This document shows positions 1-64,000 of a DNA stretch of 64,000 bases, one piece after another. The position numbers were made by a program, and so were the translations under genes. Within the stretch, counting starts at the first letter, position 1. Each line of letters starts with the position of its first letter. Location of the stretch: contig CACBXB010000004.1 in NCBI GenBank assembly GCA_902543185.1, positions 62,001-126,000 on the forward strand, given 5' to 3'. This stretch comes from Paracoccaceae bacterium. Lineage in GTDB: Bacteria > Pseudomonadota > Alphaproteobacteria > Rhodobacterales > Rhodobacteraceae. The notes under the pieces are model-generated. The model ran no database searches and had not been told where the DNA came from. It was given only the letters and a program-made list of their open reading frames with translations.

Positions 1-723
1 TTCAAGCATATTTAGATGAGTTTTTAGTTGTTCTTTATTTAAAAAAGCACAGCCATAAATCCGTTGAAGCTGCTCTCTATTGCTATCACCCCTCCAATAT
101 GCACCGGCAACATGCATTAATTTAAAACCATCTGCGGGAACTTGACCTGTATGTTGCAAGTGAGGGCCACGGCAAAGATCTTGCCAATCTCCATGCCAAT
201 ACATTCTTATAGGTTCGTCGCCCGGAATTGATTCAATCAGCTCAACTTTAAATGGCTCATTATTCTTTTTATAAAAGGCGATCGCTTCTTGACGGCTCCA
301 TACTTCAGTTTTAACCATGTCTCTAGCGTTTATTATTTCTTTCATTTTCTTTTCGATGAGAATTAAGTCATCTGCAGTGAAAGGATCTTTTCTGTCAAAA
401 TCATAGTACCACCCATCTCGGATGACGGGCCCAATAGTAACCTTAACGTCAGGCCAAATTTCTTGAACTGCACGGGCCATGATGTGAGCAAGGTCATGCC
501 TGACAAGTTCTAGAGCGGGTTCAGTATCTTTGATTGTATTTATAGCGATACTCGCGTCTTCCTTGATAGGCCAAGAAAGGTCAAAGTGTTGCCCATTTAC
601 TGTTGAGCTTATGGCTTTTTTTAATAGAGAAGGGGCAATGGAACTTGCAACTTCTTGTGAAGTTATTCCTTTATCGAATTTCTTTTGATTGCCGTCAGGA
701 AAAGTAAGAGTTACTTGGCTCAT
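1..723 (-). CDS. thrS: Threonyl-tRNA synthetase, N-terminal part (cut by window start)
   Basis: I translated this by hand from the minus strand; 241 codons are visible and the frame stays open to the window edge. It starts [16 protein letters not shown], a TGS domain (about residues 1-60). The editing domain follows, with HDLAH (HxxxH) and, further on, LCRGPH, the Cys/His metal-type motif of ThrRS editing sites. The enzyme charges tRNA-Thr and hydrolyses Ser-tRNA-Thr in the cytoplasm. The catalytic class II core and anticodon domain lie outside the window. A GAGGA ribosome site precedes the ATG. No T-box leader was recognised upstream. Confidence 0.95.
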
Positions 724-760
724 TATTATCGTCCTCATCAATTTGGCGCCTACAAAACGC

Positions 761-792
761 CCGGTTGTGGGTTAAGCTTTGATCCGGTTGTG
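761..792. repeat. Direct repeat CCGGTTGTG x2 in the thrS/hydrolase intergenic region
   Basis: The nine-base word CCGGTTGTG occurs at 761-769 and again at 784-792, 23 bases apart start to start. It lies between the divergent thrS and the hydrolase at 933. The spacing is about two helical turns, so a regulator site or part of the thrS leader is possible. No known regulator is recognised. Confidence 0.3.
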
Positions 793-932
793 AAGGGCTG
801 AGGCTTTTTCGTCAACCCTTAAATACTTTTGAACTGTTGAGTGCTGGCTTTTTTCACTTTAAATCATAAGTAGAAAAATATTGAAAAATAATATTAAGAA
901 TTTCTTTTTTTTAGAAAAGTTAAAGGTAAAAA

Positions 933-1676
933 ATGACAAAATTCCTAGCAACGCAAACTGGCCAAAAGTTAGCTTATTCATTTACTAAGGGGACAGGTCC
1001 TACTGTGGTTTTTTTGGGCGGTTTCAAATCAGACATGGAAGGTTCAAAGGCAATTTTTTTAGAAAAATGGGCGAAAAAAAGAAATAGGTCATTCTTGCGA
1101 TTTGATTATTCTGGTCATGGGCAATCTACTGGTGACTTTCTTAATCTTGGGATTGGAGATTGGTGTAATGATACTAAGCAAATTATTGAACTAACAAAAA
1201 ATGACGGAATAATTTTGATTGGTTCCTCTATGGGCGGCTGGATTTCATTATTATTAAGCCGAGAACTTGGTAGCAGGCTAAAAGGTTTAATTACAATAGC
1301 CGCTGCTCCAGACTTTACCGAAGATAGCATGTGGAAAAATTTTACTGAGGATCAAAAAAAAGAAGTTTTAAATAAAGGTGTCCTTTACTTACCTTCAGAC
1401 TATGGCGAGCCCTATCCAATAACACGCTATCTTATCGAAAATGGGCGGCAAAATCTTGTATTGCGTGAGCCACTAGAATTAAATTGTCCAGTTAGACTTA
1501 TGCAGGGAACTGAAGATACGGCAGTAACACGAGAAACTGCATTAAAATTATTTGATCATATCAGCGCAGATGACCTATCACTTTTTTTCAAACGTGGTGC
1601 TGACCATTCATTTTCTGATCAAGGTTGTTTGGAAATCCTTGAGAAAAACGTAGAAAATATGTTGGAAATATGGTAA
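933..1676 (+). CDS. Alpha/beta hydrolase, ABHD10-like
   Basis: A 247-residue single-domain alpha/beta hydrolase. The nucleophile elbow GSSMGG places the catalytic serine at about Ser99. RFDYSGHGQS precedes it, as in the ABHD10/palmitoyl-thioesterase-like group. The likely acid is in GTEDTAV and the likely histidine in GADHSF near the C terminus. No signal peptide is visible, so it is probably cytoplasmic. AAAGG sits ahead of the ATG. Its stop overlaps the start of a second hydrolase by 7 bases, so the two are probably co-translated. The substrate is unknown; esterase or thioesterase activity is inferred from the fold only. Confidence 0.85.
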   Translation: MTKFLATQTGQKLAYSFTKGTGPTVVFLGGFKSDMEGSKAIFLEKWAKKRNRSFLRFDYSGHGQSTGDFLNLGIGDWCNDTKQIIELTKNDGIILIGSSMGGWISLLLSRELGSRLKGLITIAAAPDFTEDSMWKNFTEDQKKEVLNKGVLYLPSDYGEPYPITRYLIENGRQNLVLREPLELNCPVRLMQGTEDTAVTRETALKLFDHISADDLSLFFKRGADHSFSDQGCLEILEKNVENMLEIW

Positions 1677-2608
1677 TTTTTGTTATTTTTCTAGGATTTT
1701 TACTTGTTATTTTCCTCTTAGGAAAGCGCGAGCCTGCTGACTTAACTTTACCGAAAGTATCGATCATTACGGGTGTAGATCATTATTTAGAACAGAGAGA
1801 GAAAGAAGTTTTAGGCTTGCAGCCTGGTGTCTGTAAGGAAGTAATCTGGGCAGGAAAAAAGGGAAAAAAAACAAAATTTTCTATTATTTTTCTACATGGA
1901 TTTTCAGCCTCAAAGTTTGAGTTGTCTCCATTTCCTAATGCTATAGCGCTGGGGCTGAACGCCAATATATACAACGCTCGTCTAACGGGGCATGGATGTG
2001 GGGGAGAGGCGCTTGGTAAAGTAAAAGTGAAAGATTGGGTTTTTGATTTATCTGAAGCTTTAGAAATAGGCAGAAAAATTGGTGAGAAAATCATTATAAT
2101 TGGCTCATCTACGGGAGGTACTTTAGCAGCCGTGGCTGCGTCTGAAAAAAACGTCTCCGGAATTATTTTTGTATCACCGAATTTTAAAGTTCGACATCGA
2201 TTTTTTCAAATCTTTACACTTGGTTTTGCTCGATTTTGGATCCCGCTCATCCTGGGTAAATACCGTGAATTTCGGCCCATATCAAAAGAGCATGCAATAT
2301 ATTGGACGACCCGTTACCCAATAGTTGCAGTTATAACCATGGCTACACTTGTTAAAAAAGTTGTAAGTCAGAATTTTAATAAAAAAAAATGTCCTGCCTT
2401 ATTTATTGTTTCAGAGGAAGATAAAGTTGTAGATGCTAAGAAAACTCTCAAAATTGCTGAACAATGGGGAGGAAAATCATTTATTAATTTGGTAAAATGC
2501 GGTCCTAATGATGATCCATATTCACATGTTCTTGCGGGCGATATCAAGTCACCAACGCAGACTGATAAGCTTGTTGAGACGTCGCTTGCCTGGATTAAAT
2601 CTTTGTGA
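1670..2608 (+). CDS. Membrane-anchored alpha/beta hydrolase (carboxylesterase-like)
   Basis: 312 residues. Residues 1-18 are a strongly hydrophobic segment ending at GKREP, most likely an N-terminal membrane anchor. The hydrolase core follows: FLHGFSASKFE (oxyanion region), the elbow GSSTGG with Ser147, an acid candidate in SEEDKVVD and a histidine candidate in DPYSHVLAGD. This arrangement resembles bacterial carboxylesterases and monoglyceride-lipase-like proteins. It overlaps the upstream hydrolase by 7 bases, which suggests a two-gene unit acting on related acyl esters. The substrate cannot be read from the sequence. Confidence 0.8.
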   Translation: MVIFVIFLGFLLVIFLLGKREPADLTLPKVSIITGVDHYLEQREKEVLGLQPGVCKEVIWAGKKGKKTKFSIIFLHGFSASKFELSPFPNAIALGLNANIYNARLTGHGCGGEALGKVKVKDWVFDLSEALEIGRKIGEKIIIIGSSTGGTLAAVAASEKNVSGIIFVSPNFKVRHRFFQIFTLGFARFWIPLILGKYREFRPISKEHAIYWTTRYPIVAVITMATLVKKVVSQNFNKKKCPALFIVSEEDKVVDAKKTLKIAEQWGGKSFINLVKCGPNDDPYSHVLAGDIKSPTQTDKLVETSLAWIKSL

Positions 2609-2644
2609 TGTAGTAAAATTCTTGAATTCAACTAGGTGTGAAAT

Positions 2645-3406
2645 ATGTTACCTCGAACCCCATCCTTTCGGTTAGATGGAAAACGCGCAGTAGTGACTGG
2701 AGGATCCCGTGGCATCGGCCTTGGGTGCGCAGTTGCTTTGGCGGAGGAGGGGGCAAATGTAACAATTGTTGCGCGGTCTAAAGATCAAGTTTTTGAAACA
2801 GTAAATAAAATGAAATCTGAAGGCTTCTCTGTATCAGGAGCTCCAATGGATGTGACTGACATCGATAGTGTGAAAAACTTAATGGATGAATTTTCTGATA
2901 TTGATATTCTAGTAAATTCGGCTGGGATCGCACGACATACTCCTACAGTTGATACAACAGTAGCTGATTTTGATGATGTAATGTCTTTGAATGTGCGATC
3001 CGCATATTTTTTAGCTCAAACAGCTGCGAAGAAAATGATAGCTAAGGGTGTGGGTGGCTCAATAATTCAAATTAGTAGCCAAATGGCTCATGTAGGTGGG
3101 ATTGATAGAGCAGTTTATTGTGGCACAAAGCATGCAATTGAGGGCATAAATAAATCAATGGCGACGGAGTTTGGGCCACAAAAAATTAGAGTAAATTCTA
3201 TTTGTCCAACTTTTGTTAGAACACCTTTTACGGAGTCTACGTTTAAAGATCCACAAAAAGTTAAGTGGATAGAGGCAAAAATTAAGCTTGGAAGGGTCGG
3301 TGAAGTTGAGGATATTATGGGCGCCGTAAAATTTTTAGCTTCCGACGTTTCAGCCATGGTTACCGGTTCATCTATACTTATAGACGGTGGTTGGACAGCC
3401 GGTTAA
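2645..3406 (+). CDS. Short-chain dehydrogenase/reductase
   Basis: A 253-residue classical SDR. The NAD(P) motif TGGSRGIG is at about residues 18-25, NSAG at 91-94, the catalytic Ser is in QISS, and Tyr158/Lys162 lie in YCGTKHA. The C terminus ends in the usual ILIDGGW segment. The family reduces or oxidises carbonyl/alcohol groups of sugars, acyl chains or steroids; the substrate is not determinable here. An AGGTG site lies six bases before the ATG. It sits 36 bases after the hydrolase pair and may be transcribed with it. The catalytic set is complete, unlike the second SDR at 18416. Confidence 0.9.
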   Translation: MLPRTPSFRLDGKRAVVTGGSRGIGLGCAVALAEEGANVTIVARSKDQVFETVNKMKSEGFSVSGAPMDVTDIDSVKNLMDEFSDIDILVNSAGIARHTPTVDTTVADFDDVMSLNVRSAYFLAQTAAKKMIAKGVGGSIIQISSQMAHVGGIDRAVYCGTKHAIEGINKSMATEFGPQKIRVNSICPTFVRTPFTESTFKDPQKVKWIEAKIKLGRVGEVEDIMGAVKFLASDVSAMVTGSSILIDGGWTAG

Positions 3407-3452
3407 ATGCCCAGCGGTCCAAATTTTAATATTAAAAACCCTTAGAATACTA

Positions 3453-3989
3453 TCAGCTGTCTTTTTTTAAATACTGTTCAATTTTTGAGGTAATTTTGGG
3501 AGAAGTTGGTTTTGTGATAGAATTATAAGTCTCAACTAGATTACCCTCAGGATCCAATAATACTTTGTAAAAATTCCACCTTGGCGTGAAACCGTACTCA
3601 TTTTGCATCCACTGGAAAAATGGATGAGCCTGACCACCTTTTACAGATGTGATAGTTGTCATTGGTAGACTAAGGTTATAATTAATTTCACAAAAATTTT
3701 GAACAGCTGCATCTGTTTTAAGCTCTTGATTGAAATCGTTTGAAGGTACAGTTATAACAACCAGTCCTTGTTCAGAATACTTGTCATGTAATTTCTGTAA
3801 CCCTTCGTATTGATAGGTAAAGCCACAGCGACTGGCTGTATTTACAATTAAAATTGGACTACCTCTAAATTCTTTAAGGTTAAGGACTCCTCCGTCAATA
3901 TTTTCAAACTCGAAACCACTTGCGGCATGAACAGGACTCATCATTAACATCAAACTTAACCCAAAAATTTTCAAAAAATCTATAACCAT
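3453..3989 (-). CDS. Exported glutathione peroxidase family protein
   Basis: 178 residues. Residues 1-22 form a signal peptide ending in VHA-A, so it is probably periplasmic. The thioredoxin-like fold follows, with NTASRCGFT carrying the peroxidatic Cys55 (an ordinary cysteine codon, not selenocysteine) and PRWNFYK carrying the conserved Trp-Asn. The usual FPCNQF block reads VPSNDFNQE here, so the Gln of the catalytic tetrad and the block's cysteine are replaced. A similar change is, as I recall, common in rhodobacterial members. It likely reduces peroxides or lipid hydroperoxides with thioredoxin or glutathione; the reductant is unknown. It is convergent with the SDR at 2645. Confidence 0.9.
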   Translation of the reverse strand: MVIDFLKIFGLSLMLMMSPVHAASGFEFENIDGGVLNLKEFRGSPILIVNTASRCGFTYQYEGLQKLHDKYSEQGLVVITVPSNDFNQELKTDAAVQNFCEINYNLSLPMTTITSVKGGQAHPFFQWMQNEYGFTPRWNFYKVLLDPEGNLVETYNSITKPTSPKITSKIEQYLKKDS

Positions 3990-4036
3990 GTAAAGAAAAT
4001 TAGCCCGATTTTCACAGTGTCAATAAATGTTTTCTA

Positions 4037-5854
4037 TCAATCGAATGTTTCTAACTCATCGATCATTTCAGATATCATCGATAAGCCCTTGGACCAAAAT
4101 TCAGGATCACTAGCGTCTAAGCCAAAGGGTTTAAGTAATTCCTTATGATGCTTTGATCCTCCAGCGGATAGCATTTCAAAGTACTTATCTTCGAAACCTT
4201 TAGGATTTTCTTTGTATGTGGCGTAGAGTGCATTTACCAAGCCATCTCCAAATGCATAGGCGTAAACATAGAAAGGTGAATGCACAAAGTGGGGTATGTA
4301 GCTCCAAAACGTTTCATACCCGTCTACGAATTCAAATGCTGGACCGAGACTTTCAGATTGAACAGACATCCACAAAGAATTGATGTCTGATGGCGTAAGT
4401 TCTCCATTCTTTCGGGCATCATGAAGCTTACATTCAAAATCGTAGAAAGCAATTTGCCTGACAACGGTATTAATCATGTCTTCTACTTTATTGGCCAGTA
4501 GGACCTTTCGTTCAGTTTTATCAGATGCTTGGTCAAGCATCTGTTGAAACGTAAGCATTTCTCCAAAAACAGAAGCCGTTTCAGCTAGCGTAAGAGGTGT
4601 CGAAGATAGCATCTGCCCCTGCGAAGACGCCAAAACTTGATGAACACCGTGACCAAGTTCGTGAGCTAATGTCATCACATCGCGCGGTTTTCCAAGATAA
4701 TTTAGCATTATGTAGGGATGAACATCTGTCACCGTAGGATGAGCAAATGCTCCGGGCGCTTTCCCTGGTTTTACACCTGCGTCAATCCAACCCTTATCAA
4801 AGAAAGGAGTAATCAAATCTGACATGCGGTTGTCGAAATTTATATATGCATCCGTCACTATCACTTGTGCTTGATCCCATGTAACCAACCTATCACTTTC
4901 CATGGGCAATGGGGCATTCCTATCCCAAACCTCCATGATTTCAAGACCAAGCCATTTCCGTTTCAATTCATAATACCGATGACTAATTTTTGGATATGCT
5001 TTTACAACAGAATTCCTCAAGGCTTCTACTACCTCTGGTTCGACCTGATTTGCTAAGTGTCGACCCATTTGGGCGGTTGGCATTCCCCTCCAGCGGTCAA
5101 CTATTTCTTTTTCTTTGACCTGGGTATTATGGATCCGTGTGAAAACTTTTATGTTTTCCATGAAAACTCTGGCTAATTCATGGGTAGCGTTTTCTCTATT
5201 TTCGCGTTTTTGGTCAGTTAAAAGGTTGAGCGTAGCTTCTATGTTTAGTGTCTCGTCGCCAATTTTAAATTTTAAACCAGCAATAGTTTCGTCAAATAAT
5301 TTTTCCCAGGCATCTCCAACAATTCCAAGGTCGTGAAGAAACTTTTCAATTTCGTCCGATAGTTGATAAGGTTTAAGGGCTCTTATTTTTTCAAAAATTG
5401 GCTTATAACGGGCAAGTTCTACATTTTCTTTTAGTAGCTTTTCTAAAAATTCATCTTCTAAGCTGTTAATTTCAAGAGAAAAAAATACTAGCTTTGTAGT
5501 AAAGATGGTAATTTTTTCTTGCATGTCAGATAAAAATTTTGCGCGTTCAGCATCAGTTGTTTTCTGATAATAACGAAGGCCAGCATAAGAAATTACTCGG
5601 CCTGAGATCGAACTAATCTTCTCATTTCGGACAACACAATTTAACATTTCATCAGCAGAAAGTAATTTTAACTTGCCTTCATAGTCCTTGGCAAATTCAT
5701 CGCATTCTTTTTCTAACCAACTTAAATCACTTACCAATTCTTTCGCATCAGTTGAAGTATAAAGGTCATTCAAGTTCCAATCGGGAAGTTGGCCTAATTC
5801 AGAAGATCCTTTGGGATACTCAGAATCAAAAGTCGGGGTTGGAAGTTGAAACAT
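4037..5854 (-). CDS. pepF: Oligoendopeptidase F, M3 metallopeptidase
   Basis: 605 residues, the normal length for bacterial PepF. The zinc motif HELGH (His398, Glu399, His402) lies in LAHELGHGVHQ, with a further glutamate ligand expected in LAETASVFGEM. The N-terminal helical region covers roughly residues 25-190 and the catalytic domain the rest. No signal peptide is seen, so it is a cytoplasmic enzyme that cleaves short oligopeptides. It lies downstream of the ligase gene on the same strand with a 61-base gap. That gap is where the helicase and phosphoesterase partners of the ligase cluster often sit in other genomes. Confidence 0.95.
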   Translation of the reverse strand: MFQLPTPTFDSEYPKGSSELGQLPDWNLNDLYTSTDAKELVSDLSWLEKECDEFAKDYEGKLKLLSADEMLNCVVRNEKISSISGRVISYAGLRYYQKTTDAERAKFLSDMQEKITIFTTKLVFFSLEINSLEDEFLEKLLKENVELARYKPIFEKIRALKPYQLSDEIEKFLHDLGIVGDAWEKLFDETIAGLKFKIGDETLNIEATLNLLTDQKRENRENATHELARVFMENIKVFTRIHNTQVKEKEIVDRWRGMPTAQMGRHLANQVEPEVVEALRNSVVKAYPKISHRYYELKRKWLGLEIMEVWDRNAPLPMESDRLVTWDQAQVIVTDAYINFDNRMSDLITPFFDKGWIDAGVKPGKAPGAFAHPTVTDVHPYIMLNYLGKPRDVMTLAHELGHGVHQVLASSQGQMLSSTPLTLAETASVFGEMLTFQQMLDQASDKTERKVLLANKVEDMINTVVRQIAFYDFECKLHDARKNGELTPSDINSLWMSVQSESLGPAFEFVDGYETFWSYIPHFVHSPFYVYAYAFGDGLVNALYATYKENPKGFEDKYFEMLSAGGSKHHKELLKPFGLDASDPEFWSKGLSMISEMIDELETFD

Positions 5855-5915
5855 ATTTTACCTCTAGGTTTAAGTATCACGGTTATGTAACTGTAATATA
5901 TGGAACTACAAGAGT

Positions 5916-7499
5916 TTAAGTTAAAAAAGCTTTGAGATCTTCTAATTTATTTGCATCCTTTGGTAATTTATCATGCCGCCATCTCAACATTCTTGGGAAA
6001 CGTAATGCCACCCCCGATTTATGCCTTGTGCTTTCGTGAATGCCTTCAAAAGCAATTTCAAAAACCAATTCTGGCGGCACCTGTCGAACAGGCCCAAATT
6101 TCTGAATTGTGTTTTTTTTAACCCAGGACGTAATTTGCCGAAACTCTTCGTCTTTCAGCCCTGAGTAGGCTTTTGTAAAGGGTACTAGATGGTTGTTGTC
6201 CCAAATAGCAAAAGTATAATCAGTATAAAGATTTGCTCTTCGACCATGACCTGCCTGAGCATAGATTAACACTCCGTCAATGGTGAGTGGATCCAATTTC
6301 CATTTCCACCAATCACCTCTTTTTCTTCCACTATAATACTCACTATTCTTATTCTTTAGCATTATACCTTCTGCCCTTTGAGATCTGGATGTTTCTCTGA
6401 TGCGCGCTAAGTTTGTCCACGTTTTACTGACGATTTCCGCTGATAATTTAATTGGTAATTTATTTGGTATTAGTTTTACAAGCTTTGCCAATTTTAATCG
6501 CCGTAATTCTAGGTTTTGGTTTCGGATATCCACTCCTTCAAATTCTAAAAGATCATAGGCAATCAAGATAACTGGAGCAGCCTCCATGACAGATTTTGAA
6601 ACTTTTTTTCTCCCAATACGCTTTTGTAAGATGTTAAAATCTAATGGTTTTTTCCCATTCCAGGCCACTATTTCTCCGTCCAGGACGGATCCATCAGGTA
6701 TAAATTCTAATAAGGCTTTCAATTCGGGAAATCTTTCCGTCAAATTTTCTTCACCTCTGGACCAAATAAATAGTTCCTTTCTTCTTTTTATAATTTGTCC
6801 TCTAATTCCGTCCCATTTCCACTCTGCGATCCAGTCTGACCTTTTCCCTAAGTCTTCAGTTTCCTTGTCTAATCCGTACGCTAAACAAAAGGGATAAGGT
6901 CGGCTAATATCCGACTTCCGCTCATCATTGAGGATTAGGTTGTTCCAACTTATTGTTTCTGGGTGCCAATTTCCCATCAAGCGCAGCGAAAGTTCAAATT
7001 CATCAATATCAGTGATTTTTGAAATCGCTCTTAAGGTTAATTTTTGGCTCACGCCCAATCGAAATCCACCAGTAATCAATTTGTTAAAAACAAAACACTC
7101 TTTCTTGTTTAGAGTTGCCCATGCATTTACGACAAATTGACGTTTTTCTTCTATGCTTTTTTTTTCCAGCTGTCTGAGTTCGGAGATCCATGCAGTGAGG
7201 CTTTTTTCTGAAAATTGATTTTTTTCAGGGGTCAAAAGGGATATGGTTTCAGCTAAGTCACCTATAACTGAGTAGGTATCTTCAAGTAACCAAGTTGGCA
7301 ATTTTGTTACTTCACAGGCCCACTCTCTCAAATAGCTTGTACTTATTAATCTTTTTGGCCTTCGGCCTGAAAACAAAGCTATGCACCAAAGTTTGTCTGA
7401 GTTAATGGCATTTTCAAAAAAACTTGCCAATAATTCTATTTTTTTATTGGTTTTTGTCGTTTGATCTAGACTGTAAACAAGGTTTGCAAAATTTTTCAT
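5916..7499 (-). CDS. ATP-dependent DNA ligase, exonuclease-associated type
   Basis: 527 residues. The adenylation motif KWDGIR gives Lys228 as the nucleophile. An N-terminal helical DNA-binding domain (about 1-200) precedes it; motif-rich nucleotidyltransferase (about 225-400) and OB-fold (about 400-527) regions follow, including WWKWK and the C-terminal FPRMLRWR. It belongs to the bacterial ATP-dependent ligases linked to an MBL-fold exonuclease, a DEXH helicase and the phosphoesterase PdeM in a DNA-damage cluster. The exonuclease gene is directly upstream, 14 bases away, so the pair forms an operon. The helicase and PdeM are not next to it here. It likely seals nicks during repair, alongside the essential NAD-dependent LigA expected elsewhere. 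Confidence 0.92.
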   Translation of the reverse strand: MKNFANLVYSLDQTTKTNKKIELLASFFENAINSDKLWCIALFSGRRPKRLISTSYLREWACEVTKLPTWLLEDTYSVIGDLAETISLLTPEKNQFSEKSLTAWISELRQLEKKSIEEKRQFVVNAWATLNKKECFVFNKLITGGFRLGVSQKLTLRAISKITDIDEFELSLRLMGNWHPETISWNNLILNDERKSDISRPYPFCLAYGLDKETEDLGKRSDWIAEWKWDGIRGQIIKRRKELFIWSRGEENLTERFPELKALLEFIPDGSVLDGEIVAWNGKKPLDFNILQKRIGRKKVSKSVMEAAPVILIAYDLLEFEGVDIRNQNLELRRLKLAKLVKLIPNKLPIKLSAEIVSKTWTNLARIRETSRSQRAEGIMLKNKNSEYYSGRKRGDWWKWKLDPLTIDGVLIYAQAGHGRRANLYTDYTFAIWDNNHLVPFTKAYSGLKDEEFRQITSWVKKNTIQKFGPVRQVPPELVFEIAFEGIHESTRHKSGVALRFPRMLRWRHDKLPKDANKLEDLKAFLT

Positions 7500-7513
7500 A
7501 ATTTCAATAAAAC

Positions 7514-8506
7514 TTAAATGTCTTCTTCCGCTGTCAAAAATTCTGTATTTACGATTGAGGCGTCTAAGCCTTTAAACCTCAGCCATTTTGAAAAACTTTC
7601 TGTATATCCATGGGTCACAAAAATTTTTTCAGCCTCTGTTTCTCTAATGGCCCAGTTTAGCCCAACCCAGTCTGCGTGATCAGAAATCACAAACCCTTTA
7701 TCGGCTGCTCGCCTTCTCTTTATCCCTCTTATCGCCATCCAGCCACTCGCATATCCTGTAGATATTTTCCCAAATTTTTTTATCCAAGAAGTAGATAGAG
7801 CAGAGGGTGGTGCCAAGACGATAGCATTTTTAAAATCATTTAATTTTAGTTTGGATGAGACAAGAGTTGTTTTCGGAATGGCTATTTTTTGTTCACGCAT
7901 TATTTGATTTGTTTTTTCTATAGCGCCATGCGTGAGTATGGGCCCAATATTGCTATCTATTCCCGATATTAATCGTTGTGCCTTTCCTAGGCCATACGCT
8001 GCCAAAACAGGTGTAAGGCCTTCCTTATTGCACTGCAGCCACCAAGTATTGATTTCCTCAAATATTTCTTCCTGCGGCGACCAATTAAAGGCAGGTAACC
8101 CAAAAGTACACTCACTGATAAAACTATGACATTTTATGGGGTTGAAAGGTGTGGATAATCCATCGTCTACTACCTTATAATCACCAGATACAACCCATCT
8201 TTCGCCTTTTATTTCAGCCAAAATTTGTGCAGATCCGGGAACATGTCCAGCCGGGTGAAAACTAATACTTACTCCATTTAAATTTATTATTCTTTCATAA
8301 GGGATAGTCTCAATTTTAACGTTACCAAGCCTATGACGAATAACTGGAGCAGCTATTTCAGTACATAAGTATATTTTACTGCCGTATCTTGCATGATCTG
8401 CGTGGCCGTGGGTAATGAGCGCCCTTTCTACGGGACGCCAAGGGTCAATGTAAAAGTCACCCTGGCTACAGTATATACCTTGCGGCCTAAATTCGAATAC
8501 AGACAT
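7514..8506 (-). CDS. Ligase-associated MBL-fold DNA exonuclease
   Basis: 330 residues of the metallo-beta-lactamase/beta-CASP type. The metal motif HGHADH (His33, His35, Asp37, His38) is intact. HPAGHVPGSAQ and SGDYK supply further ligands, and the beta-CASP part ends with FVISDHADW and FVTHGYTE. Family members are called putative exonuclease, DNA ligase-associated. They act with the downstream ATP-dependent ligase in processing damaged ends. It is the first gene of a two-gene unit; no GTTC-N7-GTTC LexA box was found in the 80 bases upstream. The start ATG at 8504-8506 is the only reasonable choice because MSVFEFRPQGIY matches the family N terminus. Confidence 0.9.
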   Translation of the reverse strand: MSVFEFRPQGIYCSQGDFYIDPWRPVERALITHGHADHARYGSKIYLCTEIAAPVIRHRLGNVKIETIPYERIINLNGVSISFHPAGHVPGSAQILAEIKGERWVVSGDYKVVDDGLSTPFNPIKCHSFISECTFGLPAFNWSPQEEIFEEINTWWLQCNKEGLTPVLAAYGLGKAQRLISGIDSNIGPILTHGAIEKTNQIMREQKIAIPKTTLVSSKLKLNDFKNAIVLAPPSALSTSWIKKFGKISTGYASGWMAIRGIKRRRAADKGFVISDHADWVGLNWAIRETEAEKIFVTHGYTESFSKWLRFKGLDASIVNTEFLTAEEDI

Positions 8507-8588
8507 GTTTTAAATATAGCGTTTGAGCTTTGGCTTGCCATTCAAAATTCCTATTGTAATCTGACAACGTACTTATTTGAGGTGTGAT

Positions 8589-9356
8589 ATGTCCAATTTG
8601 AGTGGGTTCAAAGAAAAAATGTTATCTGGTGAAATTCTGGCTGGAACATTTTTAAAGACACCTAACTATATAATTGTTGAAGTGCTTGCTCAAAGCAAAC
8701 TTGATTTTATATGCTTAGATGCTGAGCATTCCCCGTTTGATCGTGCGGCGCTGGATCAATGTTTAGCAATTTCAAAGGCTTTGGATTTTCCTGTTTTCGT
8801 CAGAGTAGGTGAAGGCTCTGCTAAAGAAATTTTATGGGCTTTGGATTGTGGAGCTGTTGGTTTGGTAATTCCTCATGTTGATACGGTTGAGAAAGCTAAA
8901 TTTGCCTCGAAATCTGCTCGATATGGTTTAGGAGGACGTGGTTTTGCTGGTTCGACACGCTGGGCGGGATATGCAACTGAAGATATGCCTTCTATAATTA
9001 AACGATCCAACGAAGAAACAGTGGTGTTGGCACAAATAGAAGAGCCTGCTGGTGTGGAAAAGGCTTCAGAAATAGCAGCCATCCCTGGTATTGATGGGCT
9101 TTTCGTGGGACCTGCTGATTTGTCTGTGGGATATGGATATGATCATCAAAACTCTGATGAACTAAAAGCGGCGTTAATCTCTGTTGGAGAAGCAGCGCGC
9201 AAGGCTAATAAAACATTCGTTTCTTTTGTTTCCAGTCCAGAAAAAGCCCATGAATGGAGCCAAAATTATGGTATAACGATGTTTTTTATTTCTTCTGAGC
9301 ATAATTGGCTCAGGGACACAGCTAATGCGGTTGCAGATAAAGTACACAAAATCTGA
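8589..9356 (+). CDS. HpcH/HpaI family aldolase
   Basis: 255 residues from ATG 8589. An in-frame TTG exists at 8577, but the GAGG at 8579-8582 fits the ATG. Motifs are FICLDAEHSPFD (metal and substrate region), FVRVGEG, and EPAGVEKASEIAAIPGIDG followed by LFVGPADLS. These are typical of class II pyruvate aldolases such as 4-hydroxy-2-oxoheptanedioate aldolase or 2-keto-3-deoxy-L-rhamnonate aldolase. It catalyses retro-aldol cleavage of a 2-oxo acid to pyruvate plus an aldehyde, using a divalent metal. The exact substrate is unclear because no aromatic- or sugar-catabolic neighbours are present. It is convergent with the hydrolase at 9365. Confidence 0.88.
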   Translation: MSNLSGFKEKMLSGEILAGTFLKTPNYIIVEVLAQSKLDFICLDAEHSPFDRAALDQCLAISKALDFPVFVRVGEGSAKEILWALDCGAVGLVIPHVDTVEKAKFASKSARYGLGGRGFAGSTRWAGYATEDMPSIIKRSNEETVVLAQIEEPAGVEKASEIAAIPGIDGLFVGPADLSVGYGYDHQNSDELKAALISVGEAARKANKTFVSFVSSPEKAHEWSQNYGITMFFISSEHNWLRDTANAVADKVHKI

Positions 9357-9364
9357 ATATAACT

Positions 9365-10321
9365 TTAAGAATTAGTTAACTGGTCATTAGATTGGAAAAA
9401 GGAAACAATCTTTTGAATAACATATTTTTGAGTGGCAATATCTTCCATCAATACTTCATGTCTTGCAGAGTGAATAAAATGTAAAATACCGTTAGGCCAA
9501 ACCTTCATTCGATTATGTACGCGGGCAGGATCAACAATTCGCTCATCTTCAGCCAAGAAAGTAATGCATGGAATTTTGGGACTTGGTAGTTTTGACAGTT
9601 TAAATGTCTCTTTCAAAGCAGAATCGACCCACCTTACACTTGGCCCTCCTAACTTAAGACAGGGGTACTTGGTAATTTGTTCAATTAAATAGTGCCACAT
9701 GTCCAGGTCGTTAGTCAGAGCATTTTTTTTAAAACTTTCATCAAAATATCCTTTTTCACTCCTGGTAGGGGCGAAATTTTTGTCTAATTTTAGAATTCTT
9801 GCTATGTTTCCATAAATATATGCAAAGATGCGAAGCGCAGGATTTAACTTTATTCCCCACATGGGACATGAAAATGCAGCCGCTTTAAAATGCTTATTTT
9901 CATAAAGGTTTTTTAATAGAATGGCTCCACCCATAGAGTGGCCCAAGACAAACCAAGGCTTGGGGAGCTCGAGATTTTGCGCCCAGGCTATAACTGCATC
10001 GAAATCTTTTAAGTAATCAGAAAATGTTTCTACATGCCCTAGTAGTGGATTTGATGTTAGACGATCAGCTAGACCGTGTCCTCTCCAATCAAATGAGACA
10101 GAGGTGTATCCATGTTCCAAAAAAAGATTTGCAGTTTTACCATACTTCTCAATGTATTCAGAGTAACCAGGACAAATAAAAACTGTTCCTTTTGGTGTAT
10201 TTGCTTTCCAAAGCCCCACCCTAATTCTTATCCTATCTTGAGTAAGCAACCAATAAGCTGAGCAATCTGGTGGCCCAAGTGAAACATCGTTAAAAAGTGG
10301 GCTTGGCTTAAATTCTATCAA
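9365..10321 (-). CDS. Lysophospholipase-like alpha/beta hydrolase
   Basis: 318 residues. The elbow GHSMGG gives catalytic Ser129. FDWRGHGLADR precedes it; the acid is probably in LAEDERIVD and the histidine in SARHEVLME. These are the signatures of the PldB/monoglyceride lipase group (hydrolase_4). No signal peptide is seen. Its start overlaps the stop of the SCP2 protein by 4 bases (ATGA), so translation is coupled. Pairing with a lipid-binding SCP2 domain supports a lipid substrate, but this is inference. Confidence 0.85.
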   Translation of the reverse strand: MIEFKPSPLFNDVSLGPPDCSAYWLLTQDRIRIRVGLWKANTPKGTVFICPGYSEYIEKYGKTANLFLEHGYTSVSFDWRGHGLADRLTSNPLLGHVETFSDYLKDFDAVIAWAQNLELPKPWFVLGHSMGGAILLKNLYENKHFKAAAFSCPMWGIKLNPALRIFAYIYGNIARILKLDKNFAPTRSEKGYFDESFKKNALTNDLDMWHYLIEQITKYPCLKLGGPSVRWVDSALKETFKLSKLPSPKIPCITFLAEDERIVDPARVHNRMKVWPNGILHFIHSARHEVLMEDIATQKYVIQKIVSFFQSNDQLTNS

Positions 10322-10608
10322 CTTAAAACTGAAGCAAGTCGCATTGCCACACTCATATCCCCGTCTAGTTGTAATCGACCTGTCATAAATGCAGAAGCTG
10401 AGTCTAAGTCACCCTGTAAAATTTCTTGAAATGTTTCTAAGCTTGCTGACAAAGTAACTTCTGTCTCATCGTCAGAAACCCTAACTCCTGAAGAATCGAT
10501 GATAATCGCACCCTCGTCTTGAATTACAAATTTTGCAGAACCGTCAAAAACGGAACCTTCAAGTTTCTTTTCAATCGCTTCAACCGCTTCAGCCATAATA
10601 TCAGTCAT
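10318..10608 (-). CDS. SCP2 sterol/lipid-carrier domain protein
   Basis: 96 residues from ATG 10608, chosen over the longer frame (to 10641) because AGAGGA lies just upstream and MTDIMAEAVEAI is the usual family start. The small SCP2 fold is seen in KFVIQDEGAIIID, the acidic VSDDETEVTLS, and the MTGRLQLDGDMSVAMRL signature. SCP2 proteins bind hydrophobic ligands such as fatty acyl-CoA or sterol-like lipids in the cytoplasm. It is the first gene of a coupled pair with the lysophospholipase-like hydrolase. Confidence 0.9.
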   Translation of the reverse strand: MTDIMAEAVEAIEKKLEGSVFDGSAKFVIQDEGAIIIDSSGVRVSDDETEVTLSASLETFQEILQGDLDSASAFMTGRLQLDGDMSVAMRLASVLS

Positions 10609-10754
10609 TTTAATTGTCCTCTTTACAATATCTAGCCACAATAATTCTTATTCGAATGGAATGGTTGATCATTCTAAGCAAAAGTGTTGCTAAGATTGCT
10701 GTACACTCAACAATTTCCTAGTTAATCAAAGCAGGTAATGAAATACAACTGCAC

Positions 10755-10777
10755 AAACAAAAATTTTATTTTTGTTT
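10755..10777. repeat. Inverted repeat just before the SUV3-like helicase ribosome site
   Basis: AAACAAAAA (10755-10763) and TTTTTGTTT (10769-10777) form a nine-base inverted repeat with a five-base loop. It ends two bases before the GAGG ribosome site of the helicase at 10788. The stem is almost all A-T, so it may be an operator rather than a stable RNA hairpin. It is not a terminator, because it sits inside the leader of the gene it precedes. Confidence 0.4.
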
Positions 10778-10787
10778 TGAGGTCTCT

Positions 10788-13544
10788 ATGAACTTTGAAA
10801 GCAAAATAGTAGCCGTTTTAGGGCCTACCAACACCGGAAAAACGTATTATGCGATAGAACGGATGTTGGGTTATAAGTCAGGAATAATTGGGTTACCCTT
10901 AAGGCTATTAGCTAGAGAAGTTTACGATAAAATTGCTCAGCTTCGCGGGTCTTCATGCGTGGCTCTAGTGACTGGCGAAGAGCGGATTGTGCCAGCTGGA
11001 GCGAATTACTGGGTCTGTACAGTTGAAGCTATGCCTGAAAATTTATCTGTAGAGTGCTTAATTGTAGATGAAATTCAACTTAGCGCAGACCCCGAGCGGG
11101 GTCATATCTTTACTGACCGACTCCTAAAATCTAGAGGAAAACTGGAAACAATTTTTCTTGGCGCAGAGACAATGAGAGTGCCGGTTAAAAGTCTTATACC
11201 TGATGTTTTGATACAAAGCCGGAAGCGAATGAGTAATCTGACATATGCCGGCTCAAAAAAGATAAGCCGCATGCCCCCAAGAAGCGCCATAGTCAGTTTT
11301 TCAGTGGATAACGTTTACGGGATCGCAGAATTAATTCGGCGGCAAAAAGGTGGCGCTGCTGTGGTCATGGGAGCTCTCAGTCCTCGAACCAGAAATGCAC
11401 AGGTTGAGTTATATCAAAATGGGGATGTAGATTATCTTGTTGCAACGGATGCTATTGGTATGGGGCTTAACTTAGACGTCAATCACGTGGCCTTTTCTTC
11501 AATCTCGAAATTTGATGGTAGAGCTATGCGCTTTCTTGCTCCAAATGAGCTTGCACAGATAGCAGGAAGAGCTGGTCGTGGAATGAGTGACGGCAGCTTT
11601 GGTGAGACGGGTGAAGTGGCTGCTTTGGACGAGGATGTAGTGAAAGCAATCGTGGAGCACCGGTTCAAACCTTTGAAAAGACTTATGTGGCGTAATTCAG
11701 AATTATCTTTCGTTAGTATTGAAACACTAATTCAATCTCTGGATAAAAAAACAGAAAGTGACGTACTTGTTAAAGCACGAGAGGCCGACGATTTTACCGC
11801 ACTGAAAACATTGTCGCAAAGTCCTGATTTACAGATTAGGATTAATGACAAATCGTCGGTGAAACTTTTATGGGATATTTGTAGAATTCCAGATTTTAGA
11901 GGTATCAGTAGTGTTGAGCATGCCAATTTACTAGAGGAAATATTCAAATTTCTTTATGAGTTCTCTGCTATACCTGACGACTGGTTTGGGCAGCAGATAA
12001 AACGCCTTGATAGGACAGATGGAGACATAGATGTTTTGTCAAAACGACTAGCATTTATTAGGACATGGACCTATGTTGCACAAAGACAAAGTTGGCTTCA
12101 TGATAGATCTCATTGGCGAGGAGTGACTCGTGCCTTGGAAGACCGGCTTTCTGACGCTCTTCACGAGCGTCTTACGCAAAGATTTGTAGATCGGCGCACA
12201 TCAGTTTTGCTGCGCCGGCTTAAACAGAAGGAGGCCCTCTTGGCCGAAGTAAATGAAAATGGTGAAGTGACCGTTGAGGGTGAATTCGTTGGAAAGCTGG
12301 AGGGCTTTAGATTTCAGCAGGATAAAGAGACAACCGCTCAAGAAGCTAAAACGATTAAGTCAGCATCCTTGCAGGCGCTTTTACCGCACTTCAATTTAAG
12401 AGCAGATAGATTTTATAATGCTCCAGATACTGAAATTGACTTCACAGAGCAGGGTGGCTTGATGTGGGGAGACCAAGCTGTAGGTAAGTTGATTGCTGGT
12501 GATGATGTTATGCACCCAAAAGTAGCTGCTTTCGTGGACAGTGAGGCGGGAACCGAAGTAATGAATAAAGTGGCGCGCCGGCTCCAACATTTTGTGGATC
12601 GCAAAATATCCGTACTTTTTGAGCCTCTAATGAACTTGAAAAAAGATGGAGAACTGACAGGCCTAGCAAAAGGATTTGGTTTTCAACTATATGAAAGTCT
12701 TGGTATTTTAAGAAGGCAAAATGTTTTGGCAGAGGTTAAGTCGCTCGATCAGGATGCACGAGCCCTGCTTCGAAAACACGGTGTTAGGTTTGGACAGTTC
12801 ACCGTATTTATGCCTTTGCTATTGAAACCGGCCCCAACTCGTTTGAGACTTGTACTGTGGGCTCTTTCAAAAAATTTAGATGAGTTCCCAGAAGCGCCAC
12901 CACCTGGCTTAGTAACAGTGCCTGTGAACACAGAAGCGCCAGAACAGTATGATGATATGTCGGGCTATAGAAATGCAGGGGACCGAGCCGTAAGAATTGA
13001 TATGCTGGAACGTTTGGCAGATTTGCTAAGAGCGGAAGATAGCCGTAATGGCTTCGAAGCAAATGCGGATATGTTATCAATAACTGGGATGACACTAGAA
13101 CAATTTGCAAACTTGATGGAGGGGTTAGGATATTCAGCTGAAAAAGCTGAACGAGAGAAAGTAAAAGTAACCGAAACTTCTGATAGTGCGAATGTTAATG
13201 ATCAAGAGAAATCATCCTTAGAGCTGCAAGATAATCAAGGTGACACACAGCCTAATAAAATTGAAGGTGAAGGAGAGCCGCTGGGAGAAAAAAATATTGA
13301 AACTTTCTATACCTTCAAATGGATTAGTAAGCAAATCAACAATAGGCGAGCCAACAAAGATAAACAGAAAAAGCATAAAGATGGCGAAACTGAAAAATCA
13401 AAATACAAGAAAAAAGCAAATAAGAAACAAAAAGTAAAATCTGATCAGCCAAAAAGTTTTGAAGCTCGTCCGGAAAAACCTAAAAAAATTGATCCTGATA
13501 ATCCATTTGCAGCTGCTTTGATGGATTTTTCAAAAAAAAATTGA
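10788..13544 (+). CDS. SUV3-like superfamily 2 helicase
   Basis: 918 residues. The N-terminal helicase core has motif I GPTNTGKTY (Lys18), motif II VDEIQ (about 94-98; a DEIQ box as in SUV3), DAIGMGLNLDV (motif V) and QIAGRAGRG (motif VI). This matches the SUV3/MgpS-like helicases of alphaproteobacteria, relatives of the mitochondrial RNA-degradosome helicase. The middle region (about 300-760) is helical. The last ~130 residues are very lysine-rich and low in complexity, then end in a short DPDNPFAAALMDF motif. It likely unwinds RNA or RNA:DNA in the cytoplasm. An S4 RNA-binding gene follows after 19 bases, which supports an RNA role. Confidence 0.9.
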   Translation: MNFESKIVAVLGPTNTGKTYYAIERMLGYKSGIIGLPLRLLAREVYDKIAQLRGSSCVALVTGEERIVPAGANYWVCTVEAMPENLSVECLIVDEIQLSADPERGHIFTDRLLKSRGKLETIFLGAETMRVPVKSLIPDVLIQSRKRMSNLTYAGSKKISRMPPRSAIVSFSVDNVYGIAELIRRQKGGAAVVMGALSPRTRNAQVELYQNGDVDYLVATDAIGMGLNLDVNHVAFSSISKFDGRAMRFLAPNELAQIAGRAGRGMSDGSFGETGEVAALDEDVVKAIVEHRFKPLKRLMWRNSELSFVSIETLIQSLDKKTESDVLVKAREADDFTALKTLSQSPDLQIRINDKSSVKLLWDICRIPDFRGISSVEHANLLEEIFKFLYEFSAIPDDWFGQQIKRLDRTDGDIDVLSKRLAFIRTWTYVAQRQSWLHDRSHWRGVTRALEDRLSDALHERLTQRFVDRRTSVLLRRLKQKEALLAEVNENGEVTVEGEFVGKLEGFRFQQDKETTAQEAKTIKSASLQALLPHFNLRADRFYNAPDTEIDFTEQGGLMWGDQAVGKLIAGDDVMHPKVAAFVDSEAGTEVMNKVARRLQHFVDRKISVLFEPLMNLKKDGELTGLAKGFGFQLYESLGILRRQNVLAEVKSLDQDARALLRKHGVRFGQFTVFMPLLLKPAPTRLRLVLWALSKNLDEFPEAPPPGLVTVPVNTEAPEQYDDMSGYRNAGDRAVRIDMLERLADLLRAEDSRNGFEANADMLSITGMTLEQFANLMEGLGYSAEKAEREKVKVTETSDSANVNDQEKSSLELQDNQGDTQPNKIEGEGEPLGEKNIETFYTFKWISKQINNRRANKDKQKKHKDGETEKSKYKKKANKKQKVKSDQPKSFEARPEKPKKIDPDNPFAAALMDFSKKN

Positions 13545-13563
13545 AGGTACTAAGACGGAGCAT

Positions 13564-13947
13564 ATGACCGAAAAGATAAGGCTAGATACTTGGCTCTGGT
13601 ATGCTCGTTTTTATAAGAGCAGAAGTCTGTCTTCTAAGGCTATCTTAAGTGGAAAATTGAGAGTAAACTCAGATAAAATCAGTAAACCAGCTTCAAAAGT
13701 TAAAATCAATGATGTTCTTACGATAAACCACGTAAATATGGTTAGAATTATTCAAGTTCAGAGCCTTGGTGTCAGACGAGGACCTGCTAGTGAAGCACAA
13801 AAGCTTTATAAAGATCGTTCGGGAGATGAAATAGGAGCTTTCAACGTAAAACATGTATCTGAAAAGTCTAAAAAAGATGCAAATAAAAGGCCAACCAAAA
13901 AAGACCGAAGGATACTGGATAAAATAGTTACCAAAACACTTGAATGA
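13564..13947 (+). CDS. S4-domain RNA-binding protein (HslR-like)
   Basis: 127 residues. The S4 domain occupies about residues 5-65, with the family start [18 protein letters not shown] and the [18 protein letters not shown] loop. A basic tail ends DRRILDKIV. HslR-type proteins bind rRNA, for example on stalled 50S subunits. GGAG lies just before the ATG. The gene follows the SUV3-like helicase by 19 bases and precedes ferredoxin and CarD, an order common in Rhodobacterales. Confidence 0.9.
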
Positions 13948-13999
13948 TCAGTTGAACCAGTCTAGCAATGCGTTCGATGTTTCTATTTGGAAGTATTTT

Positions 14000-14338
14000 A
14001 TGACTTACATTGTCAATGACTCTTGCATAGCCTGTAAATATACGGATTGTGTTGAAGTTTGTCCCGTAGATTGCTTCTATGAAGGCGAAAACATGCTTGT
14101 TATTCACCCAGATGAGTGTATTGATTGCGGTGTTTGTGAACCAGAATGCCCTGCTGATGCAATTCGGCCAGATACCGAGCCTGATATGGAAAAGTGGGTG
14201 GAATTTAACCGTAAGTATTCGGAAATTTGGCCAGTTATAATCACTCAAAAAGATCCATTACCTGATGCTGAAGAGCGTGAAGGTGAAACAGGTAAACTTG
14301 AAAAGTATTTTTCAGAAAACCCAGGCGAAGGTGGTTAG
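14000..14338 (+). CDS. fdxA: 7Fe ferredoxin FdxA
   Basis: 112 residues from ATG 14000 ([17 protein letters not shown]). A longer open frame from 13940 overlaps the S4 gene and is not used, because all FdxA proteins start here and GGAAG is seven bases upstream. Cysteine motifs are [17 protein letters not shown] for the 3Fe-4S site and [12 protein letters not shown] for the 4Fe-4S site. The C-terminal half is acidic, as in Azotobacter-type FdI proteins. It is a low-potential electron carrier in the cytoplasm; its partner enzymes cannot be named from this locus. Confidence 0.95.
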
Positions 14339-14441
14339 AAACCTCCGGCTGGCAAATTCTTTAAAGCTATGTTAGGTGGGGCGCATAAGAACGGTCGTTC
14401 AAACTCGTTACAATTTGAAATTAAAATTAAAGGAAACAATA

Positions 14442-14945
14442 ATGAGCAAGAAACTTCAATTCAGTTCAAATGAATATGTTGTATACCCAGCCCATGGTGT
14501 TGGTAAAATTGTTTCAGTTGAGGAACAAGAGATTGCAGGCGCTTCTCTTGAGTTGTATGTAGTTGCTTTTGAAAAAGACAAGATGACCCTTCGAGTTCCC
14601 ACAAACAAAGCCGAAGAAATAGGCATGCGCTCTCTGAGCTCTCCAGATGTCGTCACCCAGGCTCTTACAACTTTAAAAGGCAAGCCTAAAGTTAAGCGGG
14701 CAATGTGGTCAAGAAGAGCTCAAGAATATGAGCAAAAAATTAATTCTGGAGACTTAATCTCAATTGCTGAAGTGGTTCGTGATTTACACCGAAATGATGA
14801 ACAAAGAGAGCAAAGCTATTCTGAACGTCAATTGTACGAAGCAGCTCTAGATCGATTGACTCGAGAAGTTGCAGCGGTTGATGATGGGGACGAAGTTGCT
14901 GCTGCCCGAAAAGTTGACTCTGTATTGGTGTCAAGAGCAGCATAA
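14442..14945 (+). CDS. carD: CarD-family transcriptional regulator
   Basis: 167 residues from ATG 14442 with AAGGAAAC upstream; the open frame from GTG 14376 is an extension. The N-terminal RNA-polymerase interaction domain (about 1-65, EYVVYPAHGVGKIVSVEEQ) is followed by the helical DNA-binding domain (about 70-155, with MWSRRAQEYEQKINSGD and YEAALDRLTREVA). CarD binds the RNA polymerase beta subunit and stabilises open complexes at many promoters, including those of ribosomal genes. It is convergent with the membrane protein at 14988. Confidence 0.95.
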   Translation: MSKKLQFSSNEYVVYPAHGVGKIVSVEEQEIAGASLELYVVAFEKDKMTLRVPTNKAEEIGMRSLSSPDVVTQALTTLKGKPKVKRAMWSRRAQEYEQKINSGDLISIAEVVRDLHRNDEQREQSYSERQLYEAALDRLTREVAAVDDGDEVAAARKVDSVLVSRAA

Positions 14946-14987
14946 ATTAAATTTAATTTTGGAATTTACAGTCGTAATCCAAGTTTC

Positions 14988-16832
14988 TTACCCTTGAGGG
15001 ATTTTGAGAACTAAATTATTGCCACCTTTTATATAACGAATTTCATTCGTTCCAATCGCGGCGACTCGGCCTCCATCAAGAGTATCACCAACCTTGACCA
15101 ATTTAGTCTGTCCCGTTGGGAATAAGACAATTGCACGTTTCTCGGATCCTCGGGAATAGATGCTTAGAACATTTAATTTATGTTTGTTGATAACATTTTT
15201 TTGGTTTGCAATTTTTACTATGGATTTTTTCGTTGCAGCATTTGAAATTATTCCCGTTACAGACGCCTCATCACCTTCTTCTGAATAATCGGAAACTACT
15301 ATCCTTTTTCCAAATTTAGGTCTGATTTTGGGTTTTATAGATTGTCCAAGTTGACCTTCTGAAAAGATAGGGCTCTTCGCAGCGAGCACTTCAATAACAT
15401 CAGGCCGGGTTCTAGGTCGCGCGTATTCTTTGGGAATTTCTTTAATTTCGAAAGGATACTTATTAGGCCGTATTCTTGGACGAGCAAGTAGTTTATTTTG
15501 AAAACTTATTTGAAAATTGGCAATCGCCCGATCAAATTTTTTCTTTTCCAGGGCACTTTCAGTTATTGGTATACTCGATGGAGTTTTTTGTATTCTTTTT
15601 CTGTTACTCAGGGAGGCATCCTTCGAATTGTCGAATTCTGCTTTATACAATTTATTAAATTTGATTTCATTTACAGGCGAACTGAGATTTAGGTTCGGTC
15701 TTGAAAAGGTGGCTTCGTTATCTAAAGTTAGACCAAATTTAATTGGGATATTTACTGAAGGGTCATTTGTATGTCTTGCCTTATTATTTGAAATTAATAA
15801 TCTATCTTGTAGGCTTCCTGTTAAAAAACCTGCGCCGTTACGGCCGACTATTTTTAATTTGGGATTTTTTATCTTTATTTCGGATTGATCTACATAAATT
15901 AAATTCACTGATCGCAAATGGACTGATTTACTATCCAACGATTTGTCTGCTAATTTAGCTGGCAAGATCTTTGATCTAGGTTTATCAGGTCTTACAGCTA
16001 ATTCTCTACCAGAATTATCTTGGTTGGGCAGAAAATTTATCTTCTGTGGCAATAAAAAGACATTATTAGGGGTTATAATTTCTTTTTTAGTAATTACCGT
16101 TTTTTTAATTTGTGTTTCGCTGTTGACTAAAGTTTCCTTTTTGGAAGAACGATCAAAATACGCTATAGCAAGCGTAATTGTTGCTATTAAGGCAATTCCA
16201 AAAATGAAAAAACCACGAATAGCTCTAACGTTAATCCAAGAATTAATACTAAAAATTTCAGAGGTTATCGAACTTACAAATTTTGTTCCCGTGAGAATTA
16301 TCTCTGAAGGAGCTAATTCTCTAAATTTTGTTTTTCCTTTAAACTCTAATTTTGCGTCGAAAATAAAAGATCTTTTGTGATCATTAAAATTACCAACAGC
16401 ATTTACAACTTTAAATCCAATATTTTCAATGAAAGCGATAGCTTCGATCAGTTGTTCTCTATTAATAACGCTTATTTCAATTAAATTTCCTGTTTCCACA
16501 ATATTGTACACTATTGTGGAAATATCGATATTTTTTTCATTTTTTAGAAAATATTCGGCAACTAAATTGGCATTATCTTCAGAGTCTTTCCTATCTATGT
16601 GTTTTATAAAAAATTTTATTTGTTCAGCTGGTATTGAAAAGTTGATATCCGATCGTAAGCTTCTGTTTTCCTTTAAGAAAGTATAACACTCTTTGAGGGC
16701 TGTTTCGACATCGCCTTTGTGGATTTTTACAGATTTAACAATACTGTCGTGGGTGGCTCCATTATTATGTAGTTCCACGCTGCTTGCTCGAATAACCAGA
16801 TTGAGGCGCGACCCCTTCAAATGGCCCTCCAA
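14988..16832 (-). CDS. Unrecognised membrane protein with RP-rich repeats; possible GspL/PilM-like and PilP/GspC-like ends
   Basis: 614 residues, no confident family. The N-terminal ~200 residues look cytoplasmic and vaguely like the actin-like part of GspL/PilM (VVNAVGNF, an REQLIEAIAF helix). One transmembrane helix spans about 205-226. A long basic, low-complexity region follows (about 230-540), with repeated P/R-x-R-P words such as RPRIRPNKYPF, ARPRTRPDV and KPKIRPKFG. The last ~55 residues (RAIVLFPTGQTKLVKVGDTL, then GGRVAAIG) resemble the periplasmic homology region of PilP/GspC. It could bridge the membranes in an envelope complex, but no other pilus or secretion gene is nearby. The domain likenesses are inference by eye. 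Confidence 0.6.
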   Translation of the reverse strand: MEGHLKGSRLNLVIRASSVELHNNGATHDSIVKSVKIHKGDVETALKECYTFLKENRSLRSDINFSIPAEQIKFFIKHIDRKDSEDNANLVAEYFLKNEKNIDISTIVYNIVETGNLIEISVINREQLIEAIAFIENIGFKVVNAVGNFNDHKRSFIFDAKLEFKGKTKFRELAPSEIILTGTKFVSSITSEIFSINSWINVRAIRGFFIFGIALIATITLAIAYFDRSSKKETLVNSETQIKKTVITKKEIITPNNVFLLPQKINFLPNQDNSGRELAVRPDKPRSKILPAKLADKSLDSKSVHLRSVNLIYVDQSEIKIKNPKLKIVGRNGAGFLTGSLQDRLLISNNKARHTNDPSVNIPIKFGLTLDNEATFSRPNLNLSSPVNEIKFNKLYKAEFDNSKDASLSNRKRIQKTPSSIPITESALEKKKFDRAIANFQISFQNKLLARPRIRPNKYPFEIKEIPKEYARPRTRPDVIEVLAAKSPIFSEGQLGQSIKPKIRPKFGKRIVVSDYSEEGDEASVTGIISNAATKKSIVKIANQKNVINKHKLNVLSIYSRGSEKRAIVLFPTGQTKLVKVGDTLDGGRVAAIGTNEIRYIKGGNNLVLKIPQG

Positions 16833-16930
16833 AGTATCTTTGTATTAAGATTACATGATTTGGATACTTTGGAAAAGACAAACAATTTGAGCTACCTAAT
16901 AAATGCAAAAGATTTGACTTATAGGCAATT

Positions 16931-18220
16931 TCATTTTGCTGCTGATAATGCCTGTTTAAGATCGGCGATTAAATCTCTAGGATCCTCTATTCCAATAGAT
17001 ATTCGTACTACATTTGGCGCAGAACCAGCTGCAATTTGTTGCTCTTCAGTCAATTGTCTATGGGTGGTTGATGCAGTATGTATAACCAGCGACCGACTAT
17101 CCCCAAGATTTGAAACATGGCTAAAAATTTCTAGCGCGTTAACAAATTTTATGCAGCTTTCATATCCCCCTTTCAAGGCGACAGTAAATAAGCCTCCGGC
17201 TCCCTTGGGGCAAAACATTTTAACACGATCGAAATATGGTGATGATTTTAGCCCTGCATAAGTAACATTCTCCACGGTTTCTTGTTCTTCTAGCCAACTC
17301 GCTATTTGTAAAGCATTATCAGAATGACGTTGCATCCGGAGGGATAAAGTTTCTAATCCCATTAGTGTATAGTGTGCTGCTTGGGGATTCATGGTCATTC
17401 CCAAATCACGGAGGCCGACAGCAATGCCATGAAAAGTAAAAGCTAGCGCGCCAAAAGTTTCATGAAAGCGTAAACCGTGATAGGCGGGTTCAGGTTCGGA
17501 CAATGATGGAAATTTTTGGTTTGCAGACCAGTCAAATTTGCCGCTATCTACAACGCAACCACCTGTGACGGTTCCATTTCCGGTCATATATTTTGTGGTT
17601 GAATGAACAACTAAAGTAGCGCCGTACTCTATTGGCCTACACAAATAAGGAGTGGCAGTAGTATTGTCTACGATTAAAGGCAGCCCAGCCTTATCTGAAA
17701 TTGATGATATGGATTGAAGGTCCGTAATATATCCACCAGGGTTAGCTATAGCTTCGCAAAACACAGCGCGAGTGTTCTTATCAATCGCATTTTCTAATGC
17801 ATCCAGATCATCGAAATCTACAAATTTTGCTGACCAACCAAAGCGCTTAATAGTTTGGCCAAATTGGGTAACTGTCCCTCCATATAAACGTGTTGAAGCA
17901 ATTACGTTGCATCCAGGTGACATAAGAGGAAATAGAGCCATAATCTGGGCGGCGTGTCCTGATGAACAACAAACGCCTCCGACGCCACCTTCTAAGGTTG
18001 CTATGCGCTCTTGTAGTACTGATACGGTGGGGTTTGTTAATCTGGAATATATATAACCCACTTCTTGCAGATTGAATAACGCTGCGGCATGTTCAGCATC
18101 GCGAAAAACATAAGCTGTTGACTGATAAATTGGAGTTTGTCGCGCACCGGTCACTGGATCTGGGCGAGACCCAGCATGAATTTGTAGTGTATCAAAACCG
18201 TAAGTTGGACCGTCTTCCAT
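16931..18220 (-). CDS. metY: O-acetylhomoserine aminocarboxypropyltransferase / sulfhydrylase
   Basis: 429 residues, the usual size for the MetY/Cys-Met PLP family. The pyridoxal-phosphate lysine is Lys210 in VVHSTTKYMTGNG. YSRLTNPT (near 60) and the SSGHAAQ phosphate-binding region are intact. It makes homocysteine (or methionine) from O-acetyl-L-homoserine and sulfide (or methanethiol). AGGAAAAAAGA precedes the ATG. The 5' leader was inspected for SAM-II or SAM/SAH riboswitch signatures and none was convincing. It is divergent from the SDR at 18416. Confidence 0.93.
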   Translation of the reverse strand: MEDGPTYGFDTLQIHAGSRPDPVTGARQTPIYQSTAYVFRDAEHAAALFNLQEVGYIYSRLTNPTVSVLQERIATLEGGVGGVCCSSGHAAQIMALFPLMSPGCNVIASTRLYGGTVTQFGQTIKRFGWSAKFVDFDDLDALENAIDKNTRAVFCEAIANPGGYITDLQSISSISDKAGLPLIVDNTTATPYLCRPIEYGATLVVHSTTKYMTGNGTVTGGCVVDSGKFDWSANQKFPSLSEPEPAYHGLRFHETFGALAFTFHGIAVGLRDLGMTMNPQAAHYTLMGLETLSLRMQRHSDNALQIASWLEEQETVENVTYAGLKSSPYFDRVKMFCPKGAGGLFTVALKGGYESCIKFVNALEIFSHVSNLGDSRSLVIHTASTTHRQLTEEQQIAAGSAPNVVRISIGIEDPRDLIADLKQALSAAK

Positions 18221-18415
18221 TCTTTTTTCCTCATTTTTGGATTTCAGGCAACTTAGGCAAAGCTACTTGAAAGAACAATCAAATAATTCTCATAGCCGTG
18301 ATTAAAAGGAAAAAATTTTTTGTTGTTTTTTTTGTTTGAAATTAAATTCTTTTATAATGTTTTTAAGCAGAATAGTTTTCATTCTAAAGTAATCAAAAAG
18401 GAAGGATAATTTTGG

Positions 18416-19213
18416 ATGTTTGACTTAGGTTTGGATGATAAAGTTGTTCTAATTACGGGCGGAAGCGATGGCCTTGGTCGTGCTACTGCTGAGAGATTTG
18501 CGTTAGAAGGAGCTAAAGTTGTTATTTGTGCTCGACGTTCAGAACATCTGCTTCAAGTCGTAGATGAAATTCGAAAACAATCAATACAACATTTGGATAA
18601 GGATCCAGAAAAAGAGGTTGTCGGATATCCTGCTGATGTTACTAATCCAGAAGATTGTGCAAGTCTTGTATCAAACATAAAATCAAAATTTGGTGGAATT
18701 GATTTTTTAATAAATAATGCAGGAGCTTCGGCTGCAGCAGGGCTAGAAAAATTAAATGAGGCTGAATGGATAGCAGATTTTCATCTCAAGGTTATGTCCG
18801 CTGTAAGATTAAGTAAATTAGTAGTTCCTTCTATGAGAATTAGGGGCGGTGGGTGTATTATTAATGCAAGCATAGGCGGCGGGAAAGCGCCTGCTGCTGG
18901 ATCTCTTCCTACGTCTGTTATGCGGTCTGCAGGTCTTAATCTGACAAAATCTTTGGCTAACGAGTTTGCAGCTGACCAAATTAGGGTAAATGCTATTTGC
19001 ATTGGATTAATTAAATCTATGCAATGGGTCAGGCGTGCTGGCAATAAAGATCCAAAAGACCTTTACGATAATATGGCTAGTAAAATTCCCTTGGGTCGAG
19101 TTGGAGAGGCAGAGGAATATGCGGATTTAGTTGCTTTTCTTTGTTCTAAAAGAGCGCAATTTATTACCGGTACTTCAATTAATTTGGATGGGGGTATGTG
19201 TCCAGTGATCTAG
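18416..19213 (+). CDS. Atypical SDR-family protein lacking the Tyr/Lys catalytic pair
   Basis: 265 residues. The Rossmann motif TGGSDGLG (about 14-21), NNAG (100-103) and the C-terminal SINLDGG are typical of SDRs. The serine at about 152 (INASIGG) is kept. Where YxxxK should lie the sequence reads TSVMR (about 166-170), so both the catalytic Tyr and Lys are absent. The rest of the helix (LNLTKSLANEF) and the following QIRVNAI are normal, so this is not a frameshift. It may be a divergent reductase using other residues, or a non-catalytic NAD(P)-binding protein. Function unknown. GGAAGGA is the ribosome site. Confidence 0.85.
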   Translation: MFDLGLDDKVVLITGGSDGLGRATAERFALEGAKVVICARRSEHLLQVVDEIRKQSIQHLDKDPEKEVVGYPADVTNPEDCASLVSNIKSKFGGIDFLINNAGASAAAGLEKLNEAEWIADFHLKVMSAVRLSKLVVPSMRIRGGGCIINASIGGGKAPAAGSLPTSVMRSAGLNLTKSLANEFAADQIRVNAICIGLIKSMQWVRRAGNKDPKDLYDNMASKIPLGRVGEAEEYADLVAFLCSKRAQFITGTSINLDGGMCPVI

Positions 19214-19231
19214 TCACAGGTTTACATGACT

Positions 19232-19417
19232 TTAGGGCTCCATTTTGCTTGCGTTAGCTTCAGCAGCTATTTGAGCTTTTAGTATAATCATTTTTGCCAG
19301 TTTTTCAGTATTAGATAATGCACTCCAATCTGACCCTATTGGAATGCACATTCCGCAATCACATTGCTGATCTTTTTGACCACTCACGAAACTACGATAT
19401 ACGTGCTGTGGTATCAT
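19232..19417 (-). CDS. Small CDCGMC-motif protein (unrecognised)
   Basis: 61 residues. A CDCGMC cluster (residues 19-24) is followed by IPIGSDWSALSNTEK and a helical, alanine-rich tail. Three cysteines in CxCxxC suggest a metal or Fe-S site, or redox chemistry; no family is recognised. The ATG lies two bases after the stop of the upstream small gene (TAATAATG), so the pair is probably translationally coupled. Without homologues its coding status rests on that coupling and on the shared CxC motif. Confidence 0.5.
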   Translation of the reverse strand: MIPQHVYRSFVSGQKDQQCDCGMCIPIGSDWSALSNTEKLAKMIILKAQIAAEANASKMEP

Positions 19418-19419
19418 TA

Positions 19420-19548
19420 TTATGCAGCATTCTCAGAACTTTTTTGTTTGATTTCCCAAGCGATTTTTTTAACTTGATAATCTTTTTCGCTTAAATTATG
19501 CCAACCCACGCACTTTCCCGTAGGTGATCTACCACATGAACAGTTCAT
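19420..19548 (-). CDS. Tiny CxC...CxGxH protein, CDGSH-like motif (unrecognised)
   Basis: 42 residues from ATG 19548. The open frame reaches 19617, but GGAG lies six bases before 19548, which decides the start. It begins MNCSCGRSPTGKCVGWH and continues with a charged helix (LSEKDYQVKKIAWEIKQK). The spacing C-x-C-x7-C-x3-H, with S/T and CxGxH, resembles the 3Cys-1His ligand set of CDGSH (mitoNEET-type) 2Fe-2S proteins, with one residue fewer between the second and third cysteines. A zinc site is an equal possibility. It is the first gene of a two-gene unit with the CDCGMC protein. Function unknown. Confidence 0.55.
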   Translation of the reverse strand: MNCSCGRSPTGKCVGWHNLSEKDYQVKKIAWEIKQKSSENAA

Positions 19549-19748
19549 AAAAAACTCCAAATTTTTTCTTGGTTTACGGCAAACAAAAGTTTTTGGATCA
19601 TTATTTGTTGCAAACACAAGTAAGATAAACTTTTTTGGCTAGGCTTAGCTTGGAATATAATCCAGCTTAATGTACCCAGTAATTTTTATTTAAAACGCCT
19701 TGGGTAATATTGTTTTGCTGCAAGAATATACCGTTTAACGCGAGTTAA

Positions 19749-21614
19749 TTAATCAATAGTGCCCAATTCTGATAGTTTTAAAATGAATTCTTCCGTTTTA
19801 CTTGGGTCCCTAATGACTCTCTCTAAAGTTTCCTCTGAAAGACCCATTGTTTTTGCTCGGTCAAACATTGTCTTTGCTAAATTTTTATCTCCGTCTTGGA
19901 GTTTTGAAAACGCATAAAAGACGACCATTTCGGGCGCGACATCAATAGCATCAAGGTGTGGCTCAACTAGGGAAACGATTTTGCTATATTCTTCTTGCAA
20001 ATAATACATTGGGATAAGTCGTTTTGTTAGGTTCCAGCCACTATCGTTAGGCTGTAACCGTAAAGCCTTTTCAAAGAAACGTGTTCCTTCTTTAAGATCG
20101 CCACACTCCACCCAAATAGAGCCGCTAACAATAAATGTATCCGCTGTAGCTCCTAACTCTGCAGCTTTTTTTGCATACTGTTTTGATCTCTTACAATCTT
20201 TAGAGCCAATCCTAAATTCAACAAGTGCTCTTAAATTATAGGACGTGACATCATTATTTTCTGAAATATCCAAATCAGCAAGTCTGACCAATTCAGCTAT
20301 GTCTTTTGATAAGTCAGTAGATTTGCCAACAGTTATCTTAAGAATAAGGTTCCACCCCTTGATATTGTAAAGAATTGGAGACTCTTTTCCTAACTGCTCT
20401 TCAAGGCTTTTTACAATGTTTGTATGGTTTTCGTATGCATCGGGAGTAAATTTGAACCACTCTTCTCTAGAATTTAAAAAAAGAGTCAATCTCTCGGTAG
20501 TACCATATTTAGCAGCCCAGCTTTTTGCTTCTGAACCAGCAACTGCATTAATCTGTAAATGGGCAAGAATTTTATCCCCTATTTTATCCTGTATCTGAAA
20601 AATATCCTCGGCAGCAAAGTCTATTTTATCTGTCCAAACAACTTTATTTAGGGATGAATCAGTGAGCTGCATTTGTATTCTGGATTTATTAGAAATGGTT
20701 TGGATTGAACCCCGTACAACAAAATTTGCATTATAAAACTTTTTGATACTTGCATCGGAAAGCTGTCTCGATTTTGCATCCGAACTTGTACTGCTTGAAA
20801 GCACGCTGATACCTTTGTATCGGGATAAGCTTGAGATCATACTTGCTGTTATTGCGTCACTAAAGTTTCCACCTTCTTCTGAAGATGACAAGTTTTCAAA
20901 AGGATAGACAAGCATAATGGGAGAGGATGATTTAACGGTTGCTAATTGATCATCAGAAGAAACTTGCTCCTTTATACCCAAGTCCAATATGCCCAAAAAT
21001 AAAATGGCACCCAAGCCTAGTACTGCAACAAAAGCTGTAAACAAATATAATTTAAAAATGTTGCGATTTGATTTTAGTCTTCTTTTTTGTGATGGTTCCA
21101 CCAATAAATCAAAAGCATGAAACTCGTTCTGCTTTACTTTTTGAAGTCCAAGATCGTAGAATTCGTATGCTGTTTTACCCTTAACGAAGTCATAAATGAC
21201 CTTTGAAATAGTAACTCCGCCCGTTTGCGCTAAAGCCTCAAGCCTTGCTGCGATGTTTACACCATCACCAAGTAAATTCTCTTTTTCTTTTACCACATCC
21301 CCTGAATTAATACCTATACGGAACTCAAGCATCACACTAGTTTCATCTGATAAGTTGCGCTCTTTAATTGCTTGCTGAAATTCTACTGCGCACTCAACGG
21401 CTTAAAACGCACTTGGGAACTCTGCAAGAAATGAGTCACCTCCAGTATTAAATAAACGCCCCTCGTACTTTTCAAAAAGCTTTATAAGGATAGCTTCACA
21501 TGCGCGAAGATTGTGAATTGTTTCACTTTCGTTAGCTTCCATATGTTTGCTGTAGCCAACTACGTCCGTCGCGAAAATTACCGCAATCTTCCTTTCGATT
21601 TTTTCTTTAGTCAT
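19749..21614 (-). pseudogene. Class III adenylate/guanylate cyclase - TPR protein, interrupted by one in-frame stop
   Basis: The upstream part (21402-21614, 70 residues) holds the start of the cyclase domain: AVIFATDVVGYS with the first metal Asp, and GGDSFLAEFPSAF. It then meets TAA at 21402-21404. The same frame continues without shift: AVECAVEFQQAIK, FRIGINSGDVV, GDGVNIAARLE (the catalytic Asn/Arg), a membrane helix (about 45 codons later), a FlgO/TolB-like predicted nucleotide-system region and TPR-like repeats to 19749. Restoring the stop to Glu would give a 620-residue membrane cyclase with normal motifs. A downstream start near 21335 would lack the metal aspartates. It lies directly behind an integrase fragment. 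Alternatives are readthrough or a sequencing error. Confidence 0.8.
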
Positions 21615-21642
21615 GCGGCCTCACTGAATCGAGATTAGAGAT

Positions 21643-21849
21643 TTACATACCACTAATTAAACGTCTAGCGTTTAATGCCGCATTTTGATTGCGGGTCTTT
21701 AAACAAATCACAATTCTTGGGGTTTCATAGTGCTTCTGCAAATCATTTGGCACATGTATGGTGAAGTAGAACACACCGCCTTTACACATTAAATAGTGAG
21801 CATTTTTGTCTACCATATCGTACCATCCACATAACGTATAAAAAAACAT
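21643..21849 (-). pseudogene. Tyrosine integrase N-terminal fragment
   Basis: 68 codons. The part from about MVDKNAHYLMCKGGVFYF through IHVPNDLQKHY to IVICLKTRNQNAAL matches the N-terminal DUF6538-type domain of phage/island integrases. It ends with a stop where such proteins run on for several hundred residues, so the catalytic domain is missing. The start may be at 21816 rather than 21849. It lies 41 bases past the 3' end of tRNA-Gly on the same strand, the standard layout for an element integrated in a tRNA gene. It is probably a relic. Confidence 0.7.
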
Positions 21850-21890
21850 GATTACAAATCATATGGTTACACGACACTATGAAGGTAAAT

Positions 21891-21965
21891 TGGAGCGGGC
21901 GATGAGATTCGAACTCACGACATTTACCTTGGCAAGGTAACGCTCTACCCCTGAGCTACGCCCGC
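21891..21965 (-). tRNA. tRNA-Gly (GCC)
   Basis: On the minus strand the RNA starts GCGGGCG TAGCTCAGGGGTAGAGC. It has the anticodon loop CTTGCCAAG (anticodon GCC), the T arm GAGTTCGAATCTC, the 3' acceptor strand CGCCCGC, discriminator T and an encoded CCA (21891-21893). All four stems pair. It decodes GGC and GGU glycine codons. The integrase fragment immediately downstream marks it as a former attachment site. Confidence 0.97.
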
Positions 21966-22025
21966 GTCATTGAATATGCCGCTTCTACAAATACTCTTTT
22001 GGCTCTGCAAGTAAAAAATAGCAGA

Positions 22026-25000
22026 TTATTCAAATTCGATTAAAAGATCTTTAGCATCTATTTGCGATCCCGCAATAACATGAACCATTTTTACAACGGC
22101 ATCACGTTCCGCATGAAGCCCTGTCTCCATTTTCATGGCTTCGATTGTAAGAAGTAAATCCCCTTCGTTGACCGACTGACCTTTTGAAACTGTCACTCCC
22201 GCAACAACACCTGGCATAGGAGCACCAACGTGTGCATTATTACCTTCTTCTGCTTTTGGGTTGGATGCTGTTTGAGATTTAATCAGTCTATTAGGGACAC
22301 GAATAATGCGTGGTTGACCATTTAATTCAAAAAAGACCCTTACGTCTCCTTTGTCATCTGTTTCGCCAACGGCTTGCAAACGAATTTCTAGTGTTTTTCC
22401 GGGGTCAATTTCTGCAGTGATTTCTTCTCCAGGCTCCATACCGTAAAAAAAGGTTTTTGTTGGGAGGGCTCTGACAGGGCCATAAATTTTGTGCCTTTCC
22501 ATATAATCGAGAAAAACTTTTGGATACATGAGGTACCCGTTCAAGTCTTCGTCATCTATAATCATATCATCAAGTTGGGCAGATAAATCTTTTCGAACTT
22601 TTTCAAGATTCACGTTCTTAAGATGTTTTCCAGGTCTTTCCAAATTTGGTTTTTCGCCTTTTAATATTTTCTCAACAATTATTTTTGGAAATCCGCCGGG
22701 TGGTTGGCCAAGATTACCTCGCATCATATCTATGACGCTATCGGGGAAAGAGAGGTCGATATCTGGGTTTTCAATATCCTGTCGGCTAAGTCCTTGGGAC
22801 ACCATCATCAAAGCCATGTCACCAACTACTTTAGAAGATGGTGTGACTTTTACGATGTCTCCAAACATTTGATTGACATCCGCATATGTCTTGGCGATCT
22901 CTGGCCATTGTTCCTCTAGGCCTAAAGAACGAGCCTGCGCCTTTAAATTTGTAAACTGACCGCCTGGCATTTCATGTAGATACACTTCTGAAGCAGGTGC
23001 TGACGATCCACTCTCAAAAGCAATATATTGATCACGAACATGTTCCCAATAGTTGTTAATTTGCCTTACATCATCAATATCAAGTTCAGTATCACGCTCA
23101 GTATGCCTTAGGGCCTCTACAATTGACCCAAGGCATGGTTGCGAGGTTCCACCTGAAAAAGCATCCATTGCGGTATCTACTGCGTCAACGCCTGCCTCTG
23201 AGGCGGCTAGAATTGTTGAAGCCGCTATGCCACTCGTATCATGGGTGTGGAAATGAATAGGGATGCCAATTTCAGTTTTGAGCGTTTTTATAAGCATGGT
23301 AGCTGCTGCTGGTTTTAATAATCCGGCCATATCTTTTAAACCAAGAATATGTGCGCCTGCCGCTTCTAATTCTTTAGCCATTGAAACATAATACTTTAAA
23401 TCATACTTAGCCCGCTCTGGGTTCAAAATATCCCCAGTGTAGCAAATGCTAGCCTCACAAACTTTATTAGTTTCTAGAACTGCGTTCATCGCAACCCGCA
23501 TGTTTTCGACCCAATTCAGGCTATCGAAAACACGAAATACATCGATGCCTTTCGCAGCTTCCATAACAAAAGACTCTACAACATTATCAGGGTAATTTGT
23601 ATACCCGACCCCGTTTGAAGCTCGCAATAACATTTGTGTCATAATGTTTGGCATTGCAGCGCGGATATCTCGTAATCTTTGCCAAGGACATTCTTGTAAA
23701 AAACGATACGCGACATCGAACGTTGCGCCCCCCCAACACTCAACTGAAAAAAGTTTTGGAAGTTTGAAAGAATAAAACGGAGCCGCATTAATCATGTCTA
23801 ATGATCGCATGCGCGTTGCAAGAAGGGACTGATGGCCGTCTCGCATGGTTGTATCCGTTAATAGCAACCGTTTTTGCTCTAACATCCAATTAGCAACTGC
23901 TTTAGGTCCTTTTTCATCTAAAAGATTTCTGGTTCCGTAACCTGGTTCAACAGTAGTAGCAGGAGATCGAATGGATTTTAGGTCACTAGGCGGCTTTAAT
24001 CTGTCTACGGTTTCAGGATGTCCGTTAACCGTAATATCTGCTATATAATTTAGAACTTTCGTTCCCCGATCCCTTCTTTTACTGAATTCGAATAAATCTG
24101 TTGAGGTGTCGATGAATTTTGTAGTGTATTCGTAATTCAAAAACGTGGGGTGTTTCAGTAAGTTTTCAACAAATGCTATGTTGGTTGAAACACCTCTTAT
24201 TCTGAATTCTCGCAGCGCGCGATCCATCCTTGAAATGGCTTTTTCGGGGGTGGGGGCCCAAGCCGTGACTTTGACCAGCAAGCTGTCATAATAGCGCGTA
24301 ATCACACCTCCTGAATATGCTGTTCCCCCATCGAGACGTATACCCATTCCTGTGGCTTCTCGGAAGGCTGTGATACGCCCATAGTCTGGTATAAAATTAT
24401 TTTGTGGATCTTCAGTAGTTATTCGAGTTTGTAGTGCATGGCCATTTAGCTTGATATCTTCTTGCGATGTTTTTCCTGTAGCCTCAGCTAGCCCATAACC
24501 TTCTGAAATTAAAATTTGAGCCTGGACTATATCGATCCCGGTAACCTCTTCAGTAACGGTGTGTTCTACTTGGACCCTGGGATTTACTTCGATGAAGTAA
24601 AACTTTTCACTATCCATATCCATTAAAAACTCAACCGTCCCAGCACACGCATAATTCACATGTTGGCAAATTCTGCGGCCTAGCTCACATAATTCTTTGC
24701 GTTGAGACTCTGACAAATATGGGGCAGGCGCGCGCTCTACAACTTTTTGATTTCTTCTTTGAACGGAGCAATCTCGTTCCCAAAGATGATAGATTTTGCC
24801 GCTTTGATCCCCTAAAATCTGAACTTCAACATGCCGAGCTCGTGTGATCATCTTTTCTAGGTAACCTTCTCCGTTGCCAAAGGCAGCTTCTGCCTCGCGA
24901 CGTCCTTCAAGAATTTTATCTTCAAGCTCACTTTCATCATTAATAGGTCGCATCCCCCGACCTCCACCGCCCCATGAAGCTTTGAGCATTAAGGGATATC

Positions 25001-25463
25001 CTATGCCTTTAGCTTCTTTTTGAATGACGTTCATATCATCTCCAAGAACATCAGTGGCGGGTATTACTGGAACGTTAGCTTCAATTGCCACTTTTCTCGC
25101 TGAGGCTTTATCTCCCAAAGCACGCATGGTTTCAGCTTTGGGACCAATAAATGTTATTCCGTTAGCGTCACAAGCGTCTACAAAGTTTGGATTTTCACTT
25201 AACAGTCCATAACCTGGGTGGATCGCATCAGCGCCACTTAGCTTTGCAACTCTGATAATTTCGTCAATGGACAGGTAGGCTGCTACTGGTCCAAGACCCT
25301 CTCCTATACGATAAGCTTCATCTGCTTTAAATCTGTGAAGACCCAGTTTGTCTTCTTCAGCAAAAACGGCAACAGTCTTTTTTCCCATTTCATTGGCTGC
25401 GCGCATGATCCTAATTGCTATTTCACCACGGTTTGCTATCAGAATTTTTTTAAATGTCTTCAT
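22026..25463 (-). CDS. pyc: Pyruvate carboxylase
   Basis: 1145 residues, normal full length for the single-chain enzyme. The biotin carboxylase domain runs from the N terminus (KILIANRGEIAIRI; ATP-grasp with SWGGGGRGM) to about 455. The carboxyltransferase domain covers about 530-1000 (TTMRDGHQSLLATRMR with metal Asp; the HFHTHDTSG metal histidines). The biotin carrier domain at the C terminus has EAMKMET with biotinyl Lys at about 1111. It carboxylates pyruvate to oxaloacetate and refills the TCA cycle. It stands alone on the minus strand, downstream of a 279-base gap shared with divergent uvrD. Confidence 0.98.
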   Translation of the reverse strand: MKTFKKILIANRGEIAIRIMRAANEMGKKTVAVFAEEDKLGLHRFKADEAYRIGEGLGPVAAYLSIDEIIRVAKLSGADAIHPGYGLLSENPNFVDACDANGITFIGPKAETMRALGDKASARKVAIEANVPVIPATDVLGDDMNVIQKEAKGIGYPLMLKASWGGGGRGMRPINDESELEDKILEGRREAEAAFGNGEGYLEKMITRARHVEVQILGDQSGKIYHLWERDCSVQRRNQKVVERAPAPYLSESQRKELCELGRRICQHVNYACAGTVEFLMDMDSEKFYFIEVNPRVQVEHTVTEEVTGIDIVQAQILISEGYGLAEATGKTSQEDIKLNGHALQTRITTEDPQNNFIPDYGRITAFREATGMGIRLDGGTAYSGGVITRYYDSLLVKVTAWAPTPEKAISRMDRALREFRIRGVSTNIAFVENLLKHPTFLNYEYTTKFIDTSTDLFEFSKRRDRGTKVLNYIADITVNGHPETVDRLKPPSDLKSIRSPATTVEPGYGTRNLLDEKGPKAVANWMLEQKRLLLTDTTMRDGHQSLLATRMRSLDMINAAPFYSFKLPKLFSVECWGGATFDVAYRFLQECPWQRLRDIRAAMPNIMTQMLLRASNGVGYTNYPDNVVESFVMEAAKGIDVFRVFDSLNWVENMRVAMNAVLETNKVCEASICYTGDILNPERAKYDLKYYVSMAKELEAAGAHILGLKDMAGLLKPAAATMLIKTLKTEIGIPIHFHTHDTSGIAASTILAASEAGVDAVDTAMDAFSGGTSQPCLGSIVEALRHTERDTELDIDDVRQINNYWEHVRDQYIAFESGSSAPASEVYLHEMPGGQFTNLKAQARSLGLEEQWPEIAKTYADVNQMFGDIVKVTPSSKVVGDMALMMVSQGLSRQDIENPDIDLSFPDSVIDMMRGNLGQPPGGFPKIIVEKILKGEKPNLERPGKHLKNVNLEKVRKDLSAQLDDMIIDDEDLNGYLMYPKVFLDYMERHKIYGPVRALPTKTFFYGMEPGEEITAEIDPGKTLEIRLQAVGETDDKGDVRVFFELNGQPRIIRVPNRLIKSQTASNPKAEEGNNAHVGAPMPGVVAGVTVSKGQSVNEGDLLLTIEAMKMETGLHAERDAVVKMVHVIAGSQIDAKDLLIEFE

Positions 25464-25687
25464 TTTTCACCATATTTAAACTGAAGCATAAATTTTGGCC
25501 GCAAGCTGCACCGCAGCGATGCATAGAGTCAATGTATTATCTTTATATTTATTGAATTATTCAAACAATTACCTTTTTCATACCTTTTAAGAAAATTTTT
25601 ATTTATTGGTATTCGCTAACATGAAATTTCGTATTTTAAGTCTACATCTTTCAGATTGGATAAGATCTTGTAACTTAATGACAAAAG

Positions 25688-25702
25688 GAACAGAGCAAGA
25701 AC
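25688..25702. promoter_or_regulatory. LexA (SOS) box GAAC-N7-GAAC upstream of the UvrD/PcrA helicase
   Basis: The sequence is GAAC AGAGCAA GAAC, a perfect match to the alphaproteobacterial LexA direct repeat (GTTC-N7-GTTC on the other strand). It is centred about 48 bases before the helicase ATG at 25743, a normal operator position. Established knowledge: Rhodobacter and Caulobacter LexA use this half-site and spacing. LexA control of this gene is inference. Confidence 0.6.
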
Positions 25703-25742
25703 ATAGCTTCCATTTTTAAAATTTTTAAAGTAACCAGTAATT

Positions 25743-28079
25743 ATGAGCAGAAATGAAACTTTAAAAGCTGATAGTGTAGAAACTTTAAGTAGCCAGGCTA
25801 TGGCTGCTCGATCTTTTTCTTACTTAGATGAATTGAATAAAGAGCAAAGAAAAGCTGTTGAGGCTCTAGACGGGCCGATTCTAATGTTGGCTGGAGCAGG
25901 TACGGGTAAAACAAAAGCTCTAACAGCGCGTGTAGTACATTTGCTAAACATGAGACGCGCTAATCCAAATCAGATTTTAGCAGTCACTTTTACCAACAAA
26001 GCTGCTCGCGAAATGAAAAATAGAGTTGGCAATATGCTGGGGCAGGTTGCTGAAGGTATGCCTTGGATGGGCACATTTCACTCAATTTCTGTAAAGATCC
26101 TAAGAAGAAATGCAGAAATAGTGGGTTTAAAATCAAATTTCACGATATTGGATACAGATGACCAATTGCGATTGCTCAAACAGTTAATTCAAGCTGAAAA
26201 CATAGATGATAAACGTTGGCCAGCGAGGTTGTTGGCGGGTTTAATTGATCGTTGGAAAAATCGTGCTTGGCTCCCATCTGAAGTTCCGTCTTCGGAAAGC
26301 ACAGCCTATAACAATCAGGGAACAGAGTTATATGAGCAATACCAGAAAAGATTAAAGCAATTAAATGCAGTCGATTTTGGAGATTTGCTTTTATATTGTG
26401 TTGAAATATTCAAAAATAATCAGGACATTCTTAAAAAATATCAATCTTTTTTTCGTTATATTCTTGTTGATGAATACCAGGATACGAATGTTGCACAATA
26501 CCTATGGCTAAGATTGCTTGCTGGTGATCATAAAAATATTTGTTGTGTGGGGGATGATGACCAATCAATTTATGGATGGCGAGGCGCTGAAGTTGGAAAC
26601 ATTTTGCGTTTTGAAAAAGATTTTCCCGGCGCAACCGTTATACGTTTAGAGCAGAACTATAGATCCACACCTCATATTTTAGCAGCTGCATCGGGAGTTA
26701 TTGCAACAAACGAAGGTCGGTTAGGCAAAAAACTTTGGACTAGCTTGGAGACGGGAGAAAAAGTGCGACTGATTGGCCACTGGGACGGTGAGGAGGAGGC
26801 TCGCTGGATTGGAGAGGAAATAGAAGCCATTCAGCAAGGCAATCGTGGTGAGCCACCAGAAAGCTTAGAAAACTTAGCAATATTGGTTCGTGCTAGTCAC
26901 CAAATGCGCATGTTCGAAGATAGATTTTTAACAATCGGGTTGCCTTACCGAGTTATTGGAGGACCTCGCTTTTACGAAAGAATGGAAATTCGAGATGCGA
27001 TGGCTTATCTACGCATTGTAACAAGTTCGGAGGATGATCTAGCTTTTGAACGCATTATAAACACGCCTAAGCGAGGACTAGGAGATAAAGCTCAGCAGAA
27101 AATACAACTCAAGGCAAGACAGTACTCAACTTCTTTAGTTAAGGGCGCTAAGATCCTTCTTTCCGAGAAAGGTTTGGGGGGAAAGGGTGCAATCGAGCTG
27201 GATATATTGCTTTCAAATATACAAAGATGGGAAAATCATTTAAAGGATCAGGCTTTTAATCATATAGAGCTAGCAGAGCTAATTTTAGATGAGAGTGGCT
27301 ATACTGGAATGTGGCAAAATGATAAAACGCCAGATGCTCCGGGTCGTCTAGAAAATTTAAAAGAACTAGTTAAAGCATTGGAAAATTTTGAAAATATCCA
27401 AGGATTTTTGGAACACGTTAGCCTTGTTATGGACAATGATGCTGATGAGGGTGAGGAAAAAGTTTCCATAATGACTTTGCACGCCGCGAAAGGTCTCGAA
27501 TTTCCAGTAGTGTTTTTGCCGGGATGGGAGGATGGTCTTTTCCCTTCACAACGGTCTATGGATGAAAGCGGACTCAAAGGGTTAGAGGAAGAAAGAAGAT
27601 TGGCTTACGTAGGTATTACGCGAGCAGAAACCCTGTGTACTATTTCCTTTGCAGGTAACAGAAGGATATTTGGGCAATGGCAATCTTCTCTACCTTCGCG
27701 GTTTATTGATGAAATGCCTGCTGACCATGTAGAAGTATTAACTCCGCCAGGTCTTTATGGTGGTGGATTTGGTGCTGTTGGTATGAATTCTTCTTTGGAG
27801 GAAGAGGCTATGGGCGCCGACGGCTATAACTCTCCGGGCTGGAAGCGATTACAAAATAACAGCAAGCGGTCGATGCTTGGACAACCAAAAGATAGTAAAA
27901 ATCTCATAATTGATGCAACAGCAAGTTCAATTTTTGAAGTTGGAGCAAGGGTATTTCATCAAAAGTTTGGCTATGGGAATATTCAAGAGATAGAGGGAGA
28001 TAAACTTCAAATTGAGTTTGATAAAGCAGGAAACAAAAAAGTAGTTTCGAAGTTTATCATTTTGGCTGAGGATGTTTAG
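25743..28079 (+). CDS. UvrD/PcrA-type DNA helicase
   Basis: 778 residues. Motif order is complete for superfamily 1A: LNKEQRKAVE (Q motif), AGAGTGKT (Walker A, Lys56), TFTNKAAREM (Ia), DEYQDTN (II), GDDDQSIYGWRGA (III), EQNYRS (IV), TLHAAKGLEFPVV (V) and VGITRAE (VI). A C-terminal Tudor-like segment (GARVFHQKFGYGNIQEIEGDKLQIEF) resembles the PcrA/UvrD RNA-polymerase-binding tail. It unwinds DNA 3' to 5' in excision and mismatch repair and removes RecA or stalled polymerases. The ribosome site is weak. A LexA-type box upstream suggests SOS induction. Confidence 0.96.
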   Translation: MSRNETLKADSVETLSSQAMAARSFSYLDELNKEQRKAVEALDGPILMLAGAGTGKTKALTARVVHLLNMRRANPNQILAVTFTNKAAREMKNRVGNMLGQVAEGMPWMGTFHSISVKILRRNAEIVGLKSNFTILDTDDQLRLLKQLIQAENIDDKRWPARLLAGLIDRWKNRAWLPSEVPSSESTAYNNQGTELYEQYQKRLKQLNAVDFGDLLLYCVEIFKNNQDILKKYQSFFRYILVDEYQDTNVAQYLWLRLLAGDHKNICCVGDDDQSIYGWRGAEVGNILRFEKDFPGATVIRLEQNYRSTPHILAAASGVIATNEGRLGKKLWTSLETGEKVRLIGHWDGEEEARWIGEEIEAIQQGNRGEPPESLENLAILVRASHQMRMFEDRFLTIGLPYRVIGGPRFYERMEIRDAMAYLRIVTSSEDDLAFERIINTPKRGLGDKAQQKIQLKARQYSTSLVKGAKILLSEKGLGGKGAIELDILLSNIQRWENHLKDQAFNHIELAELILDESGYTGMWQNDKTPDAPGRLENLKELVKALENFENIQGFLEHVSLVMDNDADEGEEKVSIMTLHAAKGLEFPVVFLPGWEDGLFPSQRSMDESGLKGLEEERRLAYVGITRAETLCTISFAGNRRIFGQWQSSLPSRFIDEMPADHVEVLTPPGLYGGGFGAVGMNSSLEEEAMGADGYNSPGWKRLQNNSKRSMLGQPKDSKNLIIDATASSIFEVGARVFHQKFGYGNIQEIEGDKLQIEFDKAGNKKVVSKFIILAEDV

Positions 28080-28251
28080 TTGTTGCTAAATTTTTCGTTA
28101 AAATTACGTTTAGTAAAATTTATAGACGGTAAGTTTTGAAATCTTATCTAGCCATTGCTGAAGAACAGAATTTAAGTAAATCAGCTTTTAAGTTTGGATC
28201 TGGGAGTTTATGTACTAGAGACCATAGAGTTATTAGTGAGCAGAACAAATT

Positions 28252-29301
28252 ATGCGTGAAAAAATATTAGCTTTTCTTAAAGATTTTGAATTAGAAGATG
28301 GGGGTAATATTATTTCCCGTGACTTGATGAGAGCACTAGATGTAGATGGTTCAAAAGCATCCTTTGTGCTTGAGGCTCCTTCGCCTGATATTGCAAAAAG
28401 CCTGGACGCCCAAAGAATAAAAATACAGGATAAATTATTGCAAATTGATGGGCTAGATGAAGTGAGTATCATTGTGACTTCGCACTCCAAAGAGCCCCCA
28501 AATCTTAAAATTGGAAGACATCCGGAACCCCAAGAAACTACGATGAAGCCTCAAAGTGTTTCTAAAATAATTGCTATTGCTTCTGGTAAAGGGGGAGTAG
28601 GCAAATCAACTGTTTCGTCGAATTTAGCCGTGGCGTTGGCAAGTAAAGGTAAAAAAATTGGTTTACTGGATGCCGACATTTATGGGCCATCGCAGCCGCG
28701 TATGATGGGTGTGTCCGAACGCCCTCGTAGCCCTGATGGGAAAAGAATTATTCCTCTACACGCCCATGGTGTAACTATGATGTCAATTGGATTAATGGTA
28801 GATCCAAACAAAGCTGTCGTTTGGAGGGGACCTATGCTTATGGGGGCCTTACAACAAATGCTTTCTCAAGTGGAATGGGGCGATTTAGATGCACTCATCG
28901 TAGATCTTCCTCCAGGAACTGGTGATGTTCAATTAACATTATGTCAAAAGGCAGAATTATCCGGCGCCATTATAGTTTCCACACCTCAAGACGTAGCACT
29001 TTTGGATGCAAGAAAAGCAATTGATATGTTTAAAACGCTTAAAACGCCGATCTTTGGTATGATAGAAAATATGTCAAATTTCGTCTGCCCAAATTGTAGT
29101 CATGAAACGCCTATCTTTGGAAATGGTGGCGTATTAATGGAAGCTCAAGATTTGCAGGTCCCTTTGCTCGGCACATTACCAATAGATCTGGATACACGTT
29201 TGGCTGGTGATAACGGTAAGCCAATTGCCCTTACGGAAGGTCCAGGTGCTACAGCCTACAATAAAATAGCTGATGGTTTTATCGCGAGCGGTATACTTTA
29301 A
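28252..29301 (+). CDS. Mrp/ApbC Fe-S cluster carrier ATPase
   Basis: 349 residues. An N-terminal MIP18/DUF59-like domain (about 1-80) is joined to the P-loop domain. The deviant Walker A is [10 protein letters not shown] (about 111-120), and [12 protein letters not shown] follows. The CxxC in FVCPNCSHE is the expected Fe-S ligand pair of the dimer. It transfers 4Fe-4S clusters to target enzymes in the cytoplasm. It is the last gene before the long non-coding region ahead of mraZ, with a 172-base gap after uvrD. Confidence 0.95.
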
Positions 29302-29560
29302 TGGTACTTTTGATTGAGGTTTGGGAAATTATGGGAAAACTTATATTCTGGGGAATCAATACTTTTAAATTTCAAATTGTTAGGCAATATTTTTGCAATC
29401 TTTAGAAAATTACTTCTTTCTGTTTGAAAAAAACACTATTTTTTAAATTAAAGATTTTCCAAATAAATATCCATATATATGAATCAAATTTATTGTATAT
29501 ACTATATGTTGTGCAATAAAAAAAAATATCTTAAATCTATTTGCTGATATACAAAAAATT
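29302..29560. other. AT-rich non-coding stretch between apbC and the mraZ operator
   Basis: About 260 bases with no supportable gene on either strand. It is strongly A/T-rich with runs of A and T. It holds a pair of TGGGA words near its start (listed separately) and a loose inverted repeat TTTATTG...CAATAAA around 29489-29520. No convincing intrinsic terminator for apbC was found. It may contribute to promoter curvature or a second operator for the dcw cluster. Confidence 0.5.
29322..29336 (+). promoter_or_regulatory. Distal pair of MraZ-type boxes (TGGGA-N5-TGGGA)
   Basis: TGGGA at 29322-29326 and 29332-29336 are exactly ten bases apart, the spacing of MraZ boxes. They read on the plus strand. 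A looser TGGGG lies at 29349, off phase. They are about 530 bases ahead of mraZ and 240 bases from the main cluster, so binding is less certain than at the main cluster. Confidence 0.35.
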
Positions 29561-29585
29561 TTCCATAAATTCCCATAAAATCCCA
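29561..29585 (-). promoter_or_regulatory. Triple MraZ-box operator upstream of mraZ
   Basis: On the minus strand three words recur with exact ten-base period: TGGGA (29585-29581), TGGGA (29575-29571) and TGGAA (29565-29561), separated by five A/T bases. In E. coli MraZ binds TGGGN repeats with five-base spacers and represses its own dcw operon. The cluster ends 8 bases before the candidate -35 element. The repeat pattern is directly visible; MraZ binding is inference. Confidence 0.65.
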
Positions 29586-29593
29586 CTTTTTTC

Positions 29594-29621
29594 TTGATTT
29601 AAAAGTTTTTCGGTGTAAATT
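29594..29621 (+). promoter_or_regulatory. Candidate dcw promoter (mraZ)
   Basis: TTGATT (29594-29599) and TAAATT (29616-29621) with a 16-base spacer fit a sigma-70-type promoter. The MraZ boxes lie just upstream. It would start RNA near 29628 and give a leader of about 240 bases. This is a pattern match only. Confidence 0.45.
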
Positions 29622-29627
29622 CATACT

Positions 29628-29832
29628 CGTGATGAGAATGGGAAAAATTAATGGACGTAAAGATCCATCTCCTAAAGTCAGGTTTCATACAGGCCCCACT
29701 TTCATCAGATTTTGAAATCCGGCGCGCGAGCGAGCAGTATCCCCCCCCAGGAGCGCGCGCAGTCGGTTTTCCCCGCAGCGCGGGAAAGTGACAGCGGATT
29801 GAGCAACAGCAGCAGCTCAATCCGCTTCGTCA
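29628..29832 (+). ncRNA. upsM: UpsM-like small RNA / structured mraZ 5' leader (candidate)
   Basis: In Rhodobacter sphaeroides the dcw cluster has an unusually long leader that yields the abundant sRNA UpsM (about 206 nt as I recall). Here the same position holds about 205 bases between the predicted start and the end of an 11-bp stem. The segment from about 29718 to 29830 is far more GC-rich than the genome around it. It has GCGCGC words, a run of eight C, a hairpin at 29768-29787 (TTTCCC/GGGAAA arms) and the stem at 29794-29825. Primary-sequence identity to UpsM was not tested, and the 5' end is only predicted. Confidence 0.5.
29794..29832 (+). terminator. Strong hairpin at the 3' end of the mraZ leader (possible UpsM terminator)
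   Basis: GCGGATTGAGC (29794-29804) and GCTCAATCCGC (29815-29825) pair perfectly over 11 bases around a 10-base loop, followed by TTCGTCATTT. The T tract is poor, so termination would be partial. That would allow both a short RNA and read-through into mraZ, 33 bases later. Confidence 0.45.
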
Positions 29833-29865
29833 TTTAAAGAAGGTTATGAAGAGGCTGAGCAGAGT

Positions 29866-30366
29866 TTGGGACGACGTTTTAGAGGAGAAGGTCTAAACAA
29901 GGTAGACAGTAAAGGGCGGGTTTCGATACCCGCGCTTTTCCGCCGGGTTATTGAGTCTTGTGATCCCAATTGGACAGAGGGTCTGGCTCCAGAGTTAGTT
30001 ATCGTTTATGGCGATGAGAGAAGAAAATTTATTGAATGCTATACGATAGAAGCTATCGAGGAAGTGGACAGCAAAATCGACAGGCTTCCTCGAGGATCTC
30101 TTGAAAGAAAGACACTTGAGCGTTTCTTTCATGGGCAAAGTATTCCCACTTCTATCGATGAAACAGGACGCTTGGTTCTGTCTCCTAAATTGAGAGAACG
30201 ATTTTTTATTGAGAAAGAAGCATATTTTATTGCAGCTGGTGATACTTTTCAAATTTGGAGCCCTGAGATTTTTGAAAAAGATAAAGAGGAAACAAATCAA
30301 TGGCTCAATGAGCAGCCAAAAGATTTTGATCCCCTTAGTTTTCTAGACATGGGGTCTGACCAATAA
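29866..30366 (+). CDS. mraZ: Transcriptional regulator MraZ
   Basis: 166 residues from TTG 29866. No in-frame ATG exists upstream, and MGRRFRGEGLNKVDSKGRVSIP aligns with rhodobacterial MraZ starts. Two SpoVT/AbrB-like halves carry the DNA-contact motif: DSKGRVSIPALFRR near the N terminus and DETGRLVLSPKLRE near residue 100. MraZ binds TGGG repeats upstream of its own gene and represses the dcw cluster. It is first in the cluster and its stop overlaps the rsmH start by one base. Confidence 0.95.
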   Translation: MGRRFRGEGLNKVDSKGRVSIPALFRRVIESCDPNWTEGLAPELVIVYGDERRKFIECYTIEAIEEVDSKIDRLPRGSLERKTLERFFHGQSIPTSIDETGRLVLSPKLRERFFIEKEAYFIAAGDTFQIWSPEIFEKDKEETNQWLNEQPKDFDPLSFLDMGSDQ

Positions 30367-31355
30367 TGCTGGACCCGGATTTGATTTTTCAGACAGATCA
30401 TATACCGGTTTTACTAAAACCAATATTAGAAAATATCTCGCCAGTTAGAGGTGTCTGGGTTGATGCCACCCTTGGTGCTGGTGGTTACACTCGAGCCTTG
30501 CTAGATGCCGGCGCTGAGTTCGTTTTTGCGATTGACCGCGATCCAAATGTTTTTTCTTTAGCAGAGAAATGGGTAGATCAGTACAAGGGAAGGATCGAAT
30601 TGATAAACGATGTTTTCTCTAATCTTGAAAAGTATGCTCACAATGTTGATGGAGTAGTTTTTGACCTTGGCGTTTCTTCAATGCAGCTTGATCATGCAAA
30701 TAGGGGCTTTTCATTTTCGAAAGAGGGTCCTCTAGACATGCGAATGTCACAAAAGGGCTCAATGGCCGCTGATTTAATTAATTTTGCCTCAGAAAAAACA
30801 CTGAGCGACATTTTATATTTTTTTGGAGAAGAAAGGGCCAGTCGTAGAATAGCAAAAGCTATCGTTGCTCGACGAGAAAAAGAGCTATTTGTAACAACAA
30901 CTGACTTAGCTAAACTTATTGAAAGTGTTTTGCCGCGATCAAAATCTGGTCAATCACACCCAGCAACCCGAAGTTTTCAGGCTATCCGTATTGCCGTTAA
31001 TAAGGAATATGAAGAGCTATTTGAAGGCCTAATTTCGGCAGAAAAAGTACTCTCCTTAGATGGTTATTTGGTTTTGGTAACATTTCATTCGATAGAAGAT
31101 CGAATTGTAAAACGCTTCATTCAGGCTCGAACAGGTAAGCTGCACTCAACGAGTAGATATATGCCAGGCACTGATGATATCGAAGCCCAATTTGCAAAGG
31201 TTACGAGAAAAGCGGTCAAGCCTTCGGTTGATGAAATATCTATGAACCCTCGCTCTCGTTCAGCAAAATTAAGAATTGCGAAAAGAACAAATATCAAACC
31301 CGGACAAAGTTTGGATCTGGAAGAATTAAATGTTCCAATAGTTGGAGGTTATTAA
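30366..31355 (+). CDS. rsmH: 16S rRNA m4C1402 methyltransferase RsmH
   Basis: 329 residues. DATLGAGGYTRALLDAG forms the SAM-binding loop, FDLGVSSMQLDHANRGFSF is the family signature, and VTFHSIEDRIVKRF lies near the C-terminal third. It methylates N4 of C1402 in the P site of 16S rRNA. The gene is the usual second member of the dcw cluster; mraZ and rsmH share one base (TAATG). Its end carries the ribosome site GGAGG of ftsL. Confidence 0.97.
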   Translation: MLDPDLIFQTDHIPVLLKPILENISPVRGVWVDATLGAGGYTRALLDAGAEFVFAIDRDPNVFSLAEKWVDQYKGRIELINDVFSNLEKYAHNVDGVVFDLGVSSMQLDHANRGFSFSKEGPLDMRMSQKGSMAADLINFASEKTLSDILYFFGEERASRRIAKAIVARREKELFVTTTDLAKLIESVLPRSKSGQSHPATRSFQAIRIAVNKEYEELFEGLISAEKVLSLDGYLVLVTFHSIEDRIVKRFIQARTGKLHSTSRYMPGTDDIEAQFAKVTRKAVKPSVDEISMNPRSRSAKLRIAKRTNIKPGQSLDLEELNVPIVGGY

Positions 31356-31356
31356 C

Positions 31357-31710
31357 TTGCGCAGTCTAATTTATACATTAACATTTGCATGCTTGGTAGG
31401 TTTAGCCTTTTGGGCTTATCAGGAAAATATTAAAACAAAAAACGTCATAGCAAAGACTGAAAAACTTCGAACAGACATCGGGATTACTCGAGCAAGATTA
31501 TCCATATTAAATGCGGAGTGGGCATATCTTAAGCGGCCTGAAAGATTAGCAGAATTAGTAGACTTAAATTTTGATCAACTACATTTGGTTCCGCTGAGAG
31601 CTTCTAACTTTTCAGAAGTAAAAAATATAAATTTTTTAAATGACCCTGATTTACCAGAAATAATTCCTCTTCCAATCAGCCTAAATATTAGAGCTAGCTC
31701 AAATGACTGA
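31357..31710 (+). CDS. ftsL: Cell division protein FtsL
   Basis: 117 residues from TTG 31357, chosen because GGAGG at 31344-31348 is spaced correctly; a TTG at 31342 would sit inside rsmH with no site. One transmembrane helix (about 4-20) is followed by a periplasmic coiled-coil region (about 25-60) and the EWAYLKRPERLAELV motif typical of alphaproteobacterial FtsL. It links FtsQ to the FtsWI synthase. It overlaps ftsI by 8 bases. Confidence 0.9.
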   Translation: MRSLIYTLTFACLVGLAFWAYQENIKTKNVIAKTEKLRTDIGITRARLSILNAEWAYLKRPERLAELVDLNFDQLHLVPLRASNFSEVKNINFLNDPDLPEIIPLPISLNIRASSND

Positions 31711-33502
31711 TACTATGCACAGAATAGCAATTCGCCCTTTGAGTAGGATACTTCCAGCTCGGCATAGGGGTGAAGATCCAACTAGAATTGAAAAAGAAAA
31801 TTTAAAAATCCGTCATGAACAAATGCGGGATATTGAGAGAGTGCGGTCAAATATCCGTTTGCTCTTAATTATAGTAATGTTTGCCTGTATTTATATCGCT
31901 ATTGGAGCGCGGCTAGCAACGCTCGCATCCAGTCAACCTGCCGAGCCGATTACGCAGTTAAGTAATTCGTCCATTTTTACTCAGCGAGGCGATATTGTTG
32001 ATAGAAAGGGCAGGATACTTGCTACCAATTTAGAAACGTTTGCACTTTATGTGGAAACCCGTCATTTAGTTGATCCGCTTAACACAGCAAATAAACTAGC
32101 TATACTTTTTGATGATTTGAACGCTGATGATTTATATGCCCAATTTACTGGAAGCCGAAAATTTTTATGGATTAAGAAAAAGCTTAGCCCTGAGCAAATG
32201 CAAGCGGTTCATGATATAGGCGACCCTGGTTTACGTTTTGGTCCGAGAGAAACAAGGCTATACCCTAACGGTGCATTAGCATCCCATATCCTTGGTGGAG
32301 CTAGCTTCGGTAAGGAGGGAGTGAAATCAGCGGAAATTGTAGGGGTGGCCGGAATCGAAAAGACATTCGACAGCCAACTGCAGGATCCCACATACGCAAA
32401 AAAACCCTTTAAATTAACTGTCGATTTATCAATACAAGCTGCAGTTGAGCACGTATTAGAAGGAGGAATGCGCCTTTTAAATGCTAAAGGTGCAGCAGCA
32501 ATTTTGATGGAGGTTGATACTGGACGGATAATATCATTAGCATCGTTACCAGATTTTGATCCAAATCATCGTCCCAAACTTCCCTCTCGGGGATCAGCGG
32601 CAGAAAGTCCTCTTTTTAACAAAGCTATTCAAGGGGTATATGAACTTGGCTCCACCTTTAAAATTTTCACCGTTGCGCAAGCACTAGAACTAGGCCTTGT
32701 GGATCCAAAAACTAAGATCAATACAAAAGGTCCAATAAGAATAGGCGGCCACAAAATCAATGACTATAGAAACAACGGTCCTGAGTTGCCTGTTTGGGAG
32801 GTTATTACTGAGTCTTCCAATCTTGGAACAGCGCGAATAGCCACAATGATTGGTCCTGAAAAACAACGAGAATTTCTGTCTAGTTTGGGTTTTTCAAAAC
32901 CTACAACTATAGAAATGATTGAGGCCAATGGTGGGAAACCTTTATTGCCAAAGCGTTGGAATGAATTAGAAACCATGACTATTTCTTATGGGCACGGGTT
33001 ATCTGCTACGCCTCTTCATTTAGCTACTGGATATGCGACGCTTGCCAACGGAGGTCGGCTGGTGAATCCAACACTTTTACAAGAAGTCAAACCTGTTTTA
33101 GGCCCCCGGGTTATCTCGAAAGAAGTGGCAGAAAAAAGCCTTGCTATGCTGAGAGGGGTTGTTACAGGAGGCACAGCGTCTTTAGCTGATGTAGATGGAT
33201 ATTTTGTTGGTGGGAAGACAGGAACAGCAGATAAACCAAGTTCTCAAGGCGGGTATGATAAAGAAAAGAATATCACAAACTTTGCTTCAATATTTCCGAT
33301 AAATGAGCCAAAATATGTATTAGTTGTTACTTTAGATGAAGCCCAAGATACGTCTGGTCCGGAGCCGAAGCGAACAGCAGGATGGACTGCTGTTCCGGTT
33401 AGTGCAGAAATTATAGCCAGAGTTGCTCCATTGCTTGGGTTGAGGCCAAATTTTGATAATCACTCCACCATAGGTATAACGCTATCTAACTGGCAGGAGT
33501 AA
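31703..33502 (+). CDS. ftsI: Septal peptidoglycan transpeptidase FtsI (PBP3)
   Basis: 599 residues. A cytoplasmic tail of about 50 residues and one membrane helix (about 52-72) precede the pedestal domain (RGDIVDRKGRILATN). The transpeptidase motifs are STFK (Ser318), SSN (371-373) and KTG (505-507). It cross-links septal peptidoglycan with FtsW. The ATG overlaps the ftsL stop. A 24-base gap leads to murE. Confidence 0.97.
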   Translation: MTDTMHRIAIRPLSRILPARHRGEDPTRIEKENLKIRHEQMRDIERVRSNIRLLLIIVMFACIYIAIGARLATLASSQPAEPITQLSNSSIFTQRGDIVDRKGRILATNLETFALYVETRHLVDPLNTANKLAILFDDLNADDLYAQFTGSRKFLWIKKKLSPEQMQAVHDIGDPGLRFGPRETRLYPNGALASHILGGASFGKEGVKSAEIVGVAGIEKTFDSQLQDPTYAKKPFKLTVDLSIQAAVEHVLEGGMRLLNAKGAAAILMEVDTGRIISLASLPDFDPNHRPKLPSRGSAAESPLFNKAIQGVYELGSTFKIFTVAQALELGLVDPKTKINTKGPIRIGGHKINDYRNNGPELPVWEVITESSNLGTARIATMIGPEKQREFLSSLGFSKPTTIEMIEANGGKPLLPKRWNELETMTISYGHGLSATPLHLATGYATLANGGRLVNPTLLQEVKPVLGPRVISKEVAEKSLAMLRGVVTGGTASLADVDGYFVGGKTGTADKPSSQGGYDKEKNITNFASIFPINEPKYVLVVTLDEAQDTSGPEPKRTAGWTAVPVSAEIIARVAPLLGLRPNFDNHSTIGITLSNWQE

Positions 33503-33526
33503 TCCTTGAGAATAAAGGTAAATTAA

Positions 33527-35005
33527 ATGCCTAAACCTAAACGTCTTAGTAGTCTTGGCCTTTATCCCGAAAACGGTAACGACCCTTTAATAAACGAAAT
33601 TATATTTGATAGTAGACGAGTTAAACCAGGATGTTTATTTGCTGCGCTTAAAGGTGTTTCGGTTCATGGTGCTAAATTCGTAGAGGCCGCTCTTGAAGCT
33701 GGTGCATCAGCGATTTTAACTGATCAAGAAGGTGCATTTAATCTAAAAGATATAAAAATTGACACTTTAGTAGTGGAGAAAGATGCTCGCAGAGCTTTAG
33801 CAAAAGCCGTTTCTATATTTATGGAAAAACAGCCTGCAATAATAGTTGCAATAACTGGAACTAATGGGAAAACATCAGTTTCGACATTTTGTAGGCAGCT
33901 TTGGAATGCGATGGGAATTGATGGAATAAATATTGGAACAACAGGAATAGAGGGAAGCTGGTCCGCACCTCTTAATTATACAACACCAGACCCAGTGCAA
34001 CTTCATGAAGTTTTGGCAAAGGCTGCCTCCGAGGGGGTGACACACGTGGCTATGGAAGCTTCAAGTCATGGTTTGGATCAAAGGCGCCTGGATGGAGTTG
34101 AAATTAAAGTTGCAGCTTTTACAAACTTTTCACGAGATCATTTAGACTATCATGTTTCAATTGAAGATTATTTTAATGCTAAAAAGGGATTATTTGAGCG
34201 CTTATGCCCCGAAGAAAAAGTTGGTGTGTTTAATATCGATAATAAAGAAATTAAGAACCTTTGTGATTGGTATGCTTCAAACAATGACGTTTTAACGATT
34301 GGTCACGATGAGATGGCGGATCTTGTGATTTTGGACCAAAAATTTCATTCGAATAGCCAAGAAATTAGATTTTTATTTAAGGATAAAATTTATCAAAAGT
34401 CTATCAATTTAATAGGAACTTTTCAGGCTGAAAATTTATTAATGGCTGCTCTTCTAGTCATTTCATCTGGTTGTAAAGAAAGTGAAGTTTTTGAGCTGTT
34501 GGAGACTATTAAGCCGGTTCGAGGTCGCATGGAATTAGCTGCAACAAGAAGAAATGGAGCTTCTATATATGTAGATTATGCTCACACTCCGGAAGCTATT
34601 GAGGTGGCGTTAAAATCTCTCAAGCCCCATATTTTGGGAAAATTAATAGTTATTATTGGAGCAGGTGGCGAGAGAGATGAAGGAAAACGCCCTCTAATGG
34701 GGTTGGCAGCAGAAAAAAACTCAGATTTCGTAATTATCACTGACGATAATCCGAGAAATGAAAACCCAGAATTAATCCATCAAATGATCAAAAATGGCAT
34801 CAAAGATAAAAATAAAGTGATGGTCATTGGTGACAGAGCCGAAGCAATACTAAAGGCTGTTGACTTATTAGGAGTGGGCGATTGCCTTCTTATAGCGGGT
34901 AAGGGTCATGAAACTGAACAATTTATAGGAGAAAACATTTTCCCATTTGATGATTTTGAACAAGCCAGCCTATCAGTTTCTTCCTTAGATGGAATAGAGC
35001 GATGA
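33527..35005 (+). CDS. murE: UDP-MurNAc-L-Ala-D-Glu:meso-diaminopimelate ligase
   Basis: 492 residues. The ATP loop GTNGKTSV lies near residue 116. The carbamylated-lysine region (YFNAKKGLFERL) and DNPRNE (the DNPR box that selects meso-diaminopimelate over lysine) are present. It adds the third residue of the peptide stem in the cytoplasm. Its stop overlaps the murF start by 4 bases (ATGA). Confidence 0.97.
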   Translation: MPKPKRLSSLGLYPENGNDPLINEIIFDSRRVKPGCLFAALKGVSVHGAKFVEAALEAGASAILTDQEGAFNLKDIKIDTLVVEKDARRALAKAVSIFMEKQPAIIVAITGTNGKTSVSTFCRQLWNAMGIDGINIGTTGIEGSWSAPLNYTTPDPVQLHEVLAKAASEGVTHVAMEASSHGLDQRRLDGVEIKVAAFTNFSRDHLDYHVSIEDYFNAKKGLFERLCPEEKVGVFNIDNKEIKNLCDWYASNNDVLTIGHDEMADLVILDQKFHSNSQEIRFLFKDKIYQKSINLIGTFQAENLLMAALLVISSGCKESEVFELLETIKPVRGRMELAATRRNGASIYVDYAHTPEAIEVALKSLKPHILGKLIVIIGAGGERDEGKRPLMGLAAEKNSDFVIITDDNPRNENPELIHQMIKNGIKDKNKVMVIGDRAEAILKAVDLLGVGDCLLIAGKGHETEQFIGENIFPFDDFEQASLSVSSLDGIER

Positions 35006-36378
35006 GTTTATGGGATTCTCAAGATGCTGCACTAGCAACTGGAGGTAAAAATACTCTTTCTTGGATTGCAAATGGGGTTTCAATAGACTCTAGGACTATT
35101 CAAAAGGGTGATTTATTTATTGCCTTGAAAGCTGAGCGAGACGGTCACAAATTTGTAGAAAATGCTTTTCAAAATGGTGCTGCGGCTGCACTTGTTGATC
35201 ACGTGCCCAATTCTGTTGATGTCTCATTTCCATTACTTTTGGTTCCAAATGTTATGGAAGCCCTCCAGTCAATGGCATCTTTTGCTAGAAATCGGTTCAA
35301 GGGTAAATTAATTGCTGTTACCGGATCTGTTGGTAAAACTTCAACCAAAGAGATGTTGCATAAAATACTTTCTGATCAGGGTGAAACTCATTCTTCCTTT
35401 GCCAGCTACAATAATCATTGGGGTGTTCCTCTAACGTTGTCTCGCATGCCGGAATGTGCGGATTTTTCTATTATTGAAATCGGCATGAATCGCCCCGGAG
35501 AAATAGCACCACTTTCTGTGTTAGCAAAACCAGATATAGCGCTTATTACGTCAGTAGCCCCAGCTCACTTAGCAGCATTTAAAAATATAGAAGAAATAGC
35601 TCGAGAAAAAGCATCAATTGCTAAAGGCTTAAAGGGTGATGGCTCTGTAATAATAAACCAAAGCATAGCGACAGCTGAAGTCCTTAAATCTGCAATAGTC
35701 TCCTATAATCAGAAAGTTATTGGTTATGGGTCTAGTGATTGTAGCAGTAAAATATTGAATATTGATGAAATTAAAAACTGGCTGCATGTTGGTGGTTTGG
35801 TCGAAGGCGAAGAGCATAAGTTTTGTTTGAATACTAGTTCAACTCATTTTGCAGAAAACGCTTTAGGATCTCTAATTGTTGTTAAGAAGATCAATTGTGA
35901 TGTAAAAAAAGCTTGTGAGAGCCTTCAGTCATGGAGGCCTGGTATTGGTCGCGGATCGATTAAAAAGGTTAATGTCAGAAACGTTGGGTGTATAGAGCTT
36001 ATTGATGACGGTTATAATGCTAATCCGGCCTCTGTTTCGGCAGCTTTAGAAACACTAAGTAAGTTCAAGTCAAAGCGCAGAATTGCAATTTTAGGTGATA
36101 TGAAAGAATTAGGTTCTTCCGAAGTAGATTACCATAAAAGGATAGCTTCGCTTGCTTGTATGGCTAAAGTTGATTGCATATATACCGTGGGGCCATTGAT
36201 GAAAAATTTGCATAATAGTTTGCCCCAAGAAAAGCGCGGTCGGCATTTTAAAAACTCTCTAGAGGTCGTGCCTGAGTTGAGTTCAATTCTGAAAAGAGGC
36301 GATTGCTTACTTTTAAAAGCTTCTTTAAGTGTTGGGATAAGTCTGATTTCTGATGCTATATCTGAATTAGAGGGCTAA
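35002..36378 (+). CDS. murF: UDP-MurNAc-tripeptide:D-Ala-D-Ala ligase
   Basis: 458 residues. The N-terminal domain includes VSIDSRTIQKGDLFIAL, which is also the MurE/MurF substrate signature. The ATP loop GSVGKTSTKEM is near residue 113, then YNNHWGVPLTLSRMP and ELIDDGYNANP. It attaches D-Ala-D-Ala to complete the cytoplasmic pentapeptide. Start is ATG within the murE stop. Confidence 0.97.
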   Translation: MSLWDSQDAALATGGKNTLSWIANGVSIDSRTIQKGDLFIALKAERDGHKFVENAFQNGAAAALVDHVPNSVDVSFPLLLVPNVMEALQSMASFARNRFKGKLIAVTGSVGKTSTKEMLHKILSDQGETHSSFASYNNHWGVPLTLSRMPECADFSIIEIGMNRPGEIAPLSVLAKPDIALITSVAPAHLAAFKNIEEIAREKASIAKGLKGDGSVIINQSIATAEVLKSAIVSYNQKVIGYGSSDCSSKILNIDEIKNWLHVGGLVEGEEHKFCLNTSSTHFAENALGSLIVVKKINCDVKKACESLQSWRPGIGRGSIKKVNVRNVGCIELIDDGYNANPASVSAALETLSKFKSKRRIAILGDMKELGSSEVDYHKRIASLACMAKVDCIYTVGPLMKNLHNSLPQEKRGRHFKNSLEVVPELSSILKRGDCLLLKASLSVGISLISDAISELEG

Positions 36379-36400
36379 GATCTAAGTTTAAAGGAAAATT

Positions 36401-37483
36401 ATGTTATACTGGCTTACTCAATTATCAGATGGAGGCGATTTTTTTAACTTGTTTCGTTATATCACGTTTCGAGCAGGAGGAGCTTTTTTCACGGCTTTGC
36501 TATTTGGGTTTTTATTTGGAAGACCATTGATTAATGTACTTCGAAAAAAACAAGGGAAAGGTCAACCAATCAGAGATGATGGGCCAACTTCGCACTTTGA
36601 AAAAGCAGGTACTCCTACAATGGGTGGTTTGTTAATTCTGATATCCTTACTTTTTGCTACTTGTATGTGGGCTAGGCTCGACAACATATTTATTTGGATT
36701 GTAGTTTTAGTAACTCTTTGCTTTGGTATGATTGGCTTCGCTGATGATTATGCAAAAGTTTCAAAGCAAAATACAAAAGGTGTCCCTGGACGAATTCGAT
36801 TAATTCTTGGTTTTATCATTTCTGCAATCGCCGCTTATTTTGCTGCTATTAACCATCCAGAGGCTCTTCAGTATAAGCTAGCGTTGCCTGTCTTTAAAGA
36901 TACGTTGATCCATCTAGGATTACTGTTCATTCCATTTTCGATGATCGTCGTTGTTGGTGCAGCAAATGCGGTCAACTTAACTGATGGATTAGATGGACTT
37001 GCAATTATGCCGGTCATGATTGCTGCATTGGCTTTAGGGGTCATCTCTTATGCTGTTGGTCGTGTAGATTTCACTAATTATTTAGACGTCCATTATGTGC
37101 CAGGGACTGGAGAGTTATTAATATTTTGTTCGGCTCTTTTTGGTGGTGGGTTGGGTTTTCTTTGGTATAACGCTCCACCGGCAGCAGTATTCATGGGTGA
37201 TACAGGGGCTCTTTCATTAGGTGGGGCGTTAGGTTCAATAGCCGTTGTTACAAAACATGAAATTGTTTTAGCAATAGTTGGTGGATTATTTGTTGTAGAA
37301 GCTTTGTCTGTAATAGTCCAAGTCGCATACTTTAAAGCTACGGGTCGAAGAGTATTTCTTATGGCTCCAATTCATCACCATTTTGAGAAGAAAGGTTGGG
37401 CCGAGCCTCAAATTGTTATTCGGTTTTGGATTATTTCCTTGATTTTGGCTATGATTGGTCTTGCTACACTCAAGGTTCGGTAA
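36401..37483 (+). CDS. mraY: Phospho-MurNAc-pentapeptide translocase MraY
   Basis: 360 residues with about ten membrane helices. Active-site signatures are [11 protein letters not shown] and GTPTMGG, the aspartates of [20 protein letters not shown], and the [13 protein letters not shown] loop. It transfers phospho-MurNAc-pentapeptide to undecaprenyl phosphate to make lipid I at the inner membrane. It follows murF by 22 bases with AAAGGA ahead of the ATG. Confidence 0.98.
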
Positions 37484-37496
37484 AAGTTTTAATGAC

Positions 37497-38888
37497 ATGA
37501 TTTCGGCTCAGAACGTAAAAAATAACAATTACGTCATTTTAGGTCTAGGGCGCTCTGGTCTGTCTGTAGCTGCGGCTCTGCAAGCAGGAGGCGCAAAAGT
37601 TTTGTGTTTGGATGATAATCCAAAGTATCTGAAAAAAGCCGAAGAGTTAGGGTTTAACTGTTCACTACCAGATAGGGTAAATTGGGCCGAAATAGATGTC
37701 TTGCTTGTTAGTCCCGGTATTCCACATCATTATCCTGAGCCTCACCACGTTGTTTTATCAGCAATTGAAAACGGAGTAGCAATAGACAACGATATAGGGG
37801 TTTTTTTTAAATCTATTGGCTCATTGGATTGGGCAAAATTCAATGTAACGCCAAAAATTATTGCTGTAACGGGGTCAAATGGTAAGTCAACAACGAGTGC
37901 ATTGATTCATCATATTATTACATGTGCAAATCGCCCATCTCAGCTGGCAGGGAACATTGGCAAAGGTGTTTTTGATATTGAGCCATTATCTGATGGAGAA
38001 GTCCTGATTTTAGAACTATCATCATATCAAACTGAGGTTGCTAATAGTTTAACGCCTGACGTAGCGGTGTTTACAAATTTTACTCCTGATCATTTAGACC
38101 GACATGGCGGTCTTGGGGGTTACTTCGCAGCAAAAAAACGCCTTTTTGTTTCTGGATACCCTGACCGCTCTATAATTGGAGTTGATGAATTTGAGGGGCA
38201 GCTCTTGGCCCAAGAACTTTCTGATCACGTACACGATGATCGTATTATTAGAATTTCCAGCTCTAGAAAACTTACTGACATGGGATGGACTGTTTTTGCT
38301 AATAAAGGTTTTTTGGCAGAATATCGAAAAGGTAAACAAATAGCATCCATTGATCTTCGAAAATGTTCTGCACTGCCTGGAGTCCACAATCATCAAAATG
38401 CTTGTGCAGCTTATGCTGCTGTACGTACTATGGGTATTGGACCAAGGGAAATAGAAAAGGCTTTGTTTAGTTTTACTGGATTGCCACATCGATCTCAGTT
38501 GGTACGTGAGATCGGTGGAGTTATTTTTATAAATGATAGTAAAGCTACAAACATAGATAGTGCTATTAAAGCACTTTTGACCTTTCCAAACATTCGATGG
38601 ATATGTGGTGGCCAACAAAAAGAAGGAGATATTTCTAGAATTAACAAAGCGCTAGTTAACGTGCAGAAAGCCTATGTCATTGGTGCTGATAGTAAAGGTT
38701 ATTCCAATCAGATTAGTTGTGATTATGAAATATGCAACACAATGGATGTGGCTGTCAAAAGTGCATTTAGAGATGCTATAAAAGGTGACACAATTTTGCT
38801 TGCCCCAGCAGCAGCCAGTTTTGATCAATTCTCGTCTTTCGAAGAACGGGGTGAGACTTTCGAAGGTGAAGTCATTAAACTCATGTGA
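37497..38888 (+). CDS. murD: UDP-MurNAc-L-Ala:D-Glu ligase
   Basis: 463 residues from ATG 37497; the open frame from 37455 overlaps mraY and is not used, since MISAQNVKNNNYVILGLGRSG matches the family start. It has the N-terminal Rossmann fold GLGRSGLS, the ATP loop TGSNGKSTTSAL and NFTPDHLDRH with the metal/substrate histidine. The C terminus is AAASFDQFSSFEERG. It adds D-glutamate to UDP-MurNAc-L-Ala. A 166-base gap to ftsW follows. Confidence 0.97.
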   Translation: MISAQNVKNNNYVILGLGRSGLSVAAALQAGGAKVLCLDDNPKYLKKAEELGFNCSLPDRVNWAEIDVLLVSPGIPHHYPEPHHVVLSAIENGVAIDNDIGVFFKSIGSLDWAKFNVTPKIIAVTGSNGKSTTSALIHHIITCANRPSQLAGNIGKGVFDIEPLSDGEVLILELSSYQTEVANSLTPDVAVFTNFTPDHLDRHGGLGGYFAAKKRLFVSGYPDRSIIGVDEFEGQLLAQELSDHVHDDRIIRISSSRKLTDMGWTVFANKGFLAEYRKGKQIASIDLRKCSALPGVHNHQNACAAYAAVRTMGIGPREIEKALFSFTGLPHRSQLVREIGGVIFINDSKATNIDSAIKALLTFPNIRWICGGQQKEGDISRINKALVNVQKAYVIGADSKGYSNQISCDYEICNTMDVAVKSAFRDAIKGDTILLAPAAASFDQFSSFEERGETFEGEVIKLM

Positions 38889-39054
38889 TTTGGATAAATT
38901 ATTTTTGAAGTTAAATAAAATCCACGAGACAAACAAAGGCTACAATATTTACAGATGCAGGCTTATTTTCTCTAGCTTTTGTTGAATAATTTGGCTACGA
39001 ATAATTAAACGATCCTAGAAAACTAGGGCATCAAGAGGTAAAAAGGCAGAAACC
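38889..39054. other. Non-coding gap before ftsW with a small hairpin
   Basis: No gene is seen. A short stem CCTAG-AAAA-CTAGG sits at 39014-39027, followed by the ribosome site AGAGG (39034-39038). A separate promoter for ftsW is possible, but no clear -35/-10 pair was found. Confidence 0.35.
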
Positions 39055-40215
39055 ATGACAGAAATGGTTCATGGAACAACATCTGGTTCAGATGGTGAAG
39101 CAATACTTTCACGTTGGTGGCGGACAACTGATCTGTGGACCATGACGTGTATTTTTTTGTTGTTTGCTATCGGTCTGTTGCTTGGTTTTGCGGCCTCACC
39201 TCCGCTAGCGGAAAAAAATGGATTTGCGCCTTTTCATTATGTAGAGAGACAAATTGTTTTCGGAGCGCTGTCATTATCAACAATGATTATCATGTCTATG
39301 ATGTCAGTGAATTTAGTAAGACGATTAGCTATCATTGGTTTTACTTTTTCGTTCATTGGGCTTCTATTTTTGCCTATATTTGGAACAGATTTTGGTAAAG
39401 GGGCTACCCGATGGTATGCCCTGGGGTTTGCATCTTTACAGCCTTCCGAATTTTTGAAGCCATGTTTTATCGTTTTGATAGCTTGGATGATATCAGCTTC
39501 GAAAGAAATAAATGGTCCTCCCGGTAATCTGATTTCCTTCATCATTACTATAGTTGTTTCTACGTTTCTTGTTTTACAGCCAGATTTTGGTCAAGCCTGC
39601 TTAATACTCTTCGGTTGGTCTGTGGTGTATTTTATTGCTGGTGCCCATATTCTTCTTTTAGTCGGAGTAGCAGGAGGGGCAATAGGCTTAGGTTCATTCG
39701 CGTATATTTCCTCAGAACACTTTGCTAGAAGGATCGATGGTTTTTTATCGCCAGATTTAGACCCTAAAACCCAGTTGGGATATGCCACAAACGCAATTCA
39801 AGAGGGTGGATTTTTTGGTGTGGGTGTGGGAGAGGGGCAAGTGAAGTGGTCGCTACCAGATGCTCATACTGATTTTATCATTGCCGTTGCCGCTGAAGAG
39901 TACGGATTTGTTTTGGTTGGGTTAATTCTATTGATATATGCCACTATCGTGTGCATTTCTTTAGCTCGTCTGCTGCGTGAGAGGGATATATTTGTACGCC
40001 TAGCTGGAACAGGCCTTGTTTGTATGTTTGGCGTTCAAGCCGTTATAAACATTGGTGTTGCTGCTAGATTATTACCGGCAAAGGGCATGACTTTACCTTT
40101 TGTAAGCTATGGGGGTTCTTCTTTAATTGCCGGTGGCGTTGCCATAGGAATTTTACTGGCGTTAACTCGGAGCCGACCTCAAAAAAATGTGGCTGATATT
40201 TTTATAAAGGGGTAA
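39055..40215 (+). CDS. ftsW: Septal peptidoglycan glycosyltransferase FtsW
   Basis: 386 residues of the SEDS family with about ten membrane helices. Signatures are RWYALGFASLQPSEFLKP, LQPDFGQACLI with the catalytic aspartate in the fourth loop region, and PFVSYGGSSLIAGG. It polymerises lipid II at the septum in complex with FtsI, which is also in this cluster. It is 3 bases upstream of murG. Confidence 0.97.
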   Translation: MTEMVHGTTSGSDGEAILSRWWRTTDLWTMTCIFLLFAIGLLLGFAASPPLAEKNGFAPFHYVERQIVFGALSLSTMIIMSMMSVNLVRRLAIIGFTFSFIGLLFLPIFGTDFGKGATRWYALGFASLQPSEFLKPCFIVLIAWMISASKEINGPPGNLISFIITIVVSTFLVLQPDFGQACLILFGWSVVYFIAGAHILLLVGVAGGAIGLGSFAYISSEHFARRIDGFLSPDLDPKTQLGYATNAIQEGGFFGVGVGEGQVKWSLPDAHTDFIIAVAAEEYGFVLVGLILLIYATIVCISLARLLRERDIFVRLAGTGLVCMFGVQAVINIGVAARLLPAKGMTLPFVSYGGSSLIAGGVAIGILLALTRSRPQKNVADIFIKG

Positions 40216-40218
40216 ATT

Positions 40219-41319
40219 GTGGACACGAGACCTTTAGCAATATTGTCGGCTGGCGGAACGGGTGGACATATGTTCCCTGCTCAAGCTTTAGCCGAGGAAC
40301 TTTTAATGCGGGGTTGGGAGGTCAAGCTTTCGACTGATGTAAGAGGGGCAAGGTTTACAAAAAATTTTCCTGATGCAGTAAAAATTGAAACAGTCCCCTC
40401 AGCAACTTTTGCGAAACATGGATTTATTCCCAAAATAAAAGCTCCTTTTTTAATTCTAGCGGGTCTTTTTGTCAGTCTAAAGGGATTTTGGAAGCATCGG
40501 CCTTCCATTATAGTTGGCTTTGGCGGTTACCCCACGATTCCAGCACTTATCGCGTCAATATTTATGAGCTTACCCAGAATTATCCACGAGCAAAATGGAA
40601 TTTTGGGAAAGGTCAACCAATTATTTGCTAAAAGAGTTCATCTAGTTGCTTGTGGTACTTGGCCAACAGCTATTCCTGAAAATATAAAGCATGAACATAT
40701 TGGCAATCCAGTCAGAAAAGAAATTCTAGATCGCTCTGGGTCTCCCTATATCCCGCCTGGCAACCACCCTATGTCTATTTTAATAATGGGAGGGTCTCAA
40801 GGTGCTAAGATTTTGTCAAATATTGTTCCAGAAGCTATAGGTACTTTGCCAGACAATTTATTAAAGTATATCCGAGTTAGTCAACAAGCGCGTGAAGAAG
40901 ACTGTCAGCGTGTTAAGTCATATTATTTTTCGAAAGGTATTTCATGCGAAGTTTTGCCCTTCTTTGAAAATATAGCCTTCCATCTTAATGAAGCGCAGCT
41001 TGTTATATCTAGGTCAGGGGCATCTTCCGTTGCCGATATTGGCGTGGTTGGACGCCCCTCAATTCTCATACCACTTGGTTCTGCCATTAGAGACGAGCAG
41101 ACTTTGAATGCCGACCCTTTGAAAAAATTGCGAGCTGCTACGGTTATTACTGAGCAAAACTTAACAGTCAAAAAGCTCAATAAAGCCATGCTAAAAATTC
41201 TTTCATCGCCTGAAAATGCTAGTAAGATGGCTGCTAACGCGCACAAAACAGTTGTATTGGACGCCACTAAGAAATTAGCTGACCGTGTTGAAGAAATATC
41301 GGGATACAACAATAGATGA
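40219..41319 (+). CDS. murG: UDP-GlcNAc:lipid I GlcNAc transferase MurG
   Basis: 366 residues from GTG 40219, right after fts[14 protein letters not shown] is the lipid I/glycine-rich loop. [22 protein letters not shown] and MGGSQGAK (the UDP-sugar side) follow. The region [11 protein letters not shown] is typical of the UDP-GlcNAc pocket. It completes lipid II on the inner leaflet. Its stop overlaps the murC start by 4 bases. Confidence 0.97.
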
Positions 41320-42719
41320 ACTCACTAACAAAACTCCCTTTAAATATAGATGCAATACATTTTGTAGGCATTGGTGGTATAGGGATGTCTGGTATCGCTG
41401 AAGTCTTATTAAACTTGAATTATAAAGTTCAGGGTTCTGATCTCAAAAAAAGTCCCATTACAGAACGATTAGAAAAATTAGGCATTAACATTTTCTACGA
41501 GCATGATGCCTCAAATTTAAAAAAAGCTGCTGTTGTTGTCATTTCTTCAGCAGTCTCAAATTCTAATCCAGAATTAATTGGTGCGCGAAATAAAGGCATC
41601 CCAATTGTGAAAAGATCTGAAATGTTAGCTGAGCTAATGCGGCTAAATTCAAACATAGCAATTGCTGGCACACATGGAAAAACAACTACTACAACATTAG
41701 TGGCCACTCTACTCGATGGTGGAGAGTTGGATCCAACTGTTATAAATGGTGGTATCATCCACGCCTACGGTTCAAACGCACGGCTCGGCCAGGGTGATTG
41801 GATGGTCATTGAAGCAGATGAGAGTGATGGCACATTTAATCGATTACCTGCAACTTTGGCCGTAGTTACTAACATAGATCCGGAGCATCTGGATCACTGG
41901 GGTGATTTTGAAATGCTGCGTAAAGCTTTTTTAGACTTTGTATCAAACATTCCCTTTTATGGAGTTGCTTTCTGTTGTACTGACCATCCTGAAGTGCAGG
42001 CTCTCGTTGGCAAAGTGAATGATAGACGAATTATAACTTACGGGTTCAATGCGCAAGCCGACGTTCGAGCTGTAAATGTAACTTTTATGGATGGTGTTTC
42101 TTATTTTGACGTGCTGTTACAGAAAGAAAATATTACTTTAGATCAATTTTCCTTGCCTATGCCAGGAAATCACAATGTGTCTAATTCGCTAGCGGCCATA
42201 GCAATAGCTCGCCATCTGGATATTGACGAAAAATCAATTAAAAAATCGCTTTCACAATTTAAAGGGGTAAATAGACGATTTACACAAGTTGCAGAATTAA
42301 ATGGAATAAAGATTATAGATGACTACGGACACCACCCTGTGGAAATATCTGCTGTGTTAAGCGCTGCCAGGCAGACTGCAACAGGAAAAGTTTTCGCTAT
42401 CCATCAACCGCACAGGTATACAAGATTAAATTCATTATTTGAAGATTTCTGCTCTTGTTTTAATGAGGCAGATTTTGTTGGTATAATGGACGTCTATTCT
42501 GCTGGGGAGGCTCCAATAGACGGAGCATCACGGTCCGATTTGGTAAATGGGCTGGTTAGTCATGGTCATAGAAATGTTTTCTCAGTGGAAAATGAGGATG
42601 AATTGGAAGCATTAATTAGAGGACAGGCAAGAAGTGGAGATATCATAGTTTTTTTAGGAGCCGGTACAATAAGCATATGGGCAAATAATTTATCCCTTAG
42701 ACTAAGTGATTTGGGATAA
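41316..42719 (+). CDS. murC: UDP-MurNAc:L-alanine ligase
   Basis: 467 residues. The N-terminal [16 protein letters not shown] is the UDP-sugar Rossmann loop. The ATP loop [19 protein letters not shown] and [11 protein letters not shown] are present, and the C-terminal domain has [11 protein letters not shown] and HQPHRYTR. It starts peptide-stem assembly by adding L-alanine. A 52-base gap separates it from murB. Confidence 0.98.
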
Positions 42720-42771
42720 AAGCAACTTAAAAAAGCTGTTCTTCTGCTGTACTTAACGAAATAGGGTTTTT

Positions 42772-43689
42772 ATGGTCTTTGGTACACGTGGATCTGTAAT
42801 AAAAGATAAAGATCTTTCACAAATTACTTGGTTGCGAGTAGGGGGTCCTGCTGATTTCTTTTTTATGCCAGCAGATACGCAAGATCTAGTTGATTTTTTA
42901 AAGATGCTTCCGAGTGAGGTCGACATTTTCCCTATGGGTGTAGGTAGCAACCTTATAATTAGGGATGGCGGAATAAGAGGGGCAGTGATTAGGTTGGGAA
43001 GTGGTTTTAATAATATTTCTTTTGAGAACAATAAAATTATTGTTGGTGCTTCCGCTTTGGACTCTCATGTAGCCTCTAGAGCTGCAGACAATGGTTTAGA
43101 TTTAACATTTCTTAGAACAATTCCTGGGTCGATTGGAGGGGCGATTAAGATGAATGCAGGATGCTATGGGTCCTATGTTGCAGATTTTTTTGTTTCGGCT
43201 AAACTTATCAATCGTTCGGGTGAACTGCTTGAGTTATCCTCGAAAGATATAAAATTTTCTTATAGACAATGTGATCTGCCTCAAGATTGCATAATTCTTG
43301 AGGCTACTTTTGACGCTAATATTGGTGATCCAGCAGCTTTACATCTTAAGATGCAAAATCAATTAGCTAAGAGAGATGCAACTCAACCAACTAAAGAGCG
43401 TACGGCTGGAAGTACGTTTCGAAATCCTTCTGGCTTTTCTAGTACAGGGGAAATAGATGATGTACATGATCTTAAGGCATGGAAATTAATTGATGAAGCT
43501 GGTATGCGGGGAGCAACTTATGGGGGGGCAAAAATTAGTGAAAAGCACTCGAACTTTTTAATTAATACTGGCAATGCCACAGCTGGTGAATTGGAAAGTT
43601 TAGGCGAGCAGGTAAGAAAAAATGTTTTCCAAAATAGTAAAGTTAAGTTACAATGGGAAGTAATAAGAATTGGTGAAACCAATCTATAA
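42772..43689 (+). CDS. murB: UDP-N-acetylenolpyruvoylglucosamine reductase
   Basis: 305 residues, type I-like size. FAD-binding signatures are [25 protein letters not shown] and [18 protein letters not shown]. The catalytic serine region is [11 protein letters not shown], and the [12 protein letters not shown] segment contains the C-terminal glutamate side. It reduces enolpyruvyl-UDP-GlcNAc to UDP-MurNAc with NADPH. It is followed by ddl after 55 bases. Confidence 0.97.
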
Positions 43690-43744
43690 CGCATTTTTAG
43701 TTTAAACCATTTAGGCTATTAGGTGGCATTAGAGGCGAAGGATT

Positions 43745-44659
43745 ATGTCGAGCAGGACAGATCTCCACGTCGCAGTTGTTAAAGGCGGTCGCTCAGTAGA
43801 GCGGCAAGTGTCGTTAGTATCCGGCCGTGAATGTGCAGCCGCTCTGCGTCGTTTAGGATATAAGGTTAGCGAAGTTGATGCTGGTAACGATTTACCAAAA
43901 GACCTTGGTCGGCTTTCCCCAGATATCATATTTAATGCCCTGCATGGCAGATATGGAGAAGATGGATGTGTTCAGGGCTTATTTGAATGGTTAGGACTTC
44001 CATATACGCATTCTGGCGTTCAAGCTTCGGCTTTGGCAATGAATAAAGATATTGCAAAAAGAATTTTTAAATCTGACAATTTGCCCGTAGCAGAAAGTAT
44101 CTGTACTTCTGCTTCGTTAGCATTTTCTGCACATTTATTGGAGCCACCATATGTCATAAAACCAGTAAATGAGGGTTCATCGGTTGGTGTTCATTTAGTT
44201 ATGCAAGATGATGATAATTTTTCTGCCCTGGAAAAAAATTTCCCTGATCAAGTTTTGGTAGAAAAATTCATACCTGGTAGAGAACTGACCACTACAATAA
44301 TGGATGAGCAACCTTTGGGTGTGACAGATATTATTACAGATAATTGGTATGATTATGAGTCCAAATATAACTTGGGAGCCTCAAAGCATATTGTTCCAGC
44401 CAATATTCCAAGAGAAATTTATGATGCCTGTGAAGATTTTGCTTTGCGCGCCCACGTCGCTCTAGGATGTAAAGGAATATCTCGTGCTGATTTTCGGTGG
44501 GATAACAGTCTCGGTATTGATGGGCTGTTTTTACTAGAAATAAATACCCAGCCCGGTATGACACCAACTTCTCTAAGTCCCGAGCAAGCCAAAGGAAAAG
44601 GTATTTCTTTTGACAGTTTATGCAAGTGGATTGTGGAGGATGCATCTTGCAACAGATAA
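43745..44659 (+). CDS. ddl: D-alanine-D-alanine ligase
   Basis: 304 residues of the ATP-grasp Ddl family. It has VKGGRSVERQVSLVSG (N-terminal lid), LHGRYGEDGCVQGLFE, VKPVNEGSSVGVHLV, and LLEINTQPGMTPTSLSPEQ with metal-binding Glu/Asn. It makes the D-Ala-D-Ala used by MurF. Its 3' end carries the GGAGG ribosome site and the start codon of ftsQ. Confidence 0.97.
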   Translation: MSSRTDLHVAVVKGGRSVERQVSLVSGRECAAALRRLGYKVSEVDAGNDLPKDLGRLSPDIIFNALHGRYGEDGCVQGLFEWLGLPYTHSGVQASALAMNKDIAKRIFKSDNLPVAESICTSASLAFSAHLLEPPYVIKPVNEGSSVGVHLVMQDDDNFSALEKNFPDQVLVEKFIPGRELTTTIMDEQPLGVTDIITDNWYDYESKYNLGASKHIVPANIPREIYDACEDFALRAHVALGCKGISRADFRWDNSLGIDGLFLLEINTQPGMTPTSLSPEQAKGKGISFDSLCKWIVEDASCNR

Positions 44660-45522
44660 ATTTTTCCAGATTCAAAAAGCAAGATCCTGCTCCATCTCGT
44701 TTAAGATATAAACTTTCTAGATGGATGCTTTCCCCGTCAATAAAAAAAGCGGTATTTTATGGCTTTCCTTTAATTATCTTAGTAACTCCCATTCTAATTT
44801 ATTTTCAAGATCAAAAAAACAAAGAACAGTTTAAAGTAGTAGCTTCTGATCTTTACAGAAAAGTAATTGAACGTCCTGAGTTTATGTTGGACGCGTTATC
44901 TATTGATGGAGCTAGTGACAGATTGAATGCTGAGATAAGAGAAGTGTTGGGTTTGCATTTTCCAATTAGTTCTTTTGATTTGGACTTAGCGGAGTTGCAC
45001 GAACGGATTTTATCATTGCCCCCGGTTAAGATTGCTGAGGCGCACATAAAAGGTGGAGGAATTCTTCATATAAAGGTGGAGGAAAAAACACCGGCTTTAA
45101 TAATGAAAAAAGAGATTGGCTTTAATGTTTTAAGTGAACATGGTGAATATATAAGGTCATTACATTCGCGTGACCATTTCTCTGATTTACCTTTGATAAC
45201 AGGCGAGGGAGCAGAAAATGCGGCATCTCAAGCAACTGCTATTTTTAAAGCTATTTATGGGAATGTAGGTCAAGTCCGAGGTTTGGTTTTTGTGGGGCAA
45301 AGACGGTGGAATATCGTTATGAAATCAGGCCAAGTTATTATGTTACCTGAGAAGGATGCATTGCAGGCTATTCAAAAAATTCTGATTTTAGATAAAACAG
45401 AACAAATCTTATCCCGTCAGATAGCAGTCTTTGATTTCAGGCTTCCTTCGAGGATCACACTGAGAGTTCCGTCAGATAAATATGGTCAAATAAATTCAGA
45501 AGTAATTGGAGTAAGAAATTGA
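44647..45522 (+). CDS. ftsQ: Cell division protein FtsQ
   Basis: 291 residues from TTG 44647. GGAGG at 44634-44638 is correctly placed, and the start MQQINFSRFKKQDPAPSRLRYK matches rhodobacterial FtsQ; the ATG at 44620 would sit before the ribosome site. It has a cytoplasmic tail, one membrane helix (about 31-48), a POTRA domain (about 75-150, LPPVKIAEAHIKGG) and the beta domain (WNIVMKSGQVIMLPE). It recruits FtsL to the divisome. Its 3' end overlaps ftsA by 4 bases (TTGA). Confidence 0.92.
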   Translation: MQQINFSRFKKQDPAPSRLRYKLSRWMLSPSIKKAVFYGFPLIILVTPILIYFQDQKNKEQFKVVASDLYRKVIERPEFMLDALSIDGASDRLNAEIREVLGLHFPISSFDLDLAELHERILSLPPVKIAEAHIKGGGILHIKVEEKTPALIMKKEIGFNVLSEHGEYIRSLHSRDHFSDLPLITGEGAENAASQATAIFKAIYGNVGQVRGLVFVGQRRWNIVMKSGQVIMLPEKDALQAIQKILILDKTEQILSRQIAVFDFRLPSRITLRVPSDKYGQINSEVIGVRN

Positions 45523-46853
45523 TAGAGTTGTATCATACTCAGCGAGCTATGAGGGCGATGCGGTCCGCTGCTTTGCAGCGAGGGGTAATAGCTGTTTTAG
45601 ATATTGGGACTTCTAAGATAGGTTGTTTAATTTTAAAGTTTGATGGTACGGAAACAAATATTGATGGAGACGGTGTTGGCTCTCTAGCAGGACATTCAGG
45701 GTTCCAAGTAATTGGCTCTGCATTAACTAAATCCAGAGGAATAGAATATGGCGAGATTGTATCGATGCCTGAAACGGAAAGAGCAATTAGAACTGCATTG
45801 CAATCTGCCCAGAAATTGGCAAATTCTCGGGTCGACCACGCAATTGCATGTGTTTCGGGCGGCTGCCCACGCTCTTACGGTCTCGAAGGGAGCATAGATA
45901 TCAAAAATGAAATTGTTGATACTAATGATATTGCTGACGTTCTAGAATCGTGTCGAATACCTGACTATGATTCAGATAGAGAAGTCCTACACGCACAGCC
46001 AGTAAATTTTTCCTTAGATCATAAAACGGGCTTTTCTGATCCAAGAGGTCAAATAGGTAAAAGCTTATCCGTCGATATGCACATGCTCACTATCAAAGAA
46101 AAAACGATCCAAGATTTAGCCTATTGTATAAAAAGGTGTGATTTAGAGTTAGCAGGAGTTGCCTCTTCCTCATATGTTTCAGCACTTTCATCGTTGGTTG
46201 AAGATGAAAAAGAATTGGGAGCGGCGTGCATTGATCTTGGTGGAGGTTCCACCAATATTTCAATATTTTGGAAAAAGCACATGATTTTTGCTGAAACAAT
46301 AAAAATGGGAGGAGAATTGGTAACTCGAGATATTTCTATGGGCTTGCAGGTTCCCTCATCAACAGCAGAAAGAATAAAAACTCGAAATGGAGGGGTTGTC
46401 GCAACTGGTCTGGACGATCGTGAAATGATTGAGATTACGAACGAGACCGGAGACTGGGAGCTTGACCGCCGAATTATTAGTAGGTCGGATTTAATTGGAA
46501 TAATGAGACCTAGGATTGAAGAAATTTTGGAGGAGGCGCGCTCTCGTTTAGGTGGCGCTGGCTTTGATGACTTGCCGAGCCAAAAAATTATACTTACTGG
46601 GGGAGCCAGCCAGGTTCCCGGGATAGATTCTCTAGCTAGTAAAATTTTAGGCCAACAAGTTCGGTTAGGAAGACCTATGCGAATTCATCGTTTGCCTCAG
46701 GCATACTCCGGATCGAACTGTGCTGGACTTGTGGGACTTAGTCTATTTGCGGCTCATCCTCAGGACGAATGGTGGGATTTTTCTCCACGCAGCAAAAATT
46801 TTAGTGGCCAGTCAGTGAGTCGTGTCTTTCGGTGGTTCAAAGATAATTGGTGA
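45519..46853 (+). CDS. ftsA: Cell division protein FtsA
   Basis: 444 residues from TTG 45519, overlapping the ftsQ stop; MIELYHTQRAMRAMRSAAL aligns with rhodobacterial FtsA. Actin-fold motifs are VLDIGTSKIGCLIL (phosphate 1), DLGGGSTNISIF (phosphate 2) and ILTGGASQVPGIDSLA (adenosine). The 1C subdomain is in the region after EIVSMPETERAI. It anchors FtsZ to the membrane; an amphipathic C-terminal helix is present (VSRVFRWFKDNW). A 180-base gap with a promoter candidate follows. Confidence 0.97.
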   Translation: MIELYHTQRAMRAMRSAALQRGVIAVLDIGTSKIGCLILKFDGTETNIDGDGVGSLAGHSGFQVIGSALTKSRGIEYGEIVSMPETERAIRTALQSAQKLANSRVDHAIACVSGGCPRSYGLEGSIDIKNEIVDTNDIADVLESCRIPDYDSDREVLHAQPVNFSLDHKTGFSDPRGQIGKSLSVDMHMLTIKEKTIQDLAYCIKRCDLELAGVASSSYVSALSSLVEDEKELGAACIDLGGGSTNISIFWKKHMIFAETIKMGGELVTRDISMGLQVPSSTAERIKTRNGGVVATGLDDREMIEITNETGDWELDRRIISRSDLIGIMRPRIEEILEEARSRLGGAGFDDLPSQKIILTGGASQVPGIDSLASKILGQQVRLGRPMRIHRLPQAYSGSNCAGLVGLSLFAAHPQDEWWDFSPRSKNFSGQSVSRVFRWFKDNW

Positions 46854-46951
46854 GTTTGAACCTAGTAACACACTATTTTGTTTAAATATCGCCAAAAACT
46901 TAGATAATTTACCATATATAGTAAGGTTTATTGTTTTTTTGCGTGACCTTT

Positions 46952-46981
46952 TTGACAAAACGCTTTATCGTCGATTTTAAT
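46952..46981 (+). promoter_or_regulatory. Candidate ftsZ promoter
   Basis: A perfect TTGACA (46952-46957) and TTTAAT (46976-46981), with an 18-base spacer, lie about 52 bases before the ftsZ ATG. A separate ftsZ promoter in the ftsA-ftsZ gap is common. No TTAA-N7-TTAA CtrA site was found at this point. Confidence 0.5.
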
Positions 46982-47033
46982 AAAAGCAGTAATTTAAGCA
47001 CCAAAAAAATTGGGCAAAACAGGCGGATCTAGT

Positions 47034-48545
47034 ATGACATTAAATTTATCAGTATCAGAAAAAGACGATTTAAAACCTCGCATAACGGTTTTCGGCGTTG
47101 GTGGGGCCGGCGGAAATGCGGTTAACAACATGATTGAAAAGCAATTAAAAGGTGTGGATTTTGTTGTGGCCAATACAGACGCTCAGGCTTTACAGCAAAG
47201 TCAGTCTTCACAAAAAATCCAGTTGGGTGTTAAAGTCACTGAAGGTCTTGGTGCAGGCGCCCGAGCCTCTATTGGAGCTTCAGCAGCCGAAGAGAGCATT
47301 GAACAAATTGTAAATGAACTATCTGGAACGCACATGTGCTTTATTACGGCAGGAATGGGCGGTGGAACAGGTACGGGAGCTGCTCCAATCATTGCACAGG
47401 CTGCCAGAGAACTTGGCGTTTTGACTGTTGGAGTGGTTACAAAGCCTTTTCAGTTTGAGGGTATAAAGCGGATGCGCCAAGCTGAAGAAGGTGTCGAAGC
47501 TCTACAAAAAATGGTCGATACCCTAATAATTATCCCAAATCAAAATTTATTTCGAATAGCAAATGAAAAAACTACTTTCACCGAAGCATTCAGTATGGCC
47601 GATGATGTTTTATATCAAGGTGTTAAAGGTGTGACTGATTTGATGGTCAGACCTGGCCTAATTAACCTAGATTTTGCTGATGTTCGTGCAATTATGGATG
47701 AAATGGGTAAGGCGATGATGGGAACTGGAGAGGCAGAGGGTGAAGATCGTGCAGTTCAAGCTTCTGAAAAAGCAATTGCTAACCCACTTCTTGACGAAAT
47801 ATCGCTACGCGGCGCTAAAGGAGTATTAATAAACATCACCGGTGGATACGATCTAACACTTTTTGAGTTAGACGAAGCGGCTAATAGAATTAGAGAGGAA
47901 GTCGATCCTGATGCAAACATAATTGTTGGCTCAACTTTAGATACTGACTTGGAGGGAAAGATGCGAGTTTCGGTTGTTGCAACAGGCATTGAAGCTGAAG
48001 AAATCTCACATCCCACAATACAAAACCCGGCAGAAACCTCTGTTTTTGCAGTAGAAGAAATTGTAGAAGAAACTGGTCAAAACTTATCTTTAGAGGAACC
48101 AATTGTCGCTAAAACTCAAGAAATATTTGACGAAGTTGATAGTGAAATTTTAGCAAGCAGAGAACTTGACCAACCTCTCGTTCAGGAAAACCAAGGCCTA
48201 ATGGCAACCTCTAGTTCAGAAGAAGCCTCTGAAGCTCACTCTCAGTCATCTCCAGGGGTTCCCTCACCGGAAACTCTAGAAAGACTAAAGGCAGCAGTTA
48301 CAAAAGAATCTGATGACAAATATAGCTTGCCTACACGTGAAGAAAATTCTGTAAATGAGCGTCCAAAATTTAGGATCAGCTCGTTAATTAATAGAATGTC
48401 AAGAAGCGAACCTTTGGGCTCAGGATCTGATATCAGCAAAAAAGAGCCAAACTTTAATGCGGGCGTTACTGAGGAAAGTGAATTTAATGATCTAGAGCAG
48501 GAAAAGATAGAAGTTCCTGCCTTTCTGCGGCGGCAGGCTAACTAA
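47034..48545 (+). CDS. ftsZ: Cell division GTPase FtsZ
   Basis: 503 residues from ATG 47034; the extension from TTG 47010 lacks a site and [17 protein letters not shown] is the family start. The tubulin signature [10 protein letters not shown], the T7 loop [15 protein letters not shown] and the GTP site [13 protein letters not shown] are intact. A long acidic linker (about 325-485) precedes the C-terminal peptide [10 protein letters not shown] that binds FtsA and other partners. It forms the Z ring. It is longer than E. coli FtsZ because of the linker, as is normal for alphaproteobacteria. Confidence 0.98.
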
Positions 48546-48711
48546 TTGTTTTAGATGATTTTTGCAAGAGCTACTTCATAGCGGAGTTAAAGAATTCCTT
48601 TTGGCAGGTTATGTAACAAAAAGTCACAAAGAGTTAATTGTTTTATTACCAATGGCGTTCTATGCATCTGGTTAATTGAGGATTGTTCTAAATGCAGTTT
48701 GGGGTAGTGAT

Positions 48712-49632
48712 TTGCAAACAACCGTAAGTAAACCAATTGTTTTTGAAGGAATAGGTTTACATAAAGGCTTGTGGTCAAGGTTAGTAGTATTGCCGGCCAA
48801 TATCGATTCTGGGATCAGTTTCAAGAGAATTGATGTAAAGGAGGGTAATAAATTTATTCCTGCTGTTTTGGATAATGTAGTGGACAGCGAACTCTGCACC
48901 CAATTAGCGAATTCAGATGGAGTTAGTGTTTCAACTATTGAACACGTAATGGCAGCATTAACTGGATGCGGAATAAATAATGCTTTGTTAGAAATTGATG
49001 GACCAGAAGTTCCGATATTGGATGGTAGCGCATTAACATTTGTCAAGGCGATCCTTAAAACTGGAATTAAACTTCAGCGGCAATCATTAAAGGCAATACG
49101 GGTCCTTAAAACAGTTAAACATAGGCAAGGGTTGGCCTGGGCAAAATTTCAGCCAAGTACGAACCCAAAAATGAGTTTTTCTATTGAATTTTCTGATGCA
49201 GCAATAGGAACACAGAGTAAAACTTTGGATATGTCTAATGGCTCTTTCGTCCGTGAGCTTTGTGATAGTAGAACTTTTTGCCGTTATTCTGAGGTAGAAG
49301 CGATGAGATCCAAGGGATTGGCTCTTGGTGGCAGTTATAAAAATGCATTAGTAGTCGATGGTAAAAATGTTTTGTCCCCCGGTGGATTGCGTCATCCGGA
49401 CGAACCAGTAAGGCATAAGATGTTAGATGCACTGGGCGATATAGCATTAGCTGGATATCCAATTATTGGACATTATATTGGCAATAGAGCGGGCCATGGA
49501 ATAACCCATGGACTTCTCAGAAGTTTGTTCTCTGATGAAGGAAACTTTGAAATTATTTCTTGTGACAAAGAAACAGTTGATAATTTACCGGGCAGTGGTG
49601 TGAAACTATCTGAAGTCTGTAAAGTAGCTTAA
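48712..49632 (+). CDS. lpxC: UDP-3-O-acyl-N-acetylglucosamine deacetylase
   Basis: 306 residues from TTG 48712 (MQTTVSKPIVFEGIGLHKG), matching the usual LpxC start. A TTG at 48676 would add an unusual 12-residue extension. Zinc/active-site motifs are HVMAAL (His near 80), DGSALTFV and HKMLDALGDIALAG, with the histidine of AGHGITH. It is the committed step of lipid A synthesis and is sensitive to proteolysis in many bacteria. Promoter in the 166-base gap is unclear. Confidence 0.95.
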   Translation: MQTTVSKPIVFEGIGLHKGLWSRLVVLPANIDSGISFKRIDVKEGNKFIPAVLDNVVDSELCTQLANSDGVSVSTIEHVMAALTGCGINNALLEIDGPEVPILDGSALTFVKAILKTGIKLQRQSLKAIRVLKTVKHRQGLAWAKFQPSTNPKMSFSIEFSDAAIGTQSKTLDMSNGSFVRELCDSRTFCRYSEVEAMRSKGLALGGSYKNALVVDGKNVLSPGGLRHPDEPVRHKMLDALGDIALAGYPIIGHYIGNRAGHGITHGLLRSLFSDEGNFEIISCDKETVDNLPGSGVKLSEVCKVA

Positions 49633-49739
49633 ATACAAAATCTAATCTTTACGACTGGGTGTTTTTCAAAGATTTATTATATGCTAAAGGGCAGTATGTT
49701 TTTGAAGTACAAACTTAGTCCTGTTGGAGAAAATTGTAA

Positions 49740-50585
49740 ATGACTTGGCTTAAAGCTACTGTAACGCCTCTAATATTTTATTTAATCTTTACTTTACTTT
49801 CAAATTGTTCAGACAACCAAGCTGATACTGCAAATAATACCTCTGAGGATCAGGCAGCCGAGGAAATTTTTAATTCTGGAGAAAAAGAAATTCTTCGAAA
49901 GCGGTACAGCGATGCGGCTGAAAAATTTACCGAAGTTGAAAGACTTTATCCTTATTCGGATTGGGCAAAACGAGCACTAATCATGCAGGTTTATTCTTAT
50001 CATAAAGATGAATCTTATGATAATGTGGTGAGTGCCGCAAATCGATTTATTGAATTTCACCCTAATGACAAGGATGTGCCGTACGCTTATTATCTAATAG
50101 GTTTAAGCTATTATGACCGAGTCCTTGCGATTGGTCGTGATCAAGAATTGGCAAACGAAGCTCTAAAAGTTTTTAATTTAATTAAAGAGGAATATCCGGA
50201 AAGTGAGTACGCCTCAAATTCAGAGATTAGATTTAACTTTTTAAGAGATCATTTAGCCAGTAAAGAAATGGAGGTAGGGCGATATTATCTGAAACGCGCC
50301 CATTTTCCTCCTGCCATTAATAGATTTAGAGGTGTTATCGAAGAATTTTCAACGACATCTCAGGTTCCAGAAGCTTTGCACAGACTAGTAGAAGCTTATT
50401 TAAGCCTAGGATTGGTGAATGAAGCTCAAACAGCGGGTGCGATCTTAGGGCACAACTATAAATCAACAGAGTGGTATGATCGGACTTTCGAGCTATTAGG
50501 AAGTAAAGGTTTGAAACCCAAATCTTCCGGCAACAGCTGGTTAAATCAAATATACCGACAAGTTGTTAAGGGACAGTGGTTGTAA
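49740..50585 (+). CDS. bamD: Outer-membrane assembly lipoprotein BamD
   Basis: 281 residues. The signal peptide is followed by the lipobox LLSNC, giving a lipid-modified cysteine near residue 23. Five TPR-like helical repeats follow (FNSGEKEILRKRYSDAAEKF; VPYAYYLIGLSYYD and others). BamD is an essential part of the BAM complex that inserts beta-barrels in the outer membrane. It is followed by recN after 6 bases; this bamD-recN order after lpxC is common in alphaproteobacteria. Confidence 0.95.
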   Translation: MTWLKATVTPLIFYLIFTLLSNCSDNQADTANNTSEDQAAEEIFNSGEKEILRKRYSDAAEKFTEVERLYPYSDWAKRALIMQVYSYHKDESYDNVVSAANRFIEFHPNDKDVPYAYYLIGLSYYDRVLAIGRDQELANEALKVFNLIKEEYPESEYASNSEIRFNFLRDHLASKEMEVGRYYLKRAHFPPAINRFRGVIEEFSTTSQVPEALHRLVEAYLSLGLVNEAQTAGAILGHNYKSTEWYDRTFELLGSKGLKPKSSGNSWLNQIYRQVVKGQWL

Positions 50586-50591
50586 AGTATC

Positions 50592-52259
50592 ATGCTTCAT
50601 GAGCTTGAAATCAAAGATATTCTATTAATTAAGAGATTATCTTTAGAATTTTCCTCCGGCCTTAACGCATTCACAGGTGAGACTGGAACAGGAAAGTCAA
50701 TTTTACTTGATTGTCTCGGCTTTGCTTTAGGAGCCCGAGGTCAAGCTTCAATGGTGCGCGATGGAATGGAAAGAGGAGAAGTCGTAGCTGTTTTTTCCAC
50801 AAATAACTCCAGCAAAGTTAACTTAATTCTTGATGAAGCGGATATTCCGAAATCTGATGAATTAATAATTCGAAGAGTAAATTTTTCTGATGGTCGTAAA
50901 GCAGCCTGGGTAAATGATAAACGCGTTTCTTCTGAGTTTTTGAGATATTTAGGCCAAAACCTGATTGAATTTCATGGGCAGCATGATGAACGTGGCCTTT
51001 TGGATGCTAAGGGACATTTACATCTCTTGGATCAATTTGCCAAAACCGGGCCAGCATTAAGTTTAGTAAAAAAAGCTTTCCTTAACTTTAAAGAAAATCA
51101 AAAGGCTTTAGAAGCGTTTACCAAGAAAAATCAAGAGCTTGCCGATGAAGAGGATTTTATTAGGCATAATTTAAAAGAAATTTCTGACTTAGGGACTTAT
51201 CCAGGTGAGGAGACTGAGCTAGATACCAAGCGAAGATTAATGCAAAACTCTCAAAGTATTCGTGAAAATATTACTGAAGCTAGTTCTTTAGTTGATAGTG
51301 GCGGTGCCGAAGGTCAGTTAAGCAGTGCAATAAAGTGCTTAGAGAAAGTTGCTAAAAATGTCGAGAATGTTTTAGATGAACCAATTGAAGCTCTTGGCAG
51401 AGCTCAATTTGAATTACAAGAAGCGCAGTCTGGTATCTTTGATGTGCTATCTAATTTGAGCTTTAATCCAGACGAGTTGGAGATACTCGAAGACCGTTTG
51501 TTTACTATTAGAGGTATTGCTCGAAAGTACAAACTAACAGTAGATCAGCTTCCAGAATTAGAACAAAAATTAAAAGAAAAATTAACTTTTTTAGAAAATG
51601 GTACAAAGAATATTGAAGGCTTGAAAATTAATTATGACGAGTCTTTCAAAGAATTTGATCACTTGTCAAAGAGGTTATCGAGAGAACGGGAAAAAGCTGC
51701 GGCTATATTGGACAAAATGGTTGAAAAAGAACTGAAGCCGTTAAAAATGGAAAGAGCAAGATTTAAAACTGAAATTAAGCATGTAGGTCCAAGTGAATTA
51801 GGTCAAGACTCAGTTACTTTCACAATTTCTACAAATGCGGGTGGCAAGTTTGGCGCTCTTCTAAAGATGGCATCCGGAGGAGAACTAAGTAGGTTTCTTC
51901 TTGCTCTAAAGGTTTGCCTCGCAAATGATCAAAATGGAGTTTCCATGGTTTTTGATGAGATAGATCGAGGTGTGGGTGGAGCAACGGCCGATGCGGTTGG
52001 CCGACGCCTTGTGCAGTTGGCCAAAAACAATGCTCAAGTTTTGGTGGTTACACATTCCCCGCAAGTTGCGGCTTTAGCGCAGAGGCATTTCTTAGTCTCA
52101 AAAGTTATTGAAGATGAGAAAACTTTGTCTCATGTAAATCATATTAAAGGTGAGGATAGCGTCGAAGAAATAGCCCGTATGATTTCTGGAGATAGAATAA
52201 CGGATGAGGCCAGAGAGGCGTCGAGAGTTTTGATTTCTGGGGAATCTAAAAATAATTAA
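50592..52259 (+). CDS. recN: DNA repair protein RecN
   Basis: 555 residues, SMC-like. The N-terminal ATPase half has GETGTGKSILLDCL (Walker A). A coiled-coil middle (about 155-370) follows, then the C-terminal half with LLKMASGGELSRFLLALK (signature) and MVFDEIDRGVGG (Walker B). The HGQHDERGLLD loop is typical. It acts in double-strand-break repair with RecA. Its stop overlaps the convergent FAD-dehydrogenase gene by 14 bases. No GTTC-N7-GTTC LexA box was seen upstream. Confidence 0.97.
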   Translation: MLHELEIKDILLIKRLSLEFSSGLNAFTGETGTGKSILLDCLGFALGARGQASMVRDGMERGEVVAVFSTNNSSKVNLILDEADIPKSDELIIRRVNFSDGRKAAWVNDKRVSSEFLRYLGQNLIEFHGQHDERGLLDAKGHLHLLDQFAKTGPALSLVKKAFLNFKENQKALEAFTKKNQELADEEDFIRHNLKEISDLGTYPGEETELDTKRRLMQNSQSIRENITEASSLVDSGGAEGQLSSAIKCLEKVAKNVENVLDEPIEALGRAQFELQEAQSGIFDVLSNLSFNPDELEILEDRLFTIRGIARKYKLTVDQLPELEQKLKEKLTFLENGTKNIEGLKINYDESFKEFDHLSKRLSREREKAAAILDKMVEKELKPLKMERARFKTEIKHVGPSELGQDSVTFTISTNAGGKFGALLKMASGGELSRFLLALKVCLANDQNGVSMVFDEIDRGVGGATADAVGRRLVQLAKNNAQVLVVTHSPQVAALAQRHFLVSKVIEDEKTLSHVNHIKGEDSVEEIARMISGDRITDEAREASRVLISGESKNN

Positions 52260-53628
52260 TTTTTTTTACAAGTTTGCCAGGGTTCATTATATTTGATGGA
52301 TCTAAAGCTTCTTTTATGTGACCCATCACATTCCATGCGTGGCCAAGTTGTTCGTGCATAAAGTCAAGCTTGCCTATGCCTATTCCATGTTCTCCAGAAC
52401 ATGTTCCACCTAAACTTATTGCTAAATTTGCCATTTTGTTGGCAATAGCTTTTGCAGCTTTCATCTCCTTAGGATCTTCAGGGTCAACTAATAAAATAGC
52501 ATGAAAATTTCCATCTCCCACGTGGCCCAAAATTGGTCCCGATATTCCACTTCTGGATATATCTTTTTGGGTTTCTAATACCGCTTTACCCAATTCGGTC
52601 TGAGGAACGCATATATCAGTTACTATAGCTCTTTTCCCGGGTGCAGAGGCTAAAATCGCATAGTAACCTTTGTGGCGTAAAGCCCAGAGTTCCTTTCGCT
52701 CTTCTTCTTTAGAGGACCACTGAAATTGCATTCCGCCATGCTCAGAGCATGCTGATTTAAAGTTTCCAATGTCACTGGGAGAGGATTTTTCTGAACTATG
52801 CAGCTCAAAAAGAAGGTGCGGTTTTAAAGGTAAATTTAATTTGGAATAGGCATTGAAAGCTTCAACTGATTTTTCGTCTAGGAATTCAAGTCGCGCTACA
52901 GGGGCTCCAGTAAAAGTTATGTCCTGTACTGCTTTAACAGCATCATTAATTGTATCAAAAGCAACTACTCCAGAGGTAACTAATTCTGGGATAGGGTGAA
53001 GTTTAACTGTAATTTTTGTAATAAGTCCCAGCGTGCCTTCTGCTCCTATAAATAGAGAGGTAAGATCATAGCCCGCCGCTGACTTCTTTGCTTTTGTGTT
53101 AGTACTGATGCATTCACCGTTTGCTAATACTATTTCCAGACTTTGAATATTTTCTCTCATTGTACCATAGCGAATAGTGGTTGTTCCAGAAGCCCTAGTT
53201 GACGCCATTCCTCCCAGAGTTGCATTTGCGCCAGGATCTACAGAAAAGAATAGCCCTGAATGCCTTAACTCAGTATTTAACTGCTCTCTGGTTACACCCG
53301 GCTCTAATGTTGCTGACATATTATAGGGGTCGATTTCTAAGACTTTGCACATTTTTGAAAAATCGACACAGATACCGCCGTTTATAGCAGCTGTATGCCC
53401 CTCCAAAGATGTACCAATTCCATAACCAATCAGAGGGATTTTAGCTTCCTGACAAATATTCACAAGAAAAACCACATCTTCAGTGGTGATCGGATATACC
53501 ACTGCATCTGGTGCGTAAATTGGGAAGTAAGACTCACTGCGCCCATGATTTTTGATATCCGAAGGCGATACTGACCATCGTTCGCCGAAATGATTTTGTA
53601 ATGTTTCAAAAGATTTTTTATTGTACAT
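52246..53628 (-). CDS. FAD-linked 2-hydroxyacid dehydrogenase (D-lactate/glycolate type)
   Basis: 460 residues. The FAD-binding type 4 domain has IGYGIGTSLEGHTAA and GGMASTRASGTTTIRYGTMRE. The C-terminal FAD-oxidase domain ends in SGEHGIGIGKLDFM with the catalytic histidine-type GEHG motif. HVGDGNFHAIL is the other signature. It oxidises D-lactate or glycolate, passing electrons to a respiratory acceptor or cytochrome c. No GlcE/GlcF partner is present, which favours a D-lactate-type single enzyme, but substrate is not certain. Confidence 0.9.
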   Translation of the reverse strand: MYNKKSFETLQNHFGERWSVSPSDIKNHGRSESYFPIYAPDAVVYPITTEDVVFLVNICQEAKIPLIGYGIGTSLEGHTAAINGGICVDFSKMCKVLEIDPYNMSATLEPGVTREQLNTELRHSGLFFSVDPGANATLGGMASTRASGTTTIRYGTMRENIQSLEIVLANGECISTNTKAKKSAAGYDLTSLFIGAEGTLGLITKITVKLHPIPELVTSGVVAFDTINDAVKAVQDITFTGAPVARLEFLDEKSVEAFNAYSKLNLPLKPHLLFELHSSEKSSPSDIGNFKSACSEHGGMQFQWSSKEEERKELWALRHKGYYAILASAPGKRAIVTDICVPQTELGKAVLETQKDISRSGISGPILGHVGDGNFHAILLVDPEDPKEMKAAKAIANKMANLAISLGGTCSGEHGIGIGKLDFMHEQLGHAWNVMGHIKEALDPSNIMNPGKLVKKINYF

Positions 53629-53707
53629 TTGATGTTAATTTACCAAATAATTATTATGTTGTTTAAATTATTATAACTCACAATTTAAATCCCTCACTTT
53701 CAATATT

Positions 53708-55504
53708 TTAGAGTGGTCTTGTCATAGTTTTTAACCAAGCCTTTGTCGGAGCTGTCACAAGGTCTTTTGCACGTTTCCAGCACTGACTGTGATAATTGTT
53801 TATCCATTCAAGCTCATAACTATCCAATAAACTCATAGATATTAAACGCCTATCTATGGGAACAAACGTAAGAGTTTCAAATTCTAAAAAAGAGTTGTCA
53901 GTTTTTAATTCAGAATTTTTCACCAGAATAAGATTTTCAATTCTTATTCCAAATTTTCCTTCTTTGTAAAAGCCTGGTTCATTTGAGACAATCATACCTT
54001 CTTTGAATTCGACATCTGAAAATTTTGATATCCGTTGCGGGCCTTCATGGACGCTCAGATAATGCCCTACGCCGTGACCTGTTCCGTGTGCATAATCTTG
54101 GCCAATTTGCCACAGAGGCGCTCGAGCGAAGGCATCAATATCTCTGCCGCTTGTGCCACATGGGAATTTTAATTTTGATATTGCAACTAAGCCTTTTAAA
54201 ACCCGGGTAAAAGCACTTTTAACCTCCGTACTTTGTGTCCCAATTGGTATTGTCCTCGTTATGTCCGTTGTACCATCGAGATATTGACCTCCGCTATCTA
54301 CAAGTAGCACATCACCTGTTTTTATTGTCCTATTACTTGAGTAATTAACACGATAATGGGGCAACGCGGCGTTGGGGCCTGAAGCTGCTATAGTATCGAA
54401 ACTAATTTCTCTAAGATTTTTATCTTTTCTTCGAATATTTTCTAGCTTTATTACAGCATCAATTTCGTCAAATTTATTCTCAGTTTGCCTGTCCACCCAG
54501 GAAAGAAATTCACACATATGAACGGCGTCGCGCTTGTGGCATATTCTTGCATGTTTCAGTTCAACATGATTTTTGCATGCCTTTGGTAAGATTATGGGAT
54601 CTTCACCCATAATAAGCTTGCAACCGTTGCTTTGAAGTGTTTTGACAGCCGCGAAGGGAACTGTTGCTTCATCCACGAGGACAGATCCTTTTAGTTTGGT
54701 AAGAGCCGTTTCAAAACTTTCTACAGCAGAAACTTTAACAAAGCTTTTCAGACGACTGATAGAATTTGATATATTTTCATTTTCGCAAAATAATTTGATC
54801 TTTCCATTGCTGTTGATTAGCAAAAATGCATGCAATATTGGGTTATGGATTACGTCGTTCCCGCGCAAATTAAGAAGCCAAGCTATACTGTCTGGCAATG
54901 TGATTACTGCCACATCGGCTTTTTTGAATTTAATATTTTCTGCAATCTGCTGACATTTATCTGTTGCAGTAATTCCGGCCAACTTAACAGGGTAACTCAT
55001 TGCTTGGTTGGATATTTTAAGGGGACGGGTCAACCAGACTTTATCAATGAGATTATTAGAGGGTACAAAATCAATATCTGTATCCTCAAAAGCTTCACTT
55101 AGCGCAACAATTTCCCTGTGTGAGTGAAGCCATGGATCAAATCCAATTTTCCCCTTAATTATATTTTTTTCAATCCACCGTAAAAATTTCTTTTTATTCC
55201 AGTGAACTACTTCAAATGGTGATTTTGTTTGTTTTTTAGCTTGGATGCTGTAGCGGCCGTCCACGAATACTCCAGCACTATCATTTCCAACAATACAAAT
55301 GCCAGCTGAACCTGTAAAACCTGTAAGCCATGACAATCTCTCATCACATGCCGCAACATATTCCCCTTGGTGAACATCAGAACGAGGAACAAGGTAGCCT
55401 GATAAATAATTTTTTTTCAGTTCGGCCTGGACCATAGATAATCTGAAAGGAGTTTCTTCCCTTTTAGATGAATCCTCAAAAGATTGAAAGAAAGCTGTTT
55501 TCAT
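53708..55504 (-). CDS. pepP: Xaa-Pro aminopeptidase P (M24B)
   Basis: 598 residues, the long three-domain form (two creatinase-like N-terminal domains, then the pita-bread domain). Metal ligands lie in LLVDSGGQYLDGTTDITRT (both aspartates), GTGHGVGHYLSVHEGP (histidine) and IVSNEPGFYKEGKFGIRIEN (glutamates). It removes N-terminal residues ahead of proline in cytoplasmic peptides. It is adjacent to cobT, 2 bases after its stop, which is transcriptional linkage rather than shared function. Confidence 0.95.
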   Translation of the reverse strand: MKTAFFQSFEDSSKREETPFRLSMVQAELKKNYLSGYLVPRSDVHQGEYVAACDERLSWLTGFTGSAGICIVGNDSAGVFVDGRYSIQAKKQTKSPFEVVHWNKKKFLRWIEKNIIKGKIGFDPWLHSHREIVALSEAFEDTDIDFVPSNNLIDKVWLTRPLKISNQAMSYPVKLAGITATDKCQQIAENIKFKKADVAVITLPDSIAWLLNLRGNDVIHNPILHAFLLINSNGKIKLFCENENISNSISRLKSFVKVSAVESFETALTKLKGSVLVDEATVPFAAVKTLQSNGCKLIMGEDPIILPKACKNHVELKHARICHKRDAVHMCEFLSWVDRQTENKFDEIDAVIKLENIRRKDKNLREISFDTIAASGPNAALPHYRVNYSSNRTIKTGDVLLVDSGGQYLDGTTDITRTIPIGTQSTEVKSAFTRVLKGLVAISKLKFPCGTSGRDIDAFARAPLWQIGQDYAHGTGHGVGHYLSVHEGPQRISKFSDVEFKEGMIVSNEPGFYKEGKFGIRIENLILVKNSELKTDNSFLEFETLTFVPIDRRLISMSLLDSYELEWINNYHSQCWKRAKDLVTAPTKAWLKTMTRPL

Positions 55505-55506
55505 GT

Positions 55507-57384
55507 TTAGCCAATCTTTTTTAAACCCATTGCCCTGGCTCGGGCCCTTGGATCTGTGTCAAACAAAGCTGCTAACTGCTCTGTCATTGCCCCAGCCAAT
55601 TGTTCGACGTCGGTAATCGTAACTGCTCTTTCATAATATCTTGTAACATCGTGACCAATTCCGATAGCAAGCAACTCTACTGTATTTCTACGTTCCACCA
55701 TGTCTATCACATCTCTAAGATGTTTTTCTAAATAATTTGCAGGATTAACCGATAATGTACTATCGTCTACCGGTGCACCATCTGAAATAACCATTAATAT
55801 TTTTCGCTGTTCAGCTCGGGCTGTCATCCTCCGATGGGCCCATTCAAGGGCTTCCCCATCAATATTTTCCTTAAGGAGGCCTTCTTTCATCATAAGGCCT
55901 AAATTGGGACGAGAGCGTCGCCATGGTGCATCGGCCCCTTTATAAATAATATGCCGTAGGTCATTTAAACGACCTGGTTGCTGAGGTCTCCCATCGTTCA
56001 ACCAACGCTCTCTAGATTGGCCGCCTTTCCAAGCTCTGGTTGTAAACCCAAGAATTTCAACTTTAACGTTGCATCTCTCAAGTGTTCTTGCAAGGACATC
56101 CGCACAAATTGCAGCAATTGATATTGGTCTTCCCCTCATTGACCCAGAGTTGTCTAATAAGAGTGTTACCACGGTATCGCGGAATTCTGTATCTTGCTCC
56201 ATTTTAAAGCTAAGGGGCGTGGTCGGGTTTGCAACAATACGAGCGAGCCTACCAGCGTCAAGAATGCCCTCTTCTAAATCAAACAACCAGCTCCGGTTCT
56301 GTTGGGCTTGAAGTCGTCTTTGCAGTTTGTTTGCTAATCTACTCACTGCACCCTTTAATGGCTCTAGCTGTTGATCTAAATATGCTCTTAAGCGCTCCAG
56401 CTCTACAGGTTCAGCAAGTTCCTCTGCGTGAACCTCTTCATCATAATCTCTAGCAAAAACTTTGTAATTAGGGTCAGCTTCAGAAATCGGCTGAGGTGCT
56501 GGAGGTTCGACCGGCGACTCGCCTTCAGGTAATTCTGTTTCCTCAGACATATCATCGGAAGCATCATCATCAAGTGAAACAGTGGCTTGTCCAGCATCTT
56601 GTTGCTCCTCTTGAGACTGTTCTGGATTAGCGTCACTTTCTTCGTCCTGGCTGTCTTGCTCTCCTGTGCTTTCTGGATTATCCTCCTCGTCAGCGTCGTC
56701 TTGAAATTGCTCTTCGTCCTCATCATCCATATTATCTGGATCGTTACCAAGCTGATCGCCGTAACCAAGATCGGTTATCACTTGACGGGCAAACTTTGCA
56801 AACTGACTTTGATCCTCTAATTGATCTGAAACATTCTCTATCGTTTTCCCCGCCTGAGTTTCTAGAAAGTCGCGCCAAAGATTTAAAACATTTTGAGCAC
56901 CCTCCGGTAGTTCACGACCTGTGAATAGACTCCGAATTAAAAAACCAGCTGCGTCTGACAATGGTGCTTCAGATCTTTCTTTGATATCTCTATATCCCAT
57001 CCTGTCTGTGTCTGAAGCTATTTTCGCATCAATATTGCCGGCGGTACCTGGCATGTCTCGGGCTCCCAAAGATTCGCAACGCGCGATTTCCATAGCCTCG
57101 TAAATCTCTTGAGCAATTCCCCCTTCGGGTACGTAGCGGGCGTGGGTTTTTTCATTATGGTAGCGATGATATAGAGCAAGAGCATCTGAAGTGCCGCGGG
57201 CTATTAAGACTTCTTCACGACTCATTCTTCGACTTATTTGTGGAAGTCTTACACTAACTCCCGAAATACCAGATGGGTCAACAGTATAATTAATGTTCAA
57301 TTCGGGATTATTAGCCATTACTTTCGTAGCTTCAGCTAAAGCTTTTTTAAATGGATCTGCTGGATTATCAGAATTACTGGCCAT
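55507..57384 (-). CDS. cobT: Cobaltochelatase subunit CobT
   Basis: 625 residues. The N-terminal CobT domain (about 1-200) is followed by a very acidic, Asp/Glu/Gln-rich stretch (about 215-305) and a C-terminal von Willebrand A domain with the MIDAS motif DNSGSMRG. With CobS and CobN it inserts cobalt into hydrogenobyrinic a,c-diamide in aerobic B12 synthesis. CobS lies 62 bases upstream in the same direction. CobN is not in the window. The acidic linker is typical of the family. Confidence 0.97.
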
Positions 57385-57446
57385 TTTGAAACAGATTCCT
57401 ACAATTTATTATACGATCAAATTCTTTACGATCTTATCTTGTCATT

Positions 57447-58436
57447 TTAGCTCACACTCATTGCGGCTGCGCTTTCGGGCAATTCCTCATCAAAACATCG
57501 TTGGTAAAATTCGGCAACGGTTTGCCTTTCTAATTCGTCACATTTATTCAGAAAAGAAAGCCTAAAAGCATAACCCATGCTACGAAAAATCTCCGCATTC
57601 TGTGCCCAATTTATTACAGTCCTGGGGCTCATAACGGTAGATAAGTCGCCATTCATAAAAGCGGTTCGTGTCAGATCAGCTACTGTTACCATCTGTTTGA
57701 TTGTTTTTCGCCCGGCATCAGTGTTGTAATTTGGTGCTTTTGCCAAAACAATCGAAGTCTCAGCTTCTACTGATAAGTAGTTTAAAGTGGCTACTAAAGA
57801 CCATCTATCCATCTGAGCTTGGTTTATTTGTTGGGTTCCATGATACAAACCTGTAGTATCTCCTAAACCAACTGTATTTGCCGTGGCAAACAGTCTAAAG
57901 TTTGGGTTTGGCTGGATTATTTCATTTTGATCCATGAGTGTTAATTTCCCATCATGTTCTAGAACCCTCTGAATTACAAACATGACATCCGCTCTCCCGG
58001 CATCATATTCGTCAAATACAATTGCGACTGGATTTCTTAAAGCCCAAGGGAGTATCCCTTCGTGGAATTCAGTGATCTGCACACCATCTCTGAGTTTTAT
58101 CGCGTCTTTACCTATTAAATCGATACGGCTGATGTGGCTGTCCAAATTAACACGAACTGCTGGCCACTTAAGCCTGGCGGCGACTTGTTCAATATGCGTC
58201 GACTTTCCAGTTCCATGGTAACCTTGAATCATCACACGTCTATTATGTGAGAAGCCCGCTAAAATGGCTAACGTAGTGTCAGGATCAAATTTATAAGTTT
58301 CATCAATATCAGGAACCCTGTCAGATTCTTCTTCGAAACCCTTAACTACCATATCAGTTTCTATGCCAAAGGTTTCTCTTACTGAGATTTCTTTATTGGG
58401 CTTATTGCTCGCGTCATTCTTGTTATCAGTCATCAT
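57447..58436 (-). CDS. cobS: Cobaltochelatase subunit CobS
   Basis: 329 residues from ATG 58436 ([13 protein letters not shown]). The open frame reaches 58526, but AAGGA lies just ahead of 58436 and family proteins have about this length. The AAA+ motifs are [13 protein letters not shown] (Walker A) and [10 protein letters not shown] (Walker B). It forms the chelatase motor with CobT, which follows. [14 protein letters not shown] near the N terminus is the family signature. It is divergent from msrB. Confidence 0.97.
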
Positions 58437-58615
58437 TAAGTCCTTAAAAGCACACCGCTCATCAAGTGCAACATATATCGGGATTCCACAAGGGGAAGGA
58501 AAAAAATAAATAAACACTATATACAATTTTAAGAGATCGTTCTCGTTGCTCTAATTAATCTGCAAAACAGAGTATTGGGCAAATAAATACTATAATAATG
58601 AGATGGGATTGAAAA

Positions 58616-59092
58616 ATGAATCGAAGGAATTTTTTTAAGAACTCGACTACTGCAATCTTGGCTGCTTTTTTTCCAGCTAAAGTTTTAGCTAAAGAGGCAA
58701 AGAAATTTGAAATCACGAGAACTAAGCGTGAATGGAAAGCCTTACTTTCTGACTTGGAATATAAAGTTATGCGAAAACACGGTACCGAGCGGGCCTTTAC
58801 TTCACCACTTGATAAACTTTTTGAGGAAGGAGTTTATCATTGTAAAGGTTGCGATTTAGCGCTCTATTCTTCTGTGCACAAATATAATTCGGGCACAGGT
58901 TGGCCTAGTTTTTGGCAAGCATTACCTGGAGCAATTGGGACACAAACAGATAAAAAGTTTTTTATGGTTCGAACAGAATGTCATTGTAGTAGGTGTGGAT
59001 CCCATCTGGGCCATATCTTCGATGATGGACCACAGCCAACGGGAAAAAGACATTGTATAAATGGTGTGAGTTTGAGTTTTAAAAAAAGTTAA
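58616..59092 (+). CDS. msrB: Peptide methionine-(R)-S-oxide reductase MsrB with Tat-like signal
   Basis: 158 residues. MNRRNFFKNSTTAILAAFFPAKVLAK is a twin-arginine-type signal with cleavage expected after about residue 25, so it is probably periplasmic. Zinc cysteines are C76/C79 (CKGC) and C124/C127 (CSRC). The catalytic Cys147 lies in KRHCINGVSL. GTGWPSFW is the substrate region. It reduces methionine-R-sulfoxide in oxidised proteins. It sits alone between cobS and the DnaJ-like gene. Confidence 0.93.
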   Translation: MNRRNFFKNSTTAILAAFFPAKVLAKEAKKFEITRTKREWKALLSDLEYKVMRKHGTERAFTSPLDKLFEEGVYHCKGCDLALYSSVHKYNSGTGWPSFWQALPGAIGTQTDKKFFMVRTECHCSRCGSHLGHIFDDGPQPTGKRHCINGVSLSFKKS

Positions 59093-59121
59093 TCATTATA
59101 TTTTACAAAAGACAGACTCTT

Positions 59122-59754
59122 TTATTTAAAGTTTCGGCTGTCTTTAATTTGGTCCCATGCCCAAACTACCTCTTGTAATTGCTCTTCTTGGCTCCTGTCT
59201 CCGCCATTCATGTCAGGATGGAGTATTTTTATGAGAGCTTTGTAGGCTTTTCTCACTTCGGCTTTGCTCCAGTTATCTTTCGCATCTAGAATTTCAACAG
59301 CTCGGCGCTCTGTAGGTGGAAGCCGTCTTGAATTTCCAGCACTCGTGCCGCTTCGACCTGGGTTTTTAGTAGCATTTTCACCTAGCACTTGATGTGGGTC
59401 TTCTATACCTAGCCGTGCCCAGGCTCTTGCCTCAGGATCTCTAAAATCTTTTGTCTCTCTTTCCCATACTTTGTCTTTTGACATTTGAGCGTTCATTTCA
59501 GCTTCTGTCTGGTTCGTAAAAAAGTTCCACTTTAAGTTGTATTCACGAACATGTTCCTTGCAGAACCAATAAAACTCATCGAGTACATCCGGTGACTTTG
59601 GTGCTCTAAACTTACCTGCTTCTTTGCAGCCTTCATGCTGGCAAGCCTGAACAGAGGTCTCGGATCCTCCCGTAAGCCCACGTTTACCACGAGGATTTTT
59701 TTTCTTCGCAGAAGAAACAGACATGTCAAAACCGAATGGGTCTGATTTGCTCAT
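59122..59754 (-). CDS. DnaJ-domain protein
   Basis: 210 residues from ATG 59754; the frame from TTG 59775 is a 7-codon extension. An N-terminal Cys/His cluster (CQHEGCKEAG, then FCKEH) suggests a zinc site. The J domain is at the C terminus (about 150-210, AVEILDAKDNWSKAEVRKAYK; the HPD motif is in ILHPDMNGG). J proteins stimulate DnaK. Rhodobacterial genomes keep this gene next to cobS and bolA, a linkage whose meaning is unknown. It is divergent from bolA. Confidence 0.93.
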   Translation of the reverse strand: MSKSDPFGFDMSVSSAKKKNPRGKRGLTGGSETSVQACQHEGCKEAGKFRAPKSPDVLDEFYWFCKEHVREYNLKWNFFTNQTEAEMNAQMSKDKVWERETKDFRDPEARAWARLGIEDPHQVLGENATKNPGRSGTSAGNSRRLPPTERRAVEILDAKDNWSKAEVRKAYKALIKILHPDMNGGDRSQEEQLQEVVWAWDQIKDSRNFK

Positions 59755-59818
59755 TTTAGAACCTTTTTGACTCAAGACGCTTATGATAGACTAATGAAAA
59801 ATAAAACTGAAGAGGTAA

Positions 59819-60085
59819 ATGAAAAAAATGTCAAAAGCCCAAGCCATGGAAACGGCCTTAGAGCAGGTTTTTCAGGAAAGTGAAATTGAGATTGTGAATG
59901 ATAGTGAGGCTCATCGAGGTCATGGTGGTTATAGTGATGGAGAAACTCATTTCAAACTAATAATAAAGTCACCTAAATTTATTGGAATGTCTCGTCTGCA
60001 AAGACATAGGGCCGTTCATGAAGCTTTAGGTCCCGACCTCATAAGCCAAATTCATGCACTAGAATTACAACTAACTGAAAAGTGA
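59819..60085 (+). CDS. BolA family protein
   Basis: 88 residues. The BolA/IbaG-type fold is shown by the HRGHGGYSDGETHFKLIIKS segment and SRLQRHRAVHEALG; the histidines HGH and RH are likely Fe-S ligands with monothiol glutaredoxin. BolA proteins partner with Grx in Fe-S cluster handling. Start at 59819 has AGAGG just upstream with tight spacing; the second ATG at 59828 is an alternative. Confidence 0.95.
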   Translation: MKKMSKAQAMETALEQVFQESEIEIVNDSEAHRGHGGYSDGETHFKLIIKSPKFIGMSRLQRHRAVHEALGPDLISQIHALELQLTEK

Positions 60086-60102
60086 AAAAGTATCTCTGCT
60101 TG

Positions 60103-61614
60103 TCATAAGTTCAGTTTTTTAGAAACAATTTCGTTTACTGATTTGGGATTGGCTTTACCTCCAGTGATTTTCATAACCTGACCCACAAACCAACCAGCTA
60201 GCTTGGGGTTTGTTTTAGCCTTCGCTACTTGGTCAGGATTGTCATTTATTACTTTTTCCACCGATTGTTCTATCGCAGATGTATCAGTCACCTGTTTCAT
60301 TCCGCGTTTTTCAACTATTTCGTTTGGATCGCCTCCCTCACTGTAGACTATTTCAAATAATTCTTTTGCAATTTTTCCATTTATGTCTCCACTTTTTATG
60401 AGAGATATTATGCCTGCAAGTTGATTTGGAGTTACTGGACTTTCATTTATCGAAAGATCATCTTTTTTCAAACGACCAAAAAGCTCGTTGATAACCCAAT
60501 TCGCAGCCAATTTCCCCTCACATGAGCTAGCTACTGACTCAAAAAAATCAGCAGACTCAATTTCTGCTGTCAAAACGCCAGCATCATATTCAGTTAAATT
60601 GAAATCATTTATAAAACGTAATTTCTTTTCGTCAGGGAGTTCTGGCAAACCAGACCGAATTGTCTCAACCCAATTTTTATCAATTTCGAGAGGTAGAAGA
60701 TCAGGATCGGGAAAATACCTATAATCATGAGCTTCCTCTTTTGATCGCATAGATCGTGTTTCACTTTTATCCGGGTCATATAGGCGAGTTTCTTGTTCAA
60801 CTTCGCCACCTGCCTCTAAAATAGCAATTTGGCGACGAGCTTCTACTTCTATTGCTTGTTGAATAAAACGCATAGAATTCATATTTTTTATCTCGCATCT
60901 TATTCCCAAGTGACTGAAATCATTCGTCTGTTGATATTTCTCATATTGGCCTGGCAGACAAACGGATACGTTTACGTCAGCTCTTAAGTTACCATTCTGC
61001 ATATTGCCATCGCAAGTTCCCAAATATCGCATTATTTGTCTTAATTTACTCACGTAAGCTGCGGCCTCCTCCGGTCCCCTAATATCTGGTCGGCTGACAA
61101 TTTCCATTAAGCAGACACCGGTTCTGTTTAGATCTACGAATGACATATTCGGATCCAAGTCATGAATAGATTTTCCAGCATCCTGCTCCATGTGGATCCG
61201 CTCTATCCGAACTCGTCTCGCAATACCTGGTTCCATATCAACGATTACTTCACCCTCGCCAACAATCGGATGATATAACTGTGAAATTTGATAGCCTTGC
61301 GGTAAATCTGGATAGAAGTAGTTTTTTCGGTCGAAAGCGGACCACAGGTTAATTTCAGCTTTTAGACCCAAGCCTGTTTTAACTGCCTGTTCTATGCAGA
61401 ATTCATTAATTACTGGAAGCATTCCAGGCATTGCGGCATCCACGAATGAAACATTTGAATTTGGTTCATTGCCAAATTCTGTAGAAGCCCCTGAAAATAG
61501 TTTGGATGCAGAAGCCACCTGTGCGTGTACTTCCATACCTATAACCAGTTCCCAGTCAAATTTTGCTCCAGAAATTAGCTTTGGTTTTGGGCTCTCATAG
61601 CTTAAATCAAGCAT
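60103..61614 (-). CDS. gatB: Aspartyl/glutamyl-tRNA amidotransferase subunit B
   Basis: 503 residues. The kinase-like core has [37 protein letters not shown], and [13 protein letters not shown]. The C-terminal YqeY-like domain (about 370-503) ends [17 protein letters not shown]. With GatA and GatC it converts Glu-tRNA-Gln or Asp-tRNA-Asn to the correct amide. GatA and GatC are not in the window. Confidence 0.97.
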
Positions 61615-61703
61615 TTTTTTCTCATTTTTCCAAGTTACGTAGGTTTAGCTAAATTGCTCAATAGTTTCAATAATGGTAATTCAGAAACTAAAACTTATGT
61701 TGT

Positions 61704-62117
61704 TTAATTGAATTTTTTATCGACGAATTTGATACCGTAAAGCTTTAGGGTTTCTTTGAAAATATTTATTCTGGGTAATGCTTCTGCTGGTAGTACAATT
61801 TTTTTATTATTTCGTCCTACTATCCTCGTTCGGTAAGATAAATCCAACCTTTTTTTGAATTCAACACTGGAAATATCTGATAAATATATTTGGCCTTTAA
61901 ATTTTCCTGAAAACCAAGTGATCTCTTTATTTGATATTTTGATGCCAGATTTTTTATTTCTCCCTATATCAAAAGCTAGAGGTAAAACTATAAGAACTAG
62001 AAAAATTATGACAAAATTATGAGCATTAATTAAATATTTTAATGTTAAGATCAGACTAAAATAACAAATTAATAGTATAAAGGATTTGAAACTTCGTGCG
62101 GAATTCTTATAGTCCAT
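61704..62117 (-). CDS. Small membrane protein, two-helix with PH-like soluble part (unrecognised)
   Basis: 137 residues. Two hydrophobic segments lie at about 10-28 and 31-48. A basic soluble part follows (KISNKEITWFSGKFKGQIYLSDISSVEFKKR), whose strand pattern resembles a bacterial PH-like domain. No family is recognised with confidence. It is downstream of pepN by 4 bases and probably co-transcribed. Its AT-rich composition is like its neighbours. Confidence 0.65.
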   Translation of the reverse strand: MDYKNSARSFKSFILLICYFSLILTLKYLINAHNFVIIFLVLIVLPLAFDIGRNKKSGIKISNKEITWFSGKFKGQIYLSDISSVEFKKRLDLSYRTRIVGRNNKKIVLPAEALPRINIFKETLKLYGIKFVDKKFN

Positions 62118-62121
62118 GGGT

Positions 62122-64000
62122 TTAATTTATAAGCCTGTTAAGCATTTCTCTGGTATCTTTTGAAATGGATCCAGCTCCCAATACTCTATTAATTTGCGAT
62201 TTGATTAATTGCTGCCTTTTTGGGTCATATCGCTTCCAAGTTTCGAATGCCGAACACATTCTTGCCCCAACTTGAGGGTTTACAGTATCGACTTTCAAAA
62301 TCCAGTCACAAAACAATTTATAATTTTCTCCTGTTTCCAAGTGAAACCCAGCAGTGTTGGCAGAAAAGGCTCCCAATACAGATCTAACTCTATTGGGTGT
62401 TTTGATAGTGAAGTCAGAATGGGTAGTTAAATTTTTTACAATTTTATTCAAAGAGTTTGGGTGAGCTGTTAATACTTGGGCGCTAAACCATTTATCAACA
62501 ACGAGCCGTTCGTGTTTCCATTGATCATAAAATAATTTAACGTGTTCACTGTTTGGATTGTGTTTAATAACAGTTGCGAATGCACTAAGCTGATCTGTCA
62601 TGTTTTGGGCATTGGTAGCTTGAATTTTGGCTAAATTGGCGCTGTCTTGATAGGCTAGAAATGAAAGTGCTCGATTTCTCAAGGCTCGATATGCTGATTG
62701 AGTTGCATTAGGTTTATATTCTTTATTTACGGTATATTTCTCATATATTTTCTCAAGATCTGGTTTTAGGTGATCCGATATTGCGAGGTTCAAAGCTTCA
62801 ATAGAGCGATAGATAGCCATTGGATTGGGGATAACCCCATTATCTAGACATTTTTGAGTGATTTCGTCTTGGTTTGGCAAGGACAATGTCAATGCTCTGA
62901 AAGCTGGATCGAGAGTATTATCTCGTATTAATTTATTCAAAGACTCTAGATATAAATTATCGGGTAGGGCACCTTCTGAAATCATATTAAACAAAGAGTT
63001 TTCACATAGCTTTCGCCCCGCGTCCCAACGATTAAAACTATCGGTTTCGTATTCAAAAATAAAAGCTAGTCTTTCTTTGTCTACATTTTGCTTAAGAATG
63101 ACTGGGGCAGAAAAGTCTCGTAAAAGAGATGGTACTGGTCTCTCGTTGAAGGGGCCAAAAATAAACTCTTCTTTTGTTTTGCTCACTTTTAGATTTTGAG
63201 AATGGATGATTTCTCCAGAGTTGTTATCTATTAGGCTCATATCCACGGGTATGAGGTGTGGTTTTTTATTATACTGCCCAGGTGTATCGGGAATTTCTTG
63301 GTGGAAAAAAAGTTTTAAAAAGTTGTTGTCCCATCTCTCTGAGACAGAAAGAATCGGGGTTCCTGCCTGTTGATACCAAAGGATGAATTGGCTCAAGTCG
63401 AGTTCCGTCACATCCTCAAATACTTTTATCCAATCTTCAATTGTGACAGCCTGGCCATCATAGGTATCAAAATATAAATCAAGCGCATCCCTATAGGCTT
63501 TATCACCAACGAGCCTTTTTATCATACTGACCAGCTCAGCGCCTTTTTCATAAACAGTTAAAGTGTAAAAATTATTTATCTCAACAAAACTTTCTGGTCG
63601 GACTGGATGGGCAAGTGGCCCCCCATCCTCTCTAAATTGACGGCTCTTTAGCAAAATTACGTCTTTAATTCGCTTCACCGCAGAACTTCTTTGATCAGCT
63701 GTAAATTCCGCATCACGAAAGACCGTTAATCCTTCCTTTAAACAAAGTTGAAACCAATCGCGGCAGGTAATCCTGTTACCAGTCCAATTATGAAAATATT
63801 CATGCGCAATGACTGCTTCTACGGCTTCAAAATTATCATCGGTGGTTGTTTCCGGTTTTGCGAGGACGTAAGAACTATTAAAAATATTTAAACCTTTATT
63901 TTCCATTGCGCCCATATTGAAATCATCGACTGCTACTATATTGAAAAGATCTAAATCATATTCTCTGCCATAATTTTCTTCGTCCCACTTCATGGAAGTT
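62122..64000 (-). CDS. pepN: Aminopeptidase N (M1), C-terminal part cut by window end
   Basis: At least 623 residues, open to the window edge; a full PepN has about 850-880. The visible part begins inside the catalytic domain: GAMENKG (substrate), HEYFHNWTGNRIT with the zinc HExxH, and KEGLTVFRDAEF with the third ligand Glu. The ERAP1-like C-terminal helices follow. It removes N-terminal residues from peptides in the cytoplasm. The N-terminal beta domain lies outside the window. Confidence 0.96.
   Translation of the reverse strand, partial: TSMKWDEENYGREYDLDLFNIVAVDDFNMGAMENKGLNIFNSSYVLAKPETTTDDNFEAVEAVIAHEYFHNWTGNRITCRDWFQLCLKEGLTVFRDAEFTADQRSSAVKRIKDVILLKSRQFREDGGPLAHPVRPESFVEINNFYTLTVYEKGAELVSMIKRLVGDKAYRDALDLYFDTYDGQAVTIEDWIKVFEDVTELDLSQFILWYQQAGTPILSVSERWDNNFLKLFFHQEIPDTPGQYNKKPHLIPVDMSLIDNNSGEIIHSQNLKVSKTKEEFIFGPFNERPVPSLLRDFSAPVILKQNVDKERLAFIFEYETDSFNRWDAGRKLCENSLFNMISEGALPDNLYLESLNKLIRDNTLDPAFRALTLSLPNQDEITQKCLDNGVIPNPMAIYRSIEALNLAISDHLKPDLEKIYEKYTVNKEYKPNATQSAYRALRNRALSFLAYQDSANLAKIQATNAQNMTDQLSAFATVIKHNPNSEHVKLFYDQWKHERLVVDKWFSAQVLTAHPNSLNKIVKNLTTHSDFTIKTPNRVRSVLGAFSANTAGFHLETGENYKLFCDWILKVDTVNPQVGARMCSAFETWKRYDPKRQQLIKSQINRVLGAGSISKDTREMLNRLIN

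Follow-up and report, generated by a model that had tools for sequence, protein, structure and literature searches.

The leader of the mraZ gene in the window, by which we mean the whole 64,000-nucleotide (64-kb) stretch of DNA analyzed here, is a homolog of UpsM, the small RNA (sRNA) made from the mraZ leader of Rhodobacter sphaeroides. In the complete form of this explanation, to which we assign a probability of about 0.86, the leader of a low-GC and presumably marine genus (judging from the isolate names) gives rise to both an sRNA and read-through transcripts, contains a receptor for the sRNA StsR and is preceded by MraZ boxes. UpsM is already known as a kind of RNA; what is added here is a low-GC homolog, the conservation of its 5'-terminal domain, R1, and a family-wide sRNA pair.

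A Folded, GC-Rich Leader Upstream of mraZ

The leader (29628-29865) precedes mraZ in a genome of the Rhodobacteraceae, at the locus of UpsM. An Mrp-like gene (28252-29301) is followed by a stretch of only 22.7% GC (29302-29627), by the folding leader and by mraZ (29866-30366, + strand), the first gene of the dcw cluster, which has a TTG start codon, matches the Pfam family MraZ (3e-13) and is followed by mraW/rsmH. The GC content is 52.1% in the leader and 63.1% in its R2-R4 part (29712-29833), against 39.6% in the whole window. The leader folds with a minimum free energy of -79.2 kcal/mol; in a set of 200 dinucleotide shuffles (z = -3.11), 2 were equally low. When 238-nt stretches were sampled every 119 nt, 1 of 536 folded equally well on the + strand, at 29751 and overlapping the leader, and 1 of 536 did so on the - strand. 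These figures confirm the GC-rich, hairpin-dense leader in AT-rich surroundings that had been noted in the preliminary description. The stem that was reported there with 11 bp is present, but consists of 12 perfect pairs (29793-29804/29815-29826).

A search of Rfam 15 gave no match at the gathering score at the leader, and a lax threshold gave a single chance match (E 3.8). By eye, a 16-codon frame starting with ATG (29846-29896) overlaps the mraZ start; it is not conserved, since the ATG is replaced by ATA in leaders L002 and L003.

Homology to UpsM

Relatives were identified through the MraZ protein, which was matched in 54 of 61 genomes, and the leaders of the 30 best loci were read. Fourteen of these belonged to the genus of the window, for which 16 genomes were available, 2 of them yielding no mraZ, and 16 were from outside the genus. 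A covariance model was built from 13 of the 16 leaders outside the genus (alignment A1); the remaining 3 (L024, L026, and L030) were left out because their R2 hairpin differs. In the whole genome of the window, this model found the leader at 29679-29836 with a score of 103.1 bits (E 8.1e-22), followed by matches of 21.3 bits (the antisense strand of the R4 stem), 13.0 bits and 11.7 bits. Second matches were seen in many genomes of the family. All 14 leaders of the genus matched the model, with 99.6 to 107.9 bits for the 8 leaders of clade A and 48.8 to 60.3 bits for the 6 leaders of clade B. The leaders that had been left out scored 39.3 bits (L030) and 37.0 bits (L024), and L026 gave no match.

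The model matched 227 of 248 genomes of the family (202 of the 214 good ones). In a draw of 289 genomes across the class it matched 4, all of them Rhodobacteraceae, and the genomes of this draw without a match may include family members.

For comparison with the original UpsM we used the leader L065 from genome G090, which we take to be R. sphaeroides strain 2.4.1. This assumption is supported by the fit to the published leader: 268 nt upstream of the mraZ start, L065 reads CGAGATGAGAACGGG, the start codon of mraZ is GTG, and a 55-codon ATG frame spans the terminator like the published sORF (PMC5089854). When L065 is aligned with the window, the published start corresponds to 29628 and the end of the 206-nt RNA to 29833. 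Together with the covariance model, this predicts an UpsM homolog of 206 nt (29628-29833, + strand). The start proposed in the preliminary description agrees with the transferred start to the base, and it is the R. sphaeroides alignment that supports it. Its central proposal, an UpsM homolog that extends into a low-GC lineage, was borne out by the score of a model built from other genera, by the R. sphaeroides alignment and by the match to all 14 leaders of the genus; the covariance-model search named there as a check was thereby passed.

The R1 Domain and Its Core

Both the window leader and that of R. sphaeroides fold into 4 elements, R1 to R4. On the + strand of the window, R1 (29630-29707) has a closing stem, P1 (29630-29637/29700-29707 and 29639-29642/29695-29698), and an internal hairpin, P2 (29651-29668). 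P2 is followed by the core CAGGTTTCATACAGGC (29679-29694), our proposed binding site for StsR, which lies ahead of the 3' strand of P1; the StsR-like sRNA encoded in the same genome contains its exact complement over 16 nt. R2 (29714-29771), a long hairpin with a C-rich loop, shows good conservation among the 13 A1 leaders. The fold then gives a short hairpin, R3 (29772-29784), and a terminator-like hairpin, R4 (29788-29833), with the tail UCGUCAUUU. In the alignments A1 and A2, the R4 stem includes pairs in which both bases have changed. In clade B (L009-L014), R1 and R4 are kept, and the same C-run is enclosed by a different and shorter R2 hairpin. The earlier reading thus changes in two details: conservation covers R1 in addition to R2 to R4, and R2 differs in clade B.

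R1 was called "hardly conserved" in the 2016 paper on UpsM (PMC5089854). In the leaders compared here, R1 is a conserved domain with a covarying closing stem and the nearly invariant core CAGGUUUCAUACAGGC. The pairing of the P1 strands within 157 leaders averaged -17.6 kcal/mol, as compared to -14.8 kcal/mol when the strands were swapped between leaders; the best of 5000 permutations reached -15.6, and 127 of the 157 leaders exceeded their swap mean, in a control that leaves relatedness in and for which the leaders were picked for carrying [CG]ATACAGGC. For the 41 leaders without TCATC in the 3' strand of P1, the corresponding value was -18.2, against -13.5 and -13.7.

The motif CATACAGGC was present within 340 nt upstream of mraZ in 29 of the 30 leaders with the best MraZ matches, a count for which the leaders were not chosen by the core. 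The exception, L026, carries GATACAGGC. A core scan of 187 loci, from which 12 loci without [CG]ATACAGGC and 17 duplicates were dropped, left 158 leaders; the full 16-mer was found in 131 of these and TTCATACAGGC in 153, counts that are biased upward because the rows were chosen by their core. At least 5 of the 12 dropped loci have a leader with a changed core (L099, L103, L109, L150, and L181). In L103, L109, and L181 the core is off by one base, and a G-U pair with the sRNA is still possible at this position.

In R. sphaeroides, UpsM is cut by RNase E at nt 76/77, as derived from the published fragment sizes of 206 and 130 nt (PMC5089854). Transferred by alignment, the equivalent position is 29699/29700 on the + strand of the window, at the 3' strand of P1, which would fit an action of StsR in which a double-stranded site is exposed.

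A Conserved sRNA Gene Complementary to the Core

Ten genomes were searched for complements of the core with G-U pairs allowed. This wobble pattern gave 57 sites and its reversed form 32, so that it is unspecific on its own; our argument therefore rests on the exact 14-mer GCCTGTATGAAACC, which was located inside one conserved stand-alone gene in all 10 genomes. The gene was read directly in 7 of them and placed by a later model in G024, G028, and G088. One further exact 14-mer (L207) was present outside the sRNA gene in G018.

In the genome of the window, the sRNA gene (G000:C3:50848-50925, equal to L253:1501-1578) is located between a gene resembling yejA, as judged by eye, and an ORF of 229 amino acids. 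It starts with ACTGCTCGATAGGTTTCTTGCCTGTATGAAACCTGCCTCAA and ends with a hairpin and a U run, and its fold places GCCUGUAU in a loop of 10 nt. The R. sphaeroides copy (L203, minus strand, G090:C4:1443993-1444071) measures 72 nt to the fourth terminal U, with 68 nt plus 4 U. The 2 copies are identical over nt 1-41, contain the same 2 hairpins and are both located next to a transporter gene of one kind, named yejA-like by eye.

A model built from 7 copies matched 242 of the 248 family genomes (212 of the 214 good ones). Within the genus of the window, 12 of 16 genomes were matched with 97 to 105 bits, one more scored 28.7 bits and 3 showed no match to this model; none of these last 4 genomes is over 90% complete. 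In the class draw of 289 genomes, strong matches (100 to 109 bits) were confined to 4 family members, and the 23 others, all outside the family and with 24.7 to 32.9 bits, are taken as chance matches to terminators. The genomes of this draw without a match, too, may include members of the family.

The CTTG in the -35 region of the sRNA gene may hint at control by RpoH. StsR of R. sphaeroides is described as a 72-nt sRNA under RpoHI/HII control whose binding to UpsM makes a double-stranded region accessible to RNase E (PMC8307010), and StsR-driven cleavage is described there and in 2 further papers (PMC11354728, PMC8625941). By its length, its pairing with the core and its context, the conserved gene of about 72 nt is very probably stsR. 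Rfam 15, searched with a lax threshold, contained no family at the gathering score for the sRNA of the window's genome. SorY, SorX, and suhB were rejected as identities, with 27.6, 22.5, and 20 to 22 bits against gathering scores of 111, 46.6, and 41, respectively. The open-access literature yielded no paper that joins StsR, UpsM, the Rhodobacteraceae and conservation; the conservation of the gene may already be covered in the StsR paper in NAR (Gruetzner 2021).

Pairing between the Leader and the sRNA

In the genome of the window, nt 20-35 of the StsR-like sRNA and the core at 29679-29694 can form 16 Watson-Crick pairs with -27.4 kcal/mol; about 4.3 and 8.7 kcal/mol are needed for opening. 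The complementarity score was 40, and the maximum among 200 shuffles of the leader was 28 (0 of 200 as good). By this complementarity, the leader would share with UpsM the trait of being a target of StsR. In R. sphaeroides, 12 contiguous pairs (score 29, with 1 of 200 shuffles as good) are followed by a C.A mismatch.

Another 30 genomes were chosen for the pairing test because their leader or their sRNA had diverged. In 19 of these, at most 2 of 200 shuffles were as good as the real leader, and most use the classic site. In three genomes the predicted pairing is long and reaches further 3' on StsR, over 19 nt in G093, 16 nt in G232, and 15 nt in G069, between nt 22 and 42 of the sRNA and with 0 of 200 shuffles as good in each case. 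In G134, also among the 19, the best stretch is located 33 nt before mraZ and outside R1. The other 11 genomes did not reach the level of at most 2 in 200 shuffles. The numbers of shuffles that were as good were 3 in G244 and G196, 4 in G203, G148, and G161, 8 in G023, 16 in G122, 18 in G141, 21 in G029, 71 in G068, and 172 in G032. In G032, a contig end truncates the leader. The leader of G029 scores higher when reversed than in its real orientation.

In G098, the sRNA loop (L281) and the leader (L307) have both diverged; the leader keeps ATTGAGGTAGG, which can pair with nt 32-42 of the sRNA. The mraZ match in this genome contains one internal TGA.

A second partner, for the loop of R2, was also considered. 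The 17-mer complement of the loop was searched for in 8 genomes with up to 2 mismatches, and sites with zero mismatches were found in 7, always opposite the leader itself. With 2 mismatches, there were 3 further sites (1 in G090 and 2 in G180), and G028 had no site at this threshold. A second partner was rejected, since the zero-mismatch complements occurred only opposite the leader in these 7 of 8 genomes.

Putative Promoter and MraZ-Type Boxes

A putative promoter, assigned by eye, is located at 29594-29621 on the + strand, with TTGATT at -35 (29594-29599), TAAATT at -10 (29616-29621) and a spacer of 16 nt. This location is consistent with the start that the R. sphaeroides alignment gives. 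A consensus promoter scan did not call a promoter at the leader, where the match to the consensus is weak.

MraZ boxes are TGGGN-type repeats with a regular spacing. Just upstream of the -35 element are 3 tandem repeats of this kind, CCATAAATTCCCATAAAATCCCA, with a period of 10 bp (29563-29585, + strand). They are the sole match without mismatches in the 64-kb window; with one mismatch allowed there were 2 matches, against 0.01 expected. The other one, at 33902-33924 on the - strand, lies inside a frame (33527-35005) that looks murE-like by eye, and is probably due to chance. The tandem pattern NCC[AG]N6CCC[AG] was present upstream in 143 of 156 leaders of the family, as compared to 5 of 156 for the reversed upstream sequences and 4.9 for letter shuffles. 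The repeats fit MraZ boxes, and binding by MraZ may be supposed on the basis of their sequence.

Alternative Explanations

A GC-rich sequence generally folds well, and the folding z-score of the leader is only -3.1, so that hairpins could in principle have arisen by chance in a leader with no kinship to UpsM. The score of the covariance model, the R. sphaeroides alignment and the model matches in 227 of 248 family genomes refute this explanation, to which we attach a negligible probability. A less improbable alternative, although still an unlikely one, is that R1 is an aptamer for a ligand or a protein, i.e. a riboswitch, that sets read-through at the terminator, the sRNA match being secondary. 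The plan of R1, with a covarying closing stem, the hairpin P2 and a near-invariant core, does resemble that of an aptamer, and a riboswitch was suggested in the 2016 paper (PMC5089854). However, the same paper did not find its R2-R4 switch to be conserved, an sRNA that is equally distributed in the family complements the core exactly, and the cores of G069, G093, and G232 have changed while predicted pairing with the sRNA is kept at a position further 3'.

The alternative that we take most seriously, while still doubting it, accepts the leader as an UpsM homolog by sequence and holds that the clade of the window uses it mainly in cis, as a dcw leader: R4 would terminate poorly, the structure would serve mRNA stability or the translation of mraZ, and no abundant sRNA would be made. 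The 12-bp stem of R4 is followed by a tail poor in U and was not called by the terminator scan. The T-score of the tail was 1.45 in each of the 8 leaders of clade A, as compared to 3.56 to 3.85 in the 6 leaders of clade B. However, UpsM of R. sphaeroides, which is reported to terminate, scores 1.85, and 92 of 143 other leaders are as low as clade A; moreover, the R4 stem persists, with both bases replaced in some of its pairs. By the T-score, clade A stands apart from clade B, but R. sphaeroides and the majority of the other leaders overlap with it. For this reason, and because the T-tract method lets G-U pairs absorb the U run, we do not claim a weakened terminator for the clade of the window.

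A Proposed Model for a Probable StsR-UpsM Pair

By analogy with R. sphaeroides, transcription would start near 29628 and mostly end at R4, near 29833, producing an sRNA of about 206 nt; the transcripts that read through would form the mraZ/dcw mRNA, whose leader would be 238 nt long. R1 would act as the receptor for the StsR-like sRNA encoded elsewhere in the same genome. The sRNA loop GCCUGUAU may first pair with AUACAGGC of the core, after which the core segment AGGUUUC would replace the 5' stem arm of the sRNA itself, extending the duplex to 16 bp. Such pairing could loosen P1 and expose the RNase E site at 29699/29700. The levels of UpsM and dcw mRNA would then be lowered in stress and stationary phase, as is reported for R. 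sphaeroides, and MraZ bound to the promoter boxes may repress the same transcript.

The low-GC UpsM leader, together with an sRNA of the same genome that matches it perfectly over 16 letters, makes it probable that the regulatory RNA pair known from one species is common to the whole family. We lean, with some reserve, towards a broader view in which R1 is a dedicated StsR receptor throughout the family, and in which StsR and UpsM form an ancient switch between stress and division across the Rhodobacteraceae, including low-GC members. StsR would have stayed near-constant, with the leaders keeping complementarity, some of them by shifting the paired stretch, and the same transcript would be under feedback from MraZ. 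Because R1 is conserved family-wide and matches a co-distributed sRNA, the link between StsR and UpsM becomes testable in any cultured member of the Rhodobacteraceae. It also points to a way in which the low-GC and probably marine members may couple their division to stress. As neither RNA of this genome matched an Rfam 15 family at the gathering score, 2 families could be added.

Comparison with Known Systems

SreA and SreB of Listeria, which are derived from riboswitches, are similar in that they are sRNAs made from leaders that may act in trans (PMC5089854). They differ in that the evidence here points to an sRNA, not to a ligand, as the partner. The tandem TGGGN-type repeats with a 10-bp period at the mraZ promoter resemble the MraZ boxes known from the dcw promoter of E. 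coli. In that species, MraZ is described as repressing its own cluster (PMC8475190). In contrast to E. coli, the boxes here are located at the predicted UpsM promoter, and the sRNA would therefore be controlled as well. In R. sphaeroides they are located where the spacer between -35 and -10 is expected, whereas in the lineage of the window they are upstream of the -35 element, as judged by eye.

The equation of the L203 gene with StsR (RSs0827) of R. sphaeroides is inferred from length, pairing, and context. The closest known relative of the window leader is UpsM (RSs0682) of the same species, which depends on Hfq and RNase E, and for which partial termination gives the sRNA, about 1 in 100 transcripts reading through, with no separate start for mraZ (PMC5089854). 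The leader to mraZ is 238 nt long in the window and 268 nt in R. sphaeroides, the place aligned with the start of the published sORF has no ATG by eye, the R4 tail differs, and the core can pair with the sRNA over 16 instead of 12 nt. The 2 RNAs have in common their locus, the order of R1 to R4, the 206-nt length and the equivalent start base, as placed by the alignment, and much of the sequence of the core, R2 and R4.
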